Below, piece by piece: positions 1 through 64,000 of a stretch of 64,000 bases of DNA. Each line of letters starts with the position of its first letter. Positions within the stretch are counted from its first letter, which is position 1. The notes under the pieces are model-generated. The model was not told the origin of the DNA and ran no database searches. It was given only the letters and a program-made list of their open reading frames with translations. The stretch covers positions 246,836 through 310,835 of the forward strand of contig JAPPPQ010000023.1 in the NCBI GenBank assembly GCA_028817435.1, read 5' to 3'. The stretch is from Deltaproteobacteria bacterium (GTDB taxonomy: Bacteria > Myxococcota_A > UBA9160 > UBA6930). Both the position numbers and the translations under genes were made by a program.

Positions 1-1229
1 AAGCCGGGAATGGTGGCCAGGCCGAGTTCGGTTACGGCATTCGAGAAAGCGCGGCCCACCTTCTTCTCGTCCGGATCCTTCACGCTGATTTTCAGAATCG
101 CAACCGCCTGTTCGTTGCTTTCGGGGTCCGGGCGGTCGGTGCGCATGAGCTTGGTCTGCACATAGGCGAAATCGCCGGGGGCGAAGGGGCAGGCCTCCCA
201 AAAGGCGTCCTCCACCAGCTTCGCCTTGGCCTCAATGTCCAGCCCGGTAAGGCAGACGCTCATATCGTTGCGGAAGCCGCCCATGCGGTTCAGGCACACC
301 TTGAGGTTGGCGGGGGGCGGCTCGCCCTTCACGCCGTGCATGCGCACGCGGTCCGGGCCTTCCTGCGAGAGCAGAATGGTGTCGAAGCGCGTGGTCACAT
401 CGGGCCCCAGGTAGGCCGGGCCGCCGATTTCGTAGAGAAGCTGCGAAGTGACGCTGCCGATGGAGACCTCGCCGCCGGTGCCGTCGTGCTTGCCGATCAC
501 GCAGGAGCCGTCCTCCGCCACTTCGGCCCAGGGGAAGCCGGTGCGGGCCATGCCGGGGACCTCGGTGAAGAAGGAGTAGTTGCCCCCGGTCGCTTGGGTG
601 CCGCATTCGATCACATGGCCCGCCGCCACGGCTCCCGCCAGTTGATCCCAGTCGCTGCGCGCCCAGCCGTGATGCCAGGCCGCGGGCCCGCTCACCACTG
701 CGGCATCGGTAACGCGCCCGGTAATGACGATGTCCGCCCCGGCTTCCAGTGCGGCGGCGATGCCCCAGCCGCCCAGGTAGGCGTTGGCGGTGAGAAAGCG
801 CGAGCCATCCTTGATGGGCTCGCCGGTTTCGAAGTGGGTGAGCTGGTCCGCGGCGATCAGTTCGGGCAGGCGCGGCGCGAGATCGTCGCCCAGCACCCAG
901 GCGATCTTCGGCTGCAGGCCGAGCTTTTGCGCCACCTCGGCCACCGCCGCCGCGCAGCCTTCGGTATCGAGGCCCCCGGCGTTGGCGACCACCTTGATGC
1001 CGCGCTCGAGGCAGCTTCCCATTACCTGCTCCATCTGCGCGACAAAGGTGCGCGCGTAGCCGCCCCCCGGCCGCTTGCTGCGCGTGCGCGCCAAAATCAG
1101 CATGGTGAGTTCGGCCAGCCAGTCTCCCGTGAGCACATCAATGGGGCCGTCCTCCACCATCTCCCGCGCGGCCGAGAGCCGGTCGCCGAAGAAGCCCGAG
1201 CAGTTTGCGATGCGAATCGGATCGGCCAT
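1..1229 (-). CDS. atuA: AtuA family protein (acyclic terpene utilisation, DUF1446), 3' end cut by window
   Basis: The gene reads leftward and runs off the window edge after about 409 codons. The ATG is preceded by a clear AAGGAGA ribosome site six bases upstream. The protein opens MADPIRIANCSGFFGDR and carries glycine-rich stretches such as ATGGNYSFFTE, typical of the AtuA/DUF1446 family. AtuA is required for growth on citronellol and geraniol in Pseudomonas, but its exact reaction is unsettled. It lies 30 bases downstream of the carboxylase alpha-subunit gene on the same strand, which fits an atu-like operon (carboxylase beta, alpha, AtuA). The family is recognised by sequence style; the terpene substrate is inferred from context. 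Confidence 0.85.
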   Translation of the reverse strand, partial: MADPIRIANCSGFFGDRLSAAREMVEDGPIDVLTGDWLAELTMLILARTRSKRPGGGYARTFVAQMEQVMGSCLERGIKVVANAGGLDTEGCAAAVAEVAQKLGLQPKIAWVLGDDLAPRLPELIAADQLTHFETGEPIKDGSRFLTANAYLGGWGIAAALEAGADIVITGRVTDAAVVSGPAAWHHGWARSDWDQLAGAVAAGHVIECGTQATGGNYSFFTEVPGMARTGFPWAEVAEDGSCVIGKHDGTGGEVSIGSVTSQLLYEIGGPAYLGPDVTTRFDTILLSQEGPDRVRMHGVKGEPPPANLKVCLNRMGGFRNDMSVCLTGLDIEAKAKLVEDAFWEACPFAPGDFAYVQTKLMRTDRPDPESNEQAVAILKISVKDPDEKKVGRAFSNAVTELGLATIPG

Positions 1230-1258
1230 GGCAATCTCCTTTTGCGCTGCGCCGCAGC

Positions 1259-3267
<2,009 letters not shown>

Positions 3268-3271
<4 letters not shown>

Positions 3272-4941
3272 AGCCGGAACACCCCGTAGCCCGGCGCGCC
3301 GGCAATCGGCGTGTTGCGCACCACCGAAAGGCAAATGCCGAGCACCGTGCGCGTATCGCGCGGATCAATGATGCCGTCATCGCTGATGGCGCCGGTGGCC
3401 TCCAGGGCCAGCGAGCCCTGCTCTTGCCGGGCCTCGACGGCGGCGCGGATTTTCGCGTCGGCGTCTTCGTCGAAGGGCAGGCCCTTGCGCGCCGCCTGGC
3501 CGCGGCGGACGATGGACATGACGCCGGCGATCTGCTTGCCCCCCATGACTGCAATTTTGGCGCTGGGCCAAATAAAGGTGAAGCGGTTGTTGTAGGCGCG
3601 CCCCGACATCGCATAGGTGCCGGCGCCGTAGGAAGCGCCGAAAATCACCGTCAGGTGCGGCACCGTGGAATTCGTCACCGCGTTGATCATCTGCGAGCCC
3701 TTCTTGATGATGCCCGCGTGCTCGAAATCCCGCCCCACCACAAAGCCCGTGAGGTTCTGCAGAAACAGCAGCGGCACATCAATCTGGTTGCAGAGCTGAA
3801 TGAAGTGCGCGGCCTTTTCGGCCGATTGCGGAACGATTACGCCGTTGTTGCCGAGAATGCCCACCGGGTAGCCGTGAATTGCGGCCCAGCCGCAGACCAT
3901 CGTGGTGCCGTAGCGCGGCTTGAATTCCTGGAAGCGCGAGCCATCCACCACGCGGCCGATCACATCGCGCACATCCACCGGGCGGCGCAGTTCGGGATCC
4001 ACCAGGCCCAGCAGTTCCTCGGGATCGAGCACCGGCTCGTCGGGCCGCAGCGAGGGCGGCGGGCCGGGCTTGCGCCAGTTGAGGTGCGACACCACTTCGC
4101 GGCAGATGCGCAGCGCATCGCTCTCGTCCTCGGCGAAGTATTCGCCGAGCCCGGATATCTCGGTGTGCATTTTTGCGCCGCCCAGGGTCTCGTCATCCGA
4201 CTCTTCGCCGGTGGCCATTTTGACCAGCGGCGGCCCCGCCAGAAAAATCTTGGACTGCTCTTTGATGACGATGTTGTAATCCGACATACCGGGCTGGTAA
4301 GCGCCCCCCGCCGTGGAGGAGCCGAAGACCACGCAGACGGTGGGAATGCGCAGCTTGGAGAGCTCGATCATCTCGTAGAAGAAGCGCCCGGTTTCGGCAA
4401 AGTGGGTGGTGCGCGCGGGCCGCGGCCCCTTGCGCTCGCCGCCGCCGCTCATGCGCAGGTCTGCGCCGGCGGATTCGACGAAGCTCACATAGGGGATGTG
4501 ATTGTCGCGGGCGATTTCCAGGGCGCGCATCCACTTCTTGCCCACATAGGGCGTCAGCGCGCCGCCCAGCACCGTCGGATCGTTGGCGAAAATGATGCAC
4601 TCGGTGCCCGCGATGACGCCGATCCCCATCACCGCCCCGCCGCCCATGGGGTATTCCGAATCGTATGCAGCCAGCGCGCTGATCTCGAGAAAGGGGCTGT
4701 CGGGATCCAGCGCCAGCGCAATGCGCTCGCGCACCGGCAGCTTGCCGCGCCGCGCCAGCCGCGCGTGGTGCGCCGCGCCGCCGCCCTGCGCCGCCTGCTC
4801 GAACAGCTGGTCCAGCTCCGCCAGCTTTTCCAGCATGGCCGCGCGGTTCTCGGCGAAGACCTCTCCCCGCGCATCCAGGCTGCTTTTCAGCACCGGCGCG
4901 AGCAGCGGCGGAAGCGGTGTTGCGCGCTTTTGGTGGCTCAC
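3268..4941 (-). CDS. Acyl-CoA carboxylase beta subunit (carboxyltransferase), methylcrotonyl/geranyl-CoA type
   Basis: A 557-residue carboxyltransferase that moves CO2 from biotin to an alpha,beta-unsaturated acyl-CoA. Crotonase-fold landmarks are present: GGGAVMGIGVIAGTECIIFA, GGAYQPGMSDYNIVI, NGVIVPQSAEKAAHFIQLC and GASYGAGTYAMSGRAYNNRF, with ARKG and RDTR near the C-terminus. Length is close to the usual 530-540 of the MCC/GCC beta family. The GTG at 4941 is chosen because the following residues (about 1-40) align with the normal N-terminal helix (ENRAAMLEKLAEL); the frame stays open much further upstream, but only as the antisense of the enoyl-CoA hydratase. It faces away from the hydratase operon across about 100 bases. 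Stop codon and alpha-subunit start overlap. Confidence 0.93.
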
Positions 4942-5043
4942 AAATCCCCGCAGTGCAGTGAATGGGCGGCGGCAGCGCGCCGGGGAGCAGGTTACAATGA
5001 ATGGGCGGCGGCGCGCAATTGCCCCCGCAGCTTTGGAGGCGCC

Positions 5044-5853
5044 GTGGCCGAGGTCGTTCGGGTGGAAACCGCGCGGGGCGTCATGACCGCCACGCTGGCC
5101 GATGAGGCGAACCGCAACGCGCTGGGCGCGGAGCTGCTCTCCGGCCTGCGGGCCGCCCTGCGCGCGGCAAACGCCGATCCCGGCGTGCGCGCCCTGGTCA
5201 TCACCAACCAGGGCAACACTTTTTGCGCCGGCGCCAACCTCAAGGAGCGCTCTGCCGCCAACCGCGCGGGCCGGGGCGGGGGCGCGGGCCGCAGCGGGGC
5301 GGGGGCGGGGCTCGGCGGCTTCGAGACGCTGCTGCAGGAGCTGTGGGATTCGCCCACGCCCACCGTCGGGCGCATTGCCGGCCATGTGGTGGGGGGCGGC
5401 AACGGCTTGGCCAGCGCCCTGGATATCGCCATTGCGGCGGACCATGTGAAGTTCGGCTTCAGCGAGGTCCGCCTCGGCGTAATTCCCGCCGTCATTTCGG
5501 TGGTCTGCCTGCCGAAGATGCGCCACGGCGAGGCGCTGGAAGTCTTTCTGCGCGGCAACCGCTTTCCGGCGGCGCGCGCGGCAGAGCTGGGGCTGATCTC
5601 CCGGGCCGTCCCCGCCGCCGAACTCGATTCGGCCGTGGCGGAGGTGCTGGCCGATCTGCGCAAGGGCGGGCCGCAGGCGCTGGGCCATGCCAAGCGGCTC
5701 GTCCACCAGGTGCCGGACATGGAGCGCAGCGCGGCCTTTGCCTGGACCGCAAAGCTCTCCGCCGAACTCTTCGCCAGCGAAGAAGCGGCGGAGGGTATGC
5801 AGGCATTTTTGCAAAAGCGCGCGCCCGCCTGGGCCGCCGAGCCGGAGGACTGA
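5044..5853 (+). CDS. Enoyl-CoA hydratase/isomerase family protein
   Basis: A 269-residue crotonase-fold protein. The CoA oxyanion-hole segments are visible: ITNQGNTFCAGANLKE (about 45-60) and RIAGHVVGGGNGLASALDIAIAAD (about 110-135). Downstream, FGFSEVRLGVIPAVIS follows the family pattern. The GTG start at 5044 has a TGGAGG ribosome site just upstream. In the second motif the usual catalytic glutamate region reads GGGNGLAS rather than GGGxEL, so the chemistry may differ from plain hydration. It is the first gene of a tight plus-strand operon (three bases before the next start) and diverges from the carboxylase genes; an AtuE-like isohexenylglutaconyl-CoA hydratase role is possible but only inferred. 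Confidence 0.88.
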   Translation: MAEVVRVETARGVMTATLADEANRNALGAELLSGLRAALRAANADPGVRALVITNQGNTFCAGANLKERSAANRAGRGGGAGRSGAGAGLGGFETLLQELWDSPTPTVGRIAGHVVGGGNGLASALDIAIAADHVKFGFSEVRLGVIPAVISVVCLPKMRHGEALEVFLRGNRFPAARAAELGLISRAVPAAELDSAVAEVLADLRKGGPQALGHAKRLVHQVPDMERSAAFAWTAKLSAELFASEEAAEGMQAFLQKRAPAWAAEPED

Positions 5854-5856
5854 TCC

Positions 5857-6654
5857 ATGCTGCAAGTGGCCCGGGATTTGCGCGAAGAGGCGGAGGCCCT
5901 GCACGCCTTTTTGCAAACCCTCTCTGCGGCGCACTGGCAGCAACCCACCGGCTTCATGGGCTGGACGCCCTGGGATGTGGTGGCGCATTTGCATTACTAC
6001 GACGGCGTTTCGCTGCTGGCGGTTTCGGACCCGGCGGCCTTTGCCGAAAAGCGCGCGGAGATTGTGCGGCGCATCGGCGCGGGGGAGAGCAACGCCGAAC
6101 TGGCCCGGAGCGATTTCGGCGCGTGGTCTGCGGCAGAGCTGCTGGCGCGCTGGCTCGAAACCTGCCGCGGCCTGGCCGGGCGGCTCGGCGCCGCCGAGGC
6201 GGGGCGGCGGCTGCCCTGGTTCGGCCCCGATATGGGCGTGCGTATGTTCACCACCGCGCGGCTCATGGAAACCTGGGCCCACGGCCAGGCCATTTACGAT
6301 TTGCTGCGCGCGCCGCGCCAGTCCACGCCGCGCCTGCGGAATGTGGCGGCCATTGGAGTGCGGACCTACGGCTGGACCTTCGCCAACCGCGGCCAAAAGC
6401 CCCCCGGCCCGCCGCCCTATGTGCATCTGCAGGGGCCGGAGGGCGATACCTGGGAGTGGAACGAGCCCAGCGAGCACGACTTTGTGCGGGGCAGCGCTTT
6501 GGATTTTTGCATGACCGTGACGCAGGTGCGCAATGTGGCGGATACCAAACTGGAGGTGGCGGGCGAGAGCGCCCGGCGCTGGATGGAAATTGCGCAGTGC
6601 TTTGCCGGCGGCCCGGTGGATCCGCCGCAGCCGGGCCAGCGCGTGGGGGCCTGA
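5857..6654 (+). CDS. TIGR03084-like DinB-fold/metal-binding protein
   Basis: The 265-residue protein has the pattern of the mycothiol-dependent maleylpyruvate isomerase/DinB superfamily, subfamily TIGR03084: GWTPWDVVAHLHYYDG near residue 40-55 and ETWAHGQAIYDLL around 140, each supplying a likely metal-ligand histidine. A further acidic/histidine segment, EPSEHDFVRGSALDFC, lies near 205. Such proteins are found in acyl-CoA degradation clusters, mostly without known reaction. Stop and start codons of the flanking genes are two or three bases away, so it is translated with the hydratase and the dehydrogenases. The fold call is good; no substrate can be proposed. Confidence 0.8.
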   Translation: MLQVARDLREEAEALHAFLQTLSAAHWQQPTGFMGWTPWDVVAHLHYYDGVSLLAVSDPAAFAEKRAEIVRRIGAGESNAELARSDFGAWSAAELLARWLETCRGLAGRLGAAEAGRRLPWFGPDMGVRMFTTARLMETWAHGQAIYDLLRAPRQSTPRLRNVAAIGVRTYGWTFANRGQKPPGPPPYVHLQGPEGDTWEWNEPSEHDFVRGSALDFCMTVTQVRNVADTKLEVAGESARRWMEIAQCFAGGPVDPPQPGQRVGA

Positions 6655-6656
6655 AC

Positions 6657-7832
6657 ATGGATTTGGCATATGGCGAGCGCTACGAGGATTTCCGGCGCGA
6701 GGTGCGCGCTTTTCTCGAGGCGCACAAGGGCGGCAAGCCGAAGCGCGGCTTCTACGAGATTCCCCGCAAGCAGCTTTCGCGCTGGCTGTCGCTGCAGATT
6801 GAGCACGGTTACTGGGCGCGCACCATTCCCAGCGAGTTCGGCGGCTACGGCGCAGCGCCGGATCTGATGGAAACGGTGATTATGGACGAGGAGTTCAACC
6901 GCGCCGGCGTGCAGCGCGGGCTGAACGCGCAGGGTCCTTCCATGCTGGTGCCGACGTTGCTGCAGCACGGCAGCGACGAGCAGAAGCGCCGCTACATCGG
7001 CCCCACCATGCGCGGCGAGCTGATCTGGTGCCAGGGCTACTCCGAGCCGGGTTCGGGCAGCGATTTGGCGAGTCTGCAGACTTCGGCCCGGGAAGACGGC
7101 GCGGACTTTGTGGTGAACGGCCAGAAGATTTGGACCAGCACGGCGGACCAGGCGGATATGATCTTCGTGCTGGTGCGCACCGAACCCGAAGCGCCGAAGC
7201 ACGCCGGCATCAGCTATCTGCTCATGCCCATGGACACGCCCGGCATTGAGGTGCGGCCGCTGCGCACCATGTCGGGCAGCATCGGCGAAAACTCCTTCAA
7301 CCAGGTGTTCTTCACCGATGCGCGCGTGCCGCGGGCGAATGTGGTGGGCCGCCGCGGCGAGGGCTGGAAGATTGCCAACACCACGCTGAAGCACGAGCGC
7401 AACAGCCTGAACGCAAACGCCGAGGGAACCTGGCTGCGGCTGGTGAAGCTCATGCGCGCCGAAACGCAAAACGGCGCGGCGGCCCTGCACAGCCCGGTGC
7501 TGCGCGACCGGCTGCTGAAGCTGCAGGCCCGCGCGCTTTCGATGAAGCACCACGGTATGCGCATGCTCACCTGTTCGCTGCGCGGCGAAGCGCCGGGGGT
7601 GGCGGGCCTGGTGGCGAAGCTGCAGAACTGCCAGCTCAATTTCGACATGGCCGCGCTGGCCCTGGATGTCATGGGCGAGCTCGGCCTGCTCTACGATCAC
7701 GCCAAATACGAGCGCGAGCGCGGCTACTGGCAGGCGCACTCCATGTTCTCGCTGGGGCTGATCATCGGCGGCGGCACGGCGCAGATTCAAAAGAACATCA
7801 TTGCCGAACGCGGCCTCGGCCTGCCGCGCTAA
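6657..7832 (+). CDS. Acyl-CoA dehydrogenase, large FadE type (first of a tandem pair)
   Basis: A 391-residue flavoenzyme that would introduce an alpha,beta double bond into an acyl-CoA. The FAD/substrate segments are intact: WCQGYSEPGSGSDLASLQT (about 120-140), NGQKIWTSTA (about 155), and the C-terminal IIGGGTAQIQKNIIAERGLGLPR. The C-terminal motif has glycine where medium-chain enzymes carry their catalytic glutamate, as in many bacterial FadE proteins that use an internal glutamate. The ATG is two bases after the preceding stop. A second, shorter dehydrogenase follows 34 bases later; such pairs often form mixed alpha2beta2 enzymes acting on steroid or branched side chains. Confidence 0.92.
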   Translation: MDLAYGERYEDFRREVRAFLEAHKGGKPKRGFYEIPRKQLSRWLSLQIEHGYWARTIPSEFGGYGAAPDLMETVIMDEEFNRAGVQRGLNAQGPSMLVPTLLQHGSDEQKRRYIGPTMRGELIWCQGYSEPGSGSDLASLQTSAREDGADFVVNGQKIWTSTADQADMIFVLVRTEPEAPKHAGISYLLMPMDTPGIEVRPLRTMSGSIGENSFNQVFFTDARVPRANVVGRRGEGWKIANTTLKHERNSLNANAEGTWLRLVKLMRAETQNGAAALHSPVLRDRLLKLQARALSMKHHGMRMLTCSLRGEAPGVAGLVAKLQNCQLNFDMAALALDVMGELGLLYDHAKYERERGYWQAHSMFSLGLIIGGGTAQIQKNIIAERGLGLPR

Positions 7833-7866
7833 TCTTTGCCAGGGCCAACGCAGAGCGGAGTGAAAG

Positions 7867-9039
7867 GTGGATTTCGGACTCTCCGAAGAGCAGCGGCTGC
7901 TGGAAGCCAGCGTGCGCGGCGCACTGGGCGAGCAGTTGCCCATGGAGCGCGTGCGCGCGCTGCGCGAGGCGGATTGCCCGAACGACGCCGGGGCCTGGCG
8001 CGCGCTGGCCGAACTCGGCGTGGCCGGGGTGCTGATTCCCGAAGCGCAGGGCGGCGCGGCGCTGACGCTGCTCGACGCGGCGCTGATCTCGCAGTCGCTG
8101 GGCCACGCCGCTGCGCCCACTCCTTTTTTGTCGAGCGGCGTAATGGCGGCCACGGCGCTGGGCGCGCTGGACGCAAACGGCGCGGAGGGCGCGGCGGACG
8201 CCCGGAACTGGTTGGCGGGCATCGCCTCCGGCTCGAAGGTGTTTGGCGTGGCGGCTACCGAGCTCTTCTCGCTGCGCGAGGACGCCGGCGTGGAACTGCG
8301 CGGCGGCGCGCTGCACGGCAAGGCGCTGATGGCGCTGGATTGCTGCGCGGCGGATTGCATCCTGGTGCCGCTTGCCGCGCCGCCCGGCGGCCCGGCGCAG
8401 GCGCGCGGCAAAGGCGATCCGGGTGCAGCGGACGCGGCGGGTGCGGCGGGCGCGAAGCTGGCGGTGGTGTCCGGCGCGGCATCGGGCCTGCGCGCCACCC
8501 GGCTCGCCACGGTGGACGCCACCCGTTGCACAGCAGAGCTGATCTTCGAGGGCGCAGTTCCCGAGGCCGTGTTCGAAGACGCGGGCGCGGCCATTGCGCG
8601 AATGCTCGACGCCGGGCGCATCGCCCTGGCCGCCGACGCCCTGGGCGCTTGCGAGTCCATGCTGGAGCAGTCGCTGGCCTACGCCGGAGAGCGCCGCCAA
8701 TTTGGCCGCGTCATTGGCTCCTTTCAGGCGGTGAAGCATATGTGCGCCGAGATGGTGGCGGATCTGGAGCCCGCCCGCGCGCTGCTCTGGTTTGCGGCGC
8801 ACAGCTTCGACGCGCTGCCGGAAGAAACGCCGCTGATGGCCTGCCACGCGCTGGCGCATATTTCAGAGATTGGCCGCGGCATTGCCAGCACCGCCACGCA
8901 GGTGCACGGCGGAATCGGCTGGACGGACGAACAGAACCTGCACTTCTGGTTCAAGCGCATTGGCGCAGCGCGCCATTTGCTTGGCGGCCCCGAGTTGCTG
9001 CGCGAACGCGCCGCGCGGCTGCAGGGCTTCGTGGACTGA
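7867..9039 (+). CDS. Acyl-CoA dehydrogenase, small partner type (second of a tandem pair)
   Basis: A 390-residue acyl-CoA dehydrogenase fold protein beginning with a GTG codon behind GGAGTGAAAG. It shows MDFGLSEEQRLLEASVRG, GVLIPEAQGGAALTLLD and ERRQFGRVIGSFQAVKHMCAEM, plus ATQVHGGIGWTDEQNLHFWFKR. The central FAD-binding region is weaker than in the upstream gene: the usual tryptophan/serine motif is missing, and a low-complexity alanine/glycine insertion lies near residues 175-200. That asymmetry is what one sees in the non-catalytic partner of heterotetrameric acyl-CoA dehydrogenases. It sits between its likely partner and an acyl-CoA ligase, in the same direction. Confidence 0.9.
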   Translation: MDFGLSEEQRLLEASVRGALGEQLPMERVRALREADCPNDAGAWRALAELGVAGVLIPEAQGGAALTLLDAALISQSLGHAAAPTPFLSSGVMAATALGALDANGAEGAADARNWLAGIASGSKVFGVAATELFSLREDAGVELRGGALHGKALMALDCCAADCILVPLAAPPGGPAQARGKGDPGAADAAGAAGAKLAVVSGAASGLRATRLATVDATRCTAELIFEGAVPEAVFEDAGAAIARMLDAGRIALAADALGACESMLEQSLAYAGERRQFGRVIGSFQAVKHMCAEMVADLEPARALLWFAAHSFDALPEETPLMACHALAHISEIGRGIASTATQVHGGIGWTDEQNLHFWFKRIGAARHLLGGPELLRERAARLQGFVD

Positions 9040-9075
9040 GCGCGGCCCGCGCAACGGCGCGGAAAGGAGCGAGCT

Positions 9076-10692
9076 TTGGAGATGCACTTCGCGACTCTCT
9101 GGGAGGCCCTCGCCGACGAGATCGGCGACCGGGAGGCCGTGGTTACCGGCGGGGTGCGCCGCAGTTGGCGGGAATACGAATCGCGCGCCGCGCGGCTCGC
9201 CGCACTGCTCACCGATGCCGGGCTGGGCCGCGACTCGAAGGTCGGCCTGTATCTCTGGAACGGCAACGAATACATGGAGGCGCAGTTCGCCGCGCTGAAG
9301 ATTCGCGGCGTGCCCATCAACATCAACTACCGCTACCTGGATGACGAGCTGCTCTACCTGCTCGAAAACTCCGATGCCGAGGCGCTGTTCTTCCACCGCA
9401 GTCTGGGCGAGCGCGTGGCGCGGGTGAAGAATCGCGCGAAGAAGGTGCGCCTGTGGATTGAGGTGGACGACGGCGGCGAGGCGCTGCCCGGCGCAGCCGG
9501 CTACGAGCAGGCGATTGCCGCCCACGACCCCGCGCCGCGCATTACGCGCTCTCCCGACGATACCTATATGTTCTACACTGGCGGCACCACCGGTATGCCC
9601 AAAGGCGTAATGTATGACATGGGTGGCATGCTGCAGGCTTTCATCGCCGCTTCTTTTCCGCTCTACGGTCTCGGCATGCCGGCCATTGACGAGGTGCCGG
9701 GCGTGGCCGCCAAGTCGTGGGCAGAGGGCGCGAACATCGTCTCCGTTCCCGCCTGCCCGCTCATGCACGGCACCGGGCAGTGGATCGGCGCAATGATGCC
9801 CCACAACGCCGGCGCAAAACTGGTGATGCTGCCCGGCCGCAGCTTCGACGCCCACGAATTGTGGCGGGAATCCGCGCGCGAAGGCGCCACGCAACTGGTG
9901 ATTGTGGGCGACGCCTTTGCGCGCCCCATGCTGCGCGCGCTGGAAGAGGCCAAAGCGGAGAGCCGCCCCTACGATCCCGGCTCTGTCAAAATCATCGTCT
10001 CTTCCGGCGTCATGTGGACCAGCGAAATCAAGCAGCAGCTTCTCGACTGGAACGACTTCGTTTTGATTGACGCCATGGGCAGCACCGAGGGCTCCATGGG
10101 CGTCCAGATCACCTCGCGCGGCAATCTCGGCGAAACCGCCAAGTTCGCCATGGCCCCCACCACCAAAGTCTTCACCGAAGACGGGCGCGAGGTGCAGCCG
10201 GGCTCCGGCGAAACGGGCATGGTGGCGGCGGGCGGCAATGTGCCCACCGGCTACTACAAGGATGAGCGCAAATCCGCCGCCACTTTCCGCACCATCGGCG
10301 GCGTGCGCTACTCCTTTCCCGGCGATTGGGCGCGGGTCGAAGCCGATGGCAGTCTCACGCTGCTGGGGCGCGGCTCCAATTGCATCAACAGCGCGGGCGA
10401 AAAGATTTACCCCGAGGAAGTGGAAGAGGCGGTGAAGCAGCACCCGGATGTGGTGGATTGCCTGGTGGTGGGCCTGCCCGACGAGAAGTTCGGCCAGCGC
10501 GTGGTGGGCGTGGCCTCGCTGCGCCAGGGCGGCGCGGCGGATTCCGAGTCGCTGCGCGAGTTTACGCGCGGCAAGCTGGCGAGCTACAAGACGCCGAAGC
10601 AGCTCTTCATCGTCCCCGAGGTGCGCCGCGCGCCGAACGGCAAGGCCGATTACCAATGGGCCCGCGAAACCGCCGAGCAGGCGGCGAGCTGA
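9076..10692 (+). CDS. Acyl-CoA synthetase (AMP-forming, FadD-like)
   Basis: This 538-residue member of the ANL superfamily would activate a carboxylic acid to its acyl-CoA through an acyl-adenylate. The AMP-binding motif YTGGTTGMPKGVMYD lies near residue 165, the A5-like DAMGSTEGSMG near 335, and the C-terminal lysine region APNGKADYQWAR close to the end. A TTG at 9076 is favoured as start because the AAGGAG site lies about seven bases upstream; an in-frame ATG two codons later is also possible. It follows the dehydrogenase pair in the same operon and resembles the FadD ligases that prime steroid or terpenoid side-chain oxidation, though the substrate is unknown. Confidence 0.92.
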   Translation: MEMHFATLWEALADEIGDREAVVTGGVRRSWREYESRAARLAALLTDAGLGRDSKVGLYLWNGNEYMEAQFAALKIRGVPININYRYLDDELLYLLENSDAEALFFHRSLGERVARVKNRAKKVRLWIEVDDGGEALPGAAGYEQAIAAHDPAPRITRSPDDTYMFYTGGTTGMPKGVMYDMGGMLQAFIAASFPLYGLGMPAIDEVPGVAAKSWAEGANIVSVPACPLMHGTGQWIGAMMPHNAGAKLVMLPGRSFDAHELWRESAREGATQLVIVGDAFARPMLRALEEAKAESRPYDPGSVKIIVSSGVMWTSEIKQQLLDWNDFVLIDAMGSTEGSMGVQITSRGNLGETAKFAMAPTTKVFTEDGREVQPGSGETGMVAAGGNVPTGYYKDERKSAATFRTIGGVRYSFPGDWARVEADGSLTLLGRGSNCINSAGEKIYPEEVEEAVKQHPDVVDCLVVGLPDEKFGQRVVGVASLRQGGAADSESLREFTRGKLASYKTPKQLFIVPEVRRAPNGKADYQWARETAEQAAS

Positions 10693-10712
10693 ACCCAACC
10701 TAAGGAGACGCC

Positions 10713-11834
10713 ATGCAAACGAAGCTCGCGCGGGAAATGGGCCTGGAGTTTCCCATCTTTGCCTTCACTCATTGCCGCGATGTGGCCGCCGCCGTCTCCA
10801 AGGCCGGCGGTTTGGGCGTGCTAGGCGTGGCGGGCCACTCGCTGGGCGCGTTGCGCATGGAGCTGGAGTGGATCGAAAAGGAAGTGGGCGACAAGCCCTA
10901 CGGCGTGGATCTGCTGCTGCCCACCAAGTTCGCCGGCAGCGAGCGCGGCGGCTTCGACGAGGCGCAGCTCGACGAGCGCGTGCCTGAACAGCACCGGCGC
11001 TTTCTGAACGACCTGCTGGTGCAGCACGATGTGCCGCCGCTGCCGCCGCAGACCCGATTGTCCCGCGAGTTTTCCGTCGGCTACGAGCAGCAGCGCGAGG
11101 TAATTGAGCTGCTCTTCGAGCACCGCATTTCGCTGATTGCCAGCGCCTTGGGGCCGCCGCCCGCTTGGATGATTGAGCGGGGCCGCGCGCAGGGCGTGAA
11201 GGTCGCCGCCCTGGCCGGTACCCGAGAGCACGCGCTGCGCCACGCCGAGGCCGGCGCAGATATTGTGGTGGCGCAGGGCTACGAAGCGGGCGGCCACACC
11301 GGCGAGATTTCCACCATGGTGCTGGTGCCCGAGGTGGTGGACGCCGTTTCGCCGCTGCCGGTGCTGGCCGCGGGGGGCATTGGCAACGGCCGCCAGGTAA
11401 CCGCCGCCTTGGCGCTGGGCGCGCAGGGCGTGTGGACCGGCTCGCTGTGGCTCACCACCGAAGAGGCCGAGACGCATCCCGTCGTCAAGCAGAAGTTTCT
11501 GAAGGCGGGCAGCGGCGACACGCTGCGCTCGCGCTCGCTCACCGGCAAGCCCGCGCGGCAACTGCGCAGCGCCTGGACCGACGCCTGGAACGATCCCGGC
11601 AACCCCGATCCGCTGCCCATGCCGCTGCAGGGCCGCCTGATCCGCGAGGCGCAAGAGCGCATTTCGCGCACCGCGCACAAATCGCCCGGCGCAGAGCAGC
11701 TCATCAATTACTTCGTCGGCCAAATCGTCGGCTCCATGAACCAGGTGCGCTCCGTGCGCAGCGTCGTCGAGGAGCTGGTGCAGCAATACGCCGACACCAT
11801 GGAACGCCTGGACCACTGGGCAGAGGGGGAGTAG
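10713..11834 (+). CDS. Nitronate monooxygenase-like FMN flavoprotein
   Basis: A 373-residue TIM-barrel flavoprotein. Visible family segments are VSKAGGLGVLGVAGHS near the N-terminus, GADIVVAQGYEAGGHTGEIST (FMN phosphate region, about 180-200) and VLAAGGIGNGRQVTAALALGAQGVWTGS (about 212-240). Enzymes of this class oxidise nitronates or act as NADH-quinone reductases. In acyl-CoA degradation clusters a relative is very often the last gene, its role there being unclear. An AAGGAG site precedes the ATG by six bases. It closes the operon that starts at the enoyl-CoA hydratase; the next 150 bases carry no gene and lead into the restriction-modification island. Confidence 0.88.
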   Translation: MQTKLAREMGLEFPIFAFTHCRDVAAAVSKAGGLGVLGVAGHSLGALRMELEWIEKEVGDKPYGVDLLLPTKFAGSERGGFDEAQLDERVPEQHRRFLNDLLVQHDVPPLPPQTRLSREFSVGYEQQREVIELLFEHRISLIASALGPPPAWMIERGRAQGVKVAALAGTREHALRHAEAGADIVVAQGYEAGGHTGEISTMVLVPEVVDAVSPLPVLAAGGIGNGRQVTAALALGAQGVWTGSLWLTTEEAETHPVVKQKFLKAGSGDTLRSRSLTGKPARQLRSAWTDAWNDPGNPDPLPMPLQGRLIREAQERISRTAHKSPGAEQLINYFVGQIVGSMNQVRSVRSVVEELVQQYADTMERLDHWAEGE

Positions 11835-11941
11835 CCGCGCGGATTGGCTGTTTGGCCCATGGGGAAAGGGGCTGCGCCATTTTCTCCGCGTCCGGGCGCG
11901 CGGGAGCCTCGCCGGGGCCATCCGGCCTTGCCTGAATGCTA

Positions 11942-11983
11942 ACTTTAGTCTGTCGAATTGTAGTTATCAGCCACCGATAGTCT
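11942..11983 (+). promoter_or_regulatory. Possible C-boxes upstream of the restriction controller gene
   Basis: Three short related elements end in AGT(C/T): ACTTTAGTC at 11942, TTGTAGTTATC at 11958 and CGATAGTC at 11976. They resemble the GACTnnnAGTC repeats bound by controller proteins of type II restriction systems. No Shine-Dalgarno sequence lies before the ATG at 11991 (the bases there read CTCCTCC, the wrong polarity), as is common for leaderless controller transcripts. The binding-site assignment is inference. Confidence 0.4.
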
Positions 11984-11990
11984 CCTCCGT

Positions 11991-12203
11991 ATGAAGCGCC
12001 AGGTGCTGGTCGAATTCGGGCAGAAAGTCCGCGAGGAGCGAGTGCGGCAGGGGTTGTCTCAAGAGGAATTGGCGGCCCGCGCAGGGGTTCACCGCACCTA
12101 TATCGGAATGATTGAGCGCGCCGAGAAGAACATCACGCTTGAGAGCATCGAAAAGATCGCAACGGCGCTGAACATCCGCATCGCGGATTTCTTCGAATCA
12201 TGA
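11991..12203 (+). CDS. XRE-family regulator, likely restriction-modification controller (C) protein
   Basis: A 70-residue, single-domain helix-turn-helix protein. The HTH runs from about residue 8 to 65, with recognition-helix region LSQEELAARAGVHRTYIGM followed by IERAEKNITLESIEKIATAL. Size and sequence match the C proteins that delay expression of a nuclease until the methyltransferase has acted. The stop codon overlaps the nuclease start (ATGA at 12200), so the two are translationally coupled, the normal C-R arrangement. Base composition is visibly more AT-rich than the flanking metabolic genes, supporting acquisition as part of a mobile restriction island. Confidence 0.88.
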   Translation: MKRQVLVEFGQKVREERVRQGLSQEELAARAGVHRTYIGMIERAEKNITLESIEKIATALNIRIADFFES

Positions 12204-13153
12204 GCCTCCTCGAAGAATTGCAAGCTCTCGCAAAGGGTGACATTGAAGTCCTCGGCTTGGAAGAGCACACGAAGGCTGGCGAAAAGTATATCGCCGTCCG
12301 GTTTTCCTATGCGAACCAGAAGCCTTGGGACGGATTTGTCCCTTATTTCTATCGGAGGACGGGCCTCTTCCTGGAGGATCCCGAATACATTATTCGGCAC
12401 CTCGAAGCGGTGCACCAGGCACTCAAAAAGGAGAACGCCAAAAAGTGGGTGAAGACGGAGAAGAAATTGTGGAAAGACAAGCACTCAGGAAAGGATGTGA
12501 CAAAGGAATTCTTTGACAAGCTTCTCAATTTGTCTTGGAATTGCACTCGCAGCGACCTGCCCACAAATTCGAATTGGGGGAGGAGGATTCAAGCCATAAA
12601 AGAAATGGGATACACCATTGCCACTGACACGAAGAGGTACAATTCCAAGCTGAAGAAAAATACGACGCACGTCATTCTCTTGCCTCTTGAAAGGTGGCAC
12701 ACAACCGGGTATGAGACGATCGGCCCGAAATTGAGGGAGCGGATAATAAAAGTCTTGGGTAGCTACGATGCCTACGAGGGGAAGATCAGGCCGTCGCACG
12801 CACTTCTCCCGGACCACAAATTTCCCGAGATCAGTTGGGATCATGAAACCCGGCAGGAAAATCCGGATGATATGAGCGATGAGGAGATACGCAGAAAATT
12901 TCAGCTGCTGGACAATCAGCGGAATCTCCAAAAGCGGGAAGCCTGCAGGAAGGTTCTCGAAACTGGAAACCTCGGAACCATTTTCGGTATTGAATACCAT
13001 ATGAATGGTGACGGAAAATGGCCCGAAGGCGTTCCGAAGCGTGGGAGTGAATCTGAGGAGGGATGGAAGTTGTGCCCTTGGTATGACATAGAGGCGTGGC
13101 GTAGGTCTCTGAATGAATTTCTGAGAAAGAACAGGGCAAAGAAGGGTAGCTAG
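12200..13153 (+). CDS. Type II restriction endonuclease, HNH-like
   Basis: I assign this 317-residue protein as the nuclease from context and from a C-terminal HNH-like region. LLPDHKFPEI supplies an Asp-His pair (205-206), LLDNQRNLQKREACRK supplies a middle asparagine and basic residues (236-251), and a Cys/Trp-rich end (GWKLCPWYDIEAW) follows. The first 200 residues are lysine-rich and unlike the neighbouring genome in codon use. It lies between the controller gene (four-base overlap) and a convergent cytosine methyltransferase whose stop is only four bases away. The recognition sequence cannot be read from the protein. A non-nuclease role is unlikely given the C-R-M order. Confidence 0.75.
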   Translation: MSLLEELQALAKGDIEVLGLEEHTKAGEKYIAVRFSYANQKPWDGFVPYFYRRTGLFLEDPEYIIRHLEAVHQALKKENAKKWVKTEKKLWKDKHSGKDVTKEFFDKLLNLSWNCTRSDLPTNSNWGRRIQAIKEMGYTIATDTKRYNSKLKKNTTHVILLPLERWHTTGYETIGPKLRERIIKVLGSYDAYEGKIRPSHALLPDHKFPEISWDHETRQENPDDMSDEEIRRKFQLLDNQRNLQKREACRKVLETGNLGTIFGIEYHMNGDGKWPEGVPKRGSESEEGWKLCPWYDIEAWRRSLNEFLRKNRAKKGS

Positions 13154-13157
13154 TGAT

Positions 13158-14264
13158 TCAATTCTTTTCCCTTTCCAGTTGGGAAACCATTGCGAGCCCG
13201 ATGTTTTTGGCCAAAAGGCATGGAATTGCGTTTCCGATTTGCCAGTAGGCCCGCTTCATTGTCCCCGAGAAAATGAAGTCGTCGGGGAAGGTCTGTAGCC
13301 GGGCGAGCTCTCGCGCCGAAATAACTCGATTCTTTTCGTAATGGATGTGAACTCCCCCATGATTCTCTTTGGCGGTCATGGAGGGGACTCCCCGGTATTG
13401 GCGCTTCCATGCGTCACGAAAGGTTTCATACAGGGAGCCGCCGGGTGGAACTCGAGAAATGCGCTCTTCCATCGCACGAGAATGCTTCGTCCATTCGTGA
13501 TTGATGGAGCGGTTGGGAGGGATATCCTTCAAATCGTCAATCGCAGATTCTATTGACAGGTAATCCGCCTTGGCGAGCTGCTCTTTGGGGTATGGGTTGG
13601 GATTTCCGATTCGATTCCCAATGAAAAAAGCCCTGGTTCGCAATTGCGGGACGCCAAAGGTCGCAGCTTCAAGTATTCGGACGCTAGTTCCGCTGTATCC
13701 CAGCGACTCGAATTGTCGCAATATCTCTCGATACACACGGCCTCCCTGCATTGTGAGAATTCCCGGAACATTCTCCATTACGATATACCAAGGGTTTAGA
13801 GATTCAACGACTCTCATGAATTCTCTGAACAGTTGATTCCGTGGATCGTGGGGATTTCTCAATCCTGCAACCGAGAATCCCTGGCACGGAGGGCCGCCGC
13901 AGACAATGTGAACGCATCGCTTCCCTACGATCTTTTTCATCCGCCTGTTTGAGAAATGCTCAATCATCCCTTCGTAGTGAAAGCTCTCCGGGAAATTGCA
14001 CCGGATGGTGCTGGAGGCGTCTCGATCAATCTCGACACTCAAGATCTTGTTCAATCCGGCTTGCTTGAATCCGAGGGAAAGCCCGCCGGCGCCAGAGAAG
14101 ATGTCCACGAAATTGAAAGGCGTTTGCTGCCTGTCCATTCCCGTGGTGTTGATTTCCGTCCAGTTTCGGTTCAGCAGATCGTTGTCGAGTTGCCTTTTGA
14201 GCGTGCTGTACCTGCTGATGGCGTTTTTGGCCCCCGCTTCCCGGGGCTTCAAGATTTTCGGCAT
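13158..14264 (-). CDS. DNA (cytosine-5-)-methyltransferase
   Basis: A 368-residue C5-methyltransferase with the canonical motifs in order: motif I VDIFSGAGGLSLGF (about 53-66), the catalytic motif IV GGPPCQGFSVAGLRNPHDPRN with Cys127, motif VI MENVPGI (163-169), motif VIII RTRAFFIGNR, and motifs IX-X RELARLQTFPDDF and YWQIGNAIP. The variable target-recognition region between VIII and IX is short. The ATG at 14264 has a purine-rich GGGGAGAGG upstream; a longer frame to 14372 runs through GC-rich non-coding DNA and is not used. It protects the host from the convergent nuclease by modifying cytosine in the shared site, which is not known. Confidence 0.95.
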   Translation of the reverse strand: MPKILKPREAGAKNAISRYSTLKRQLDNDLLNRNWTEINTTGMDRQQTPFNFVDIFSGAGGLSLGFKQAGLNKILSVEIDRDASSTIRCNFPESFHYEGMIEHFSNRRMKKIVGKRCVHIVCGGPPCQGFSVAGLRNPHDPRNQLFREFMRVVESLNPWYIVMENVPGILTMQGGRVYREILRQFESLGYSGTSVRILEAATFGVPQLRTRAFFIGNRIGNPNPYPKEQLAKADYLSIESAIDDLKDIPPNRSINHEWTKHSRAMEERISRVPPGGSLYETFRDAWKRQYRGVPSMTAKENHGGVHIHYEKNRVISARELARLQTFPDDFIFSGTMKRAYWQIGNAIPCLLAKNIGLAMVSQLEREKN

Positions 14265-14370
14265 CGAGTGGCCTCTCCCCCTGACTGCTAACCATGGTAT
14301 ACGAATGCCCCCCGAGGCCGCAAGTGCTTGCGGGGCAGGCCCCGTGCTAGCCTGGGGGAGGAGGTTCACC

Positions 14371-15918
14371 ATGGCGAATTACCAGCGAGTGGAAAGCGGG
14401 GCGGAGCCGGGCGGGGTGGGGCGGCGCTATCGCGTCAGCAGCCCGGTGGATTTGCAGCCCATCGGCGAGTTTGAGGCGGCGAGCCGCGAGGCGGTGCGCG
14501 GCGCGGTGGAGCGCGCGCGCAAGGCGCAGCGCAGCTGGGCCGGGCAGAGCTTTGCGGCCCGCGCGGCGCTGATGCAGCGGCTCATCGAGGTGTTCGTGGA
14601 GCGGCAGGACGAGATGATTGACTGCGTGGTGCGCGAAACCGGCAAGGCCCGCGCCGAAGCGCTCGCCATGGAGGTCTTCGCGCCCTGCGTCACCGCCGCC
14701 TACTACGCCAAGCGCGCGGCAGAGTTTCTGCAGCCCGAGCAGCGCACGCCGGCCGGGCTCATGCGCTTTGCCAAGAAGCTCACGCTCATTTACAAGCCGC
14801 TCGGGGTGGTGGGGCTCATTACGCCGTGGAATGCCCCGGTGGTGCTGGCGGTGAACCCGCTGGCCCAGGCGCTCATGGCGGGCAACGCCGTGGTGCACAA
14901 GCCCAGCGAGGTGACGCCTTTCTCCGCCATGCTCATTGAGGAATTCACCCGGGACGCCGGTTTCCCCGAGCACCTTTACCAGGTGCTGCAGGGCGACGGA
15001 CAGACGGGGGCGGATTTGATCGAGGCGGGGGTGGACAAGATCTCCTTCACCGGCTCGGTGGCCACGGGCCGCAAGGTGGGCGAAGCCTGCGGGCGCAATC
15101 TCATTCCGGCCACGCTGGAGCTCGGCGGCAAGGACGCGATGATTGTCTGCGCCGATGCAGATTTGGACCGCGCCGCCGAGGGCGCGGTGCGCGGCGCGTG
15201 CTGGAACAGCGGCCATTACTGCTGCAGCACCGAGCGCGTCTATGTGCCGGAGCCGGTCTACGAGCCCTTTGTGCAAAAGGTGGTGGCGCACGCCTCGGCG
15301 TTGCGGCAGAGCGGCGAAGAGCCCTTCGATGTGGGCGCGGTGTTCTGGGATCGGCAAATGGAGATCATCGAATCGCACATGGCCGATGCCAAGGCGCGCG
15401 GCGCGAAGGTGCTGGTGGGCGGCCGCCGCAATCCCGACCTGCGCGGCAGCTACTTCGAGCCCACCGTGCTGGTGGATGTGAATCACGAAATGCAGATTAT
15501 GCAGCGCGAGACCTTCGGCCCCATTGTCGCCATTCAGAAGGTGCGCGACGAAGACGAGGCGCTGCGCCTGTCCAACGATTCCGAATACGGCTTGGGCGGC
15601 AACATTTGGACCACCGATGTGGAGCGGGGCCTGCGCCTCGCCGCGCAGATGGAAACCGGCGGCGTCTGCATCAACGATATGACCATGACCTACGGCATTC
15701 CCGAAGCGCCCTTCGGCGGCGTGAAATCCAGCGGCATTGGCCAGGTGAACGGCGCGCAGGGCATTCGAGGCTACTGCCACGCGCACCCCATTGTGGTGGA
15801 CCGCAAAACCCGGGGGCCGCTGCAGGGCGGCTACCCCTACACCGAAAAGGGCAGCGCCGGAATGCGCAGGCTCATGCACCTGCTGTTTCGCACCCGCCTC
15901 GGCCGCCTCTTCACCTGA
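14371..15918 (+). CDS. NAD(P)-dependent aldehyde dehydrogenase
   Basis: A 515-residue aldehyde dehydrogenase superfamily member. The Rossmann and active-site elements are in place: LITPWNAPVV (about 149), KPSEVTPFS (177), FTGSVATGRKVG (226), catalytic-base glutamate in LELGGKD (Glu250) and the nucleophile in NSGHYCCSTERV (Cys284), then ETFGPIVA and PFGGVKSSG. A strong GGGGGAGGAGG ribosome site precedes the ATG. It would oxidise an aldehyde to the acid. It starts just right of the restriction island and may be the first gene of the plus-strand run that ends with fatty acyl-CoA reductase at 23.2 kb; a role in fatty aldehyde removal would fit but is inference. Confidence 0.93.
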   Translation: MANYQRVESGAEPGGVGRRYRVSSPVDLQPIGEFEAASREAVRGAVERARKAQRSWAGQSFAARAALMQRLIEVFVERQDEMIDCVVRETGKARAEALAMEVFAPCVTAAYYAKRAAEFLQPEQRTPAGLMRFAKKLTLIYKPLGVVGLITPWNAPVVLAVNPLAQALMAGNAVVHKPSEVTPFSAMLIEEFTRDAGFPEHLYQVLQGDGQTGADLIEAGVDKISFTGSVATGRKVGEACGRNLIPATLELGGKDAMIVCADADLDRAAEGAVRGACWNSGHYCCSTERVYVPEPVYEPFVQKVVAHASALRQSGEEPFDVGAVFWDRQMEIIESHMADAKARGAKVLVGGRRNPDLRGSYFEPTVLVDVNHEMQIMQRETFGPIVAIQKVRDEDEALRLSNDSEYGLGGNIWTTDVERGLRLAAQMETGGVCINDMTMTYGIPEAPFGGVKSSGIGQVNGAQGIRGYCHAHPIVVDRKTRGPLQGGYPYTEKGSAGMRRLMHLLFRTRLGRLFT

Positions 15919-16059
15919 GCGCCGGGGGCGGCGGCGGCCTGGGGAATCGGCGAAACCGATGGTAGCGATAGCGAAAAAGGGGGCGGCAAGGGCTTGACGC
16001 GGCGGCGGCGGCTGGACAAAAATAGGCGGGGCTGCGAAGCGCAGCGGGAGGCTGCCGTG

Positions 16060-17277
16060 ATGCGAGAAGCCGGGCGGGCCGGGCGAGCCAAGCGGGCAGG
16101 ACGGGCCGGGAGCGCGCGGGCCGGGGCCGATGGGCGGCGCGGGCGTGCGCGCTGGCTGTGCGGGGCGCTGGCGGCGGTGCTGGCCTGCGGGCTGGGCGCT
16201 GGGCCGGGCCGGGCCGAGGTGGAGCTTCCCGTGCCGCCGGGCGTGCTGCCGCCGGAGGTGCCGGAGGACAACCCGCTCAGCGCCGCCAAGGTGGCGCTGG
16301 GGCAGAAGCTCTACTTCGACACTCGGCTTTCCACCGATGGCACGGTGGGTTGCGCCACCTGCCACAATCCCCGCACGGGCTTTGCAGATGCCCGGGGCCG
16401 CACCTCCGCCGGCGTGGGCGGCGCGCTGGGGCCGCGCAACTCGCCCACGGTGCTGAACGCCGCCTTTTTGCTGGAGCAGTTTTGGGACGGGCGCGCCGAG
16501 GGGCTCGAAGCGCAGGCGCTGCAGCCTTTGGTGAACGCCATCGAGCACGGCTTCGCAGATCACAATGCCTTTGTGGCGAAGCTGCGCGGCCTGCCGGAAT
16601 ACCGGCCGCTGTTCCGGGAGGCTTTTGGCAAAGGCGCCATTACCGCCGAGCGCGCGGCGCAGGCCATCGCCAGCTTTGAGCGGACGCTGATTTCCCTGAG
16701 CGCGCCCATTGACCGCTTTCTGGCGGGAGATGCGTCTGCGCTTTCGGCAGCGGCGCGGCGCGGCTGGACGCTGTTCAACGGCAAGGCGCGCTGCAACAAC
16801 TGCCACGGCCATGTGGAATCGCTGCCGACCTTCAGCAACGAGGATTATCACAACCTGGGCGTCGGCATTGACAAGCTCGACCTGGCGAAAATTGAGCGGC
16901 AGGCGCAGGCCGCGCTGGCCAGGGGCGAATCGCCGGAGCAGGTGGTGGCGGGGCTCGGGCTCCCCGATGCAGAGGCCAGCGAGCTCGGGCGCTTTGCGGT
17001 GACCGGCGAGCTGCAGCACCTCGGCGCGTTCCGCACGCCGCCGCTGCGCAATATTGCCCTCACCGCGCCCTATATGCACGATGGCAGCGAGGCCACGCTG
17101 GCCGATGTCATGGAGCTCTACGACCGGGGCGGCAACGCAAACCCCCGGCTGGATGGCGGCATTCTCGTGCTGGAGCTCACCGCGCGCGAGAAGGCCGATT
17201 TGGTCGCGCTGATGCGGGCCTTCACCAGCGACGACCTGCAGCGCTTCGATCACCTCAAAAAGCTCGTGGCCGACTGA
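16060..17277 (+). CDS. Diheme cytochrome c peroxidase/MauG-family protein, exported
   Basis: The protein (406 residues from the ATG at 16060) has a basic N-terminus and a hydrophobic export segment (about 31-50) ending AGPGRA. Two c-heme motifs follow: CATCH (98-102) and CNNCH (245-249), with LYFDTRLSTDGTVGCATC and the distal region APYMHDGS typical of bacterial diheme peroxidases and MauG. It would sit in the periplasm and reduce peroxides or perform protein oxidation. The upstream TTG at 15994 is disfavoured because 16060 has a GGGAGG site. It heads a group of four consecutive genes for exported proteins, which suggests a joint periplasmic redox function. Confidence 0.88.
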   Translation: MREAGRAGRAKRAGRAGSARAGADGRRGRARWLCGALAAVLACGLGAGPGRAEVELPVPPGVLPPEVPEDNPLSAAKVALGQKLYFDTRLSTDGTVGCATCHNPRTGFADARGRTSAGVGGALGPRNSPTVLNAAFLLEQFWDGRAEGLEAQALQPLVNAIEHGFADHNAFVAKLRGLPEYRPLFREAFGKGAITAERAAQAIASFERTLISLSAPIDRFLAGDASALSAAARRGWTLFNGKARCNNCHGHVESLPTFSNEDYHNLGVGIDKLDLAKIERQAQAALARGESPEQVVAGLGLPDAEASELGRFAVTGELQHLGAFRTPPLRNIALTAPYMHDGSEATLADVMELYDRGGNANPRLDGGILVLELTAREKADLVALMRAFTSDDLQRFDHLKKLVAD

Positions 17278-17297
17278 GCCGCGCCTGGAGGAACACC

Positions 17298-18434
17298 ATG
17301 TACCGGAACAACCTGACGAAGAAGGAGATTGAGCGGCGCTTTGCCGAGCGCAGCGACGAGGACAGCGCGCGCATCCGCTCGCTGCTCAACTGCGACCGCC
17401 GCCAGTTTTTGCGCACCTCGCTGGAGTTCGCCGGCATGGCCGCCGCGGCCAGCCTGGTGCCGCTGCACAGCTTCCAGCTCGTGAATGTGGCCCACGCCGC
17501 CGAAGACGGCGGGGGGGGCTTCCGCTTCGCCTACATTTCCGACACGCATCTCTACGACCGCGGCATGAACCACCGCTTCGTCAAGGCGGTGCTGAAGGCC
17601 GTCGAGGATGTGAACGCCATGGACCCGCAGCCGGACTTCGTGCTCTTCGGCGGCGACCTGGCGCAGCTCGGCAAGCCCGGCGAGCTTTCGCTGGGCAAGC
17701 AGTTGCTGAACGAAGTGCGCGCGCCGCTCAAGATGATTGTCGGCGAGCACGACTGGTATCTGGACCTGGGAGAGAAGTGGCGCGAGCTCTTCGGCCGCGA
17801 CTACTACTCCTTCGACCACAAGGGCGTGCACTTCGTGGTGCTGAACAGCGTGGTGGAAAAGGACTTCTGGACCGAAAAGGGCTACACCCCCGAAGAGCGC
17901 ATGGCCATTGTCGCCGGCCTGGACGATTCGCGGCAGAGCCCCTTTGAGGTGGGCGAGGAGCAGCGCGATTGGCTGCGCTCCGACCTGGAGCAGGTGAACC
18001 GCAAGACGCCCATCGTCGTGTTCTCCCACTCGCCGCTCTACAAGCTCTACCGGCCGTGGAACTTCTGGACCGACGACGCCGAAGAGGTGCAGGCGCTGCT
18101 CCGCCGCTTCAAGACGGTGACGGTGCTCCACGGGCACACCCACCAGCTTCTCACCAACCGCATCCGCAACATCCACTTCCACGGGTTGCTCTCGACGGCC
18201 TGGCCCTGGCCCTATGCGCCGGAGGGCCTGCCCAACTACACCGTGCAGATGAACCGCGCCGATCCCTTCGACCAGTTCGATGGCTGCGGCGACGGCAGCG
18301 TGGAGGTGCTGGCGAGCGGCCGCGTGGACAAGCACTACAACCTGTGGTCGCAGAACCCGCGCACGGTCACGGCGGCGCAGCTCGCCTCGGGCAAAATCCC
18401 GGGAGCGCGCGGCTACGACGGGCCTGCTTACTGA
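17298..18434 (+). CDS. Tat-exported metallophosphoesterase (calcineurin-like)
   Basis: A 378-residue protein with a late twin-arginine signal, CDRRQFLRTS near residue 32, followed by a hydrophobic stretch and AHA cleavage-like site. The metallophosphoesterase signature is mostly intact: YISDTHLYD, FGGDLAQLG, GEHDWY, FSHSPLY and LHGHTHQ. In the third block the usual asparagine of GNHD is glutamate (GEHD), changing a metal ligand. A run of eight G at 17511-17518 encodes glycines after the signal. Metal-dependent folding before export fits the Tat route. It lies 20 bases after the diheme protein and 35 before the cytochrome, so the three are probably one transcript. The substrate is unknown. Confidence 0.87.
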   Translation: MYRNNLTKKEIERRFAERSDEDSARIRSLLNCDRRQFLRTSLEFAGMAAAASLVPLHSFQLVNVAHAAEDGGGGFRFAYISDTHLYDRGMNHRFVKAVLKAVEDVNAMDPQPDFVLFGGDLAQLGKPGELSLGKQLLNEVRAPLKMIVGEHDWYLDLGEKWRELFGRDYYSFDHKGVHFVVLNSVVEKDFWTEKGYTPEERMAIVAGLDDSRQSPFEVGEEQRDWLRSDLEQVNRKTPIVVFSHSPLYKLYRPWNFWTDDAEEVQALLRRFKTVTVLHGHTHQLLTNRIRNIHFHGLLSTAWPWPYAPEGLPNYTVQMNRADPFDQFDGCGDGSVEVLASGRVDKHYNLWSQNPRTVTAAQLASGKIPGARGYDGPAY

Positions 18435-18469
18435 AACCCGGAAAATTCACCCATCCATTGGAGGGCGCG

Positions 18470-19174
18470 ATGAAGCGAAATCTCGTGATTGCCGGTTGCT
18501 TGTTGCTGGCGGGCCTTGCGGCCCTGGTTTTCGAGGTGAATCCGCGCGGCGAAGACGCGCGGCACGGCCTGGTGGGCGCAGACGAGTGGGCCTCCAGGGC
18601 CGTCTGGGCCTGCGACCGGCGCAAGTTGGTGGTGGTGGAAGGCGTGCGCCCGGACCAGAAAATCCCGCCCGCCCGCGCGCAACTCGTCGCCGATCTTCTC
18701 ATGGATCTGATGCGCTACTGCGACCAGGAGATCACCGCCAAGCTCGAGGTCTCCGAGCGCATCACCGTCGCGGCAAACGGCCTGGTGTATGAGGACTATG
18801 TGGTGGGCGGGCCGCTGCCCATCGTCCCCGCCCGCTACGGCGCGCCCACCCGGCGCGAACAGCGCATTTGGGCCGCCGAGCTCGCCAAGCTGGTCAGCGA
18901 GGGCGACCGCCTCTTCCACAGCGACGAGATCGGCAAGAACGGCGTCGCCTGCGCCATGTGCCATCCCCACGCCGTCGGCACCCATCCCGAAACCTATCCC
19001 AAGTTCCAGACGCAGTTGAAGCAGGTGGCGTTGCTGCGCGACATGGTGAACTGGTGCATTGCCAACCCCATGGAGGGCGACGAGCTGGCTCACGACGATC
19101 CGCGCATGAAGGCGCTGGAGGCCTACATCATCGCCCAGCGCGCGGGCAAGGTGCTGGAATCGGGCAAGCACTGA
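18470..19174 (+). CDS. Monoheme c-type cytochrome, membrane-anchored or exported
   Basis: A 234-residue protein starting with a short hydrophobic segment (residues 4-21) that is either a signal peptide or a membrane anchor. One heme motif, CAMCH, lies at 161-165 within LFHSDEIGKNGVACAMCHPHAVGTH. The heme-side architecture recalls SoxA/TsdA-type cytochromes, but the N-terminal 130 residues are not recognisable to me; two other cysteines (Cys48 and Cys84) lie there. GGAGG precedes the ATG. Its position between the metallophosphoesterase and an outer-membrane barrel suggests it passes electrons to or from the diheme protein; that partnership is inferred only from adjacency. Confidence 0.8.
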   Translation: MKRNLVIAGCLLLAGLAALVFEVNPRGEDARHGLVGADEWASRAVWACDRRKLVVVEGVRPDQKIPPARAQLVADLLMDLMRYCDQEITAKLEVSERITVAANGLVYEDYVVGGPLPIVPARYGAPTRREQRIWAAELAKLVSEGDRLFHSDEIGKNGVACAMCHPHAVGTHPETYPKFQTQLKQVALLRDMVNWCIANPMEGDELAHDDPRMKALEAYIIAQRAGKVLESGKH

Positions 19175-20082
19175 TGCAGCCGCGCCCGCGGGACCGCCGG
19201 GCGCGCAGGCTGCGCGCCGCACTGGCGCTGGCCTGCGCCGCGCTGGCGCTTTCGCTGCCGCTGCCCGTAGCGGCGGTGAAGCTGCGGGATGTGCCGCGCG
19301 GCGGCGCGAACCCGGCGGATGCGCCGGACGCGCCGGGCGGCGAATCGAAGGCGCAGAGTCAGCGGGAGCGCCCGCGCAGCCGCGGGCGAGAGCGGGAGCC
19401 GCAGTCCGCGCAGAAGCGGCCGCGCGGTCTCACAATCGGCCTGCGCGCCAGCACTCTGGGTGCCGGGGTGGAGCTCGAGTATCCCATCAACCACTTCATC
19501 CGCGGGCGGCTGCTTTACAACCGGCTCGATGTGGATTTCGAGCAGAAGCTCTCCGGCATTGAATACGATGTGGATCTCGACCTGCAGAGCTACGGGCTGA
19601 TCCTGGACCTGCACCCCTTCGCCGGCAGCCTGCGCCTCAGCGCCGGGGCCATGATGAACGACAACAGCATTGCCGCCAGCGCAATGACCACCGGAAACCG
19701 CACCGTCAACATCGGCGGCCGCGACTACGCAGGCAGCCTGAGCGTGGATGCCGTCTTCGACGATTTCTCCCCCTACGCCGGCATCGGCTGGGGCGGCGGC
19801 AAGCGCCGGGGCTGGAGATACCACTTCGACATCGGCGCCCTCTACCAGCGCAACCCCGAACTCAAATTCAGCGGCATGGCGGGAACGGCTGGAACGCGCT
19901 GTAGCTTCACCGTGAGCGCCAGCGGCGCTGTGGATGTGGTGAGTACCTCCTGCCCCGGCGCTTCCGCTCTGCAAGCCGACCTGCAACGCGACCTCCAAAC
20001 CGAATTCAACGAACTCAAAGACGACGCCCGCGGCTTCAAGTGGTATCCCGTCATCTCCCTCGGCCTCGAATACCGCTTCTGA
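19174..20082 (+). CDS. Predicted outer-membrane beta-barrel protein
   Basis: The 302-residue protein has a signal peptide (basic start, then ALALACAALALSLPLPVAA) and a charged, low-complexity linker rich in Arg/Ser/Pro (about 40-85). About eight amphipathic strands follow (for example TIGLRASTLGAGVELEYPI, RGRLLYNRLDVDFEQK, PYAGIGWGGG), and it ends YPVISLGLEYRF with a C-terminal aromatic, the outer-membrane assembly signal. The pattern resembles OmpW/opacity-type small barrels. Its ATG shares an A with the stop of the cytochrome gene (TGATG), so the two are coupled. No specific function can be named. Confidence 0.75.
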   Translation: MQPRPRDRRARRLRAALALACAALALSLPLPVAAVKLRDVPRGGANPADAPDAPGGESKAQSQRERPRSRGREREPQSAQKRPRGLTIGLRASTLGAGVELEYPINHFIRGRLLYNRLDVDFEQKLSGIEYDVDLDLQSYGLILDLHPFAGSLRLSAGAMMNDNSIAASAMTTGNRTVNIGGRDYAGSLSVDAVFDDFSPYAGIGWGGGKRRGWRYHFDIGALYQRNPELKFSGMAGTAGTRCSFTVSASGAVDVVSTSCPGASALQADLQRDLQTEFNELKDDARGFKWYPVISLGLEYRF

Positions 20083-20106
20083 ATTGCCACGGCGGGAGGT
20101 TTTTGG

Positions 20107-21933
20107 GTGGAGCGCATGGAGCCGGGGGCGCTGCCGGAGGTGGCGGCGGATGCGGAGAGTCCCGATGTGTGGGGCTTTGCGGATACGGCGTTTCGCGTGC
20201 TGCCCAATGGCAGTGTTGTGCTCACGGGCTCGCGCTATCCGCTCTGCGGCGCGGAGCTTGCGGATCTGCTGCCCTGGATGCAGGAGCAGATCGGAATTGA
20301 GTTGCGGCCTGCGGATACGCGTGAGTCGGGCTACCCCACGCGGATTCCCGAGGCGCGGGAGAATCCGGCGCTGCTGCGCGCGCTGCGCGAGTTGCTGCCC
20401 GAGGAGGCCATCTCGACAGCCCCGGAGCTGCGGCTGCGCCACGGCCACGGCCACACGCTGGACGAGATGTGGGCGATCAAATTCGGCGCTGTTTCGCGCG
20501 TGCCGGATCTGGTGGTGTTTCCGCAGCGCGAGGAAGATGTTGAGGCGCTGGTGGCGGCCGCAGCGCGCCACGGCGCTTGCCTGATTCCCTACGGCGGCGG
20601 CACCAATGTCACCAACGCGCTGGCCTGTCCGGAGCGCGAAACGCGCAGCATTATTTCGGTGGATATGCGCCGCCTCGGCCGCATTCTGTGGATTGATCCC
20701 GCCAATCAAATGGCCTGCATCCAGGCCGGCGCAGTGGGACGGCATATTGCGGCGCAGCTCGCCGAGCACGGCTTCACCCTGGGGCACGAGCCCGACAGCA
20801 TTGAGTTCTCCACGCTGGGCGGCTGGATCGCCACCCACGCCAGCGGCATGAAGAAGAATCGCTACGGCAACATCGAGGATCTGGTGCTGGATATGAATGT
20901 GGTGACGGCGCAGGGCGCTTTTTCGCGCAGCGCGGTGACGCCGAGAGAATCGGTGGGCAGCGACGCGCGGCGCTGGCTCTTCGGCTCCGAGGGCGGGCTC
21001 GGCATTGTGACCCGGGCCGTCGTGAAAATCTTTCCGCTGCCGGAAGTGCAGCGCTACGACGCGATTCTCTTTCCGGATTTCGCGCGCGGGCTGGCCTTTC
21101 TGCACGATCTCACCCGCCAGTCCACGCCGGCGGCCAGCGTCCGCCTGATGGACAACCTGCAGTTTCAGCTCGGCCAGGCGTTGAAGCCGCGCGCTGCGGG
21201 TTTTCGCGCGCTGCTGCGCGCCGCCCAGCGCTTTTATGTCACCCGCCTGCGCGGTTTTGATGCGCAGCGCATGGCGGCCTGCACGCTGCTTTTTGAGGGC
21301 GGGCGCGGCGAGGTGCGCCGCCAGCGCCGCGCCGCCCTGCGCATTGCGCGGCGGCATGGCGGCATGGGCGCGGGCGAAGAGAACGGCAGGCGCGGCTACC
21401 AGCTCACCTTCGGCATCGCCTACATCCGCGATTTCGTCATGCGCCACCACATTCTGGCGGAATCTTTCGAGACCTCTGCGCCGTGGAGCGAGGCGCTTTC
21501 CATTTGCGAGGGCGTGAAGCGCCGCATCCGCGCCGAATACCGCGCGCGCCAACTGCCGGGCCACCCCTTCATTACCTGCCGCATCACCCAGCTCTACCAC
21601 ACCGGCGTTTGCATTTACTTTTACTTCGCTTTCCACTGCAAGGGCGTTGCCAACGCCGATGCGGTGTTCGCCGAGCTCGAGCGCGCCGCCCGGGATGAAA
21701 TTTTGCGGCGCGGCGGCTCGCTCTCCCACCACCACGGCGTCGGCAAGATTCGCCAGCGCTTCCTGGGCCGCGTGCTTGAGCCCGCGGCGCTGGCCTGGGC
21801 CGCCGATTTGAAGCGCGCAGTGGACCCCGGCAATGTCTTTGCCGCCGGAAACTTCGCGGCTCATGCAGAGCGGCAGCCCGGGCCGCAGCCCGAACCGGAC
21901 CGGACGCAGGCGCGCGCGGGCCGCGCCGAGTGA
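20107..21933 (+). CDS. Alkyl-dihydroxyacetonephosphate synthase-like FAD enzyme
   Basis: The 608-residue protein strongly resembles animal AGPS, which swaps the acyl chain of acyl-DHAP for a fatty alcohol and so makes the ether bond. The FAD domain shows IPYGGGTNVTNAL, GHEPDSIEFSTLGGWIAT and ASGMKKNRYGNIEDLV. The cap domain has RLMDNLQFQLGQALKP and SFETSAPWSEA. The active site carries CRITQLYHTGVCIYFYF (the catalytic tyrosine region) and SLSHHHGVGK, with three histidines at 541-543. A GTG start follows GGGAGG. It overlaps the fatty acyl-CoA reductase gene by four bases, coupling the two steps of ether-lipid formation. The C-terminal 25 residues are extra and disordered-looking. Confidence 0.9.
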   Translation: MERMEPGALPEVAADAESPDVWGFADTAFRVLPNGSVVLTGSRYPLCGAELADLLPWMQEQIGIELRPADTRESGYPTRIPEARENPALLRALRELLPEEAISTAPELRLRHGHGHTLDEMWAIKFGAVSRVPDLVVFPQREEDVEALVAAAARHGACLIPYGGGTNVTNALACPERETRSIISVDMRRLGRILWIDPANQMACIQAGAVGRHIAAQLAEHGFTLGHEPDSIEFSTLGGWIATHASGMKKNRYGNIEDLVLDMNVVTAQGAFSRSAVTPRESVGSDARRWLFGSEGGLGIVTRAVVKIFPLPEVQRYDAILFPDFARGLAFLHDLTRQSTPAASVRLMDNLQFQLGQALKPRAAGFRALLRAAQRFYVTRLRGFDAQRMAACTLLFEGGRGEVRRQRRAALRIARRHGGMGAGEENGRRGYQLTFGIAYIRDFVMRHHILAESFETSAPWSEALSICEGVKRRIRAEYRARQLPGHPFITCRITQLYHTGVCIYFYFAFHCKGVANADAVFAELERAARDEILRRGGSLSHHHGVGKIRQRFLGRVLEPAALAWAADLKRAVDPGNVFAAGNFAAHAERQPGPQPEPDRTQARAGRAE

Positions 21934-23198
21934 GCGCCGCGCCGCCCCGCGGCCGGGAAGTCCTGCTCACGGGCGCCACCGGTTTTCTCGGCAAGGTGCT
22001 GTTGCGCCAACTGCTAGAGCAGGCCGATGCACTGGGCATCGCCCGCATCCACGCGCTGGTGCGTCCGGCTTCCCCGGCGGCCGAGGCGCGCTTTGCGCGC
22101 AGCCTGCGGCGCGCGGCCTGCTTCCACGGGCTGCGCCCGGAATTGCTGCAGCGTTTGCAGGTTCTGCCGGGCGATCTCTCCCTTCCGCACTGCGGCATTG
22201 CCCCCGCGCAGCGCGAAGAACTGCGCGCCCGCGCAACTCATGTGATTCACGCCGCCGCCGCCGTGGACTTCGATCTGCCCCTGGGCGAGGCGGCGCAGGC
22301 CAATGTGGCGACGGCGCTCGAAGTGCTCGAGCTTGCGCGGAGTATGCGGCGGCTCGAATCGCTGCTGCACATCTCCACCGCCTATGTGACACCGCACCCC
22401 GGCGCGGGCGTGGCCATCAAAGAAGCGCCTGCGCCGCTGCCGGAATCCGCCGAGCTCTTGTGGCAGCGCATCCGCAGCGGCCGCGCCGCAGAGCGCGCGC
22501 TGCTCGCCGCCTCAAAACATCCCAACACCTACACCTTCTCGAAGTGCCTGGCCGAGCAACTGCTGCTCGCGCGCGGGCGCGAATTGCCGCTTCGCATTCT
22601 GCGCCCTTCCATTATCTCCGCCAGCTTCCGCCATCCCGCCCCCGGCTGGATAGACAGCGCCGCCGCCTTCGCCGCCTTCGTCGCGCTGATCGGCCTCGGC
22701 CGTTTGCGCGCGGTGGTGGCGCATCCCAAAGCGCGCCTGGATCTGATCCCGGTGGATTGGGTGGCCGGGCGCATTCTGCACGCCATGTCGCTGCCCGCCG
22801 AAGCCCCCGCGCCGCTGCTGCACATCACCGCCGGGCCGCGCAACAGCCCCAGCATTGAGGAATGCCGCGACCGCATTCTCGCCTTCTTTCGCGCGCATCC
22901 CACCGAGCGCCGCCCCGCCATCCGCTACCTGGGGCCGCCGGGGTTGCGCTTCGCCGCGGCCCACCGCCTGCACCACGAACTCCCGCTCCGGCTGCGCGGC
23001 CTGCGCTCGCCCCCTGCGCGCCGCCGCGCCCGCCTGCTGCTCGGCCAACTCGAGCAGCTGAACCGCGCCTTTCCCTACTTCACCCAGCGCACCTTTCACT
23101 TCGAGAGCAGTATGCCCCTCGACCTGCCGGGATTCGATCCGCGCGAGTATGTGAGCACCGTATCGCGCGGCGTTTCCCGGCACATTCTGCGGCGTTGA
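21930..23198 (+). CDS. Fatty acyl-CoA reductase (alcohol-forming, male-sterility/NAD_binding_4 type)
   Basis: A 422-residue extended short-chain dehydrogenase. The NADPH loop GATGFLGK lies at 15-22, the substrate-domain signature HISTAYV at 147-153, and the active site is Tyr201-x3-Lys205 in YTFSK, followed by LRPSIISAS. This is the pattern of FAR enzymes that reduce fatty acyl-CoA to fatty alcohol with two NADPH, and of the related thioester reductase domains. The GTG start overlaps the stop of the alkyl-DHAP synthase gene (GTGA). Fatty alcohol is precisely the co-substrate of that enzyme, so the two genes make biochemical sense as a unit. Confidence 0.85.
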   Translation: MSAAPPRGREVLLTGATGFLGKVLLRQLLEQADALGIARIHALVRPASPAAEARFARSLRRAACFHGLRPELLQRLQVLPGDLSLPHCGIAPAQREELRARATHVIHAAAAVDFDLPLGEAAQANVATALEVLELARSMRRLESLLHISTAYVTPHPGAGVAIKEAPAPLPESAELLWQRIRSGRAAERALLAASKHPNTYTFSKCLAEQLLLARGRELPLRILRPSIISASFRHPAPGWIDSAAAFAAFVALIGLGRLRAVVAHPKARLDLIPVDWVAGRILHAMSLPAEAPAPLLHITAGPRNSPSIEECRDRILAFFRAHPTERRPAIRYLGPPGLRFAAAHRLHHELPLRLRGLRSPPARRRARLLLGQLEQLNRAFPYFTQRTFHFESSMPLDLPGFDPREYVSTVSRGVSRHILRR

Positions 23199-23217
23199 TT
23201 GGGGTTTTTGCGCTGGG

Positions 23218-23290
23218 TGGGCCCTCCAGGATTCGAACCTGGGACCTACCGGTTATGAGCCGGCTGCTCTGACCGCTGAGCTAAGGGCCC
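23218..23290 (-). tRNA. tRNA with CAU anticodon, probably tRNA-Ile2 (lysidine type)
   Basis: The minus strand folds into a full 73-base cloverleaf. The acceptor stem has seven pairs (GGGCCCU with AGGGCCC) and discriminator A at 23218. The D arm has GCUC/GAGC, the anticodon stem GCCGG/CCGGU holds loop CUCAUAA, and the T arm is CCAGG-UUCGAAU-CCUGG. The anticodon is CAU. The 5' end (GGGCCCTTAGCTCAG) and the wobble pair at the top of the anticodon stem match E. coli tRNA-Ile(CAU) better than elongator tRNA-Met, so lysidine-modified tRNA-Ile2 is preferred. The CCA end is not encoded. Confidence 0.93.
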
Positions 23291-23330
23291 GTTGCGGGTA
23301 GGCTAGCGCAGGGCGCGCGGGGGGCGTAAA

Positions 23331-24710
23331 ATGGCTGCCATGCCTGCCCCCGCCGCGCCCGCAGATTCCGCGAATCCGCACATCGCCGCCGTCATTGGCG
23401 GCGCCACGGCTGGTGCCGAGGTGGCGGGGCGGCTGGCCGGGCGCGGCGTTCGCGTGGTCGTCTTCGAGATGAACCCGCGCCCCTACGGCAAGATCGAGGA
23501 CGGCCTGCCGCGCTGGCACGAGGGCCTGCGCCGGAAGGAATACGAGAACATCGCCTCCAAGCTGGCGCGCCCCGGCGTGGAATTCGTCCCCCGCACCCGG
23601 GTGGGCGCAGATCTCGATTTCGACGAGTTGTGCCGCGATTGGGGCTTTTCGGCGGTGGTGCTGGCCAACGGCGCATGGCGCGACAGGCCGCTGCCCGTCC
23701 CCGGCGCGGAGGAAATGGTGGGGCGCGGCCTCATTTATCAAAACCCCTTCATTATCTGGTTCAATCACTCTGGCGAATCGGACTACGCGGGCGAGCGCTT
23801 CGAGCCGCAGGACGATGTGCTGGTGGTGGGCGGCGGCCTGGCCTCTATTGATGTGGTGAAGGTGCTCATGCTCGAAACCACCCGGGCGGCGCTGGCCGGC
23901 CGGGGCATTCGCGCCGAGATGCTCGAGCTGGAGGTGAAGGGCATTCCCCGGGTGCTGGCGCAGCACGGCATTGCTTTCGGCGATCTGGGGCTGTCCGGCT
24001 GCACGCTCTTTTACCGGCGGCGCGCAGAAGATATGCCGCTGGTGGAGATTCCCGAAAACGCCGCCGCAAAGCTCCGCGACAAGATGCTGACCGCGCGCGG
24101 GCGGCTGCTGCAAAAGGCCATGGACAAGTATCTCTTCCGCTTCGAGCCGCTCTCCGCTCCAGAATCGCTGATTATCAAGGAGGGCCGCGTGGCGGGTCTG
24201 CGCTTGCAGCGCACCCGCATTGAGAACGGCCGCGTGGTTGGCGCCGGAGAACACTACGAGCGCCGCGGCGCTTATGTGATCAGCTCCATCGGCTCCATTC
24301 CCGAACCCATTCCGGGCATTGGAATGAAGGGCGAGCTCTTCGATTTTTCGGACTGGGAAATTGGCCGCCTGCCGGGCTACCCCAACCTGTTTTCTGTCGG
24401 CAATGTGGTCACGGGCAAGGGCAACATCGTGGCTTCGCGCAAGCACGCCGGGCAGGTCTGCGAGGCGGCAATTGAATCTTTTCTCGGGCTCTCCGGCGAG
24501 CACGGCGCAGAGGCGCAACTGGCGGGCGCGGATCCGGCGCTGGCCGCCCGCGCCGAGGCCATTGCCGACGAAATCGGCCGCGCCGCCAGGCCCTCGCCGC
24601 AGGCAGCGCAGGCCATTTTCGAGCGGGTGCGCGCGCGGCAGCAGGCCGTGGGATACCGGGGCGACCTGCAGAGCTGGCTCGCCGAAGTGACTCCGCCGGA
24701 TTTCGCGTAG
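23331..24710 (+). CDS. FAD/NAD(P)-dependent oxidoreductase (ferredoxin-NADP reductase/GltD-like)
   Basis: A 459-residue two-nucleotide-domain oxidoreductase. The FAD-binding segment AAVIGGATAGAEVAGRLAGRGVRVVVFE lacks the strict GxGxxG but keeps its position (about 19-46). The second Rossmann motif, VLVVGGGLASIDVVK, lies near 165, and the C-terminal FAD contact reads LFSVGNVVTGKGNIVASRKH. It resembles adrenodoxin-reductase/glutamate-synthase-small-subunit folds that move electrons between NADPH and an iron-sulfur protein. The start is at 23331 or three codons later. Its stop overlaps the GTG of the AICAR transformylase by one base; that pairing is unexplained and is the best clue to its role. 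Confidence 0.82.
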   Translation: MAAMPAPAAPADSANPHIAAVIGGATAGAEVAGRLAGRGVRVVVFEMNPRPYGKIEDGLPRWHEGLRRKEYENIASKLARPGVEFVPRTRVGADLDFDELCRDWGFSAVVLANGAWRDRPLPVPGAEEMVGRGLIYQNPFIIWFNHSGESDYAGERFEPQDDVLVVGGGLASIDVVKVLMLETTRAALAGRGIRAEMLELEVKGIPRVLAQHGIAFGDLGLSGCTLFYRRRAEDMPLVEIPENAAAKLRDKMLTARGRLLQKAMDKYLFRFEPLSAPESLIIKEGRVAGLRLQRTRIENGRVVGAGEHYERRGAYVISSIGSIPEPIPGIGMKGELFDFSDWEIGRLPGYPNLFSVGNVVTGKGNIVASRKHAGQVCEAAIESFLGLSGEHGAEAQLAGADPALAARAEAIADEIGRAARPSPQAAQAIFERVRARQQAVGYRGDLQSWLAEVTPPDFA

Positions 24711-25867
24711 TGGACGAGCTGCGCTACGGAATCAACCCGCACCAGCGTTTTCACGCGGCGGAGGCATTGCATGGGAGCGCGCCGGTGCGCGTGCTGAACG
24801 GCAAAACCTCCTTCATCAACTGGCTCGACGCGCTGAACGCCTGGCAACTGGTGCGCGAAGCCCGCGCAGCCACGGGATTGCCGGCGGCGGCATCTTTCAA
24901 GCATGTGTCGCCGGCGGGCGCAGCGCTGGCCGTGCCGCTTTCTCCCGGCCTCGCCCGCAGCTACGAGGCCGAAGGCCTCGAGCTCAGCCCGGCGGCCACT
25001 GCCTATGTGCGCGCCCGGGGCGCAGATCCCAAGTGCTCCTTTGGCGATTTCGCGGCGCTCTCGGAAGAATTGGATTTGGAAACCGCTCGCGTGTTGCGTG
25101 GCGTGATCTCCGACGGCGTAATTGCGCCGGGCTTTGCGCCCGGTGCGCTTGAAATTCTGAAGCAGAAAAAGCGCGGCGCTTTCATTGTGATGCAGGCCGA
25201 TGCGGATTTCGAGCCGCCGGAGCGCGAGAGCCGCGAGGTTTTCGGCATACGCCTGGTGCAGGACCGTAACGCGCGCATTCCCGCCGAATCCGATCTCTCG
25301 CAGGTGGTGTGCGGCGCGCTCAGCCCCGAGGCGAAGCGCGATTTGCTGCTGGGCCTGGCCGCCATCAAATTCACCCAGTCCAATTCCATGGGCTTTGTGC
25401 TGGGCGGGCAGACCATCGGCATTGGCGCAGGGCAGCAGAGCCGCGTGGATTGCACCCGGCTGGCTGCCGGCAAGGCCGATCTCTGGCGGTTGCGCAGCCA
25501 TCCCAAGGCGCTGGGCCTGCGCTTCCGCTCAGAGGTGAAGCGGCAAGAGCGAATCAACTGGCGCGTCCGCTACCTGGAGGGCGATTTGGACTCTGGCGAG
25601 GCCCGCGCATTGGCGGCGGCGCTGGAAAAACCCGCCGAGCCGCTCGGCTTGGAGGAACGCCGCGCGTGGCTGGCGCGGGAAGAGGACATTGCGCTGGTCT
25701 CCGACGCCTTCATTCCCTTTCGCGACAACATTGATCTCGCCGCGCGCCACGGCGTCCGCTTTGTGGCCGAGCACGGCGGCAGCGCGCGCAGCGGCGAAAT
25801 TGAATCCGCCTGCCGCGAGCATGGCATTGCGCTGGTGCGCACCGGGCTGCGGCTCTTTCATCACTGA
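24710..25867 (+). CDS. Stand-alone AICAR transformylase domain protein (PurH C-terminal domain only)
   Basis: This 385-residue protein covers only the formyltransferase half of PurH and has no IMP cyclohydrolase domain. Family motifs are intact: LRYGINPHQ (4-12), FKHVSPAGAA with the catalytic Lys64-His65, KFTQSNSMGF around Asn225, GIGAGQQSRVD, DAFIPFRDNID and the C-terminal GLRLFHH. Residues about 258-290 (WRLRSHPKALGLRFRSEVKR) form an insertion known from the long, eukaryote-like AICARFT type. It would formylate AICAR with 10-formyl-THF. The GTG start overlaps the oxidoreductase stop. It may supplement or replace bifunctional PurH, or act on another amide; the sequence does not decide. Confidence 0.85.
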   Translation: MDELRYGINPHQRFHAAEALHGSAPVRVLNGKTSFINWLDALNAWQLVREARAATGLPAAASFKHVSPAGAALAVPLSPGLARSYEAEGLELSPAATAYVRARGADPKCSFGDFAALSEELDLETARVLRGVISDGVIAPGFAPGALEILKQKKRGAFIVMQADADFEPPERESREVFGIRLVQDRNARIPAESDLSQVVCGALSPEAKRDLLLGLAAIKFTQSNSMGFVLGGQTIGIGAGQQSRVDCTRLAAGKADLWRLRSHPKALGLRFRSEVKRQERINWRVRYLEGDLDSGEARALAAALEKPAEPLGLEERRAWLAREEDIALVSDAFIPFRDNIDLAARHGVRFVAEHGGSARSGEIESACREHGIALVRTGLRLFHH

Positions 25868-26289
25868 GCGTCTGCATTCCCGGCTTCGATTTCTTTCACG
25901 CAGAGACAGAATCCATCCAGGCTCAGCACCTGCACGCGTGCGCCCGCCTCAATGAAATTGCCGACGGCCCGCGCCCGCCACAACTCGGGGCCGATGCGCA
26001 CCCAGCCCGCCGGCGCCAGGCGCTCCTGCGCAATTCCCGAACGCCCGTCCAGTGCAAAGGGGCCGGACTGCGGGCCGGGGGCGTAGGCGCGCCAGACCAG
26101 CGGAAACATCGCAATATCCTTCAGCACCCAGAGCGCCACGGCGAGAAAGGCGGCGCGGCTGCCGATATCAAACGAGTGGCGGGCAATGACGGCGGCGCTG
26201 ATGGCCAGCGCAATGCCCGGAAGCTGCATCAGCGCGTAGCGCAACAGTGTGCGTGCATCCGGCCCGGAGCCGCGCCGCGCGCCGAACAT
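25861..26289 (-). CDS. NfeD-like membrane protein with C-terminal OB domain
   Basis: A 142-residue protein with two hydrophobic segments (about 17-36 and 44-65) and a soluble C-terminal part containing SGIAQERLAPAGWVRIGPELWRA. This is the beta-barrel (OB) domain typical of NfeD proteins (LxPxGxVrigGexw.A). NfeD proteins partner with stomatin/SPFH proteins in membrane quality control; no such partner gene is visible here. It converges on the AICAR transformylase gene and overlaps its 3' end by seven bases, and lies five bases beyond the aspartate-semialdehyde dehydrogenase stop in the same direction. Confidence 0.75.
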   Translation of the reverse strand: MFGARRGSGPDARTLLRYALMQLPGIALAISAAVIARHSFDIGSRAAFLAVALWVLKDIAMFPLVWRAYAPGPQSGPFALDGRSGIAQERLAPAGWVRIGPELWRARAVGNFIEAGARVQVLSLDGFCLCVKEIEAGNADAQ

Positions 26290-26294
26290 TGCGC

Positions 26295-27317
26295 TCAGGC
26301 GAGCCCGCGGCGCATCATTTCCTCGGCAATCTGAATGGCGTTGGTGGCCGCGCCCTTGCGCAGGTTGTCCGCCACCTGCCAGAGCCAGAGCCGGTTGCTG
26401 CCGAGGTCCCTGCGCACGCGGCCCACCAGCACATCGTCCTGCCCCGCTGCATCGCGGGCGCTGGGGAAGCGGTTTTGCGCGGGGGCATCCACCACCTTCA
26501 CGCCGGGGAAGGCGGCCAGCGCCTCCCGCGCCGCCTCCGGCGAGAGCGGGGTTGCGGTTTCCACCAGCATGGAAGCCGAGTGCCCCACCTGCACGGGCAC
26601 CCGCGCGCAGGTCATGGAGACCTGCAGTTCCGGGTCGCAGAGAATCTTGCGCGTTTCCAAAAGCAGCTTCATTTCCTCGCTGGAATAGCCGTCATCGCGG
26701 AAGTTCTCGCAGAGCGGCAGCACATTGTCGGCGATGGGTGCGGGGTAGAAATCGGGCGCGGGCGCGCGGCCCTGGGCGATCTCTTCCGACTGCCGCGCGA
26801 GCTCGTCCAAACCGGGCTTGCCGGAGCCGCTCACCGCCTGCATCGTGGTCACCACCACCGAGCGCAATCCCGCGGCGCGGCGCAGCGGTTCCAGGACCAT
26901 GGCGAAGCCGATGGTGGTGCAGTTGGGGCAGGCGACAATGCCGCGCTGCTTTTCGAGGGCCTCCGGGTTGATCTCGGGGATCACCAGCGGCACCTCGTCG
27001 TCCATGCGCCAGGTGCTGGATTTGTCCACGGCAACGCCGCCGCGCTTCACCACCTCGGGCGCAAGGCTCTTCGAGAGGCTGCCGGTGGCGGCGAAGAAGG
27101 CGAAATCCACGCCGTCAAAGGCTTCGGGCCGGGCCTCTTGCACCGGAATCTCGCTGCCCGCAAAGTGCACGCGGCTGCCCACCGAGCGCGCGCTGGCCAG
27201 CGCGCGCAGCTCGCCGACGGGAAAGCCGCGCTCGGCGAGCAGTTGCAACACCACCTCGCCCACGGCACCGGTGGCGCCCACCACGGCTACGGTCCGCCCG
27301 CGCTCTGCTCGATTCAC
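26295..27317 (-). CDS. asd: Aspartate-semialdehyde dehydrogenase
   Basis: A 340-residue enzyme that reduces aspartyl phosphate to the semialdehyde for lysine, threonine, methionine and cell-wall precursors. Key parts: AVVGATGAVGEVVL (11-24), SARSVG, FAATGSLSK, the catalytic cysteine in ACPNCTT (Cys133), AVSGSGKPGLDEL and RVPVQVGHSASM with the active-site histidine. The GTG at 27317 with a GGAGGG site is the start; the open frame continues upstream only as the antisense of intergenic DNA and of the next gene. Usual length for the family is 335-370. It is the only clearly essential-looking biosynthetic gene in this stretch. Confidence 0.95.
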   Translation of the reverse strand: MNRAERGRTVAVVGATGAVGEVVLQLLAERGFPVGELRALASARSVGSRVHFAGSEIPVQEARPEAFDGVDFAFFAATGSLSKSLAPEVVKRGGVAVDKSSTWRMDDEVPLVIPEINPEALEKQRGIVACPNCTTIGFAMVLEPLRRAAGLRSVVVTTMQAVSGSGKPGLDELARQSEEIAQGRAPAPDFYPAPIADNVLPLCENFRDDGYSSEEMKLLLETRKILCDPELQVSMTCARVPVQVGHSASMLVETATPLSPEAAREALAAFPGVKVVDAPAQNRFPSARDAAGQDDVLVGRVRRDLGSNRLWLWQVADNLRKGAATNAIQIAEEMMRRGLA

Positions 27318-27369
27318 TGCCGCCCTCCAAGTAGAAGTTCGGGGAGCATTCCGCCTGCGCGGGGTTTTG

Positions 27370-27972
27370 TCAAGCCCGGCGCAGGGCCGCTTCAACCAGT
27401 GGCAGCCGGTCGTTGCCGAAGAACATATCGCTTCCCGCCACAAACAGCGTGGGCGAGCCGAAGCCGCCGCGCTGCACCAGTTCATCGGTGTTGGCGCGCA
27501 GCCGCGCCTTGATTTCCGGCTCGGCAATGCGCGCGAGAAATGCGTCCGGCTGCTGCGACAGCCCGCGGGCGAGTTGCGCCAGCACCGCGTCCTGCGAAAT
27601 GTCCTCGCCGCGTTCCCAGTAGGCTTCGAAGCAGGCCCGCGACCACTGGGGCAGCGCGGATTCGTCTTGCATCACCAGCGCGCCGCGCATGGCCTTCACG
27701 CTGTTGACGGGGAAGACGCTGGGCCAGTGAATCTCGAGTCCGTAGAGCCGCGCCCAGTCCTGCAAATCCTTTGCGTGGTAGCGCTGCTTGAGCGGGTTCG
27801 GCTGCGCGCGCTGTTCATAGACGGTCTGGTTGACGGCGTTGAACACGCCGCCCACGAGGATGGGCTTCCAGATCAACTCGGCCCCGGCGTCCCGGGCCAG
27901 ATTCTCAATGCGGTGAAAGGCGAGGTAGGTCCAGGGGCTTCCCACATCGTAGAAGAATTCCAGCGTTGCCAT
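27370..27972 (-). CDS. 2-hydroxychromene-2-carboxylate isomerase-like DsbA-family protein
   Basis: A 200-residue thioredoxin/DsbA-fold protein of the kappa-class glutathione transferase group. It starts MATLEFFYDVGSPWTYLA, where serine replaces the thioredoxin cysteines as in HCCA isomerases. It continues with WKPILVGGVFNAVNQ and ends with the cis-proline loop GGFGSPTLFVAGSDMFFGNDRL. HCCA isomerase acts in naphthalene breakdown with glutathione, but many relatives serve other isomerisations. AAAGGAG lies upstream of the ATG. The gene follows the MocA-like gene by 31 bases, the gap including nine T at 27992-28000. Confidence 0.87.
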   Translation of the reverse strand: MATLEFFYDVGSPWTYLAFHRIENLARDAGAELIWKPILVGGVFNAVNQTVYEQRAQPNPLKQRYHAKDLQDWARLYGLEIHWPSVFPVNSVKAMRGALVMQDESALPQWSRACFEAYWERGEDISQDAVLAQLARGLSQQPDAFLARIAEPEIKARLRANTDELVQRGGFGSPTLFVAGSDMFFGNDRLPLVEAALRRA

Positions 27973-28003
27973 TGGCGTGCTCCTTTGTGTGTTTTTTTTT
28001 GAT

Positions 28004-28657
28004 TCAGCCCGCGCCTGCGCGCTGCCAGCGCTGTGCGGCGCGGCGCAAATCGGCGGGGGTGTCCACATCCAGCGCGCCTTCGGGAAAGGGAACGCGCGCC
28101 ACCTGCGCGCCGGGCGCTTCCAGCAGTGCGCGCGCGCCGCCGTCGCCGCGCAAACCGCGCAGCGCGGAGAAGTGCTGCGCGCCAAACAGGGCGGGAGGCC
28201 CCAGCGCGCCCGCATATTCGCAGGCGGCCAGGCTGCGCCCCGCCGCAAAGTGCGCGGCGAGCCGCTGCAGCAGGGCCGTTGTTACGGCGGGCTGATCGCA
28301 GAGCAGCAGCAGCAGCGCGCGGGGCGGCGCTGCGGCGCAGGCCGCTTCGACTCCGCAGCGGATGGAAGAGGCCATGCCCCGCGTCCAATCCGGATTGCGG
28401 GCGATTCGCGCGCCGCTTCCCGCAAGGGCGGCGGCGACGGCATCCGCCCCGGCGCCCGCCACAACCCATACTGCATCGGCCACACCGGCGGCGGCGTCCA
28501 CGGCGCGGCGCACCAGCGCGCGCCCGCCGATTTCGAGAAGCTGCTTCGGCTGCCCCATGCGCCGCGCGCCCCCCGCAGCCAGCACAATGGCCGCAATGCC
28601 CTGCATTCCCCGCCCGCCACGCTGCGCCGCGCCGCTCATATCGCTACTTCGCGTCAT
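28004..28657 (-). CDS. MocA-like nucleotidyltransferase (molybdenum cofactor cytidylyltransferase family)
   Basis: The 217-residue protein carries the NTP-transferase signature IVLAAGGARRMGQPKQLLEIGG (about 25-46), the metal-binding LLLCDQPAVT and the C-terminal ALDVDTPADLRRA. Such enzymes attach CMP to the molybdenum cofactor for xanthine-dehydrogenase-type enzymes. The ATG at 28657 overlaps the xdhC stop (ATGA), so translation is coupled; a second ATG at 28639 is also possible. The partnership with XdhC supports maturation of a molybdenum hydroxylase, although no such enzyme is encoded in this window. Confidence 0.86.
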   Translation of the reverse strand: MTRSSDMSGAAQRGGRGMQGIAAIVLAAGGARRMGQPKQLLEIGGRALVRRAVDAAAGVADAVWVVAGAGADAVAAALAGSGARIARNPDWTRGMASSIRCGVEAACAAAPPRALLLLLCDQPAVTTALLQRLAAHFAAGRSLAACEYAGALGPPALFGAQHFSALRGLRGDGGARALLEAPGAQVARVPFPEGALDVDTPADLRRAAQRWQRAGAG

Positions 28658-29808
28658 GCCGCTGCATCGTGGATGGGGCCGCTGCGCTCGCGCAGCCAGC
28701 CGCCGCTGCGGCTCGCCGCCACCGCCTGCACCTCGGCGGCGATGGCGAGCGCAATCTGCTCGGGCGAGTCTGCGCCAATGTCGAGTCCCGCCGGGGCGAA
28801 GAGCCGCGCCTGCGGCGCGTCGCCGAGTTCGGCGTGCAGTTCCCCGGCGCGCAGCTCTGCCAGCAATTGTTCGGTGCGCTGCTTCGGACCCAGCGCGGCG
28901 ATGTAAGGAGCCTCTGAGCGCAGCAAATCGCGCAGCAGCGTGCGGTCGCTGGGATAGTGATGCGTCATCACCACGCAATGGGTTTCGGCGCAGACCCGCG
29001 CGGCGCGGACCGCCCGTGCCGCCTCGCAGTGCAACACCTCTGCGCCGGGAAAGCGCTCGGGCTTTGCAAAAGCCGCGCGGTGATCCACCACCAGCGCATC
29101 CCAGCCGAGCTCCCGGGCAATGCGCAGCAGCGGCGCTGCATCCGGCCCCGCGCCGAAAACGGCGAGGCGCAAAGGCGGGCGCGCGATTTCAATCCACACC
29201 GCATCGCTCTCAATTTCTCCCGCGCGGGGCACCGCGCCGGGCGCGCCGCCGCCGCGCGCAATGGCATCGCGCCCGCCGTCATTGCGCGAAACGCCCCCGC
29301 GCCCTTCGGCGAGCGCGCGCGCCAGCGCTGCATCCTGCCCGGCCAGCTTGCCCTGCAAGGCGCCGCCCGCTTCGAGCGCGCGCCGCGCGCCGAGCTGCGG
29401 CCCGCCCAGCGCGGTGGCAATGGCGCCGCCGCAGCGCCGCGCGGTCCAGTCGGCCAGCCAGCCGAGCGGGCCGGGGCGCTCCGCCGAGACCCGCTCCAAC
29501 CACACATCCACCGCGCCGGCGCAGCCCAGCCCGAGCCCCCAAATCTCATCGCCGGCATCCGAAGAATCGTAGTGCAACAGCCGGGGCCGCCCGCTTTCGC
29601 CCACATCCCGCGCGTGCTCCAGCAGATCGCCTTCCAAACAGCCGCCGCTGATCAGGCCGAGGCTCTCCCCCCCCGGCAGCACCAGCATGCGCGCCCCCGG
29701 CCTGCGGTAGGTGGAGCCGCCGACGCGCACCACGCTCGCCAGCACCCCCGCCTCCCCCGCATCGCAGAGCCCGGCGAAGGCAGCGAGTATCTCGCGCAAC
29801 TCCCGCAC
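28654..29808 (-). CDS. XdhC/CoxI-family molybdoenzyme maturation protein
   Basis: A 384-residue protein of the XdhC family, which binds and sulfurates the molybdenum cofactor before insertion. The N-terminal domain has LASVVRVGGSTYRRPGARMLV and GLISGGCLEGDLLEHA with a conserved cysteine. The C-terminal Rossmann-like domain has LAVFGAGPDAAPLLRIA, VVMTHHYPSDRTLL and FAPAGLDIGADSPEQIALAIAAE. Residues about 140-200 form an arginine/glycine-rich, poorly conserved linker. The GTG start at 29808 lies just downstream of the TonB receptor gene on the same strand, with a 34-base gap. Function in the MocA-XdhC pair is clear; the client enzyme must lie elsewhere. Confidence 0.88.
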   Translation of the reverse strand: MRELREILAAFAGLCDAGEAGVLASVVRVGGSTYRRPGARMLVLPGGESLGLISGGCLEGDLLEHARDVGESGRPRLLHYDSSDAGDEIWGLGLGCAGAVDVWLERVSAERPGPLGWLADWTARRCGGAIATALGGPQLGARRALEAGGALQGKLAGQDAALARALAEGRGGVSRNDGGRDAIARGGGAPGAVPRAGEIESDAVWIEIARPPLRLAVFGAGPDAAPLLRIARELGWDALVVDHRAAFAKPERFPGAEVLHCEAARAVRAARVCAETHCVVMTHHYPSDRTLLRDLLRSEAPYIAALGPKQRTEQLLAELRAGELHAELGDAPQARLFAPAGLDIGADSPEQIALAIAAEVQAVAASRSGGWLRERSGPIHDAAA

Positions 29809-29842
29809 CGCGCCAGCATAGCCCGCCCCCGCCGCCGCGCCC

Positions 29843-32320
29843 TCAGAAGCGGTAGCCCAGCTCGATGCCGTAGGTGCGCCTGGCGGCGGGGTGGATGAAG
29901 GAGCCGCCGAACTCGGGGGCCGGAATCACCTCTTCCAGGTATTCCTCGTTGAAGAGATTCCTGCCGAAAGCGTGGACGGACCAGTGGTCCATCTGGATTC
30001 CCAGCCGCATATCCACTGTGTTGTAGCTGTCGCGCTCGGTCTTCGAGTAGTCAGCCCCGCCAAAGTTGGAGACGGCTTCGTCGTCCTGCACGGTGTGGAA
30101 CCAGGTCGGGCCGATATACTGCCAATCCACGCGCCAGGAGAATTCCCCGCCGCCAATGGCGGGAAAGCTCTGGGGGATTCCGGTGGCGTATTCGAATCCC
30201 AGGTTGAGGGTGTAATCCGGCGTATAGGGAGATTCGTTTCCTTCGGTGCCCGGGCGGGAGGCGTTTCTGTCAATCTCGCTGTCCGTGATGTTGAAGCTCG
30301 TGTAGGCGGTGAAGCTTTCGGTGAAGTGGGCGCGCAGAGCCAGTTCGGCGCCCTGTATGGAGACCTCGTCAATGTTGCTCACCACGCGGAGCAGGCCGAA
30401 GCTGCCGACGAAGAATTCGAAGAACTGCATATCGTCCACACTGGTTTGATACAGGGCCGCCTCCATGGAGAGCCGCCGGTTGAAGAAGCTCGATTTGAAT
30501 CCGACTTCAATGGCGCTTGAGGTCTCCGCCTCGAAGCGATCCAGGACCTGCACATTGGCGCCCATGGGCCGGAATTGAGCCACGGTTGCGGCGCTTCCCT
30601 GGTTGTTGAAGCCTCCGCTCTTGAAGCCGATGCCCCAGCTTGCAAAAAGAGTCGTCTCATCGGACAGATCCCATGTGAGGCTCAGCTTGGGCTGCAACTC
30701 GTCGAAGGTCTCCTCCTGATCCGGAATCATGCTCCGAAATCGGAGAGCGGGGTTGATCGGCTGAATGTAGAGAGTCTGGGCATTCACCGGGACGAGATTC
30801 GAGACTTTTCGCTCCTCCCGGTCGTAGCGAAGAGCCAGGGACGCCTCGATGTTTTCACCCAGGTCGTAGGAGAGCTGTCCGAAAGCCGCCCAGACCTGCG
30901 TTTCGAACTCGTCGTGCACGAGTTGCTCGGTGGGGCTGCGCCCGCCCTGCGGGTTGAAGAGGCTGAGATCAATGCCCATGTCGCGGTCCACGCCCGTGGA
31001 GACTCCGACCTCCCGGTCGAGATCGAGGAAATAGAAGCCGACGAGCCAGCGCAGCGACTGGTCAGCGGGGGAGGCCAGCCGGGTTTCGAAGCTCAGATCC
31101 TCCTGGTTCCGCACCTGATACTGGTAGCCGTCGCAGGTGGTGGGCGAATAGGGGCCGAAGACCGAGGGGGGGAAGGTCGGCATTGCCCCGAGGAATTGCG
31201 GCGCGGGCAGAGTCACCCCCCCGGCATTGAGAGAGGCGGTGCTCGATATGCAGGTGGGCTCTGTGGCAAACAGCGAGAAGGAGGCGCTTGTGCCATCGGC
31301 GAGGAAATTCTGCTCGATGTCGCTGTAGAGAAGCCAGCCGGTCCACTCCGCCCAGCCCAGCTCCATGTCGAATTTGAGGGAGAACTCGAGCGCCTCTTGA
31401 TCGTTTTGCGGGTCAATGTTGGACTGAAACACGAATTGGTGATCGTTCACATCCTCGAAAAATTTTGGATTGACTCCGGTCAATCCCGGAACGGCGAACA
31501 CCGCGTTGAAAGTAATTGCCGCTGCATCCACTTCGCCGTAGCGCAGCTTCGCATCCACATGGAGGCGCTCGCTGGGCTCCCAGAGCAGGCGCGCATTCAG
31601 GTTGTAGTTCTCGAAGTCGTCGACATTGTCCCGGTCCAGGAAGCTGTTGTGAAAGAAACCGTCGGTGCTTCGCCAGTCGGCGCTGAGGCGGAAGTAGAGC
31701 GAATCCCGCACGAGCGGCCCGGAGAGGCTGGCTGCTGCATATTGGCTGTTGTGGTTTCCGGTGCTGGCTCGCAGCGTGGTTTCCCACTCGTTTGTGGGGC
31801 GCTTTGTGGTGATGATGATGGCGCCGGCAGCGGCGTTGCGGCCATAGAGCGCGCCCTGCGGGCCCTTCAGAATTTCGATCTGCGCAAGGTCGAGCAGATC
31901 CCTGTTGAAGGCCGATGGGTTGCTCAGCAAAATGCCGTCGGAGATGAAGGCGAAGCTGTTCTCGGCGTCCCGCGAGCCGTTGATGCCGCGGATATTCACC
32001 TGGGTGTCGCCGGCCTCCGCGGCGTCCACCAGGCTGACGCCGGGCGTGAGCCCGATGAAATCCTCAGGCCGTTGCACACCGGCTCGCTGGAGCGTCTCTG
32101 TCTGGAAGACGGTGACGCTGGCCGGGACATCCTGCAGGCGCTCCTCGCGCAATCGCGCGTGCACCACGATCTCCTCAATGGCCAGATCCGGTCCGCCATC
32201 GTTTCCCCCGGGGGGGGGGGGGGCGGTTTCCTGCGCCGCAACGGGCAGGGCAAGGGCCAGCGCGGTGATGAGAGCCCCAGCGGGGCGGACGAGACCTCGG
32301 AGCGTTTGGAGATTCGCCAT
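29843..32320 (-). CDS. TonB-dependent outer-membrane receptor with 5' poly-C tract
   Basis: An 825-residue receptor. The signal peptide is residues 1-29 (ALITALALALPVAA). A TonB-box-like region EEIVVHAR and plug domain follow (about 47-165: RPEDFIGLTPGVSLVDAAEAG, GPQGALYGRNAAAGAIIITTKRP), then a barrel ending RRTYGIELGYRF with terminal phenylalanine. It imports a ligand across the outer membrane using TonB energy. Codons 33-37 are written with 14 consecutive C (coding strand), giving Ala-Pro4; gain or loss of one C would shift the frame just after the signal peptide. AAAGGAGG precedes the ATG. Upstream lies a GTATACAA operator shared with the CoA-transferase promoter, suggesting its ligand is the substrate of the neighbouring hydantoinase-type pathway. 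Confidence 0.95.
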   Translation of the reverse strand: MANLQTLRGLVRPAGALITALALALPVAAQETAPPPPGGNDGGPDLAIEEIVVHARLREERLQDVPASVTVFQTETLQRAGVQRPEDFIGLTPGVSLVDAAEAGDTQVNIRGINGSRDAENSFAFISDGILLSNPSAFNRDLLDLAQIEILKGPQGALYGRNAAAGAIIITTKRPTNEWETTLRASTGNHNSQYAAASLSGPLVRDSLYFRLSADWRSTDGFFHNSFLDRDNVDDFENYNLNARLLWEPSERLHVDAKLRYGEVDAAAITFNAVFAVPGLTGVNPKFFEDVNDHQFVFQSNIDPQNDQEALEFSLKFDMELGWAEWTGWLLYSDIEQNFLADGTSASFSLFATEPTCISSTASLNAGGVTLPAPQFLGAMPTFPPSVFGPYSPTTCDGYQYQVRNQEDLSFETRLASPADQSLRWLVGFYFLDLDREVGVSTGVDRDMGIDLSLFNPQGGRSPTEQLVHDEFETQVWAAFGQLSYDLGENIEASLALRYDREERKVSNLVPVNAQTLYIQPINPALRFRSMIPDQEETFDELQPKLSLTWDLSDETTLFASWGIGFKSGGFNNQGSAATVAQFRPMGANVQVLDRFEAETSSAIEVGFKSSFFNRRLSMEAALYQTSVDDMQFFEFFVGSFGLLRVVSNIDEVSIQGAELALRAHFTESFTAYTSFNITDSEIDRNASRPGTEGNESPYTPDYTLNLGFEYATGIPQSFPAIGGGEFSWRVDWQYIGPTWFHTVQDDEAVSNFGGADYSKTERDSYNTVDMRLGIQMDHWSVHAFGRNLFNEEYLEEVIPAPEFGGSFIHPAARRTYGIELGYRF
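32210..32223 (-). repeat. Homopolymer C14 tract (coding strand) inside the TonB receptor gene
   Basis: Fourteen G on the plus strand, i.e. fourteen C in the receptor's coding strand, cover codons 33 to 37 right after the signal peptide and are followed by five G. The present length keeps the receptor in frame. Long mononucleotide runs near a 5' coding end are classic sites of slipped-strand mispairing. Confidence 0.9.
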
Positions 32321-32347
32321 GGGTGGCCTCCTTTCGAGTTTCCGATA

Positions 32348-32380
32348 ATGTATACAATCTCATTTCCATAGAAAAGTCAA
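32348..32380 (-). promoter_or_regulatory. Promoter with GTATAC operator for the TonB receptor
   Basis: On the minus strand TTGACT (32380-32375) is followed after about 17 bases by a TTGTATACAT element (32358-32348) overlapping the expected -10 region. The core palindrome GTATAC with flanking A/T fits the TnGTnnnACnA-type sites of GntR/FCD regulators. The surrounding 32370-32415 is strikingly AT-rich in a GC-rich genome. Promoter and operator calls are by eye. Confidence 0.55.
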
Positions 32381-32471
32381 TAATTAAATTTATCAATATT
32401 TTCAATAATTTACGGAGAAACTTCATCCCGGAAATTCGAAAATTGTATCCATTTCCGCAAAAATGGAGCAA

Positions 32472-34346
32472 TCAGCCGGTTGCCGGCCCCCCGCCGAAGC
32501 TCGGCGGCGCGGGCGGCGTGAGACCGGTTTCCTCCCGGCAACGCGCGACCAGCTCGGCGATTTCGCCCCCGCGATTGAAGAGGCCGCCCCCGTCCTGCCT
32601 GCGGGCCATCTTCTTGCGGAGCTTCTGCGTGGCCTCGGCCTTGACCTGGTTGTTCGAATCGAGCGCGACGCCGTAGCGCTTCGCCCCCTCGCGCGATACC
32701 AGCCCCCGCTCCACATCGCGGCGCACGCTCTCGGGATCGCGCTTCAGGGGGTCGCCCCAGCCGCCGCCGCCCCAGGTGTTGAAGTAGAGAAGGTCGCCCT
32801 TGCGCACCACCACCCGGTCGCACTTCGAGGGCAGCACCTCGCTCGTTCCGTCGCTGCGCTGCAAGAGCTTGGTGCTTCGCGCGCCGGGGAGTCCCCCGTT
32901 CACGCCCCACGGATAGGTGAGCCAGCGGTCGTCGTGGATGGAAATCTCGCCATCCGCGAGGAAGCGGTATCCCTGGCGCAGCGCGTTGCCGCCCCGATGG
33001 TTTCCGGCGCCGCCGCTGTCGGGAATGGTCTCATAGACCTCAATGCGCAGCGGGAAGTAGCTCTCGAGAAACTCGTTGGGGACATTGGTGAAACTCGGCC
33101 ACAGAGAGTGCCCGTCCGGGCCGTCGCCCGAGGGCTTTCCCGGAACGCCGCCGAAGCTGATCTGGTAGAGCTGAAACCACTCGCCGTTGTCGTCATACCC
33201 GGAATACATGAAGTGCGGGCTGTCCGAGAAGCCCGCGGCGCAGAGCATCTCCGGATTGCCCATGCCGATCAGCCCGCCGATCACATCGAAGATTCGCCCC
33301 AGGGCATGCGTTCGGCAGGAGAGGGCGGCCGGCTTGCGCGGCTTCAGCAGGCTGCCCTCCGGGATCCGCACATCCATCAACTCGTAGAAGCCGTCGTTGA
33401 AGAGAATCTGCGGATCGAAGACCATGATCATGAACACCCCGCAGAACATCTTGAACATTTCCTCGTTGAGCAGGAAATTGATGGAGCCGACCGACTGCGG
33501 ATCGGTTCCGTCGAAATCGAAAATGACCCTGTCGCCCTCTCTCCACATACTGCAGCGAATCTTGTAGGGCCCCATGCCCATCCCGTCGTCGCAAATGTAG
33601 TCCTCGAAAGTCTGCGGCTGCTCCGGGATCGTTTTGCGGATCAATTCCTGCATGGCGCGGCGGTTTCGCTCCAGCAGTTCTTCCAGCGCCGAGTTGTAGG
33701 TGTCGGGGCCGAAGCGCCCGATGATCTCCAGCACGCGGCGCTCGGCGGTTCGGCAGGCGGCCACAATGGCGTTGAGGTCGCTACGGTTCCAGTGGGGCAG
33801 GCGACAGTTGTGCAGAATCAGTTCGAGAAGGTCCTCCTGCAACTCGCCGCGCCGGTAGATTTTGACCGGCGGAATCACAATGCCCTCTTCGTGAATCTGC
33901 CTGGCATCGGTGGGCAGGCTGCCGGGCACCTTGCCTCCCACATCGGTCATGTGGCCGAACATTGCGCCGTAGCTGGCAAGCCGCCCCTCGAAGTAAATGG
34001 GAAGCAGCACGAGCCAGTCGTTTGCGTGGCTGATGGCCCCTTGGCAGCTATAGGGATCGGATGTGAGAAAGATATCGCCCTCTTCGACATCCCCATTGTA
34101 GGCGCTCATGAAGCCGTGAATGAACGAGCCGAATTGGCCGACCACCATCTTCCCATCGGCATTGGCAATCATCGGGAACTCGTCGTGCTGCTCGCGGATT
34201 CCGGGCGACATGGCCGTGCGGAACAGCACGGCGTCCATCTCAAAGCGCGCGTTCCGAAGCGCATTCTCAATGATATCGAGGGTGATCGGATCCACTTCGA
34301 CATTCTCGAAAGGGGCCTGATTCCTCTGGACGATCCGGGCGGGCAT
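32472..34346 (-). CDS. hyuB: Hydantoinase B/oxoprolinase-type subunit (HyuB)
   Basis: A 624-residue member of the HyuB family, the catalytic partner of HyuA in ATP-dependent hydantoinases, oxoprolinases, and acetone/acetophenone carboxylases. Family hallmarks: DPITLDIIENALRNARFEMDAVLFRTAMSP at the N-terminus, QFGSFIHGF, FLTSDPYSCQGAISHANDWLVLLPIYF, FDFDGTDPQSVGSINF and GGAGNHRGGNALRQGYRF, ending in a lysine-rich tail. The ATG at 34346 has AAGGAG upstream. It follows HyuA by 19 bases in the same direction and precedes the TonB receptor. The substrate, a cyclic amide or a ketone, cannot be told from the sequence. Confidence 0.92.
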   Translation of the reverse strand: MPARIVQRNQAPFENVEVDPITLDIIENALRNARFEMDAVLFRTAMSPGIREQHDEFPMIANADGKMVVGQFGSFIHGFMSAYNGDVEEGDIFLTSDPYSCQGAISHANDWLVLLPIYFEGRLASYGAMFGHMTDVGGKVPGSLPTDARQIHEEGIVIPPVKIYRRGELQEDLLELILHNCRLPHWNRSDLNAIVAACRTAERRVLEIIGRFGPDTYNSALEELLERNRRAMQELIRKTIPEQPQTFEDYICDDGMGMGPYKIRCSMWREGDRVIFDFDGTDPQSVGSINFLLNEEMFKMFCGVFMIMVFDPQILFNDGFYELMDVRIPEGSLLKPRKPAALSCRTHALGRIFDVIGGLIGMGNPEMLCAAGFSDSPHFMYSGYDDNGEWFQLYQISFGGVPGKPSGDGPDGHSLWPSFTNVPNEFLESYFPLRIEVYETIPDSGGAGNHRGGNALRQGYRFLADGEISIHDDRWLTYPWGVNGGLPGARSTKLLQRSDGTSEVLPSKCDRVVVRKGDLLYFNTWGGGGWGDPLKRDPESVRRDVERGLVSREGAKRYGVALDSNNQVKAEATQKLRKKMARRQDGGGLFNRGGEIAELVARCREETGLTPPAPPSFGGGPATG

Positions 34347-34365
34347 GCTCTTTTCTCCTTCCGGG

Positions 34366-36417
34366 CTACGCCGGGTTGATGAGGATGTTCCCGAAGGCGT
34401 CAATCTCGCCCTTGTGGCCGGGCAGGATCAGCGTGGTGGAGTCCATTTCCAGCACGATGGCGGGTCCGGGGATGCGGTTGCCGGCGCGGAGCTTCGCCCG
34501 GTCGTAGATCAGGGCCTCGTGCTCCCTGTTTTCGCAAAAGAGAGACTGCGGCCGCAACACGGCTTCCGCTGCATCTGCGCCGCCTTCTGCAATGGAGGGA
34601 GCAAAGAAAGAAGAGGGCCTGCTCTCCGCAACGGCGCGGAGATTCACAAACTCCTTGTCGGCGTCGAGGGCGAAGGTGAACAGCTGGCGGTGAAGCTCGT
34701 CGAAGCGCCGGCCGACTCCCTCCAATCCGCCTTCGGCCAATTCTCCCGGCTCGACATCGAGCGTGAGCAGCAATCCCTGGCCGCGATAGCGAAGATCCAT
34801 CTGAAAGCTCGGCACCTGCTCGCCGCGAGGCACGCCTTCGGCGTCGAGCGCCTGCGCCGCTCCAGCGGTGAGTTCCTCAAAAACATTCGCCACCTCGTCC
34901 CGCGAGGTCTCGGAGAAGCGCCGGATGAAGCTCCTCGACACCTCGTTGCGCAGCCGCGTCGTGGCGTCTCCGTAGGCGCACAGCACCCCCGGTCCCGGCG
35001 GCACGATGACAGGCCAGGCGTGAACCAGACGCCCGAGCGCATTGGCGTGAAGCGGCCCTGCGCCGCCGAAGGCCACCAGGGCAAAGTCCCTCGGGTCGTA
35101 GCCCTGCTCCACCGAAACCAGCCGCAGCGCGCCGCACATATTCTCGTTCACGATTTCGATGATGCCCTCTGCGGCGCGCATGAGGGGCAGCCCGAGGGCG
35201 TCCGCCACCGTCTGCACCGCCCGCTCTGCCGCCGCGCGGTCCAGTTGCATATCGCCGCCGAGCCGGGCCAGTTCGGGGAGGTTGCCGAGCACCACATGGG
35301 CGTCGGTGACCGTGGGCGCTTCGCCGCCGCGGTTGTAGGCCGCGGGCCCGGGATCGGCGCCGGCGCTTTCCGGCCCCACGCGCAGCGCCCGGGTCAACTC
35401 CGGCACATGGGCGATGGACCCGCCCCCTGCACCCGCGGTTCGCACATCCACAGAAGAAGCGCGGACGGTCAAATCGCCGACGGTCGTCTCCCGGCGGAGC
35501 TGCGCCCGGGCGTCCTTCACCAGGCACACATCCGTCGAGGTGCCGCCCATGTCGAAAGTCAGCAGGTCTTCGAAGCCGGCCTGTTTGGCGCCCCATATTG
35601 CGCCCGCCACGCCGCCTGCCGGCCCGCTCATCAGCAGATTGACGGGATAGCGGGCCGCCGTTTCCGCCGATGCAAGGCCGCCGTCCGAACGCAGAATGTG
35701 AAGCGTCACGCCGCGGGTCTGTTGCGAAAGCTCGGCTTGCAGGTTTCCCAGGTAGCGCTCCACAACCGGGCGCACATAGGAATTGGCGACCGTGGTCAGC
35801 GTCCGCTCATACTCCTGCATCTCGGGAAGCACTTCGGAGGAGAGCGAGATCGGCACATTCGGCAATTCCTCGGCAGCCAGTTCCCGGATGCGCTGCTCGT
35901 GGCTGCCGTTGGCATAGGCGTTCACCAGCGAGACCGTCAGCGCTTCCACGCCGGAATCCGAGAGCCCGCGCAGGGCGTCCCGCAGGCGCGCTTCGTCCAG
36001 GGGCGCCACGATGGAACCGTCTCCGCCCACCCGCTCATCCGCCTCCACGGTGAGCTCGAGCGGCGCGAGCGGCTCGCTCTTGTTGTAGATAACCCAGCCG
36101 CCCAGCCCGCCGGGGACGAAAGAGCGCGCGATCTGCAGCACCTGCCGGTAGCCCCGGGTGGTGACGAGGCCGACGCGCGCGCCGCTCCGCGTGAGAACGG
36201 CGTTCGTCGCCACCGTGGTGCCGTGCATGACATGGTGGATCTGCCCGGGCTCCACATTCGCCAGCTCGCACACCCGGCGCACGCCCTGCAAAACGCCGAG
36301 CGACGGATCGCTGGGCGTGGAGGGGACCTTGGCGCTCCAGTGATTCCCGCTCTGCTCGTCAATCAGAAGCAGGTCCGTAAAGGTTCCGCCGACATCCACT
36401 CCCAGCCGAAAGCTCAT
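34366..36417 (-). CDS. hyuA: Hydantoinase A/oxoprolinase-type ATP-binding subunit (HyuA)
   Basis: A 683-residue ASKHA-fold ATPase subunit. It begins MSFRLGVDVGGTFTDLLLID (phosphate-1 motif) and contains HGTTVATNAVLTRSGARVGLVTTRGYRQVLQI, SGPAGGVAGAIWGAKQAG, TFDMGGTSTDVCLVKD (adenosine/phosphate region) and GAGGGSIAHV. HyuA activates the substrate with ATP for ring opening or carboxylation by HyuB. GAGGGA lies ahead of the ATG at 36417. It lies between the HMG-CoA lyase-type gene (29 bases upstream) and hyuB, so the three are likely one transcript driven from the divergent region at 37.4 kb. Confidence 0.93.
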   Translation of the reverse strand: MSFRLGVDVGGTFTDLLLIDEQSGNHWSAKVPSTPSDPSLGVLQGVRRVCELANVEPGQIHHVMHGTTVATNAVLTRSGARVGLVTTRGYRQVLQIARSFVPGGLGGWVIYNKSEPLAPLELTVEADERVGGDGSIVAPLDEARLRDALRGLSDSGVEALTVSLVNAYANGSHEQRIRELAAEELPNVPISLSSEVLPEMQEYERTLTTVANSYVRPVVERYLGNLQAELSQQTRGVTLHILRSDGGLASAETAARYPVNLLMSGPAGGVAGAIWGAKQAGFEDLLTFDMGGTSTDVCLVKDARAQLRRETTVGDLTVRASSVDVRTAGAGGGSIAHVPELTRALRVGPESAGADPGPAAYNRGGEAPTVTDAHVVLGNLPELARLGGDMQLDRAAAERAVQTVADALGLPLMRAAEGIIEIVNENMCGALRLVSVEQGYDPRDFALVAFGGAGPLHANALGRLVHAWPVIVPPGPGVLCAYGDATTRLRNEVSRSFIRRFSETSRDEVANVFEELTAGAAQALDAEGVPRGEQVPSFQMDLRYRGQGLLLTLDVEPGELAEGGLEGVGRRFDELHRQLFTFALDADKEFVNLRAVAESRPSSFFAPSIAEGGADAAEAVLRPQSLFCENREHEALIYDRAKLRAGNRIPGPAIVLEMDSTTLILPGHKGEIDAFGNILINPA

Positions 36418-36446
36418 ATGGCGTTCCCTCGTCTCTCGGTCCGCTC

Positions 36447-37367
36447 TCAGGCGCCAGGGGGGAAGGGGCCGGCCCGGCCCAGCAGGCCGGGGACGGGGCG
36501 TTGCAGCTGGGCTTCGAGCCAGTGTGTGGTTTCGAGCAGGCGCGGCAGGTCCACGCCGGTTTCCACGCCGGAGCGGCTGAGCAGGTAGGCGAGATCTTCG
36601 GTGGGGATGTTGCCGGTGGCGGAAGGAGCGAAGGGGCAGCCGCCGATGCCGCCGGCGCTGGCGTCCAGGACGCGCACGCCCGCCTGCCAGGCGGCCCATG
36701 CGTTGGCGAGTCCGGTGTTGCGCGTGTTGTGAAAGTGGCAGCGCAGGGGGGTGCCGCCCACCGCGTCTCGCACGGCTTTGACGCGCCGCGTTACCTCTGC
36801 CGGCACGGCCACGCCGATGGTGTCGGCCAGCGCAATCTCGGCGGGGCCGGCCTCTGCCGCGCGCTGCGCCAGCTCGACCAGCTGCGAAAGCGGCACCTCG
36901 CCCTCGTAGGGGCAGCCGAAAGAGGCGGCCAGCGTGAGCCCGCAGGGCACCTTCGCCTCTTGCGCGAGCCGGGCAATCTCGAACCAGGCGGCCAGCGAAT
37001 CCCCGGTGGAGACGCCCTGGTTCTTGCGGTTGAAGGTATCCGAGGCGACGATGACGAAGTTGAGCTCGTGCACGGCGGTGCGCAGTGCGCGCTCGACGCC
37101 GCGCGGGTTCAGCACCAGCCCCACATAGCGCGCGCCCCGGTCCTGGGGCAGCGATTCCAGCAGCGCCTCGGCGTCCGCCATTTGCGGCACGCGCTTCGGG
37201 TTTACGAAGCTCACCACCTCCATGCGCCGCAGGCCAGAGTCGAGCAGGCGCAGGATGAAATCGCGCTTGCGCGCGGTGTCGAAATGGACGCTCTCGTTCT
37301 GCAGGCCGTCGCGCGGCCCCACTTCCACAATCTCGGCGCGCGCGCCGGGCGCCTCTGCCATCGCCAT
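36447..37367 (-). CDS. Hydroxymethylglutaryl-CoA lyase-family enzyme
   Basis: A 306-residue TIM-barrel lyase of the HMGL/DRE-TIM group. It shows EVGPRDGLQNE (the metal and substrate loop, about 12-23), VSFVNPKRVPQMADAE, the metal-ligand segment CHFHNTRNTGLAN, and GGIGGCPFAPSATGN with the catalytic cysteine near the C-terminus. It would split a 3-hydroxy-3-methylacyl-CoA, classically into acetyl-CoA and acetoacetate. The ATG at 37367 follows AGGAGGC. Being transcribed with hyuA-hyuB and divergent from a CoA transferase suggests the real substrate may be a CoA thioester formed in this local pathway, such as a branched dicarboxylate, rather than HMG-CoA; this is inference. Confidence 0.92.
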   Translation of the reverse strand: MAMAEAPGARAEIVEVGPRDGLQNESVHFDTARKRDFILRLLDSGLRRMEVVSFVNPKRVPQMADAEALLESLPQDRGARYVGLVLNPRGVERALRTAVHELNFVIVASDTFNRKNQGVSTGDSLAAWFEIARLAQEAKVPCGLTLAASFGCPYEGEVPLSQLVELAQRAAEAGPAEIALADTIGVAVPAEVTRRVKAVRDAVGGTPLRCHFHNTRNTGLANAWAAWQAGVRVLDASAGGIGGCPFAPSATGNIPTEDLAYLLSRSGVETGVDLPRLLETTHWLEAQLQRPVPGLLGRAGPFPPGA

Positions 37368-37415
37368 GGGCCGCCTCCTGCTTTCGGGCCGCCAGTATAG
37401 CCCGGCGGCAGCGCC

Positions 37416-37429
37416 ATGTATACAAAAAT
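37416..37429 (-). promoter_or_regulatory. GTATAC operator in the divergent region, HMG-CoA lyase side
   Basis: ATGTATACAAAAAT lies about 50 bases ahead of the lyase start. Its core TGTATACAA is the same as in the TonB receptor promoter. On the minus strand TATACA could serve as the -10 element, so a bound repressor would block the lyase-hyuA-hyuB transcript. Confidence 0.5.
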
Positions 37430-37456
37430 CTGCAGGCAGGCCGAAAAAATCCACAA

Positions 37457-37489
37457 TTGGCGATTTTTTGGCATTCTCGTATACAATTT
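37457..37489 (+). promoter_or_regulatory. Promoter with embedded GTATAC operator for the CoA transferase
   Basis: TTGGCG (37457-37462), a 17-base spacer and TATACA (37480-37485) make a good sigma-70-type promoter. The operator TCGTATACAATTT (37477-37489) covers the -10 element. It is the second copy in this 152-base divergent region. The GntR/FCD regulator encoded 1.3 kb downstream is the obvious candidate ligand-responsive repressor. Confidence 0.55.
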
Positions 37490-37519
37490 GCGAGGGAAGT
37501 GCAGATATACTCCGCCCCT

Positions 37520-38740
37520 ATGGCAACCGACCAGACACCGGATTTCGCGCGCGGGCCGCTGGCCGACCTGCGGGTGGTGGAGATGGGCGTGCTGCTGGCG
37601 GGGCCTTTCTGCGGCCAACTGCTGGCAGATTTCGGCGCAGAGGTCATCAAGATCGAGCAGCCGGGCAGCGGCGATCCGATGCGCGAGTGGGGGCGCGAAA
37701 AGTCCCACGGCAAATCGCTGTGGTGGCCCGTGGTCGCGCGCAACAAGAAGTCCGTCACGCTGAACCTGCGCGAGGCCGAAGGGCAGGAACTGGCGCGGGC
37801 GCTGATTGCGCGCTCCGATGTGCTGGTGGAAAACTTCCGCCCCGGCACTTTGGAGCGCTGGGGCCTCGGGCCGGAAGCGCTGCACGCCGCCGATCCGCGT
37901 CTGGTGGTGGCGCGGGTCACCGGCTTTGGGCAAACCGGCCCCTATGCATCGCAGGCGGGCTACGGCGCCATTGGCGAGGCGATGGGCGGGCTGCGCTATG
38001 TGGTGGGCGATCCCGGCTCGCCGCCCAGCCGCATGGGAATCAGCATCGGCGATTCGCTGGCCGCCACCTACGCCGCGCTGGGGGTGCTGATGGCGCTGCA
38101 CCACCGCGGCGCCAGCGGGCGCGGGCAGGTGGTGGATTCCTCCATCTACGAAGCGGTGCTGGCGATGATGGAATCGCTGGTGCCCGAATATCAGGTGGGC
38201 GGCTATGTGCGCGAGCGCACCGGCGCCATTTTGCCGAATGTGGCGCCCTCCAATGTGTATCCCACGGCAGATGACGCCATGCTGCTGATTGCCGCAAACC
38301 AGGACACCGTGTTCCGGCGCTTGGCGCAGGCCATGCAGCGCCCCGAGCTGGCGGAAGATCCGCGCTACGCCACGCACTCTGCGCGGGGCGAACACCAGGG
38401 CGCGCTGGACCAGCTCATTGCCGATTGGACGCGCACCCAGCCGGCCGAGCCGCTGCGCGCCCTGCTCGTCGAGCACGGCGTGCCGGTGGGAAAAATCTAC
38501 CGCGCGCCGGAAATGCTCGACGATCCGCACTTCGCCGCGCGGCAATCCATCGTGCGCGTGCCGCATCCCCAGTGGGGAGAAATCGCCATGCAAAACGCCG
38601 CGCCAAAGCTCTCCGAAACGCCGGGGCGCGTGGTCAGCGCCGGCCCCGAACTGGGACAGCACAACGAAGAAGTCTATGGCGAACTGCTCGGGCTCAAGAG
38701 CGGGCAAATCGCCGATCTCGCCCAGCGCGGAATTATCTGA
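37520..38740 (+). CDS. CaiB/BaiF-family CoA transferase (class III)
   Basis: A 406-residue class III CoA transferase, moving CoA between carboxylic acids through a covalent aspartyl intermediate. Seen are LRVVEMGVLLAGPFCGQLLADFGAEVIKIE (17-46), NLREAEGQELARAL, DVLVENFRPGTLERWGLG, the catalytic aspartate in GISIGDSLAA (Asp178) and GRGQVVDSSIYEAVL. The start at 37520 sits just downstream of the operator-promoter; longer frames reach into the regulatory DNA. It is divergent from the HMG-CoA lyase-type gene and convergent with the GntR regulator. It probably activates an intermediate of the hydantoinase-linked pathway. Confidence 0.93.
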   Translation: MATDQTPDFARGPLADLRVVEMGVLLAGPFCGQLLADFGAEVIKIEQPGSGDPMREWGREKSHGKSLWWPVVARNKKSVTLNLREAEGQELARALIARSDVLVENFRPGTLERWGLGPEALHAADPRLVVARVTGFGQTGPYASQAGYGAIGEAMGGLRYVVGDPGSPPSRMGISIGDSLAATYAALGVLMALHHRGASGRGQVVDSSIYEAVLAMMESLVPEYQVGGYVRERTGAILPNVAPSNVYPTADDAMLLIAANQDTVFRRLAQAMQRPELAEDPRYATHSARGEHQGALDQLIADWTRTQPAEPLRALLVEHGVPVGKIYRAPEMLDDPHFAARQSIVRVPHPQWGEIAMQNAAPKLSETPGRVVSAGPELGQHNEEVYGELLGLKSGQIADLAQRGII

Positions 38741-38757
38741 ACCGCGCGCGGCCGCAC

Positions 38758-39414
38758 TCAGCCGCCCGGCTTGTCCCACGGCGCTTGCAGATAAATGTTG
38801 CGGGCGGCCAGAATGTGGGCGCGCATGACGGCGCTGGCCCAGCGCCGGTCCCGGGCGCGCAGGGCTGCGATCAATTCGTGGTGTTGGCTGCAGCTTCGCT
38901 GCAGGTCTGCGTCGTCAAAGCGCTCCAGGGTCTGCAACACCAGGGGCAGCTCCACCAGCCAAGAGACGGTCTCCTCCAGCCTGCGGCTGTGGGCCGCCGC
39001 CAGCACCATGCGGTGAAACTCGTTGTTCAGCACGGCAATGCGGCGGTGGTTGGCCTCGCTGCGCTGCTGCGCGGCCGCGTCTATCTCGTGGGCCAGCTCT
39101 TGCAGGCGCAGCAGCTCGGCTTCCGTGATCTTCTCCGAGGCCAGCTCTGCCGCATAGGCTTCGAGCAGAGAGCGCAGCACAAAGATCTGGTCCGCATCCT
39201 CCACCGACCACGCCGTGACAAATGCGCCCCGGTTGGGCACAAAGCGCACCAGTTGGTCATTGCGCAGCCGCCGCAGAGCTTCGCGCACCGGCGTGCGGCT
39301 CACGCCCAGCTCTTCGGCCAGCTCCTCTTCCTTGAGCCGCCGCCCCGAGGGGTAAGCGCCATTCTCAATGCGCGCGCGAATCGCCGCATACACCCGATCA
39401 GCGGCATTTGCCAT
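38758..39414 (-). CDS. GntR-family transcriptional regulator, FCD (FadR-like) subfamily
   Basis: A 218-residue regulator. The N-terminal winged helix (about 1-70) contains LAEELGVSRTPVREALRRL followed by NRGAFVTAWS. The all-helical C-terminal FCD domain has the conserved metal/ligand positions NEFHRMV, QHHELIAAL and MRAHI. FCD regulators usually repress a catabolic operon and let go when the substrate or its CoA ester binds. The start is the ATG at 39414, with only a weak ribosome site, five bases after the stop of the nuclease gene, so it may depend on translation from upstream. It converges on the CoA transferase gene; GTATACAA sites nearby are its likely operators. Confidence 0.92.
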   Translation of the reverse strand: MANAADRVYAAIRARIENGAYPSGRRLKEEELAEELGVSRTPVREALRRLRNDQLVRFVPNRGAFVTAWSVEDADQIFVLRSLLEAYAAELASEKITEAELLRLQELAHEIDAAAQQRSEANHRRIAVLNNEFHRMVLAAAHSRRLEETVSWLVELPLVLQTLERFDDADLQRSCSQHHELIAALRARDRRWASAVMRAHILAARNIYLQAPWDKPGG

Positions 39415-39419
39415 TTTAT

Positions 39420-41210
39420 CTACTCGATGATTTGCAGATCGTCTGGCGAATGCCCGAAGATTTTCAGCAGTTTCCGGCAGCGAGCCTCCAAGGCTTTTGC
39501 GCCTGCGTAGGAATTGACATAGAAAGGAGATCCAGGCACCTTGTGAGGCGAATTCAGGAGGTTGCTGTTGCGCGAAAGCCAAGACACTTGCTTTGCCATG
39601 TAGTCGAAGTCGTTTCCGTGCCGTTGATACATTATTGCGGCGACTCCGATGAGCAACTCCACCCACGATGTTACAGCCGTGCGCTGCCCCCAAAGCTCGA
39701 ATGCGCTAATGGATGCGGCAGATGCACGACCCATGTCGGCGGAGAAATTCCGCTGCGCCCTCGAATCGCGCTGAATAGGTTGCGTAATGGAATCACTTGA
39801 ATCAATTATCAAGTCGAGGGGGGAATACCCAAAAATATTCAGCAGCTGTCGGGCACGCCTCTCCAAGCCAGGCGCGCCTCCGTGGATATTGATGTAATAA
39901 GGAGAATTGGGTATCTGGCGCGGGGTGAGCATTCTCGAAGCGCTACGCGCAATCCAATTCACTTCATTTGTCACGCGGGCGAAATCGCTCCTATGGCGCC
40001 GATACACCATGACAGAAACCTCAAAGAGCAAGCTCGCCCAGGTTGTGACTTCGGTGCGTTGGTTCCATAGCGAAAATGCCCTGATAGGTTTCTTCGGTTG
40101 CCTACCGGGGGAGGAATACTGTTGCCGCACCGTCTCGTGGCGAACGGATGGCGCAACGGAGTCACTTGACTCAATTATCAAATCGCTTTTGGAGTAACCA
40201 AAAATTTCCAAGAGCCTTCGAGATCGATTAGCCAAGCCCGGCGCACCCTGATGCGTTTCGATGAAGTAAGGAGAATTGGGTATTGATCGCGGCGCGCGCA
40301 TATCGGAATCGCTGAGTTTTATCCACACAAACATATCGGCCGCACGGGAGAAATTTTCCCCATGCCGCTGATACAATTTTGAGGCCACGCCGAGGATCAA
40401 TTCTACCCAAGTCGACACTTCTGTTCGTTGGCCCCACAGCACAAATGCCTGAATGGAATTCGGCAGTTGTTTGACTGTGGAGACATATTGCTGTTCGCGC
40501 ATCTGATGTTGTTCTGCAGAGGTGCTCGCCATGGGTTCGGACGGAAAAACATCATGCTTCGAGATAAATTCGCGCACTTGGTGATTTGTCGGATTGTGGC
40601 CGATGCGTTGCCGCACCTCGTCTGCGATGAGATTGAGCAATATATCAGGCGGCTTGGCGAGCATCCCTTGCCAAACAGCGGGCAGCGCGTCTTGAATCTG
40701 TTCGCCGCGCCGTTTTACCTCCAATCGCTCTTCGGCGCTGCTCAGCGCTTTGCCCGACTCGACGGCGTTGCGCTCCAAAAAGAGCATCAATTCATCGCAA
40801 AGAGCACTCGGGGTGCTATCGGATAGCAGATCAATGCTGGCAAACCTGCTCTCCCGCGGCTTTCCCTTATCGGTGTATGGCAGATACAAGTCCCACCGAA
40901 ATCCGTTGGTCAAAGCTGCCAAGCGCGCGCCTTCGTGGTAGGCGTATTCGACCATTTGGCCAATTGCGCGATCCAAGTCGACGGCTGGCTTCTTACATTC
41001 AATGATTACAGGGTGGTTGCTGGTGGAAAGTCGGATATCCAGCTTGAACTTCGTCTTTCCGCGCCCGATCCACACCTCGGAATCCATATCGAAATTCAAC
41101 CATCCCAGAGCATTCAGGATGGGAAGCACTGCTCGCAGTTTCGTCGTCTCCTCGTTCCAGTCCACGGGAGCCAGCACGCGCAGCTTCTCAATGATGTCCG
41201 GGATTTTCAC
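39420..41210 (-). CDS. PD-(D/E)XK nuclease-domain protein with three tandem copies of an unknown domain
   Basis: A 596-residue protein. Residues 1-150 look like the HsdR-N/type I restriction nuclease fold: LDIRLSTSNHPVIIECKKP gives Asp58 and Glu71-x-Lys73, followed by AIGQMVEYAYHEGARLAALTNGFRWDLY. After a linker (150-250) come three homologous units of about 98 residues, at 253-351, 377-474 and 501-596, each with AFxLWxQRTxV, a tyrosine-arginine-histidine segment, IPNSPY and the IFGYSxxDLII end. Spacing is about 124 residues. The start is GTG behind AGGAGGA. Composition is clearly AT-richer than neighbours, so it was probably acquired. No methyltransferase or helicase accompanies it. I do not recognise the repeat unit; a defence role is inferred. 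Confidence 0.8.
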   Translation of the reverse strand: MKIPDIIEKLRVLAPVDWNEETTKLRAVLPILNALGWLNFDMDSEVWIGRGKTKFKLDIRLSTSNHPVIIECKKPAVDLDRAIGQMVEYAYHEGARLAALTNGFRWDLYLPYTDKGKPRESRFASIDLLSDSTPSALCDELMLFLERNAVESGKALSSAEERLEVKRRGEQIQDALPAVWQGMLAKPPDILLNLIADEVRQRIGHNPTNHQVREFISKHDVFPSEPMASTSAEQHQMREQQYVSTVKQLPNSIQAFVLWGQRTEVSTWVELILGVASKLYQRHGENFSRAADMFVWIKLSDSDMRAPRSIPNSPYFIETHQGAPGLANRSRRLLEIFGYSKSDLIIESSDSVAPSVRHETVRQQYSSPGRQPKKPIRAFSLWNQRTEVTTWASLLFEVSVMVYRRHRSDFARVTNEVNWIARSASRMLTPRQIPNSPYYINIHGGAPGLERRARQLLNIFGYSPLDLIIDSSDSITQPIQRDSRAQRNFSADMGRASAASISAFELWGQRTAVTSWVELLIGVAAIMYQRHGNDFDYMAKQVSWLSRNSNLLNSPHKVPGSPFYVNSYAGAKALEARCRKLLKIFGHSPDDLQIIE

Positions 41211-41320
41211 GGATTTCCTCCTGCGAGGGGGGACGATAGCCCACGCAAATTCGGGCCGCTACCCACCCCCCCACCCCAGCCGCGCGGCGGGGGCGGCGCA
41301 GGGGCTAGTATAGGGGGGCG

Positions 41321-43060
41321 ATGGGCGAGCATGTGTTCACGGAGTGGGTTTTGCTGGTGGCGCTGGCGGCGGCGGGGGCGGCGCTGTTTGAGCGGCTGCG
41401 GCTGCCCTCCATTGTGGGGTTTCTGTTTACGGGGGCGGCGGTGGGGCCGGGGGGCGCGGGGCTGATTGCGGACCCGGAAGCGGTGCAGCGCATTGCCGAG
41501 TTGGGCGTGGTGTTTCTGCTCTTTGAAATCGGGCTGGAATTGCCGATGGAGCGGCTGCACCGGCTGCTGCGCAGAGGTTTTGCCATCGGCGCGCTGCAGG
41601 TGGGCGGAACGCTCTGCGCGGTGGCGGCCTGCGGCATGGCGCTGGGGCTATCGGCCCGCGAAGCCTGGGTGGCGGGCGCGCTGGTCGCCATGTCCAGCAC
41701 GGCGCTGTGCATCCGCCTGCTGGGCGACCGCGGCGAACTCGATGCGCCCCACGGGCAAATCGCCCTGGGCGTGCTGCTGTTTCAAGATCTCTGCATTGTC
41801 CCGTTTTTGCTGGCGGTGCCGCTGCTGGCGGCGGGCGGGCCGCTGCAGCCGCTGCAACTGGCGCTGCAACTGGCGCGGGCCATCGGAGCGGTGGTGCTGT
41901 TTTTTGTGGTGGCGCGCTTTGCGGTGCCGCGCCTGCTCTCGCTGGCGGCGCGCGCGCGCTCCCGCGAGGTCTTCAGCCTGGCGGCGGTGCTGGTGGTAAT
42001 GGGCGGCGCTCTCGCCGTGGAGCCGCTGGGGCTATCCCTGGCGGTGGGCGCTTTTTTGGCGGGGCTGGCGGCGAGCGCAACGCCTTGGGGGCCGCAGCTT
42101 TTTGCCGAGGTGCAGCCGCTGCGCGGCGTGCTGCTCGGCGTCTTCTTCACCGCGGTTGGCATGCTGCTCGATGTGGGCGCGGCGGTGGAGCAAGCCGCGG
42201 GCATTGCGCTGTTTTTACTGGCGGCGGTGGTGCTGAAGGCGCTGCTGGCCGCGCTGTCGGTGCGCGCCGTGGTGCGCGATAGCGCGTCGCAGGCCGCCCG
42301 CGCCGGGCTGGTGCTGGCGCAGACCGGCGAGTTCTCTTTTGTCCTGGCCGCCGCGGCTTTCGAGGCGGAGATTTTGAGCGATGGGCTGCGGCAAATTTTC
42401 ATTGCGGGCTCGGTGCTGAGTCTGTTGCTGACGCCGCTGTTGCTGCGCGCCGCACCCGTGCTGTTGCGGCTCTTCGAGGGCAGAGATTTGCAGCGCGCCG
42501 CCGCGCCCCGCGCGGAAGAATCTGCGGCGCAAATTTCGCTGGTGGGCTTTGGACTCGCTTCGCGCAACATGGCGCGGGTTCTGGACGCCATCGGCGTTCC
42601 CTGGGCGGCCGTAGATGCGAATCCCAAAACGGTGGCGCAGGCCCGGGAGCGCGGCCGCCCCGTTTGGTATGGCGACGCCACGCGCCCAGGGTTGTTGCAG
42701 CGCATTGGCGCCACGCAGGCGCGGCTGGTGGTGGTGGCGCTCAGCGATCCCGTCGCCACGCGGCAGGCGGTGACGCTGCTGCGCCGCATTGCGCCCCGCG
42801 CGCAGATTCTCGCGCGCGCGCGCTATGTGCGCGATGTGGACGCGCTGCAGGAAGCCGGCGCGCTGTATGTGGTGGCGGAAGAGTTTGAGGGCGCCATTGC
42901 GCTGCTCGCGCCGGTGCTGCGCGAACTGAACATCGCCGAGGGCGCCATTGCGCGCTTTGCCGAGGCGTTGCGCGGCGAGGGCTACGCGCTGCTGCAAGCG
43001 CCGCCGGCGCTGGCGCTGGATCCCTGGCTGGCAGAGGTGCTGAGCGACGATGCGCCGTAA
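41321..43060 (+). CDS. CPA2-type cation:proton antiporter with RCK domain (Kef-like)
   Basis: A 579-residue membrane protein with about twelve hydrophobic segments in residues 1-395. They include FLLFEIGLELPMERL, the AMSSTALCIRLLGDRG segment and LLFQDLCIVPFLLAVPLL, where the aspartate of the QD pair is the usual ion-binding residue. A cytoplasmic TrkA-N/RCK nucleotide-binding domain follows (about 410-530: ISLVGFGLASRNMARVLDAIGVPWAAVD). Kef-type systems exchange K+ or Na+ for protons and are gated by nucleotides or glutathione adducts. GGGGGG lies directly before the ATG. It is flanked on both sides by nuclease-like genes reading the other way, and no ancillary KefF/KefG is seen. Confidence 0.93.
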   Translation: MGEHVFTEWVLLVALAAAGAALFERLRLPSIVGFLFTGAAVGPGGAGLIADPEAVQRIAELGVVFLLFEIGLELPMERLHRLLRRGFAIGALQVGGTLCAVAACGMALGLSAREAWVAGALVAMSSTALCIRLLGDRGELDAPHGQIALGVLLFQDLCIVPFLLAVPLLAAGGPLQPLQLALQLARAIGAVVLFFVVARFAVPRLLSLAARARSREVFSLAAVLVVMGGALAVEPLGLSLAVGAFLAGLAASATPWGPQLFAEVQPLRGVLLGVFFTAVGMLLDVGAAVEQAAGIALFLLAAVVLKALLAALSVRAVVRDSASQAARAGLVLAQTGEFSFVLAAAAFEAEILSDGLRQIFIAGSVLSLLLTPLLLRAAPVLLRLFEGRDLQRAAAPRAEESAAQISLVGFGLASRNMARVLDAIGVPWAAVDANPKTVAQARERGRPVWYGDATRPGLLQRIGATQARLVVVALSDPVATRQAVTLLRRIAPRAQILARARYVRDVDALQEAGALYVVAEEFEGAIALLAPVLRELNIAEGAIARFAEALRGEGYALLQAPPALALDPWLAEVLSDDAP

Positions 43061-43090
43061 CTCCGCTCCCCGCGCCACACCGTAGCGGCG

Positions 43091-43747
43091 TCACGGCCCC
43101 GCAACTTCGCGGTTCATCGCCCGAATCTCCACGAGCAGGTAGCGGAATTCGCCGGCGCGCGTGCCGCGGATCATCGAGTAGGGGTGCCAGTGCATGGTGT
43201 AGTGGCCGCACAAAAAAATCGGCGCTTCGCGCTGAAGCTTGGTGCCGGCGCTGGTGTGCGGCCCCCATTGCATTTTCCCGGAGATGTTTCGCCCGTGGTG
43301 CAGGCGAAACTCCCTGTCGTTGGTGGCGCGCCGCACCCGCGAGATTCTCCAGTAGAGCGGCTCGTTGCTGAGCGCCAGCATATACCCCGCCGCAACCCCG
43401 TGCCGCGTGAGCTTCTCCAGCCGCTCCATGTCCCGCAAAATATCGTAGCGCCGCATATCCTGCGCGCTCTGGTTGCTGAGCCGGTAGCACTCCCCGCCAA
43501 TGTTCGTTTTGAGTTCCCGCGTCAGGTATTTGAGTTCAATGGCCACTTTGCCCTGCGCCGTATCGGCCACAATGTCCACGCGCTCCTGTGCGCCGGGCAC
43601 AAAAATCCGCAAGGGCGCTTCAATCATGGGCCGCAGCCCGCAGCGTTCGCGCAGTATCCACCCCAGCCAGAACTGAAAATCTCTCTCGGAGTGAAAAATC
43701 GGGCGTTCCTGCGCCAGTGCCCGCATGGTGGCGGGCAGGTCGAGCAT
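43091..43747 (-). CDS. Small PD-(D/E)XK-like nuclease-fold protein, uncharacterised
   Basis: I do not recognise a named family. The 218-residue protein has a plausible PD-(D/E)XK core: ERVDIVADTAQGKVAIELKYL gives Asp58, then Glu71-x-Lys73. Upstream is the N-terminal helix FHSERDFQFWLGWILRE, often seen in such folds as the conserved acidic helix. The C-terminal half is rich in aromatic and basic residues (RNISGKMQWGPHTSAGT, CGHYTMHWHPYSM). The ATG at 43747 has a GGGGGAGAAC region upstream; the frame extends to 43849 without better starts. It stands alone between the antiporter and a CoA transferase. It could be an orphan restriction-type nuclease or a DNA-repair factor. Confidence 0.6.
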   Translation of the reverse strand: MLDLPATMRALAQERPIFHSERDFQFWLGWILRERCGLRPMIEAPLRIFVPGAQERVDIVADTAQGKVAIELKYLTRELKTNIGGECYRLSNQSAQDMRRYDILRDMERLEKLTRHGVAAGYMLALSNEPLYWRISRVRRATNDREFRLHHGRNISGKMQWGPHTSAGTKLQREAPIFLCGHYTMHWHPYSMIRGTRAGEFRYLLVEIRAMNREVAGP

Positions 43748-43838
43748 CGGTGCGCGGATCGTTCTCCCCCGGTGGCGGGTTGACACGGCGGCGCAGCGGC
43801 TCGGAAGTTCAGCAATCGCCAGGTCTTTGGAAGGCGCT

Positions 43839-43916
43839 ATGCTACACAAAATGATGCAGGGCCTGCTCTTTTTGCTGCCGGGCGCAGCCGTGCTGCTGCG
43901 GGTGGTGCTGTGCTAG
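43839..43916 (+). CDS. Possible small hydrophobic leader ORF (25 residues)
   Basis: ATG at 43839, eight bases after GGAAGG, opens a 25-codon frame encoding a hydrophobic peptide with core LLFLLPGAAVLLRVVL. Its stop overlaps the GTG start of the CoA-transferase gene (43910). It could be a leader translated to couple initiation of the downstream gene, or a tiny membrane peptide, or chance; only protein or ribosome data could tell. Confidence 0.25.
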   Translation: MLHKMMQGLLFLLPGAAVLLRVVLC

Positions 43917-46312
43917 GCGTGCGCCCGCTGGCGGGAACCGTTGTGCTGGATTTGGCCGACGAGCGCGGCGAATTGATCGGCCGCCTGCTCGCAGATTTGG
44001 GCGCGGATGTGTTGCGGGTGGAGCCGCCCGGCGGCGCGCGCTCCCGCGGCCTGCCGCCCTTCGATCCGCGCTCGGGCGAGAGCCTTTACTTCGCCTTTCG
44101 CAACGCGGGCAAGCGCGGCCTTATGCTGAATCTGCAGTCCGCTGCCGATTGCGAGCGGCTGCACGCGCTGCTCGCCAATGCCGATCTGTTGATCGAGAGC
44201 TTTGCGCCGGGACGCCTTGCCGAACTGGGGCTCGCGCCGGAGAGCTTGCTGCGGCGTCACCCTCAGCTCGTCATTACCTCGTTCAGCGATTTCGGCGGCT
44301 TCGGCCCCTGCCGCGACTGGGCCGCCACCGATGCAGTGCTGGAAGCCATGGGCGGCATGATGTTCAAGGCCGGTTTGCCCGAGCGCGAGCCGCTGCTGCC
44401 GCCGGGCGCGCTGGCCTGGGATTGCGCTTCGGTCACCGCCGCCTGCGCCAGTCTCATGGCGCTGCTGCAGCGGCGGCGCGGCGGCGCGGGGCAGCACATT
44501 GATTTCTCTGCGCTGCTGGGAATCGCGCAGACCACCGACTGGTCCTACTGCAACGCGAGCATCTCCCGGGAGGCCGGCGCGCCCTATGCCGAAACCCGCA
44601 ACGGCTCGGGGCCTATTTACAGCATTTACGAATGCAAGGGCGGCTATGTGCGGCTGGTGATTCTCTCGCCGCAGCAGTGGCGCGCCATGTGGAAGTGGCT
44701 CGGCGAGCCTGAGGAGTTCGCCGATCCGCACTGGGAATCTTTCGTGGCGCGGCTGCAGAACGCAGATTTGCTCAGCGCGCGCTACCGCGAGCACTTTGCA
44801 CAGCTCACCATGGAAGAAGTTTCGGAAGAAGCCCAGCGGCGCGGCATTGTCTGCACTCCCGTGCTGCGCCCCGCAGAGGTGTTGACGAACGGGCATATGC
44901 GCTCGCGCGGCAGCTTTATTGAGCTTGAAGTTGCGCCGGGGGTGCGCGGCCCCTTCGCATCGGGCTTCATAGAAATGGACGGAGAGCGCCAGGGGCCGCG
45001 CTCGCGCGCGCCGCTTCCGGGCGAGCATGGCGCGGAAATTGCGCCCCCGGACGGGCAAAAGCAGCGGGCGGCGGCCGCCCCCGCCCCCGCGCCGCCGCTG
45101 GCGGGGCTGAAGGTTCTGGATTTCGGCATCGGCGGCGTGGGAGTCGAATGCGGGCGCTTCTTCGCCGAATACGGCGCAGATGTGGTGAAGATTGAAACGC
45201 GCAGCCATCCCGACTTTCTGCGCGTCGTGACCGGCCAGGAGATGACTCCCTCTTTCGCCAGCTCCAGCCGCTCGAAGCGCAGCTTCGGCGTCAACGCCAA
45301 GCGCGCCGAGGGCCTGGCGCTGTTGTGCGAGCTGGTGAAGCGCGCCGATGTGGTAATTGAGAACAGCTCCACCGGCGCCATGCAGAAGCTGGGCCTCGGT
45401 TACGAATCGCTGCGCGCGTTGAACCCGCGCGTCGTCATGGTCTCTTCGCAGCTGATGGGGGCGCGCGGCGATTGGGCGCACTGGTCCGGTTACGGTCCTT
45501 CCACCCAGCCCGTCGGCGGATTGGTGCATCTCTGGAACTACCCGGACAGCCGCGCGCCCACGGGCAGCAGCTCAATTTTTCCGGATCACCTGGTGGGGCG
45601 CATTTGCACGCTGGCCGCGCTGGCCGCGCTGCTGCGCCGGGAGCGCAGCGGAACCGGCGCACACGCGCAGGTGTCTCAAGTCGAGGCTGTAATTGGCATG
45701 TTGGGAGACCTGTTGTTGAAGGAAGGGCTGGCGGGCGGCGTGCAACCCCTCGGCAACCGCAGCGAGCGCGGCGCGCCGTGGGGCGCTTATCCCTGCGCCG
45801 GAGACGATCAGTGGTGCGTCATTTGCGTGCGCGGCGACGGCGACTGGCGCGCGCTGCGCGGCGCGCTCGGCGATCCCGAATGGGCGCGCGCGCCCGCGCT
45901 GCAACAGGCCGCGGGGCGCTTTGCCGCGCACAGCGAGATTGACGAGCATTTGTCTGCGTGGACGCGCGCGCGCGGCAAGCGCGAGGCGGCCGAGGCGCTG
46001 CAGGCGGCGGGGGTTCCCTGCGGCCCCATGTTCACCGCCGCAGATCAGTTGGAAGATCCGCACTTTGCGGCGTGGGAATACGGCCGCAGCATTCACCAGC
46101 CGGATCTGCTTGCGCGCTTTGAGATTGAGGGTCCTTGCTGGCGCGCCACGGGCATGGCCGCGCCGCGCATTGAGCGCGCGCCGAAGCTGGGCGAGCACAC
46201 CCGCGAGATTGCGCGGGAACTCGGCATTGGCGAAGCTCGCATTGCCGAACTCTTTGCCGCGGGCGTGCTGGAAGAGCCGCTCGCGACGCCCGCACCGGAC
46301 GGGGAGGGCTGA
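43910..46312 (+). CDS. Two-domain CaiB/BaiF CoA transferase (tandem fusion)
   Basis: An 800-residue protein made of two class III CoA-transferase units. The first covers about 1-370 (VVLDLADERGELIGRLLADLGADVLRVE; LIESFAPGRL; a candidate catalytic aspartate in ALAWDCASVTAA). A Pro/Ala-rich linker spans 370-400. The second covers about 400-790 (LKVLDFGIGGVGVECGRFFAEYGADVVKIE; VVIENSSTG; SIFPDHLVGRI). Normally one such unit of about 400 residues dimerises as interlocked rings, so the fusion may form a pseudo-dimer with two different active sites. The GTG start lies within the stop region of a short upstream frame. It is followed four bases later by the copper oxidase gene, a surprising neighbour. 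Confidence 0.92.
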   Translation: MLGVRPLAGTVVLDLADERGELIGRLLADLGADVLRVEPPGGARSRGLPPFDPRSGESLYFAFRNAGKRGLMLNLQSAADCERLHALLANADLLIESFAPGRLAELGLAPESLLRRHPQLVITSFSDFGGFGPCRDWAATDAVLEAMGGMMFKAGLPEREPLLPPGALAWDCASVTAACASLMALLQRRRGGAGQHIDFSALLGIAQTTDWSYCNASISREAGAPYAETRNGSGPIYSIYECKGGYVRLVILSPQQWRAMWKWLGEPEEFADPHWESFVARLQNADLLSARYREHFAQLTMEEVSEEAQRRGIVCTPVLRPAEVLTNGHMRSRGSFIELEVAPGVRGPFASGFIEMDGERQGPRSRAPLPGEHGAEIAPPDGQKQRAAAAPAPAPPLAGLKVLDFGIGGVGVECGRFFAEYGADVVKIETRSHPDFLRVVTGQEMTPSFASSSRSKRSFGVNAKRAEGLALLCELVKRADVVIENSSTGAMQKLGLGYESLRALNPRVVMVSSQLMGARGDWAHWSGYGPSTQPVGGLVHLWNYPDSRAPTGSSSIFPDHLVGRICTLAALAALLRRERSGTGAHAQVSQVEAVIGMLGDLLLKEGLAGGVQPLGNRSERGAPWGAYPCAGDDQWCVICVRGDGDWRALRGALGDPEWARAPALQQAAGRFAAHSEIDEHLSAWTRARGKREAAEALQAAGVPCGPMFTAADQLEDPHFAAWEYGRSIHQPDLLARFEIEGPCWRATGMAAPRIERAPKLGEHTREIARELGIGEARIAELFAAGVLEEPLATPAPDGEG

Positions 46313-46315
46313 ACC

Positions 46316-48118
46316 ATGCGCGCGATTTCGCGGCGGCGTTTCGTGCAGGGGCTCGCTGCATCGGCGGCCTCGCTGGGGATGGGACTCGGCGCGGCGCGCA
46401 ACGCGGCCGCGGCGTCGAGCCAGCCGACGCTGCGCGGCAGGCGCTTCGAGCTGCGCTGCCATCCGCTGCGGGTGAACATCACCGGCAGGCCGCGCTTCGC
46501 CACGGCCATCAACGGCAGCGTGCCGGGGCCTGTGCTGCGCTGGCGCGAAGGCGATGAGGTTTCGCTGCGGGTGCGCAACGCGCTGGCCGAGGACACTTCG
46601 ATTCACTGGCATGGCATTTTGCTGCCGAGCAGTCAGGACGGCGTGCCCGGAATCAGCGAGGGCTTTTCCGGCATTGCGCCGGGCGGGTCTTTTCACTACC
46701 GCTTCCCGCTGTTGCAGAGCGGCACCTACTGGTATCACAGCCACTCGGGATTCCAGGAACAGACGGGCGCTTACGGCGCCATTGTGGTGGAGCCGCGCGA
46801 GCCCGAGCCCTTCCACGCCGACCGCGACTATGTGGTGCTGCTCTCGGATTGGAGCGATGAGGATCCGCGGCGAATCTACGCGAAGCTCAAGAAGGAATCC
46901 CATTACTATAATTTGCGCGCGCGCAGCGCGGGCGACCTGGTCGGCGATTTGCGCAGCAAGGGGCTGCGGCGCACCTGGCGCGAGCGCGCCATGTGGAACC
47001 AGATGCGCATGTCGGAATTCGATCTCTCCGATGTCACCGGCGCCACCTACACCTTTTTGATGAACGGCGCGCCGCCGGCGCAGGGCTGGACGGGACTCTT
47101 TGCGCGGGGCGAGCGGGTGCGGCTGCGCCTCATCAACGCCTCGGCAATGACCTTCTTTGATCTGCGCATTCCCGGGCTTTCGCTGAAGGTGGTGTCTGCC
47201 GACGGCCAGCTTGTGGAGCCGGTGCAGGTGGAGGAATTGCGCCTCGGCGTGGCGGAGACCTACGATGTAATCGTCGAGCCCCGCCACGACCGCGCCTACA
47301 CCATCTTCGCGCAGGCCCTGGACCGCTCCGGCTATGCGCGGGGCGTGCTGACTCCCGATATCGCCCTGCCCGCGCCGCCGATTCCGCAACTGGATGCGCC
47401 GCCGATTCTCGGGCCGCTGGATATGGGCATGGCGCACGGCGCGCATGGGCAACACGCCGCGCACGGCGCGCAGCGCCATGGCACGCACGGGGAAATGCCC
47501 GGGATGAAAATGCGCGCGGGAATGCACGAGATGCACGGCGGCGCGCATGGCGGCGAAATGCGCGGCATGGAAATGTCCGGCGCGCCCGGCGCGGTGCGGC
47601 ACGCCCCCACCGAGTTCGGCCCCCATGTGGATATGCGCGCCGAGTTCGCGCAGTTGCGCCTCGACGATCCCGGCCCCGGGTTGCGCGGCAACGGCCGCCG
47701 CGTGCTGACCTACGCAGATTTGCGCAGCCTCGCGCCCACGCCGGATGCGCGGCCGCCCGAGCGCAGCATGGAGCTGCACCTCACCGGCAATATGCACCGC
47801 TATATGTGGTCCATTGACGGCGTGCCCTATCACAAGGCCGAGCCGCTGCGCTTCCGCTTTGGCGAGCGGCTGCGCATTGAGCTGGTGAATGACACCATGA
47901 TGAATCACCCCATGCATTTGCACGGAATGTGGAGTGAGCTCGAGACGGGAGACGCCGCGCACCTGCCCCGCAAACACACCGTGATTGTGCAGCCCGGCGC
48001 GCGCATCCGCTATCTGGTGACGGCGGATGCCATGGGAAGCTGGGCCTATCACTGCCACCTGCTCTACCACATGGCGGGAATGTTCCGCGAGGTGATTGTG
48101 GAGCGCGAACTGTCATGA
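46316..48118 (+). CDS. copA: CopA-family multicopper oxidase, Tat-exported
   Basis: A 600-residue periplasmic copper-tolerance oxidase. The Tat signal SRRRFVQGLAASAASLGMG is at 5-23. Copper-ligand motifs HWHG (about 99) and HSHSG in the first cupredoxin domain, and HPMHLHGMW and CHLLYHMAGMF in the last, are complete. Between them lies a methionine/histidine-rich loop (about 375-425, repeats such as MAHGAHGQHAAHG and MPGMKMRAGMHEMHGG) that binds Cu(I), the hallmark of CopA/PcoA. It oxidises Cu(I) to the less harmful Cu(II). The copB start overlaps its stop (ATGA). No copC, copD or sensor pair is visible nearby. Confidence 0.95.
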   Translation: MRAISRRRFVQGLAASAASLGMGLGAARNAAAASSQPTLRGRRFELRCHPLRVNITGRPRFATAINGSVPGPVLRWREGDEVSLRVRNALAEDTSIHWHGILLPSSQDGVPGISEGFSGIAPGGSFHYRFPLLQSGTYWYHSHSGFQEQTGAYGAIVVEPREPEPFHADRDYVVLLSDWSDEDPRRIYAKLKKESHYYNLRARSAGDLVGDLRSKGLRRTWRERAMWNQMRMSEFDLSDVTGATYTFLMNGAPPAQGWTGLFARGERVRLRLINASAMTFFDLRIPGLSLKVVSADGQLVEPVQVEELRLGVAETYDVIVEPRHDRAYTIFAQALDRSGYARGVLTPDIALPAPPIPQLDAPPILGPLDMGMAHGAHGQHAAHGAQRHGTHGEMPGMKMRAGMHEMHGGAHGGEMRGMEMSGAPGAVRHAPTEFGPHVDMRAEFAQLRLDDPGPGLRGNGRRVLTYADLRSLAPTPDARPPERSMELHLTGNMHRYMWSIDGVPYHKAEPLRFRFGERLRIELVNDTMMNHPMHLHGMWSELETGDAAHLPRKHTVIVQPGARIRYLVTADAMGSWAYHCHLLYHMAGMFREVIVERELS

Positions 48119-48837
48119 GGCTGGCGAGGCCGTTGCTGCGCTGCATCTGTGCTGCGCTGCTTCCGTTGTTCTGCGCCGTGCAATCTTTGGCGGCGGCGGG
48201 AATGCCGCCGGCCGATCCCCTGCTGTCAAAAGTCATGCTGGAGCGCGTGGAGTTTCGCAGCGCGGAGAGCGCGCTGGCGGCGGATCTGCACGCCTGGTTT
48301 GGCAGAGATTTGCACAAGCTCTGGATTGAAGCCGAAGTGCAGCGCCATGACGGAGCGACCCAGGAGGCGGAGTTTCAGCTTCTCTACAGCCGCGCCGTCG
48401 CGCCCTATTGGGATTTGCGGGCGGGCTGGCGGCGTCAAACGGCCCCCGGCGCAAACCGCGACTGGCTGGCGCTGGGCTTCGAGGGCCTCGCGCCCTACTG
48501 GTTCGAGTTGGAAGCCGCGGTGTTTCTGGGCGAAGCGGGGCGCAGCGCCGCGCGCCTGGAAGCAGAATACGATCTGCACCTGACGCGCAGGCTGCTGCTC
48601 ACGCCGCGACTCGAAATCACGCTGCACGGGCGCGACGATGACGCCGCCGGCGTGGGCGCCGGGCTCTCCGAGGCCGGGCTGTCGCTGCGTATGCGCTACG
48701 AAATCCGCCGCGAGTTCGCGCCCTATCTGGGCGTGCATTATCACAGGCAATTCGGAAAGACGGCGGGCTTCGCACGGGCCGACGGAGAATCTCCCGGCGC
48801 GCTCTCCTTTGTGGCCGGCCTGCGTGTCTGGTTCTAA
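48115..48837 (+). CDS. copB: CopB-family outer-membrane copper resistance protein
   Basis: A 240-residue protein with a signal peptide (CICAALLPLFCAVQSLAA) and the CopB barrel pattern. Visible parts are KLWIEAEVQRHDGATQEAEFQLLYSRAVAPYWDLRAGWRR, WFELEAAVFLGEAGRSAARLEAEYDL, RLLLTPRLEITLHG and a final aromatic FVAGLRVWF. It lacks the long Met/His-rich N-terminal region of classical CopB, so it is near the family's minimum length. It works with CopA in copper sequestration or export at the outer membrane. Its start codon overlaps copA's stop, so the two are co-translated. Confidence 0.9.
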   Translation: MRLARPLLRCICAALLPLFCAVQSLAAAGMPPADPLLSKVMLERVEFRSAESALAADLHAWFGRDLHKLWIEAEVQRHDGATQEAEFQLLYSRAVAPYWDLRAGWRRQTAPGANRDWLALGFEGLAPYWFELEAAVFLGEAGRSAARLEAEYDLHLTRRLLLTPRLEITLHGRDDDAAGVGAGLSEAGLSLRMRYEIRREFAPYLGVHYHRQFGKTAGFARADGESPGALSFVAGLRVWF

Positions 48838-48861
48838 TTCTCTTCCGCCCACTCCGCCCGC

Positions 48862-49569
48862 TCAATCCGCCGCTACTGCGCGAAGTTGCGCCAGTGCGGC
48901 GTGCGGTGCGATTGCACAGCGCTGCGCGCGGGCCGCGTTCCGCACGGCCTGCCACCAGGGCGGGCGCTGGCCGCCGTCCTCTGCCAGCAAAATTACGCCC
49001 GCCCGGTCGGCGAAATCCCGCGCATAGGGGCCGGGGCGCAGATCGCGCGCGCAGCTCTGCACCAGCGGATCGCAACCCGCGCGGCGGCGCGCGCTTTTGA
49101 CAGAGTCCAGCAGCGCCTCGGCCTCGCCGTCGCCCAGGCCCCGCGTGTGTTGCAGGCCGGGCGCTTCGCCGCCGCCGTCGAGGCCGCTTCCTGGCAGCAG
49201 CATCGCCACTGGCGCTTGCTCGCTGCGCGCGCCCGCCAACAGCAGCGCGGTGTAAGCGCCGAGCCCGCGGCCCAGCAAATAGGCGCTGCCGATTTCGGCG
49301 AGCGCCGAATCGGCGTCGGCCGCGCAGCGCTCCGGCGTGTAGGCTCCGCCGCGCAGCCATTCCGAGCGGCCGTGCCCCGCAAAGTCCAGCGCAAAGACAT
49401 GCCCCGGCCAGCCCGTTGCGCCCCGGCCCGCCCAGTCGCGCCGCCATTCCCGCGTCCATTCGTTTGCAGATGCGCCGAGGGCGTGGAGCAGCAGCAGCGC
49501 GGGTGCGGTTGCGTCGCCCCGCGCAATGCGGTGCAGCGCCAGCCGGCTGCGGACGCCGGGCAAGTGCAT
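48862..49569 (-). CDS. Alpha/beta hydrolase-fold protein lacking the nucleophilic serine
   Basis: The 235-residue protein has the early alpha/beta hydrolase features (LLLLHALGASANEWTREW for the oxyanion region, FALDFAGHGRSEW for strand 4-5). The nucleophile elbow, however, reads GRGLG (100-104) where active enzymes have GxSxG, so residue 102 is glycine. No clear catalytic histidine follows the final strand either. It is shorter than the usual 260-290 residues. The ATG overlaps the stop of an intact alpha/beta hydrolase upstream (TGATG), suggesting a duplicated pair in which this copy became a binding or regulatory subunit, or is decaying. Confidence 0.75.
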   Translation of the reverse strand: MHLPGVRSRLALHRIARGDATAPALLLLHALGASANEWTREWRRDWAGRGATGWPGHVFALDFAGHGRSEWLRGGAYTPERCAADADSALAEIGSAYLLGRGLGAYTALLLAGARSEQAPVAMLLPGSGLDGGGEAPGLQHTRGLGDGEAEALLDSVKSARRRAGCDPLVQSCARDLRPGPYARDFADRAGVILLAEDGGQRPPWWQAVRNAARAQRCAIAPHAALAQLRAVAAD

Positions 49570-50531
49570 CACGCCGAAAGCCAATCCAGCAGCGCGCGGG
49601 CGGTTTCGGCGGGCTGTTCGATGTGCAAAAAGTGGCCGGCGTTGGGGATTTCTGCGCAATCGCATTGCGGAATTTCTGCGAGCCGCTCGCCGCGCAGCGG
49701 TTCTGCAATGCGCCACACATCTTCGCTGTCGCCCCAAACCGCCAGCATGGGCGTTTTGATCCGGCGCCAACCCATCGCAGTCCACTCGGGCTGAAAAGGC
49801 CCCACGCCTCCCAAGCGGGCGGCCAGCGGATCGGCCTTCCAGGTGTAGCCGCCGGGCGCTTGCCGCGCGCCGTGGCGGGTGAAGTAAAGCAGCCAGGCTT
49901 CGGAGAGCCTGGAATTTTGCACCCCCCGCGACCGCGCCAGCTCGGCCAGGCTGGCGGCCGGGCGGCGGTTCCGGTGTTGCCGCGCGCGCCGCCCGCGCAG
50001 GCCGGGAAGCCATTGAAGCGCGGACTGGCTGCGCGTTTCCCACGCGGCCCGGCGCAGCCAATCCAAATGCGCAGCGAGCCGCATGGGCGGAGTCTGCACC
50101 GGCCGCCCGCTCCATTCGGCAAAGCCGCCGGTGGGCGGGCCGAAGCCGTCCATGCTCACCACTTTGCGGACCAGGCGCGGCGCCATCATGGCGGCGTCCA
50201 GGGCGATGACTCCCCCCCGGCTGTGCCCCACCAGGTGCGCGGGCCGCGGCAAATCGCGCAGCACGCAGACCAGGTCCAGCACATCGGCGCGCCAGTCGTA
50301 GGCCGCCGCCCATTCGGAATCGCCGTGCCCCCGGGCGTCGTAGGCGATGACCCGGTAGCGCTGCGCCAACAGCGGGGCGAGGGTGTCGAAGCTGCGCGCG
50401 TGATCGTAGAAGCCGTGAGCCAGCACCAGCGGCTCTGCATCCTCTGCGCCCCATTCGCAGAGATTCAGCCGCAGCCCCAGCGCGCGCAAAATGCGCCGCC
50501 GCGCAGGCGCCACCGCCCCGGGAAACTGCAT
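49569..50531 (-). CDS. Alpha/beta hydrolase
   Basis: A 320-residue hydrolase with an intact triad outline: HG loop in VLAHGFYDHARSF, RVIAYDARGHGDSEW, nucleophile Ser104 in LVGHSRGGVIAL, aspartate in PMLAVWGDSEDVW and histidine in IPNAGHFLHIEQP. This places it among epoxide-hydrolase/haloperoxidase-like esterases of unknown substrate. I use the ATG at 50531; an in-frame TTG five codons upstream is an alternative, and neither has a strong ribosome site. The cap region (about 150-235) contains an arginine-rich stretch. It is followed by the serine-less copy and preceded by a TM2 membrane protein in the same direction. Confidence 0.85.
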   Translation of the reverse strand: MQFPGAVAPARRRILRALGLRLNLCEWGAEDAEPLVLAHGFYDHARSFDTLAPLLAQRYRVIAYDARGHGDSEWAAAYDWRADVLDLVCVLRDLPRPAHLVGHSRGGVIALDAAMMAPRLVRKVVSMDGFGPPTGGFAEWSGRPVQTPPMRLAAHLDWLRRAAWETRSQSALQWLPGLRGRRARQHRNRRPAASLAELARSRGVQNSRLSEAWLLYFTRHGARQAPGGYTWKADPLAARLGGVGPFQPEWTAMGWRRIKTPMLAVWGDSEDVWRIAEPLRGERLAEIPQCDCAEIPNAGHFLHIEQPAETARALLDWLSA

Positions 50532-50553
50532 TTCCGAATCCGGCAAAACGCGG

Positions 50554-50972
50554 CTACGCCTGCCCGCCCGTGTTGATCTCTTTGATCTGGTCGTTCAGCG
50601 TCCAGAAATCGAAGATCAGAAAGGGGAGAATTAGAAAAGGCAGGCCCATCAGGCTGCCGAGGCCGAAGATGGCGAGCCAGGCCACGCCGGTCAGAAGCTT
50701 TCCAATATACATACGGTGCAGCCCGAAGGCGCCGAGGAAGGTGAGCAGAATCCAGGCGATGGAGTAATCCACGCGGCCTTCGGTGAAGCGCAGATCGGCC
50801 TGCCGGTCCATGCCGGGAATCAGAAACAGGTCAATCAGCCAGCCGATGCCGAGCAGGCCCAGCGTGCAGAACCAGATGGTTCCCGACACGGGCTTGCCGA
50901 AGTAAAAGCGGTGCGAGCCGGTGAAGCCGAAGATCCAGAGGATGTAGCCGATGGCCATGTTGTGGCTGTTGT

Positions 50973-50976
<4 letters not shown>
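50554..50976 (-). CDS. TM2-domain membrane protein
   Basis: A 140-residue protein with two TM2-like hairpins, each with the family signature of a short aromatic helix followed by glycine-rich residues: ILWIFGFTGSHRFYFGKPVSG (about 10-30) and LLTFLGAFGLHRMYIGKLLTG (about 78-98). Each is followed by a hydrophobic helix, and a proline-rich hydrophobic end (LPFLILPFLIFDFW) comes last. TM2 proteins occur in bacteria and animals with poorly known roles. The GTG start overlaps the stop of the DUF3604 gene (GTGA) and has AAGGAGA upstream. A duplicated TM2 unit in one small protein is common in proteobacteria. Confidence 0.88.
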
Positions 50977-54391
<3,415 letters not shown>

Positions 54392-54402
54392 AGGAGGCTT
54401 CC

Positions 54403-55350
54403 ATGCAGCTTCACACCGAACCCTTGCAGAATGTGGGCGCAGAAGTGCTGGGCTTCGACATCCGCGAGCCGCTTACCGATGCGTTGAAGGCGGAGTTGAA
54501 GGCGCTCTGGTATGAGCACGGCATTCTGCTGTTTCGCGGGCAGGCGCTCGACACCGCCCGGCAGATCGAGTTCAGCCGCATCTTCGGCCCGCTGGAAAAG
54601 CACCCGCTGGAAACGCAGCTTTCTGCAGAGCACCCGGAGCTCTTCGTGCTCGAAAACGGCGGCCCCCGCGACAAGTTCCAAACCGCCTTCTACCACGGCG
54701 AAGCCATTGTGGGCCGCCTCGACTGGCACATGGATTTGCACTACACGGCCCGCCCCAATCACGGCGCACTGCTGCGCGCCGTGCACATCGCCGATTCCGG
54801 CGGCGAAACGGGCTTCGGCGATTTGGCCCTGGCCTACGACGCCCTGGACGGCGAGACGCAGCGCCGGCTGGAGAAGCTGGAAGTGGCCTACCGCTTCAAT
54901 ATGCAGCGGCGCAAGATGCGCTTTGTGGAACTGCGCGGCTACGAACCCGGCCCCGACAACCCCAAGCGGCCCTCGGACATGGGCTTTCCGGATTTCCCCG
55001 ATTCCATCTACCCGGCGGTGGTGCGTCACCCGGTGACCGGCAGGAAAGTGCTGGAGATTGTGGAGCTGTTTTTGGACCGCGTGGTGGAGCCCGAGCGCGC
55101 CGGGTTGACGGAGGCCGAAGCCGACGGCTTGCTGCGCAATCTGGTGGAGCACATTCGCAAGCCGGAGTTTCACTACTTCCACAAGTGGCGCGAAGGCGAC
55201 ATGGTGCTGTGGGACAACTGGCGCGCCATGCACTGCACCACTGGCACCCGCCCCGGCATCCGCCGCGTCATCAACCGCACCACCATCACCGGCGATGTGA
55301 CCCTGGGCCGGCAGGTGGAGAAACAGCCCGACGAACAGCCGGAGAACTGA
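54403..55350 (+). CDS. TauD/TfdA-family alpha-ketoglutarate-dependent dioxygenase
   Basis: A 315-residue Fe(II)/2-oxoglutarate dioxygenase. The iron-binding facial triad is His109-x-Asp111 in WHMDLHYTA and His277 in WRAMHCTTG; the oxoglutarate-binding arginine follows in RPGIRRVINR. Other family segments are LLFRGQALD, TGFGDLALAYDAL and RHPVTGRKVLEIVELF. TauD relatives release sulfite from taurine, cleave phenoxyacetates or hydroxylate amino-acid derivatives. AAGGAGG precedes the ATG. It sits 11 bases after enolase, and its stop overlaps the start of a restriction-methylation protein (TGATG), an unusual coupling. Confidence 0.93.
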   Translation: MQLHTEPLQNVGAEVLGFDIREPLTDALKAELKALWYEHGILLFRGQALDTARQIEFSRIFGPLEKHPLETQLSAEHPELFVLENGGPRDKFQTAFYHGEAIVGRLDWHMDLHYTARPNHGALLRAVHIADSGGETGFGDLALAYDALDGETQRRLEKLEVAYRFNMQRRKMRFVELRGYEPGPDNPKRPSDMGFPDFPDSIYPAVVRHPVTGRKVLEIVELFLDRVVEPERAGLTEAEADGLLRNLVEHIRKPEFHYFHKWREGDMVLWDNWRAMHCTTGTRPGIRRVINRTTITGDVTLGRQVEKQPDEQPEN

Positions 55351-58256
55351 TGGCGCAGCGCAGCGGCCAGAGCGGCGGGAAGCGGCGGGAAGAGGTGTTC
55401 AACACCCACCTCGCCATCTTTCTGCGCGGCGAGAATCTCGATGCCGCAGAGGAGAGCCAGACTTCCTCCGGCGGCTTCCCCGATGTCGAAGTGGATCTCG
55501 ACGGCGCGCGGGTGCTGATCGAAGCCAAATTCGACGGCCCCGGCGCGGAGACTTCGCTGCGCGGACAGGCGCGCAAGCGCATGGACGAAGACGCCAACAC
55601 CGCAGCCGTGGTGGAACTCCTCTACCCCGAGCCGCTGCGCACCGCGACGGGCGCGCCCGAAGAGAACTTGCGCCAGAGCCAACTGCGCTGGCGCATCGGG
55701 CGGCGCGGCGCAGAGCCGGGGCCGTGGCGCAATGGCGCGGTCATTGAGCTGGCCGACGCCCTCTACCATCTGCGCGGCAACCTCGACGCGCCCCGGCGCT
55801 TGCAAGAAGCCGTCGAAACCATGACCCGGGCCGTGGATCGCGCCGCCTCCGACCTCGGCCGCCGCAAGGCGCAGCGCAGGCGGCTCGCCAAACTCGTCAA
55901 AGTGAGCGACGACATTGCGGGCTGCAAACTCGCCGCACTTATGGTGCTGAACGCGCTGGTGTTTCAGAGCCGGCTCTCCTTCAAGGACGAGCGCGTGCAG
56001 AACCTGGGCGCGCAGCAGAGCGCGCACAAGCGGCGCGACATTGCGGATCACTGGCGCTTCATTTGCGACGAGATTGACTATGTGCCGATCTTCCGCGTGG
56101 CGGCCGATGTGCTGGATGCGTTTCCCGACGGCGATTTGGGCCGCAACATTCTCGCGGGCTTGTCCGAAGCCGCAGAGGCCATTCGCGACATTCGCGGCCA
56201 CGATTTGGCTGGGCGGGTGTTTCACAAGCTGGTGGACTTTGCCAAGCCCCGCGCCGCCTACTACACCTCGCTGCCCGCCGCCGCGCTGCTGGCTTCATTG
56301 GCCTTTGACGGGCGGCTGGGCGGCACGCTGGCGGAGACCGACTGGACCGATCTGGAGTCCATCCGCGATCTGCGCGTAGCGGATTTGTCCTGCGGCACCG
56401 GCACTCTGCTGCTTGCAGCAGCGCGCGAGATGGAGCGGCTGCACCGCAACGCGCGGGGCCACAGGAGCCTTGCGCCGGAGGCGGAGGCGCTGCACAAGAT
56501 TTTGATTGAGAATGTGCTGCACGGCTACGATGTGGAGCTTACGGCGATTCATTTGGCCGCCGCACACCTGGGTTTGTTGGCCCCCGATGTGGGCTTTGAC
56601 AACATGAATCTGTTCGTGCTGCCCTGCGAGGTGAACGGGGGCGGTATGCAGCTTGGCAGCGCAGATTTTCTGTTTGGCAGCGAAGTGCAGGTGCAATTTG
56701 ACCTGCTGGCCGATGTTTCCGGCACGCGGCGTGTGAAGGGCAGCGGCAATGGGGAGGACATTGCCACGGCGGAGTTGCCGGAGTTGGATCTGGCCATTCT
56801 CAATCCGCCATTTTCGCGCTCGATGGGCAGCAACAAGATGTTCGGCGACATACCCCCTGCGGAGCGCCGCGCGATGCAGACGGGCTTGAACAAGCTTCTC
56901 AAAAAGCATGAGAGCGAGGTTGCGTCCAAGGATTTGGCTCGCTTTTCGGCTTCGACCAGCGCGGGTTTGGGCGCTGTGATATTGGCGGCCGCCGCGCGGC
57001 ATTTGAAGCCCGGCGGCCGTTTGGCGGCCGTGCTGCCCGCGGCGCTTTGCACCGGCGACGCCTGGGCCAAGAGCCGGGAAGTGCTGGCCGAGACACTGCG
57101 CCTTGATGCCGTGGTGCTTTCCCACGACCCTGCGCGGACCAATTTCTCCGAGAGCACATCGCTTTCGGAATGTCTGGTCGTAGCCACCCGCCGGGAGTGC
57201 GCCGAGGAAAAGTCTCGCAGCGCCCCCCGCTGCGGGGAGGAAGCGGCCGCGCCGCAACCGCGCCGCGCAACGCCCGCCGCGTTTTTGCACTTGCTGCGTA
57301 ATCCCGCGGACGAATTGGATGCCGCCGCTGCGATTCGCACCATCAAGCCCTATTTGGCGGCTGAGCGCGCCGTGCAGATCGGCGAATCCGAGCTCTACTG
57401 GACGCAGGCAGGCAGCGCAGCCTGGAAGCGCACGCGCTTTGCTTCCCCGCGCATGGCCAATGACGCAGAAAAGGTCGCGGCGAATTCGAATCTGCGGAAG
57501 TTGAGCGATGTCGCCAGCATTGGTCCGATTGCGAACACCGTCTGGGACAGCTTCGAGAATGTCGAGCGCCGCACCGAGTATCCCGCCTTTTGGGGGCACA
57601 AGACCGGGGAGCGCTGTCGGCTCACCGCCGCGCCCAATATGTTCCTGTCTCCCATTTACGAGCCGCGAAATCAGCCGGGCACCACCAGAAAACGGGGCCG
57701 TCACAAGGATTACCCGGACTATGTCTGGGGTTGGGCCAGCGGGCGGCTGTGTCTGGTTGAGCGAGTCTGGCTCAAAACCGTTCGCGTGCTTGCCGTGCTG
57801 GTGGACAAGCCCGTGCTGGCCAATGTCTGGTTTCCCCTGCGCCTGAAGGACGAGAGCGAAGACGCTCTGCGCGCTCTGACCGCCTGGCTCAACTCTTCCT
57901 ATGCCATTGCCGCATTTTTGCTGCTGCAGACCCCCACGCGTGGCGCGTGGACGCGAATCAAGAGCCGCCCCGCGCACAATTTTCCCGTCCCCAACCTCGC
58001 CAACACCTCCATCGTCACCGCCCTCGCCGAGGCATTCGAATCCCAAAAGCAGGCCGATTTCTCCCCCCTCCCGCAACTCGAAACCGACCCCGCCCGCCAC
58101 GCCCTGGACGAAGCCTGCGCCCGTGCCATCCCCGGCCTTCCCGATCCCGAAACCCTGCGCCGCCGCATCGCAGCCGAGCCCTTCGTCGCCGGCCCCAAGC
58201 CCCGCCCCCAATCCACCATCTGGGGCCACTCCCCCCCACAGCGCGGCCCGCTTTGA
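55350..58256 (+). CDS. Type IIG-like restriction-modification fusion (PD-(D/E)XK nuclease plus N6-adenine methyltransferase)
   Basis: A 968-residue single-chain enzyme. The N-terminal nuclease-like segment GGFPDVEVDLDGARVLIEAKF supplies Asp45, Glu58 and Lys60. A helical connector (70-300) leads to an N6-adenine methyltransferase domain with motif I VADLSCGTGTLLLAAA (343-358), motif IV ILNPPFSR (483-490) and LKPGGRLAAVLPAAL. The C-terminal 350 residues (YWTQAG, PIYEPRNQPG, WLNSSYAIAAFLLL, RGAWTRIKSRPAHNFPVP) resemble the target-recognition part of Eco57I/BREX-type methylases. It would methylate and cut from one polypeptide. Base composition matches the host, so residence is old. Its ATG overlaps the dioxygenase stop. 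Recognition site unknown. Confidence 0.82.
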   Translation: MAQRSGQSGGKRREEVFNTHLAIFLRGENLDAAEESQTSSGGFPDVEVDLDGARVLIEAKFDGPGAETSLRGQARKRMDEDANTAAVVELLYPEPLRTATGAPEENLRQSQLRWRIGRRGAEPGPWRNGAVIELADALYHLRGNLDAPRRLQEAVETMTRAVDRAASDLGRRKAQRRRLAKLVKVSDDIAGCKLAALMVLNALVFQSRLSFKDERVQNLGAQQSAHKRRDIADHWRFICDEIDYVPIFRVAADVLDAFPDGDLGRNILAGLSEAAEAIRDIRGHDLAGRVFHKLVDFAKPRAAYYTSLPAAALLASLAFDGRLGGTLAETDWTDLESIRDLRVADLSCGTGTLLLAAAREMERLHRNARGHRSLAPEAEALHKILIENVLHGYDVELTAIHLAAAHLGLLAPDVGFDNMNLFVLPCEVNGGGMQLGSADFLFGSEVQVQFDLLADVSGTRRVKGSGNGEDIATAELPELDLAILNPPFSRSMGSNKMFGDIPPAERRAMQTGLNKLLKKHESEVASKDLARFSASTSAGLGAVILAAAARHLKPGGRLAAVLPAALCTGDAWAKSREVLAETLRLDAVVLSHDPARTNFSESTSLSECLVVATRRECAEEKSRSAPRCGEEAAAPQPRRATPAAFLHLLRNPADELDAAAAIRTIKPYLAAERAVQIGESELYWTQAGSAAWKRTRFASPRMANDAEKVAANSNLRKLSDVASIGPIANTVWDSFENVERRTEYPAFWGHKTGERCRLTAAPNMFLSPIYEPRNQPGTTRKRGRHKDYPDYVWGWASGRLCLVERVWLKTVRVLAVLVDKPVLANVWFPLRLKDESEDALRALTAWLNSSYAIAAFLLLQTPTRGAWTRIKSRPAHNFPVPNLANTSIVTALAEAFESQKQADFSPLPQLETDPARHALDEACARAIPGLPDPETLRRRIAAEPFVAGPKPRPQSTIWGHSPPQRGPL

Positions 58257-58271
58257 TGCCATCCGCCGCGC

Positions 58272-60146
58272 TCAGCGTTGGCGCGGCGCCGCAACCGCCC
58301 GCCACCAGAACGGCGCCGCCAACAGGGCGAGGCCGATGAAGAGCAGCGGCAGCACGGGGGAGCGCCCCTGTGCGGTGATCAGTTTTCCCAAGCCGACCAG
58401 CATCAGGAACAGGGAAGAGGCGCTGCAGAGCACCAGGAAAAGACCCCGGCGCAGGCCGGCCAGTGGTGCGCCGGAATCTTCGCCCGCTGCCGCCGCCGTG
58501 GCGCGCCAAAATCCCACCGGCCGCACTTGGCGATAAAACGCGATCAGCGCCTGCGGCCGTGTCGCCGGCGTCAGCCAGGTAATTCCAACGGCGGCGGCGG
58601 TGGAACACAGCGCCATCGCCGCTAGGCGAATCCACTCCTGGCCGTCGCCGGGAAAGAAGTGCAACAGCAAAACGCCCGCTACCAAAGAGACGAGAATGGC
58701 GGCCACCTCGGACCAGAGATTGATGCGCTCCCACAACCAGCGCAAAACCAACACCGCTCCCACACCTGCGCCCAACAACAGGGAGAGCTTCCAGCCCTGT
58801 TGGATGGACCCCAGCCGCGCCATGACAAAGATCGCCAGCGCCAAAATCAGAACGCTTGCGAGGCGGGCGATCCACACCATTTCCCGGTTGCCGGGTTTGC
58901 GCTTGAGCCAATGCGAGCAAATCAGGCGGCCGTAAATGTCGTTGCTCCAGTAGCTCGCCCCCCAATTCAGGTGTGTGTCTATGGTCGAAGCAAGGGCGGC
59001 GAGAAGGCCGGCCAGCATGAGTCCGCGCAGGCCGGGCGCCAGCAGGTTGTCCATGCCCTGGATGAACACGCCTTCCCGTGCCACCTTGAAGCTGTCGTCA
59101 ACTACCGCGGCGGGATCGAAGGGATAGAGGACGAGCAATCCCATGCCGATGACGATCCAGAGCAGACTGCGCAGCACCACCTGCAGCCATGCGAAGACCA
59201 GCGCGGCAATTTTTGCGTCGCGATCCGTGCGGCAGGCCATGGAGCGCTGCGCCAGGTAGCCGGTTCCATCGCTGTTCATCTGGAAGAACCACTGCAGGGC
59301 GACGATGGTGAGGAAAGGCAGCAGCAGCCCTTCTCCGCTGGGCGCAAAGGACAAAAACTGCTCAGCCCGGGCGGCGCCATACAACTCGACGATGCGCTGG
59401 CCAATGCTCATGAAGCCGCCGGATTCGTTCACGACGACGATTGCGTAGGCGAGCGTGCCCAGCATGGCGATTCCAAATTGCACCACATCGGTGGCGATTA
59501 CCGAGCGCAGGCCGCCGGTGGCGGAATAGAGCAGGGTGAAGCACAGCAGCGCGAAAATGCTGATGAGGTTGTTTGTCGTGGCCAGGGCCGGGTCGAGCCC
59601 GCTGCCGCCCGCAAGCGACAACCCCAGTTGTTGCACGCCGTTTTGCAGCGCGCCGTAGAATGCGGCGGGGAGCCATTCGTGCCACGGCAAAAACACCTCG
59701 GCAATGCGGGTTGCGGCAGTCAGAACAAAGGCGAGCACCACGCAGTTGATCAGCGTCCCGTAATACAGGGCTTTGAGAGAGCGAAGCGCAAGCGCGCCGC
59801 GGCCGCTGTAACGAAGCTCTGTAAATTCTGCGTCGGTCAGGACTCCCGAGCGCCGCCACGCCGCCGCGAAGATGAAGCCCATCATCAGGAAGGCGATGCC
59901 GTAGATCCACAATTGCCACAGCAGATACAGGCCGCCGGTTGCGATCAGCCCCATGAACAGCAGCGGCGTATCGGCCGCGAATTGCGTGGCCGACATGCTG
60001 ACGCCTGCCCGCCAGCCCCGGATTGTGCGGCCGGCCAGAAAGTATTCCTGCAAATTGCGGGAAGCCTGCTTCCGGGCGCGGAAGCCGGAAATCAGCGCGT
60101 GGCTGACGAAGGCCAGAATGATGAGGAGATCGAGCATGTGCTCCAC
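58272..60146 (-). CDS. Sodium:solute symporter family protein
   Basis: A membrane transporter of about 624 residues with roughly fourteen hydrophobic helices. Family landmarks are EYFLAGRTIRGWRAGVSMSATQFAADTPLLFMGL near the N-terminus (the sodium-site helix), the FTLLYSATGGLRSVIATDVVQFGI signature and GLMLAGLLAALASTIDTHLNWGASYWSNDIY. The long C-terminal part after residue 440 adds further helices and a charged loop. Substrates of the family range from proline and sugars to acetate and bile acids. The start is GTG at 60146 or ATG at 60137. It diverges from the second TonB receptor across 143 bases, suggesting outer- and inner-membrane uptake of the same compound. Confidence 0.9.
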   Translation of the reverse strand: MEHMLDLLIILAFVSHALISGFRARKQASRNLQEYFLAGRTIRGWRAGVSMSATQFAADTPLLFMGLIATGGLYLLWQLWIYGIAFLMMGFIFAAAWRRSGVLTDAEFTELRYSGRGALALRSLKALYYGTLINCVVLAFVLTAATRIAEVFLPWHEWLPAAFYGALQNGVQQLGLSLAGGSGLDPALATTNNLISIFALLCFTLLYSATGGLRSVIATDVVQFGIAMLGTLAYAIVVVNESGGFMSIGQRIVELYGAARAEQFLSFAPSGEGLLLPFLTIVALQWFFQMNSDGTGYLAQRSMACRTDRDAKIAALVFAWLQVVLRSLLWIVIGMGLLVLYPFDPAAVVDDSFKVAREGVFIQGMDNLLAPGLRGLMLAGLLAALASTIDTHLNWGASYWSNDIYGRLICSHWLKRKPGNREMVWIARLASVLILALAIFVMARLGSIQQGWKLSLLLGAGVGAVLVLRWLWERINLWSEVAAILVSLVAGVLLLHFFPGDGQEWIRLAAMALCSTAAAVGITWLTPATRPQALIAFYRQVRPVGFWRATAAAAGEDSGAPLAGLRRGLFLVLCSASSLFLMLVGLGKLITAQGRSPVLPLLFIGLALLAAPFWWRAVAAPRQR

Positions 60147-60204
60147 ATCCTACCGCGCCGCGGAAGCTGCGGCCCGGGCCGCTCTGCACCGGGCAAAAAA
60201 GAGA

Positions 60205-60233
60205 TTGACTTTTTGCAGGGCAGGCCCTAGAAG
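60205..60233 (+). promoter_or_regulatory. Predicted promoter of the second TonB receptor
   Basis: TTGACT (60205-60210), a 17-base spacer and TAGAAG (60228-60233) lie 57 bases ahead of the receptor start. The -35 context ATTGACTTTT is the same as in the first TonB receptor promoter on the other strand, but no GTATAC operator is present. Confidence 0.5.
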
Positions 60234-60289
60234 TCATTCATTGGCACTTGGGCCCGGAGCGGGCCGCAGGTTTGCCCGGAGGAACTGCT

Positions 60290-62776
60290 ATGCGCGTCCA
60301 CTCTCTCGTCAATTTCTTCACCCCCCCCCCCCCCAGGGGGATTTCGCCCGTTTGGAGGCGGCTGCGCGGGCTTTTGCTGTGCGGTCTGCTGTTCGCCGCC
60401 GCTAGTCCGGCATTGACCGTGTGGGCGCAGCCGGCAGAGGATCCCGGCGCGCGGGCCGAGGAGGAGGGCGAAGAGGGTTCGGGCGGAGCTGCTTCCCGGC
60501 TTGCTCTCGAAGAGATCGTGGTGACCGGAACCGCCAGCGATGAGCGCACCAAATTCGATTCCAGCGTCGCCATCACGACGATGAACGCCGAGGACATTCG
60601 CACGCTGAATCCGCTTAGCACCGCAGACTTGCTGAGCGCCGTGCCCGGGCTGTGGGTGGAATCCTCCTCCGGCGAATCGAATGCCAATGTCTATGCGCGC
60701 GGCATTCCGCAGGATGGCGGTTATTTCTACCTGAATTTGCAAGAAGACGGGTCGCCGGTTTTCCCAGTCTCGTCGCTGTCTTTCTTCGGCGCCGATATGC
60801 TGATTCGCCTGGACGAATCGGTGGAGCGCATGGAGGCGGTGCGCGGCGGCACCGCGCCCATTTTTGCTTCCAGCGCCCCCGGCGGCATTGTGAATTTCGT
60901 GACCAAGCAGGGCACGCAGGAGCCGGAGGGGTTGATCAAGCTCACGCTCGGCGACTTTGGCCTGTTCCGCAATGATTTCTTTTACAGCGGGCCGCTCTCA
61001 GAGGACTGGCTCTTCAGTTTCGGGGGCTTTTACCGATCTTCCGACGGCATTCGGGATCCGCAGTTTCGCGCCGACCGCGGCGGGCAATTGCGCTTCTCTC
61101 TGACCCGCCTGCTGGAAGACGGCGAGCTTTCGATTTTTGGCCGCAAGCTGAACGACCGAAATCTGTTCCCCACCCCCCTGCCATTGCAAAACCCGCGGAA
61201 TCCGGAAGGCGTCCCCGGATTTGACGCCGGCACGGGAATTCTGCACAGCAACGATTTGCGCCGGGTTTCGCTGCCCCACGCCGCAGATGTGGGCCTGGAT
61301 GGAGCCGACTTGGCCGATGGCATCCGCTCGGAACTGGATACGCTGGGACTCCGGCTGGCGCTGGATCTGGATACCTGGACATCGCTCGAGAACATTTTTC
61401 GCTACACCGAAGCCGACATTACCTTCAACAGCATATTCACCGGAACCGCCGCGCAGCGTGGCAGTGACTACGCCGATGGCAGGGGCAATATCGTGTATGC
61501 TGGAAGCGGAGCGGCGTTTGATCACGACAATCTGGTGATTGATGCGGGCCTGTGGCTGGTTGCCAAGCAACTGCAGAGCTTCTCCAACGATTTGCGCATT
61601 AATTTTCAAACGCAGTCCAACGACTTCACCTTCGGATTTTACTACGCAGATTATTCGGTTGCCGACCAGTGGAGCCTCGGGAACAATTTTCTCATGGAGG
61701 CGAAGAACAATGCGCAGCGGCTCCGGTTGGCTGGTGTGACCAGCCCGGAGGGCCTCACACGGACTTCCACCTTCCACCTGGATGCCAGCCACCAGGGGAC
61801 CTCAACGGTGCTGTATGCATCGGACGAATGGAATTTGAGCGAAGATCTTCGCTTCGATTTCGGGCTGCGCTGGCAACGGGACACCATCGATTCTTCCATC
61901 AGCGAGGGGGCAACCGTTGATTTCGACGGAGATCCCACAACCCCGTGGGACAACGAAACTGCGCAGACGGGAAATTCCTACCGGACAGTGGACCGGGATT
62001 TTGACGACCTGGCCTGGTCTGTTGGCTTCAACTACAACTTTACATACAACCAGGGAATCTTCGGCCACTGGACCGATTCCTTCCGCATTTCCAACTTTGA
62101 CGATCTGCGCGACGGCAGGGATGTGGTGGAGAGCATTACTCAGGTTGAGCTGGGCTACAAGCTTTCTACTGATTATCTGGCGATTTTTGCGACGCTTTTT
62201 CGCAGCGAATTTGACAATGTGTATTTCAATGATGTTCTGGCGGATGGCTCGATGGCGCGCCGAACCGCCGGCACTGAGAATATTGGCATTGAGCTTGAAG
62301 GAGTTTGGACTCCCCTCGAAAGCCTGGAGGTGGTGGCCAGCATGACCCTGCAACAGCCCGAATACACCTCCTTTACCATCCGCACGGCAGACAATCCCGA
62401 TACTGCCAACGATGAAACCGCCACCTCCAGCTTCACCGGCAACACCGTCAAGCGGCTGCCGGAGCTGCTTTTCCGAAGCACCATCACTTACCGCTTCGGA
62501 GGGCGCGCGCGAATCTACGGGAGCTTTTCGCATGTTGGAAAGCGCTACTCCGATGACGAAAATGTGGTCGAGCTCCCCGCATACAACAAATTCGACATCG
62601 GATTCATCTACAACCACCGGGAGAGCTTGAGTTTCCAGGTGCAAGTGAACAACTTGACCGATGAAGTGGGTCTCACCGAGGGCAACCCGCGGGTGACCGG
62701 ACCCACCGGGGTTTACTACAACGCGCGCCCGATTTTTGGCAGGTCGCTGCGGGCTTCGGTGACCTACAACTTCTGA
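60290..62776 (+). CDS. TonB-dependent outer-membrane receptor with 5' poly-C tract
   Basis: An 828-residue receptor. The signal peptide is unusual: the hydrophobic core (LRGLLLCGLLFAAASPALTVWA) begins only near residue 25, and residues 11-15 (Thr-Pro4) are encoded by a C14 run at 60321-60334. A TonB-box-like EEIVVTGTA, plug domain (DLLSAVPGLWVESSSGE, VRGGTAPIFASSAPGGIVNFVTK) and barrel follow, ending SLRASVTYNF with terminal phenylalanine. The ATG at 60290 has CGGAGGAAC upstream; a TTG at 60248 is disfavoured. Slippage in the tract would abolish the signal peptide frame. Neighbours are a sodium symporter (divergent) and a hydroxysteroid-dehydrogenase-like SDR (convergent), hinting at a steroid-like ligand. 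Confidence 0.95.
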   Translation: MRVHSLVNFFTPPPPRGISPVWRRLRGLLLCGLLFAAASPALTVWAQPAEDPGARAEEEGEEGSGGAASRLALEEIVVTGTASDERTKFDSSVAITTMNAEDIRTLNPLSTADLLSAVPGLWVESSSGESNANVYARGIPQDGGYFYLNLQEDGSPVFPVSSLSFFGADMLIRLDESVERMEAVRGGTAPIFASSAPGGIVNFVTKQGTQEPEGLIKLTLGDFGLFRNDFFYSGPLSEDWLFSFGGFYRSSDGIRDPQFRADRGGQLRFSLTRLLEDGELSIFGRKLNDRNLFPTPLPLQNPRNPEGVPGFDAGTGILHSNDLRRVSLPHAADVGLDGADLADGIRSELDTLGLRLALDLDTWTSLENIFRYTEADITFNSIFTGTAAQRGSDYADGRGNIVYAGSGAAFDHDNLVIDAGLWLVAKQLQSFSNDLRINFQTQSNDFTFGFYYADYSVADQWSLGNNFLMEAKNNAQRLRLAGVTSPEGLTRTSTFHLDASHQGTSTVLYASDEWNLSEDLRFDFGLRWQRDTIDSSISEGATVDFDGDPTTPWDNETAQTGNSYRTVDRDFDDLAWSVGFNYNFTYNQGIFGHWTDSFRISNFDDLRDGRDVVESITQVELGYKLSTDYLAIFATLFRSEFDNVYFNDVLADGSMARRTAGTENIGIELEGVWTPLESLEVVASMTLQQPEYTSFTIRTADNPDTANDETATSSFTGNTVKRLPELLFRSTITYRFGGRARIYGSFSHVGKRYSDDENVVELPAYNKFDIGFIYNHRESLSFQVQVNNLTDEVGLTEGNPRVTGPTGVYYNARPIFGRSLRASVTYNF
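60321..60334 (+). repeat. Homopolymer C14 tract inside the second TonB receptor gene
   Basis: Fourteen consecutive C cover codons 11 to 15, before the signal-peptide core, and are followed by AGGGGG. The receptor is in frame at this length. It is the same length and same base as the tract in the other receptor gene 28 kb away, though the flanking sequences differ. Confidence 0.9.
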
Positions 62777-62779
62777 AGC

Positions 62780-63553
62780 TCAGGCGTTGGCGTCCGGCCG
62801 CATTGCGGCCATCATTCCGCCGTCGGCGAGCAGCGCGGCTCCGTGGATGTAGTTCGCGTCGGCTCCGAGCAGGAAGGCGGCCACTGCGGCCACTTGTTCG
62901 GGTTTTGCGTTGTGGCCCAGGGGAACGCTGAGCGCGCGCGCTGCGGGGCCGATTTTTGGATGGGCGTATAGGCTTTCGAGCATGGGCGTTTCCATGTTGC
63001 CGGGCGCAAGTGCGTTCAGGCGGACGCCCCGCGCGCCCCAATCTGCCGCGCGCGATTTGATTGCGCGAATCAGCGCGCGCTTGGTGCTGGAGTAGGCCAT
63101 GAAGCCGGACAGCCGGAGCGAATCGCAGCTCTGCAGCGCGGCCTCTTCGCTGCCGGACAGGCACGCCTCGACCAGCGCTGCGTCGCAGGACTCATCGAAG
63201 TAAGCGCCGACCGAGGCCACCACCAGCGCGGCGGGCGCTTCGCCCTGCTCCAGCATGGGCAGCAGCCCGTCGAGCAGCGCCAGCACGCCGAAGTAATTGA
63301 CGCGGGTGACCTCTTGCGCCGGCCGGTGGGGGCCCACCGCCGCTGCCAGCGCCAAGCCGTCGAGGCGGCCCTCCGCAAGCTCGCCGATGCGGCGCAGCGC
63401 CTCCGCCCGCCCCGCTTCGGCGCCGAGATCTGCCTCCACCTGCACGCCGCTGCGGTCCACGCCGATGACGCGGTCGCCCACCGCGGCGAGCCGCTGTGCC
63501 AGCGCCCGGCCCAAGCCGGAAGCTGCGCCGCTGATGGCGATGATGCGCTGCAT
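62780..63553 (-). CDS. Short-chain dehydrogenase resembling 3-alpha-hydroxysteroid dehydrogenase/carbonyl reductase
   Basis: A 257-residue SDR. The NAD(P) loop is SGAASGLGRALAQRLAAVGDRVIGVDRSG, followed by the acidic ADLGAEAGR segment. The active site shows VVASVGAYF (Ser) and YSSTKRAL (Tyr-x3-Lys), with RLNALAPGNMETPML after it. The pattern NYFGVLALLDGLLPML and YIHGAALLADGGM...AAMRP closely recalls Comamonas 3-alpha-HSD/carbonyl reductase. It would oxidise or reduce a secondary alcohol on a steroid or similar carbonyl. It converges on the second TonB receptor with a three-base gap. Substrate identity is inferred from family resemblance only. Confidence 0.88.
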   Translation of the reverse strand: MQRIIAISGAASGLGRALAQRLAAVGDRVIGVDRSGVQVEADLGAEAGRAEALRRIGELAEGRLDGLALAAAVGPHRPAQEVTRVNYFGVLALLDGLLPMLEQGEAPAALVVASVGAYFDESCDAALVEACLSGSEEAALQSCDSLRLSGFMAYSSTKRALIRAIKSRAADWGARGVRLNALAPGNMETPMLESLYAHPKIGPAARALSVPLGHNAKPEQVAAVAAFLLGADANYIHGAALLADGGMMAAMRPDANA

Positions 63554-63592
63554 AGCTCGCAGAGTTTTGCGCTTTCCGGCGCGTCCTGCTCG

Positions 63593-63704
63593 GACTTTCG
63601 CGCTTTACCGCTCGCTTTGCTCGCTGGCTTGAAATTGCGGCCCGCTTTGCGGGCCCCTTCGCAGACTTTCGCGCTTTATCGCTCGCTTTGCTCGCTGGCT
63701 TGAA
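63593..63704. repeat. Pair of 41-base direct repeats flanking a hairpin
   Basis: Bases 63593-63633 and 63664-63704 are identical except at one position; each contains CGCTCGCTTTGCTCGCTGG, itself with an internal GCTCGC repeat. The 30 bases between hold a perfect hairpin (see 63639-63655). The unit fills most of the gap between two divergent genes and looks like an intergenic repeat family rather than coding DNA. Confidence 0.8.
63639..63655. other. Perfect GC hairpin between the direct repeats
   Basis: GGCCCGC-TTT-GCGGGCC forms a seven-pair stem with a three-base loop. There is no T-run after it on either strand, so it is not a standard intrinsic terminator; it is more likely part of the repeat element. 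Confidence 0.5.
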
Positions 63705-63724
63705 GCTTCGCTATTTTTGCGCGG

Positions 63725-64000
63725 GTGCGCAGCATTGAGGATACGCGGCCCCGCCCCGGCCTTTCGGTGCCGGTGGTGACGGCGCTCTCCGGGGATGGCG
63801 CGCTGCTCGAAGACCAGCAGCGCCGCCTGGTGCGCTTTGTGGTGCAGCAGGGCTTCGGGGCCGATGTGGTGTTTTCGGCGGGCACCACGGGCGAATGGGA
63901 TCGCCTGCAGCCGGACCTGCTGCGCCGCGTAAACCGCGTTTGCGCCGAAGAGGTCGCGCGGCTGAATGCAGAACTCGCGCCGGCGCGCCCCATCGAATCC
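63725..64000 (+). CDS. Dihydrodipicolinate synthase (DapA)-family protein, 5' part only
   Basis: The frame opens at a GTG (63725) and is still open at the window end after 92 codons. LSVPVVTALSGDGALLEDQQRRLVRF matches the N-terminal strand and helix of DapA-family aldolases, and VVFSAGTTGEWDRL carries the GTTGE phosphate/pyruvate loop. Family members condense or cleave pyruvate-containing substrates through a Schiff-base lysine that would lie beyond the window. No good ribosome site precedes the GTG, so the start is uncertain. The gene follows the 41-base repeats and diverges from the SDR. Confidence 0.75.
   Translation, partial: MRSIEDTRPRPGLSVPVVTALSGDGALLEDQQRRLVRFVVQQGFGADVVFSAGTTGEWDRLQPDLLRRVNRVCAEEVARLNAELAPARPIES

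Follow-up and report, generated by a model that had tools for sequence, protein, structure and literature searches.

What would two overlapping genes make in an uncultured bacterium, when one resembles the animal alkyldihydroxyacetonephosphate synthase (AGPS) and the other a fatty acyl-CoA reductase (FAR)? The genes lie in the window, that is, the whole stretch of 64,000 nucleotides that was analysed, and belong to a genome of 2.80 Mb in 67 contigs that is 92% complete. The host organism is a member of the Myxococcota and of the same family as the MAG UBA6930; in our own reading of the names of its relatives, it falls outside the classical myxobacterial orders. Comparison of the sequences indicates that AGPS and FAR probably constitute a two-gene ether-lipid cassette, which makes the alkyl ether bond. 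The features of the locus are collected in Table 1.

Table 1. Features of the AGPS/FAR locus, in positions of the window
Feature	Position	Strand	Remarks
Shine-Dalgarno-like GGGAGG	20094-20099	+	7 nt upstream of the AGPS GTG
AGPS gene (alkyldihydroxyacetonephosphate synthase)	20107-21933, including stop	+	608 aa; GTG start at 20107
AGPS/FAR start/stop overlap GTGA	21930-21933	+	read from the sequence
FAR gene (putative alcohol-forming fatty acyl-CoA reductase)	21930-23198, including stop	+	422 aa; stand-alone
tRNA-Met(CAT)	23216-23290	-	starts 17 nt past the end of FAR

Both open reading frames are intact and lie on the same strand, where a sequence-only reading of this DNA had placed them. The overlap described in that reading is present as GAGTGAGCG, in which the GTG of FAR occupies positions 21930-21932 and the TGA of AGPS positions 21931-21933. 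A gene at 19174-20082, for which no Pfam match was found, ends 24 nt before AGPS and may share the transcript of the pair. Downstream, the closeness of the tRNA gene to FAR means that the pair is bounded and that there is no space for an acyltransferase remnant. The seven flanking genes tested (14.4-25.9 kb) are unmatched in all 22 orthologous loci that were examined for them, and the conserved unit thus consists of AGPS and FAR only.

AGPS is composed of a FAD_binding_4 domain (residues 133-271) and a FAD-oxidase_C domain (residues 311-581), as identified by a Pfam scan. Its match to guinea-pig AGPS (PDB 4bby; E=1.2e-167, 562 bits) places residues 5-582 onto residues 79-656 with 44.4% identity across 576 aligned residues, and this full-length match bears out the AGPS identity proposed earlier. 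The guinea-pig numbering was anchored on the solved variants 4bc7 and 4bca, which differ at R419 and Y578, respectively. In the alignment, guinea-pig R419, R515, C576, Y578 and H615-617 correspond to R346, R441, C502, Y504 and H541-543 of the window protein. All of the mapped catalytic residues are therefore kept, among them those of the HHH and tyrosine motifs that the sequence-only reading had pointed out, and careful alignment showed none to be replaced. The same residues are conserved in the orthologues of related genomes, full-length AGPS being present at 23 loci in 117 relatives (the window's included), of which the other 22 are 48-64% identical to the window protein. The mapped tyrosine and arginines are presumably the equivalents of Tyr508, Arg352 and Arg447 of Dictyostelium AGPS. 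In the Dictyostelium enzyme, these three residues matter for catalysis (PMC3509576).

FAR is a full-length protein that matches the Pfam family NAD_binding_4 with 215 bits, and its best solved relative is the fatty acyl-CoA reductase 7eoz (E=5.7e-23). It carries the cofactor loop TGATGFLGK of the GxxGxxG type, the motif STAYV and the YxxxK motif YTFSK; positions G15, G18, G21, Y201 and K205 are invariant in the 12 sequences compared. The family match and these motifs are in agreement with the alcohol-forming acyl-CoA reductase that had been predicted. The C-terminal Sterile domain of eukaryotic FARs was not detected in the window FAR (Pfam scan, E<=0.001); the layout of the protein does not appear to be of the eukaryotic type, and it may still be alcohol-forming.

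By combining these assignments, it is possible to propose a sequence of reactions. With NAD(P)H as the reductant, FAR would convert a fatty acyl-CoA into a fatty alcohol. In the next step, the FAD enzyme AGPS would exchange the acyl group of 1-acyl-DHAP for this alcohol, giving 1-O-alkyl-DHAP, which general enzymes would reduce and acylate into alkyl-acyl phospholipids. Translational coupling through the overlap would hold the two proteins in step.

The association of the two genes extends far beyond the window. FAR is located directly downstream of AGPS in 44 of the 83 usable related loci, those with enough downstream sequence, and the two genes are therefore not chance neighbours. This linkage, kept in many genomes, supports the earlier idea that FAR could make the alcohol used by AGPS. 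A fusion of FAR to an acyltransferase with the motifs HRSYxDFL and FFIEGxRSR is seen at 34 of these 44 loci; FAR is unfused at three and has another tail at seven. At the fused loci, the three enzymes that act early in ether-lipid synthesis would be united (AGPS, FAR and a GNPAT-like acyltransferase). The AGPS loci without a FAR neighbour yielded one identified flanking ORF, found in Polyangium fumosum (L102:9748-11199), where AGPS is followed by a stand-alone acyltransferase that is a copy of the one fused to FAR elsewhere. The existence of fused, FAR-only and acyltransferase-only arrangements shows that the parts of the cassette, which occurs in many phyla, are modular. At six Spirochaete loci (L105, L106, L111, L114, L116 and L119), the FAR adjoining AGPS has a C-terminal tail of another kind, about 200-280 aa long; the HRSYxDF motif is absent from these six tails, and no PF01553 match was found in that of L105.

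The window FAR stops at the conserved RHIL, exactly where its relatives run on into the GNPAT-like acyltransferase. A frameshift artefact was considered as the origin of the unfused form and was rejected: the protein ends at a natural domain border, the tRNA begins 17 nt on, and a search of the locus with the acyltransferase model was negative. Unfused FARs are present in the window, in two genomes of the same family (G001 and G002) and in G049. On the FAR tree, a quick tree with weak deep support, they do not form a single group and require three changes. Repeated loss of the acyltransferase would be the simplest reading of this scatter, albeit an unproven one.

Where, then, might acyl-DHAP come from? 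The genome was searched family by family for the enzymes of the pathway, which included the search for a DHAP acyltransferase that the sequence-only reading had proposed. The locus has no dedicated enzyme, and none turned up in the rest of the genome, which is 92% complete. The three PF01553 proteins of the genome are a PlsC-like protein, a protein in a ketoacyl-synthase cluster and a PlsB homologue of 896 aa, which is encoded on another contig, has a GPAT_C domain and scores under the NCBIfam PlsB cut-off. The profile of the fused acyltransferase finds the PlsB homologue only, and no other glycerol-phosphate acyltransferase was detected, which leaves this protein as the sole candidate for making acyl-DHAP. 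This protein is common to most of the relatives checked, including one that has neither AGPS nor FAR, and is apparently a housekeeping enzyme. PlsY was not found in the genome, so the PlsB homologue should not be called a spare enzyme. Its motif I, HRSYCDFL, was tried as a signature of DHAP acyltransferases and rejected, since the PlsB homologues of relatives carry HRSY(F/C)DF, including that of the same-family genome G005, which lacks AGPS and FAR.

As the GNPAT-like domain is absent, acyl-DHAP would have to be supplied either by the PlsB homologue or by an enzyme in the missing 8% or so of the assembly. It may tentatively be proposed, as a rather doubtful possibility, that the lineage dropped the GNPAT-like domain of FAR and that its single PlsB-like enzyme makes both acyl-glycerol-3-phosphate and acyl-DHAP. 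If so, AGPS alone would set the ether content, and no dedicated DHAP acyltransferase would be required. A genome in which AGPS is present, and in which neither ElbD nor a dedicated acyltransferase was found, would represent a clean case for determining which bacterial enzyme makes acyl-DHAP. Alternatively, the cassette might be decaying, with the acyltransferase lost, AGPS left with no substrate and the genes disappearing or being re-purposed. The lack of an acyltransferase both at the locus and in the rest of the assembly, the occurrence of the unfused state on separate branches and the absence of both genes from G005 fit such a decay, whereas the intact ORFs, the complete set of catalytic residues and the tight coupling overlap speak against it and make it unlikely.

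The reading of the pair as an ether-lipid cassette also has to be weighed against another use of the alcohol. The genome encodes two WS/DGAT enzymes, which could also use the fatty alcohol, and FAR is not fused to an acyltransferase by which it would be tied to the ether-lipid route; FAR might thus chiefly feed wax-ester synthesis, its link to AGPS being secondary. This is improbable, as the WS/DGAT genes reside on other contigs (C7 and C22), away from that of AGPS and FAR, whereas FAR overlaps AGPS and accompanies it at the paired loci, which come from many phyla.

The AGPS motifs call for caution. A second group of AGPS-like flavoproteins in the phylum (L027-L033), about 32% identical to the window protein, has CLYF and SHHHGVG and keeps all the mapped catalytic residues, among them the equivalents of R346, R441, Y504 and HHH541-543; the label AGPS may too readily be attached to its members. 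Because these paralogues retain both motifs, the HHH and the CIYF tyrosine motifs, on which the sequence-only reading had relied, are not diagnostic and are insufficient by themselves; the full-length match identifies the protein. That it is instead another FAD-linked oxidase of the superfamily (GlcD- or D-lactate-dehydrogenase-like) is highly improbable: despite the shared residues of the paralogues and a first NCBIfam listing as GlcD, far under the cut-off, the protein is 44% identical to animal AGPS from end to end, scores 562 bits, the best non-AGPS structure reaching 93, and belongs to a family whose genes are linked to FAR and GNPAT-like domains.

In the sequence-only reading, eukaryote-like ether-lipid synthesis had been considered rare in aerobic bacteria and known chiefly from myxobacteria. 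The host, itself one of the Myxococcota, is no exception to this; moreover, orthologues of AGPS are widespread. When public genomes were scanned, over 540 AGPS relatives from many phyla were obtained, with full-length orthologues in Acidobacteriota, Gemmatimonadota, Spirochaetota, Chloroflexota, Deinococcota and others; AGPS homologues across many phyla have been reported previously as well (PMC11868695). In the AGPS trees, the window falls into a set of five with 99% support, together with L039, from the same order, and L061, L062 and L064, the records of which are labelled Proteobacteria and Gemmatimonadetes. The last three also stand beside the window in the FAR tree, with 80% support. Common descent of AGPS in three genomes of the same family was rejected (AU p = 0.001; the L057 branch is long). 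These trees suggest that the cassette has moved between lineages, a reading to be taken with caution because of MAG labels and binning errors.

Which type of ether lipid would be formed? The plasmanyl desaturase was searched for as PF10520 (CarF/PEDS1, TMEM189), and the genome, at 92% completeness, gave no match, although 8 of 22 genomes were positive in the same search. The PF09989 protein of the anaerobic plasmalogen route (PlsA/Ger) was likewise not found in the genome, with positive controls. Of the "alkyl or plasmalogen-type lipids" suggested earlier, the alkyl ethers stand as a prediction, and the plasmalogens are unsupported. An ElbD-like second FAR was not found either: the FAR model has one match in the genome, and the other PF07993 matches are ORFs of single-domain size (359 and 378 aa). 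A genome may carry homologues of the ether-lipid gene elbD and still show no detectable ether lipids (PMC11868695). CarF is largely restricted among myxobacteria to the Cystobacterineae (PMC9131029). CarF/PEDS1-like PF10520 proteins were observed in two Myxococcota relatives, the same-family genome G001 (G001:C8:125941-126432, L180) and G022 (G022:C6:52791-53303, L181), and most of their conserved histidines align with those of an Archangium homologue. With AGPS, an unfused FAR and PF10520, G001 could be plasmalogen-competent.

The M. xanthus operon MXAN_1676-1675-1674 encodes AGPS followed by a FAR-GNPAT protein, and loss of MXAN_1676 lowers the ether lipids slightly (PMC9131029). The window, in the same phylum, resembles this operon in that AGPS is directly followed by a gene with a FAR domain. 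It differs in the following: 1) FAR of M. xanthus is part of a fusion with a GNPAT-like acyltransferase, whereas the window FAR is stand-alone; 2) an epimerase-like third gene comes next in M. xanthus, and the opposite-strand tRNA in the window; 3) M. xanthus has a dominant ElbD route and CarF, neither of which was found in the window genome. The fused FAR-acyltransferase layout of the relatives is that of MXAN_1675. The fused cassettes of Myxococcota, Gemmatimonadota, Sericytochromatia and others (L037, L061, L062, L064, L093 and L099) share with the window the order AGPS then FAR in the same orientation, and three of them (L061, L062 and L064) group with it in the AGPS tree, less firmly in the FAR tree; unlike the window, all six have the acyltransferase within the FAR polypeptide. 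When compared with the animal peroxisomal FAR1/GNPAT/AGPS set, the window AGPS is 44% identical with its mapped catalytic residues kept, and its chemistry is presumed to be the same (mechanism in PMC3509576). In contrast to the animal set, no GNPAT equivalent was found in the genome, FAR is without the Sterile domain, and there are two overlapping genes and no organelle. The window pair thus belongs to a known kind of gene cluster and looks functional, its one informative difference being the lack of an acyltransferase. It extends the animal-like myxobacterial ether-lipid route to an uncultured Myxococcota lineage outside the classical myxobacteria.

Two further genes of the window deserve mention. 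The gene at 24710-25867 encodes a stand-alone AICAR formyltransferase (NF005492, 483 bits), in which the IMP cyclohydrolase portion of PurH is lacking. The translation of the ORF at 13158-14372 on the minus strand resembles, as judged by eye, a C5 cytosine DNA methyltransferase with the motif PPCQGFS, and this ORF adjoins an aldehyde-dehydrogenase-like ORF.

What the first reader, a model, noticed from the sequence alone, without database searches (positions are those of the whole stretch)
60321..60334. A second C14 tract at the 5' end of the other TonB receptor: a shared switching design
The only two TonB receptors in the window, 28 kb apart and of clearly different sequence, both carry a C run of the same length, both encoding four prolines, both in frame. 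Here it lies before the hydrophobic signal core, so a slip would remove export altogether. I saw no other run longer than about nine bases in 64 kb. Two independent occurrences in the same gene class argue for function: a genome-wide repertoire of phase-variable nutrient receptors, possibly an answer to phage or host pressure on surface proteins.
Basis: partly seen in the sequence, partly recalled or inferred. Interest (0 to 1): 0.88.

Follow-up and report, generated by a model that had tools for sequence, protein, structure and literature searches.

The report
Slippable G/C-run switches on surface genes
An uncultured bacterium seems to carry easily slipping runs of 13-19 identical bases at the start of nearly half of its nutrient-uptake receptors and many of its giant surface proteins, so that single cells could switch these proteins on or off at random, a strategy known mostly from pathogens.

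Summary
In detail: C14 at 60321-60334 in an 828-aa TonB-dependent receptor (TBDR), and another C14 in the window's only other TBDR. The next longest run in 64 kb is 9. Of 26 TBDRs in the 2.8-Mb genome, 12 carry a 13-16-nt C/G run before the plug domain (0.1 expected; p about 2e-22). A one-base slip truncates all 12. In 11 of 12 the run is in frame with a Shine-Dalgarno start. The repertoire is wider than receptors. Of 31 non-artefactual runs of 13 or more, 27 sit at envelope genes (12 TBDRs, 10 giant Calx-beta proteins, others) and 2 in restriction-modification genes. Several genes are frameshifted exactly at the run. In a related genus (G005), 3 of 4 receptors with runs are frameshifted at them, with intact signal peptide and intact body. 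Unexpectedly, 26 of 28 runs share flanks, TTYCCCC(C/G)C-Gn-TGG: one dispersed DNA motif. This looks like simple-sequence-repeat phase variation, at unusual scale in TBDRs, in an unnamed lineage not known to be pathogenic. Length switching itself was not observed, because no reads were available. Why it pays (phage, host or nutrients) is undecided.

The parts
60321..60334 (+). C14 tract inside the TBDR coding sequence (codes PPPP, residues 12-15), upstream of the signal-peptide core
60278..60282 (+). Shine-Dalgarno GGAGG for the ATG at 60290
60290..62776 (+). TonB-dependent receptor, 828 aa (Plug + beta-barrel), in frame (ON) in this assembly
   Evidence: a one-base slip gives 38- or 41-aa products
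60371..60403 (+). hydrophobic core of the signal peptide, downstream of the tract
   Evidence: read from the translation
60314..60344 (-). tract plus shared flanks (on the minus strand AAATCCCCCT-G14-TGAAGAA), a copy of the dispersed motif TTYCCCC(C/G)C-G13-19-TGGnAnR
32210..32223 (-). C14 tract (G14 on +) in the second TBDR, codes PPPP directly after the signal peptide
29843..32320 (-). TonB-dependent receptor, 825 aa (Plug + beta-barrel), in frame (ON)
   Evidence: a one-base slip gives 48- or 107-aa products
32327..32332 (-). Shine-Dalgarno AGGAGG for the ATG at 32320
32202..32230 (+). tract plus shared flanks (TTTCCCCC-G14-CGGTTTC), a copy of the same motif

Best explanation
The C14 run is a contingency (phase-variation) tract. 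Strand slippage at the poly-C/G run changes its length by single bases. Only one length in three keeps the start codon and signal peptide in frame with the receptor; the other lengths give a short, non-exported peptide. It is one of about 30 such tracts forming a genome-wide set of switches: 12 of 26 TBDRs, about 10 giant Calx-beta repeat proteins, other envelope genes and two restriction-modification genes. Shown: the position, the enrichment, the reading frames, the consequence of slips, genes split exactly at tracts, frameshifted receptors in a related genus, and the shared flanks. Inferred: that length really varies among cells, at a high and reversible rate, and that this is selected to diversify the cell surface.
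For: Enrichment: 12 of 35 runs of 13 or more lie within 300 nt before the plug of 26 TBDRs, against 0.098 expected. None of the 16 runs of 10-12 nt does. The 500 nt just inside the same TBDR genes holds no run above 7, and 30 TBDR 5' regions of the larger-genome relative G001 hold one run of 9 or more, against 13 of 26 here. Frame: 11 of 12 are in frame with an ATG plus Shine-Dalgarno; +1 or -1 gives stops at 38-224 codons instead of full length. DNA-level selection: GGG is 17% of Gly codons here, yet the G-tract receptors use GGG four to five times in a row. OFF alleles: a carbamoyltransferase (L067), a type ISP restriction-methylase (L081) and a MurL-like gene (L068) have both halves intact in different frames meeting at the tract; an inverse autotransporter (L080) and Calx-beta leaders (L057, L074, L082, L091) are also out of frame. 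In G005, receptors L219 (C10), L222 (C13) and L232 (G9) have a Shine-Dalgarno start and signal peptide in one frame and the body in another, while L221 is in frame. Near-identical Calx-beta leaders (82-93% over 45 nt) carry tracts of 16, 17 and 19. Literature: poly-G in the reading frame of meningococcal hmbR and hpuA switches haemoglobin receptors (PMC3786947); in C. jejuni, tracts of 8 or more have been shown to mediate switches (PMC6321876).
Against: No reads or second strain were available, so length variation of any single tract in one population was not seen. The receptors are 11 ON to 1 OFF, more ON than neutral drift (1/3) or than meningococcal hmbR (59%) and hpuA (65%) (PMC3786947), so switching may be rare or ON may be favoured. 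Mismatch repair genes mutS and mutL are present. Assembled lengths of G/C runs are themselves uncertain, especially above 15.
Confidence: 0.85

Rival explanations
1. The tracts are a dispersed DNA motif (TTYCCCC(C/G)C-G13-19-TGG) with another primary role, such as a protein-binding, recombination or G-quadruplex site, and frame switching is a by-product.
For: 26 of 28 independent tracts share flanks (-8 to +7) that G-runs of 5-8 in the same DNA do not have. They occur in both orientations and also 5' of genes outside the reading frame (L058, L071, L089).
Against: The placement is at 5' ends of exported-protein genes, 11 of 12 receptor tracts are in frame, and several genes are split exactly at the tract. 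A neutral site inside signal-peptide codons would be costly. These two readings are not exclusive.
Confidence: 0.1
2. The runs encode a useful Pro/Gly linker after the signal peptide and are selected at protein level.
For: All 12 are open in the receptor frame, and many read PPGGGGVEE just before the TonB box.
Against: Four or five consecutive GGG codons at 17% usage are very unlikely. Tracts read as Gly in 9 receptors and Pro in 3. Three precede the signal core, where no linker is needed. The same DNA motif sits out of frame or outside coding sequence elsewhere. The 63%-identical paralogue L032 lacks it.
Confidence: 0.02
3. Neutral expansion of G/C runs in a GC-rich genome, or in one without mismatch repair.
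For: 66% GC; runs of 10-12 are no more frequent than composition would predict (my arithmetic).
Against: Runs of 13 or more are far above expectation and concentrated at one gene class. A relative of similar GC lacks them in its TBDRs. mutS and mutL are present. Flanks are shared.
Confidence: 0.02
4. Sequencing or assembly artefact (poly-G calls of two-colour chemistry, chimeric joins through poly-G).
For: Four runs at contig ends or gaps (C12, C39, C47 start, C55) look like this, as do most runs in relatives.
Against: At the receptor tracts the start codon and signal peptide upstream and the TonB box and plug downstream belong to one gene, and contigs run on for kilobases on both sides. Exact lengths may still be off by one.
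Confidence: 0.02

Closest known systems
Neisseria meningitidis HmbR and HpuAB haemoglobin receptors (poly-G phase variation)
   Same: TonB-dependent receptor systems switched by a G-run inside the reading frame (PMC3786947)
   Different: Two systems in a human pathogen; here 12 of 26 receptors in an uncultured, unnamed lineage, with the run in or next to the signal peptide and shared flanking sequence
Campylobacter phasome (poly-G/C contingency loci)
   Same: Dozens of poly-G/C tracts, mostly inside reading frames, many on surface genes (PMC6321876)
   Different: Campylobacter tracts peak at 9-10 nt and 13-15 is rare; here 13-16 is typical, the genome is 66% GC, and TBDRs and giant Calx-beta proteins dominate. 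'TonB' does not occur in that paper's text
Phase-variable DNA methyltransferases (phasevarions, phase-variable restriction-modification)
   Same: G14 tracts inside an N6/N4 methylase-Mrr gene (L079, in frame) and a type ISP restriction-methylase (L081, out of frame)
   Different: Not the type III mod genes of the classic systems; methylation not measured
5' homopolymeric tracts as a general inactivation device (Orsi et al. 2010, PMC2831843)
   Same: Homopolymers preferentially at the 5' end of genes, causing early truncation
   Different: That study found poly-A/T overrepresented, with tracts of up to 7 bases; here long poly-G/C in particular gene classes
Phase variation by DNA inversion in Bacteroides surface systems
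   Same: Random ON/OFF diversification of the cell surface, linked to phage coexistence (PMC8375218, PMC12118408; read as abstracts only)
   Different: Inversion of DNA segments, not slippage at a homopolymer

Membership tests
TonB-dependent receptor | Plug domain plus beta-barrel family match | tested here: met
   PF07715 and PF00593 above cut-off for both proteins
TonB-dependent receptor | Signal peptide and TonB box (EEIVV-type) before the plug | tested here: met
   Read from translations; no signal-peptide predictor was run
Simple-sequence-repeat phase-variable (contingency) locus | Repeat tract longer than chance and long enough to be hypermutable | tested here: met
   13-16 nt; in C. jejuni 8 or more suffice (PMC6321876)
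Simple-sequence-repeat phase-variable (contingency) locus | Tract placed so that a slip switches expression | tested here: met
   A one-base slip truncates all 12 receptors
Simple-sequence-repeat phase-variable (contingency) locus | Enriched in surface or restriction-modification genes | tested here: met
   27 of 31 non-end tracts at envelope genes, 2 at restriction-modification genes
Simple-sequence-repeat phase-variable (contingency) locus | Both ON and OFF alleles exist | tested here: met
   Across loci and genera; not for one locus in one population
Simple-sequence-repeat phase-variable (contingency) locus | Length varies reversibly at high rate within a population | not testable with these tools
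   No reads, no second strain
Phasevarion | Switching methyltransferase changes methylation and expression genome-wide | not testable with these tools
   Only the tract in L079 and L081 is shown

The most novel reading that the evidence does not exclude
A dispersed 28-30-bp DNA module (C-rich arm, G13-19, TGG) has been installed in about 30 loci of one lineage and acts as a portable phase-variation cassette. It switches about half of the TonB receptors and the giant surface proteins together with restriction-modification genes, and its C-rich arm tunes slippage or its spread.
Probability: 0.35. Interest if true: 0.88.

Novelty: new variant of a known kind. Interest (0 to 1): 0.74.

Why it matters
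[quoted passage not shown] This genome is a candidate counter-example from an unnamed, uncultured lineage, with more switchable TonB receptors than I know of in any single genome. It can be tested at once on the reads behind the assembly. If true, nutrient uptake and phage or host recognition in this lineage are diversified by chance within clonal populations. Genome annotation would mislabel OFF alleles as pseudogenes. The shared flanks hint that switch tracts can be made or spread as a module.

Tried and rejected
Neither window receptor has a relative in 40 related genomes at E <= 1e-60, so orthologous tract lengths could not be compared. Homologues of P0002 in 80 named records (47-57% identity) carry no 5' tract. 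A phylum-wide pattern (G11 or more within 61 nt of the TonB-box motif) hit only this genome of 379, but it misses shorter or differently spaced tracts such as those of G005. The shared-flank motif was not found in IMG/VR. Folding of the tract plus flanks as DNA gave small hairpins no better than shuffles. Loss of mismatch repair was considered and rejected. Long runs in relatives G001, G003 and G011 are mostly at contig ends and were set aside as artefacts. One Pfam call failed on a frame error and was repeated without that row. The organism could not be named; sister families of 9-13 Mb suggest Myxococcota, which is inference only. Paper searches found no report of such a repertoire, but the library holds open-licence papers only.

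Full report
Observation. The run at 60321-60334 is a C14. It lies 31 nt into a gene that starts at the ATG 60290 behind a GGAGG and codes for an 828-aa protein with Plug and TonB barrel domains. The other run of 14 in the window, 32210-32223, is a C14 in the minus-strand receptor 29843-32320, directly after its signal peptide. Every other homopolymer in the 64 kb is 9 nt or shorter. Simulations that keep composition gave no G/C run above 10 in 40 windows. The two receptors share only about 25% identity over about 190 aa.

Genome-wide test. The window lies in a 2.8-Mb, 67-contig assembly (92% complete). It has 51 G/C runs of 10 or more, 35 of them of 13 or more, and 26 plug-domain receptors. 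Twelve of the 26 receptors carry a run of 13-16 between start codon and plug: 12 of 35 runs in 0.28% of the genome, 0.1 expected, p about 2e-22. The 16 runs of 10-12, which composition explains, show no such placement (one is inside a receptor barrel). The same-sized windows just downstream in the same genes hold nothing above 7, and in the larger-genome relative G001 only 1 of 30 receptors has a run of 9 or more in this place. The receptors are diverse: only two pairs reach 40% identity. In one pair the 63%-identical partner lacks the run, so the runs were not inherited from one tracted ancestor gene.

What a slip does. In 11 of the 12 receptors the start with a Shine-Dalgarno is in frame with the body; the twelfth (L038/L090, G16) is out of frame. 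Changing the length by one base truncates every product (38-224 codons where the start is clear). The runs are not there for their amino acids: nine read as Gly through GGG, which is only 17% of Gly codons here, and three read as Pro.

Wider repertoire. I placed all 35 runs of 13 or more. Four are at contig ends or gaps and look artefactual. Of the other 31: 12 receptors; 10 at the 5' end of giant Calx-beta-type secreted proteins; one inverse autotransporter; runs upstream of a MipA-family and a BamD-like outer-membrane gene; a NodU-like carbamoyltransferase; a MurL-like enzyme; two restriction-modification genes; two unassigned. For one L058 gene, L074 and L094 the Calx-beta assignment rests on neighbouring matches in the same frames. 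Ten of the non-receptor genes have the run inside the inferred reading frame. Two are in frame and eight out of frame, including a carbamoyltransferase and a type ISP restriction-methylase whose two halves, each recognised by its own domain, meet at the run in different frames. Receptors (11 ON, 1 OFF) and the others (2 ON, 8 OFF) differ (Fisher p = 0.0015); this depends on inferred start codons.

A second genus. G005, another genus of the same family with a 2.2-Mb genome, has 16 plug genes. Four internal ones carry runs of 9-13 at the same place, and a fifth has one at a contig start; 0.27 runs of 9 or more would be expected. In three of the four, a Shine-Dalgarno start and clear signal peptide are in one frame and the intact receptor body in another, meeting at the run; the fourth is in frame. 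Its other long runs include a subtilase with a lipoprotein-like leader and a secreted protein, both out of frame. This is the nearest thing to observed OFF receptor alleles.

A shared motif. In the orientation where the run reads G, 26 of 28 independent runs are preceded by at least four C in six bases, against about 10% of shorter G-runs in the same DNA (p about 3e-24). The consensus is TTYCCCC(C/G)C-G13-19-TGGnAnR, with information only from -8 to +7. It is the same in receptors, Calx-beta genes, restriction-modification genes and upstream regions, in both orientations relative to the gene. So the runs are one dispersed DNA motif, not independent products of slippage. Three near-identical Calx-beta leaders carry runs of 16, 17 and 19, which suggests length instability, with the caution that such long runs assemble poorly. 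Whether the motif is copied between genes, favours slippage, or binds something is open.

Mechanism and rivals. The best reading is slippage-driven phase variation of the cell surface (0.85). Neutral expansion, lack of mismatch repair (mutS and mutL are present), protein-level selection and assembly artefact each fail a test. A separate role for the motif remains possible and is not exclusive. The step not shown is length change within one population; the 11:1 ON ratio leaves room for a low switching rate or strong selection for ON.

Known relatives. Poly-G control of TonB receptors is known for meningococcal HmbR and HpuAB (PMC3786947), poly-G phasomes for Campylobacter (PMC6321876), and 5' homopolymers as a general off-switch for poly-A/T (PMC2831843). 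What differs here is the share of TonB receptors involved, the 13-16-nt length, the shared flanks, and the host: an unnamed lineage far from the usual pathogens. A phylum-wide pattern search found the receptor signature in this genome only (1 of 379), though the pattern is narrow.

Noticed in passing
L057, L058, L061, L063, L064, L074, L082, L084, L091 and G000 contigs C2, C5, C7, C9, C11, C22, C24, C47 and others: The genome carries roughly 20 giant Calx-beta-type open frames of up to about 7,200 codons, with 114 domain matches, an unusual load for a 2.8-Mb genome; about half have a G/C tract at the 5' end.
   Followed up: partly
L057, L082, L091 (minus strand, just before the Calx-beta frames): A near-identical leader (MVQL[SA][AT]QRE[TI]F-PPPPP, strong Shine-Dalgarno) is repeated before different Calx-beta genes, with C-tracts of 16, 17 and 19, all out of frame in the assembly.
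   Followed up: partly
All G/C tracts of 13 or more in G000, e.g. window 32202-32230 and 60314-60344: Shared flanking motif TTYCCCC(C/G)C-Gn-TGGnAnR around the tracts irrespective of gene class and orientation; origin and role unknown.
   Followed up: partly
L079 2613-4286 (-) and L081 2809-6020 (+): A DNA methylase fused to an Mrr nuclease with an in-frame G14 tract next to its DPPF motif, and a type ISP restriction-methylase split by a G14 tract: candidate phase-variable restriction-modification genes.
   Followed up: partly
G000 contig ends C12, C39, C47 start, C55 about 44.2-44.4 kb; most long runs in G001, G003, G011: Runs of 18-64 C or G at contig ends or gaps look like poly-G sequencing artefacts or assembly breaks at long tracts, so the true number of tracts may be higher than counted.
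   Followed up: partly
G000 versus relatives: G000 (2.8 Mb) and G005 (2.2 Mb), the two genomes with receptor tracts, are among the small genomes of a family whose other members are mostly 4.5-6.4 Mb, and each has a single MutS_V-domain gene where most larger relatives have two or three.
   Followed up: no
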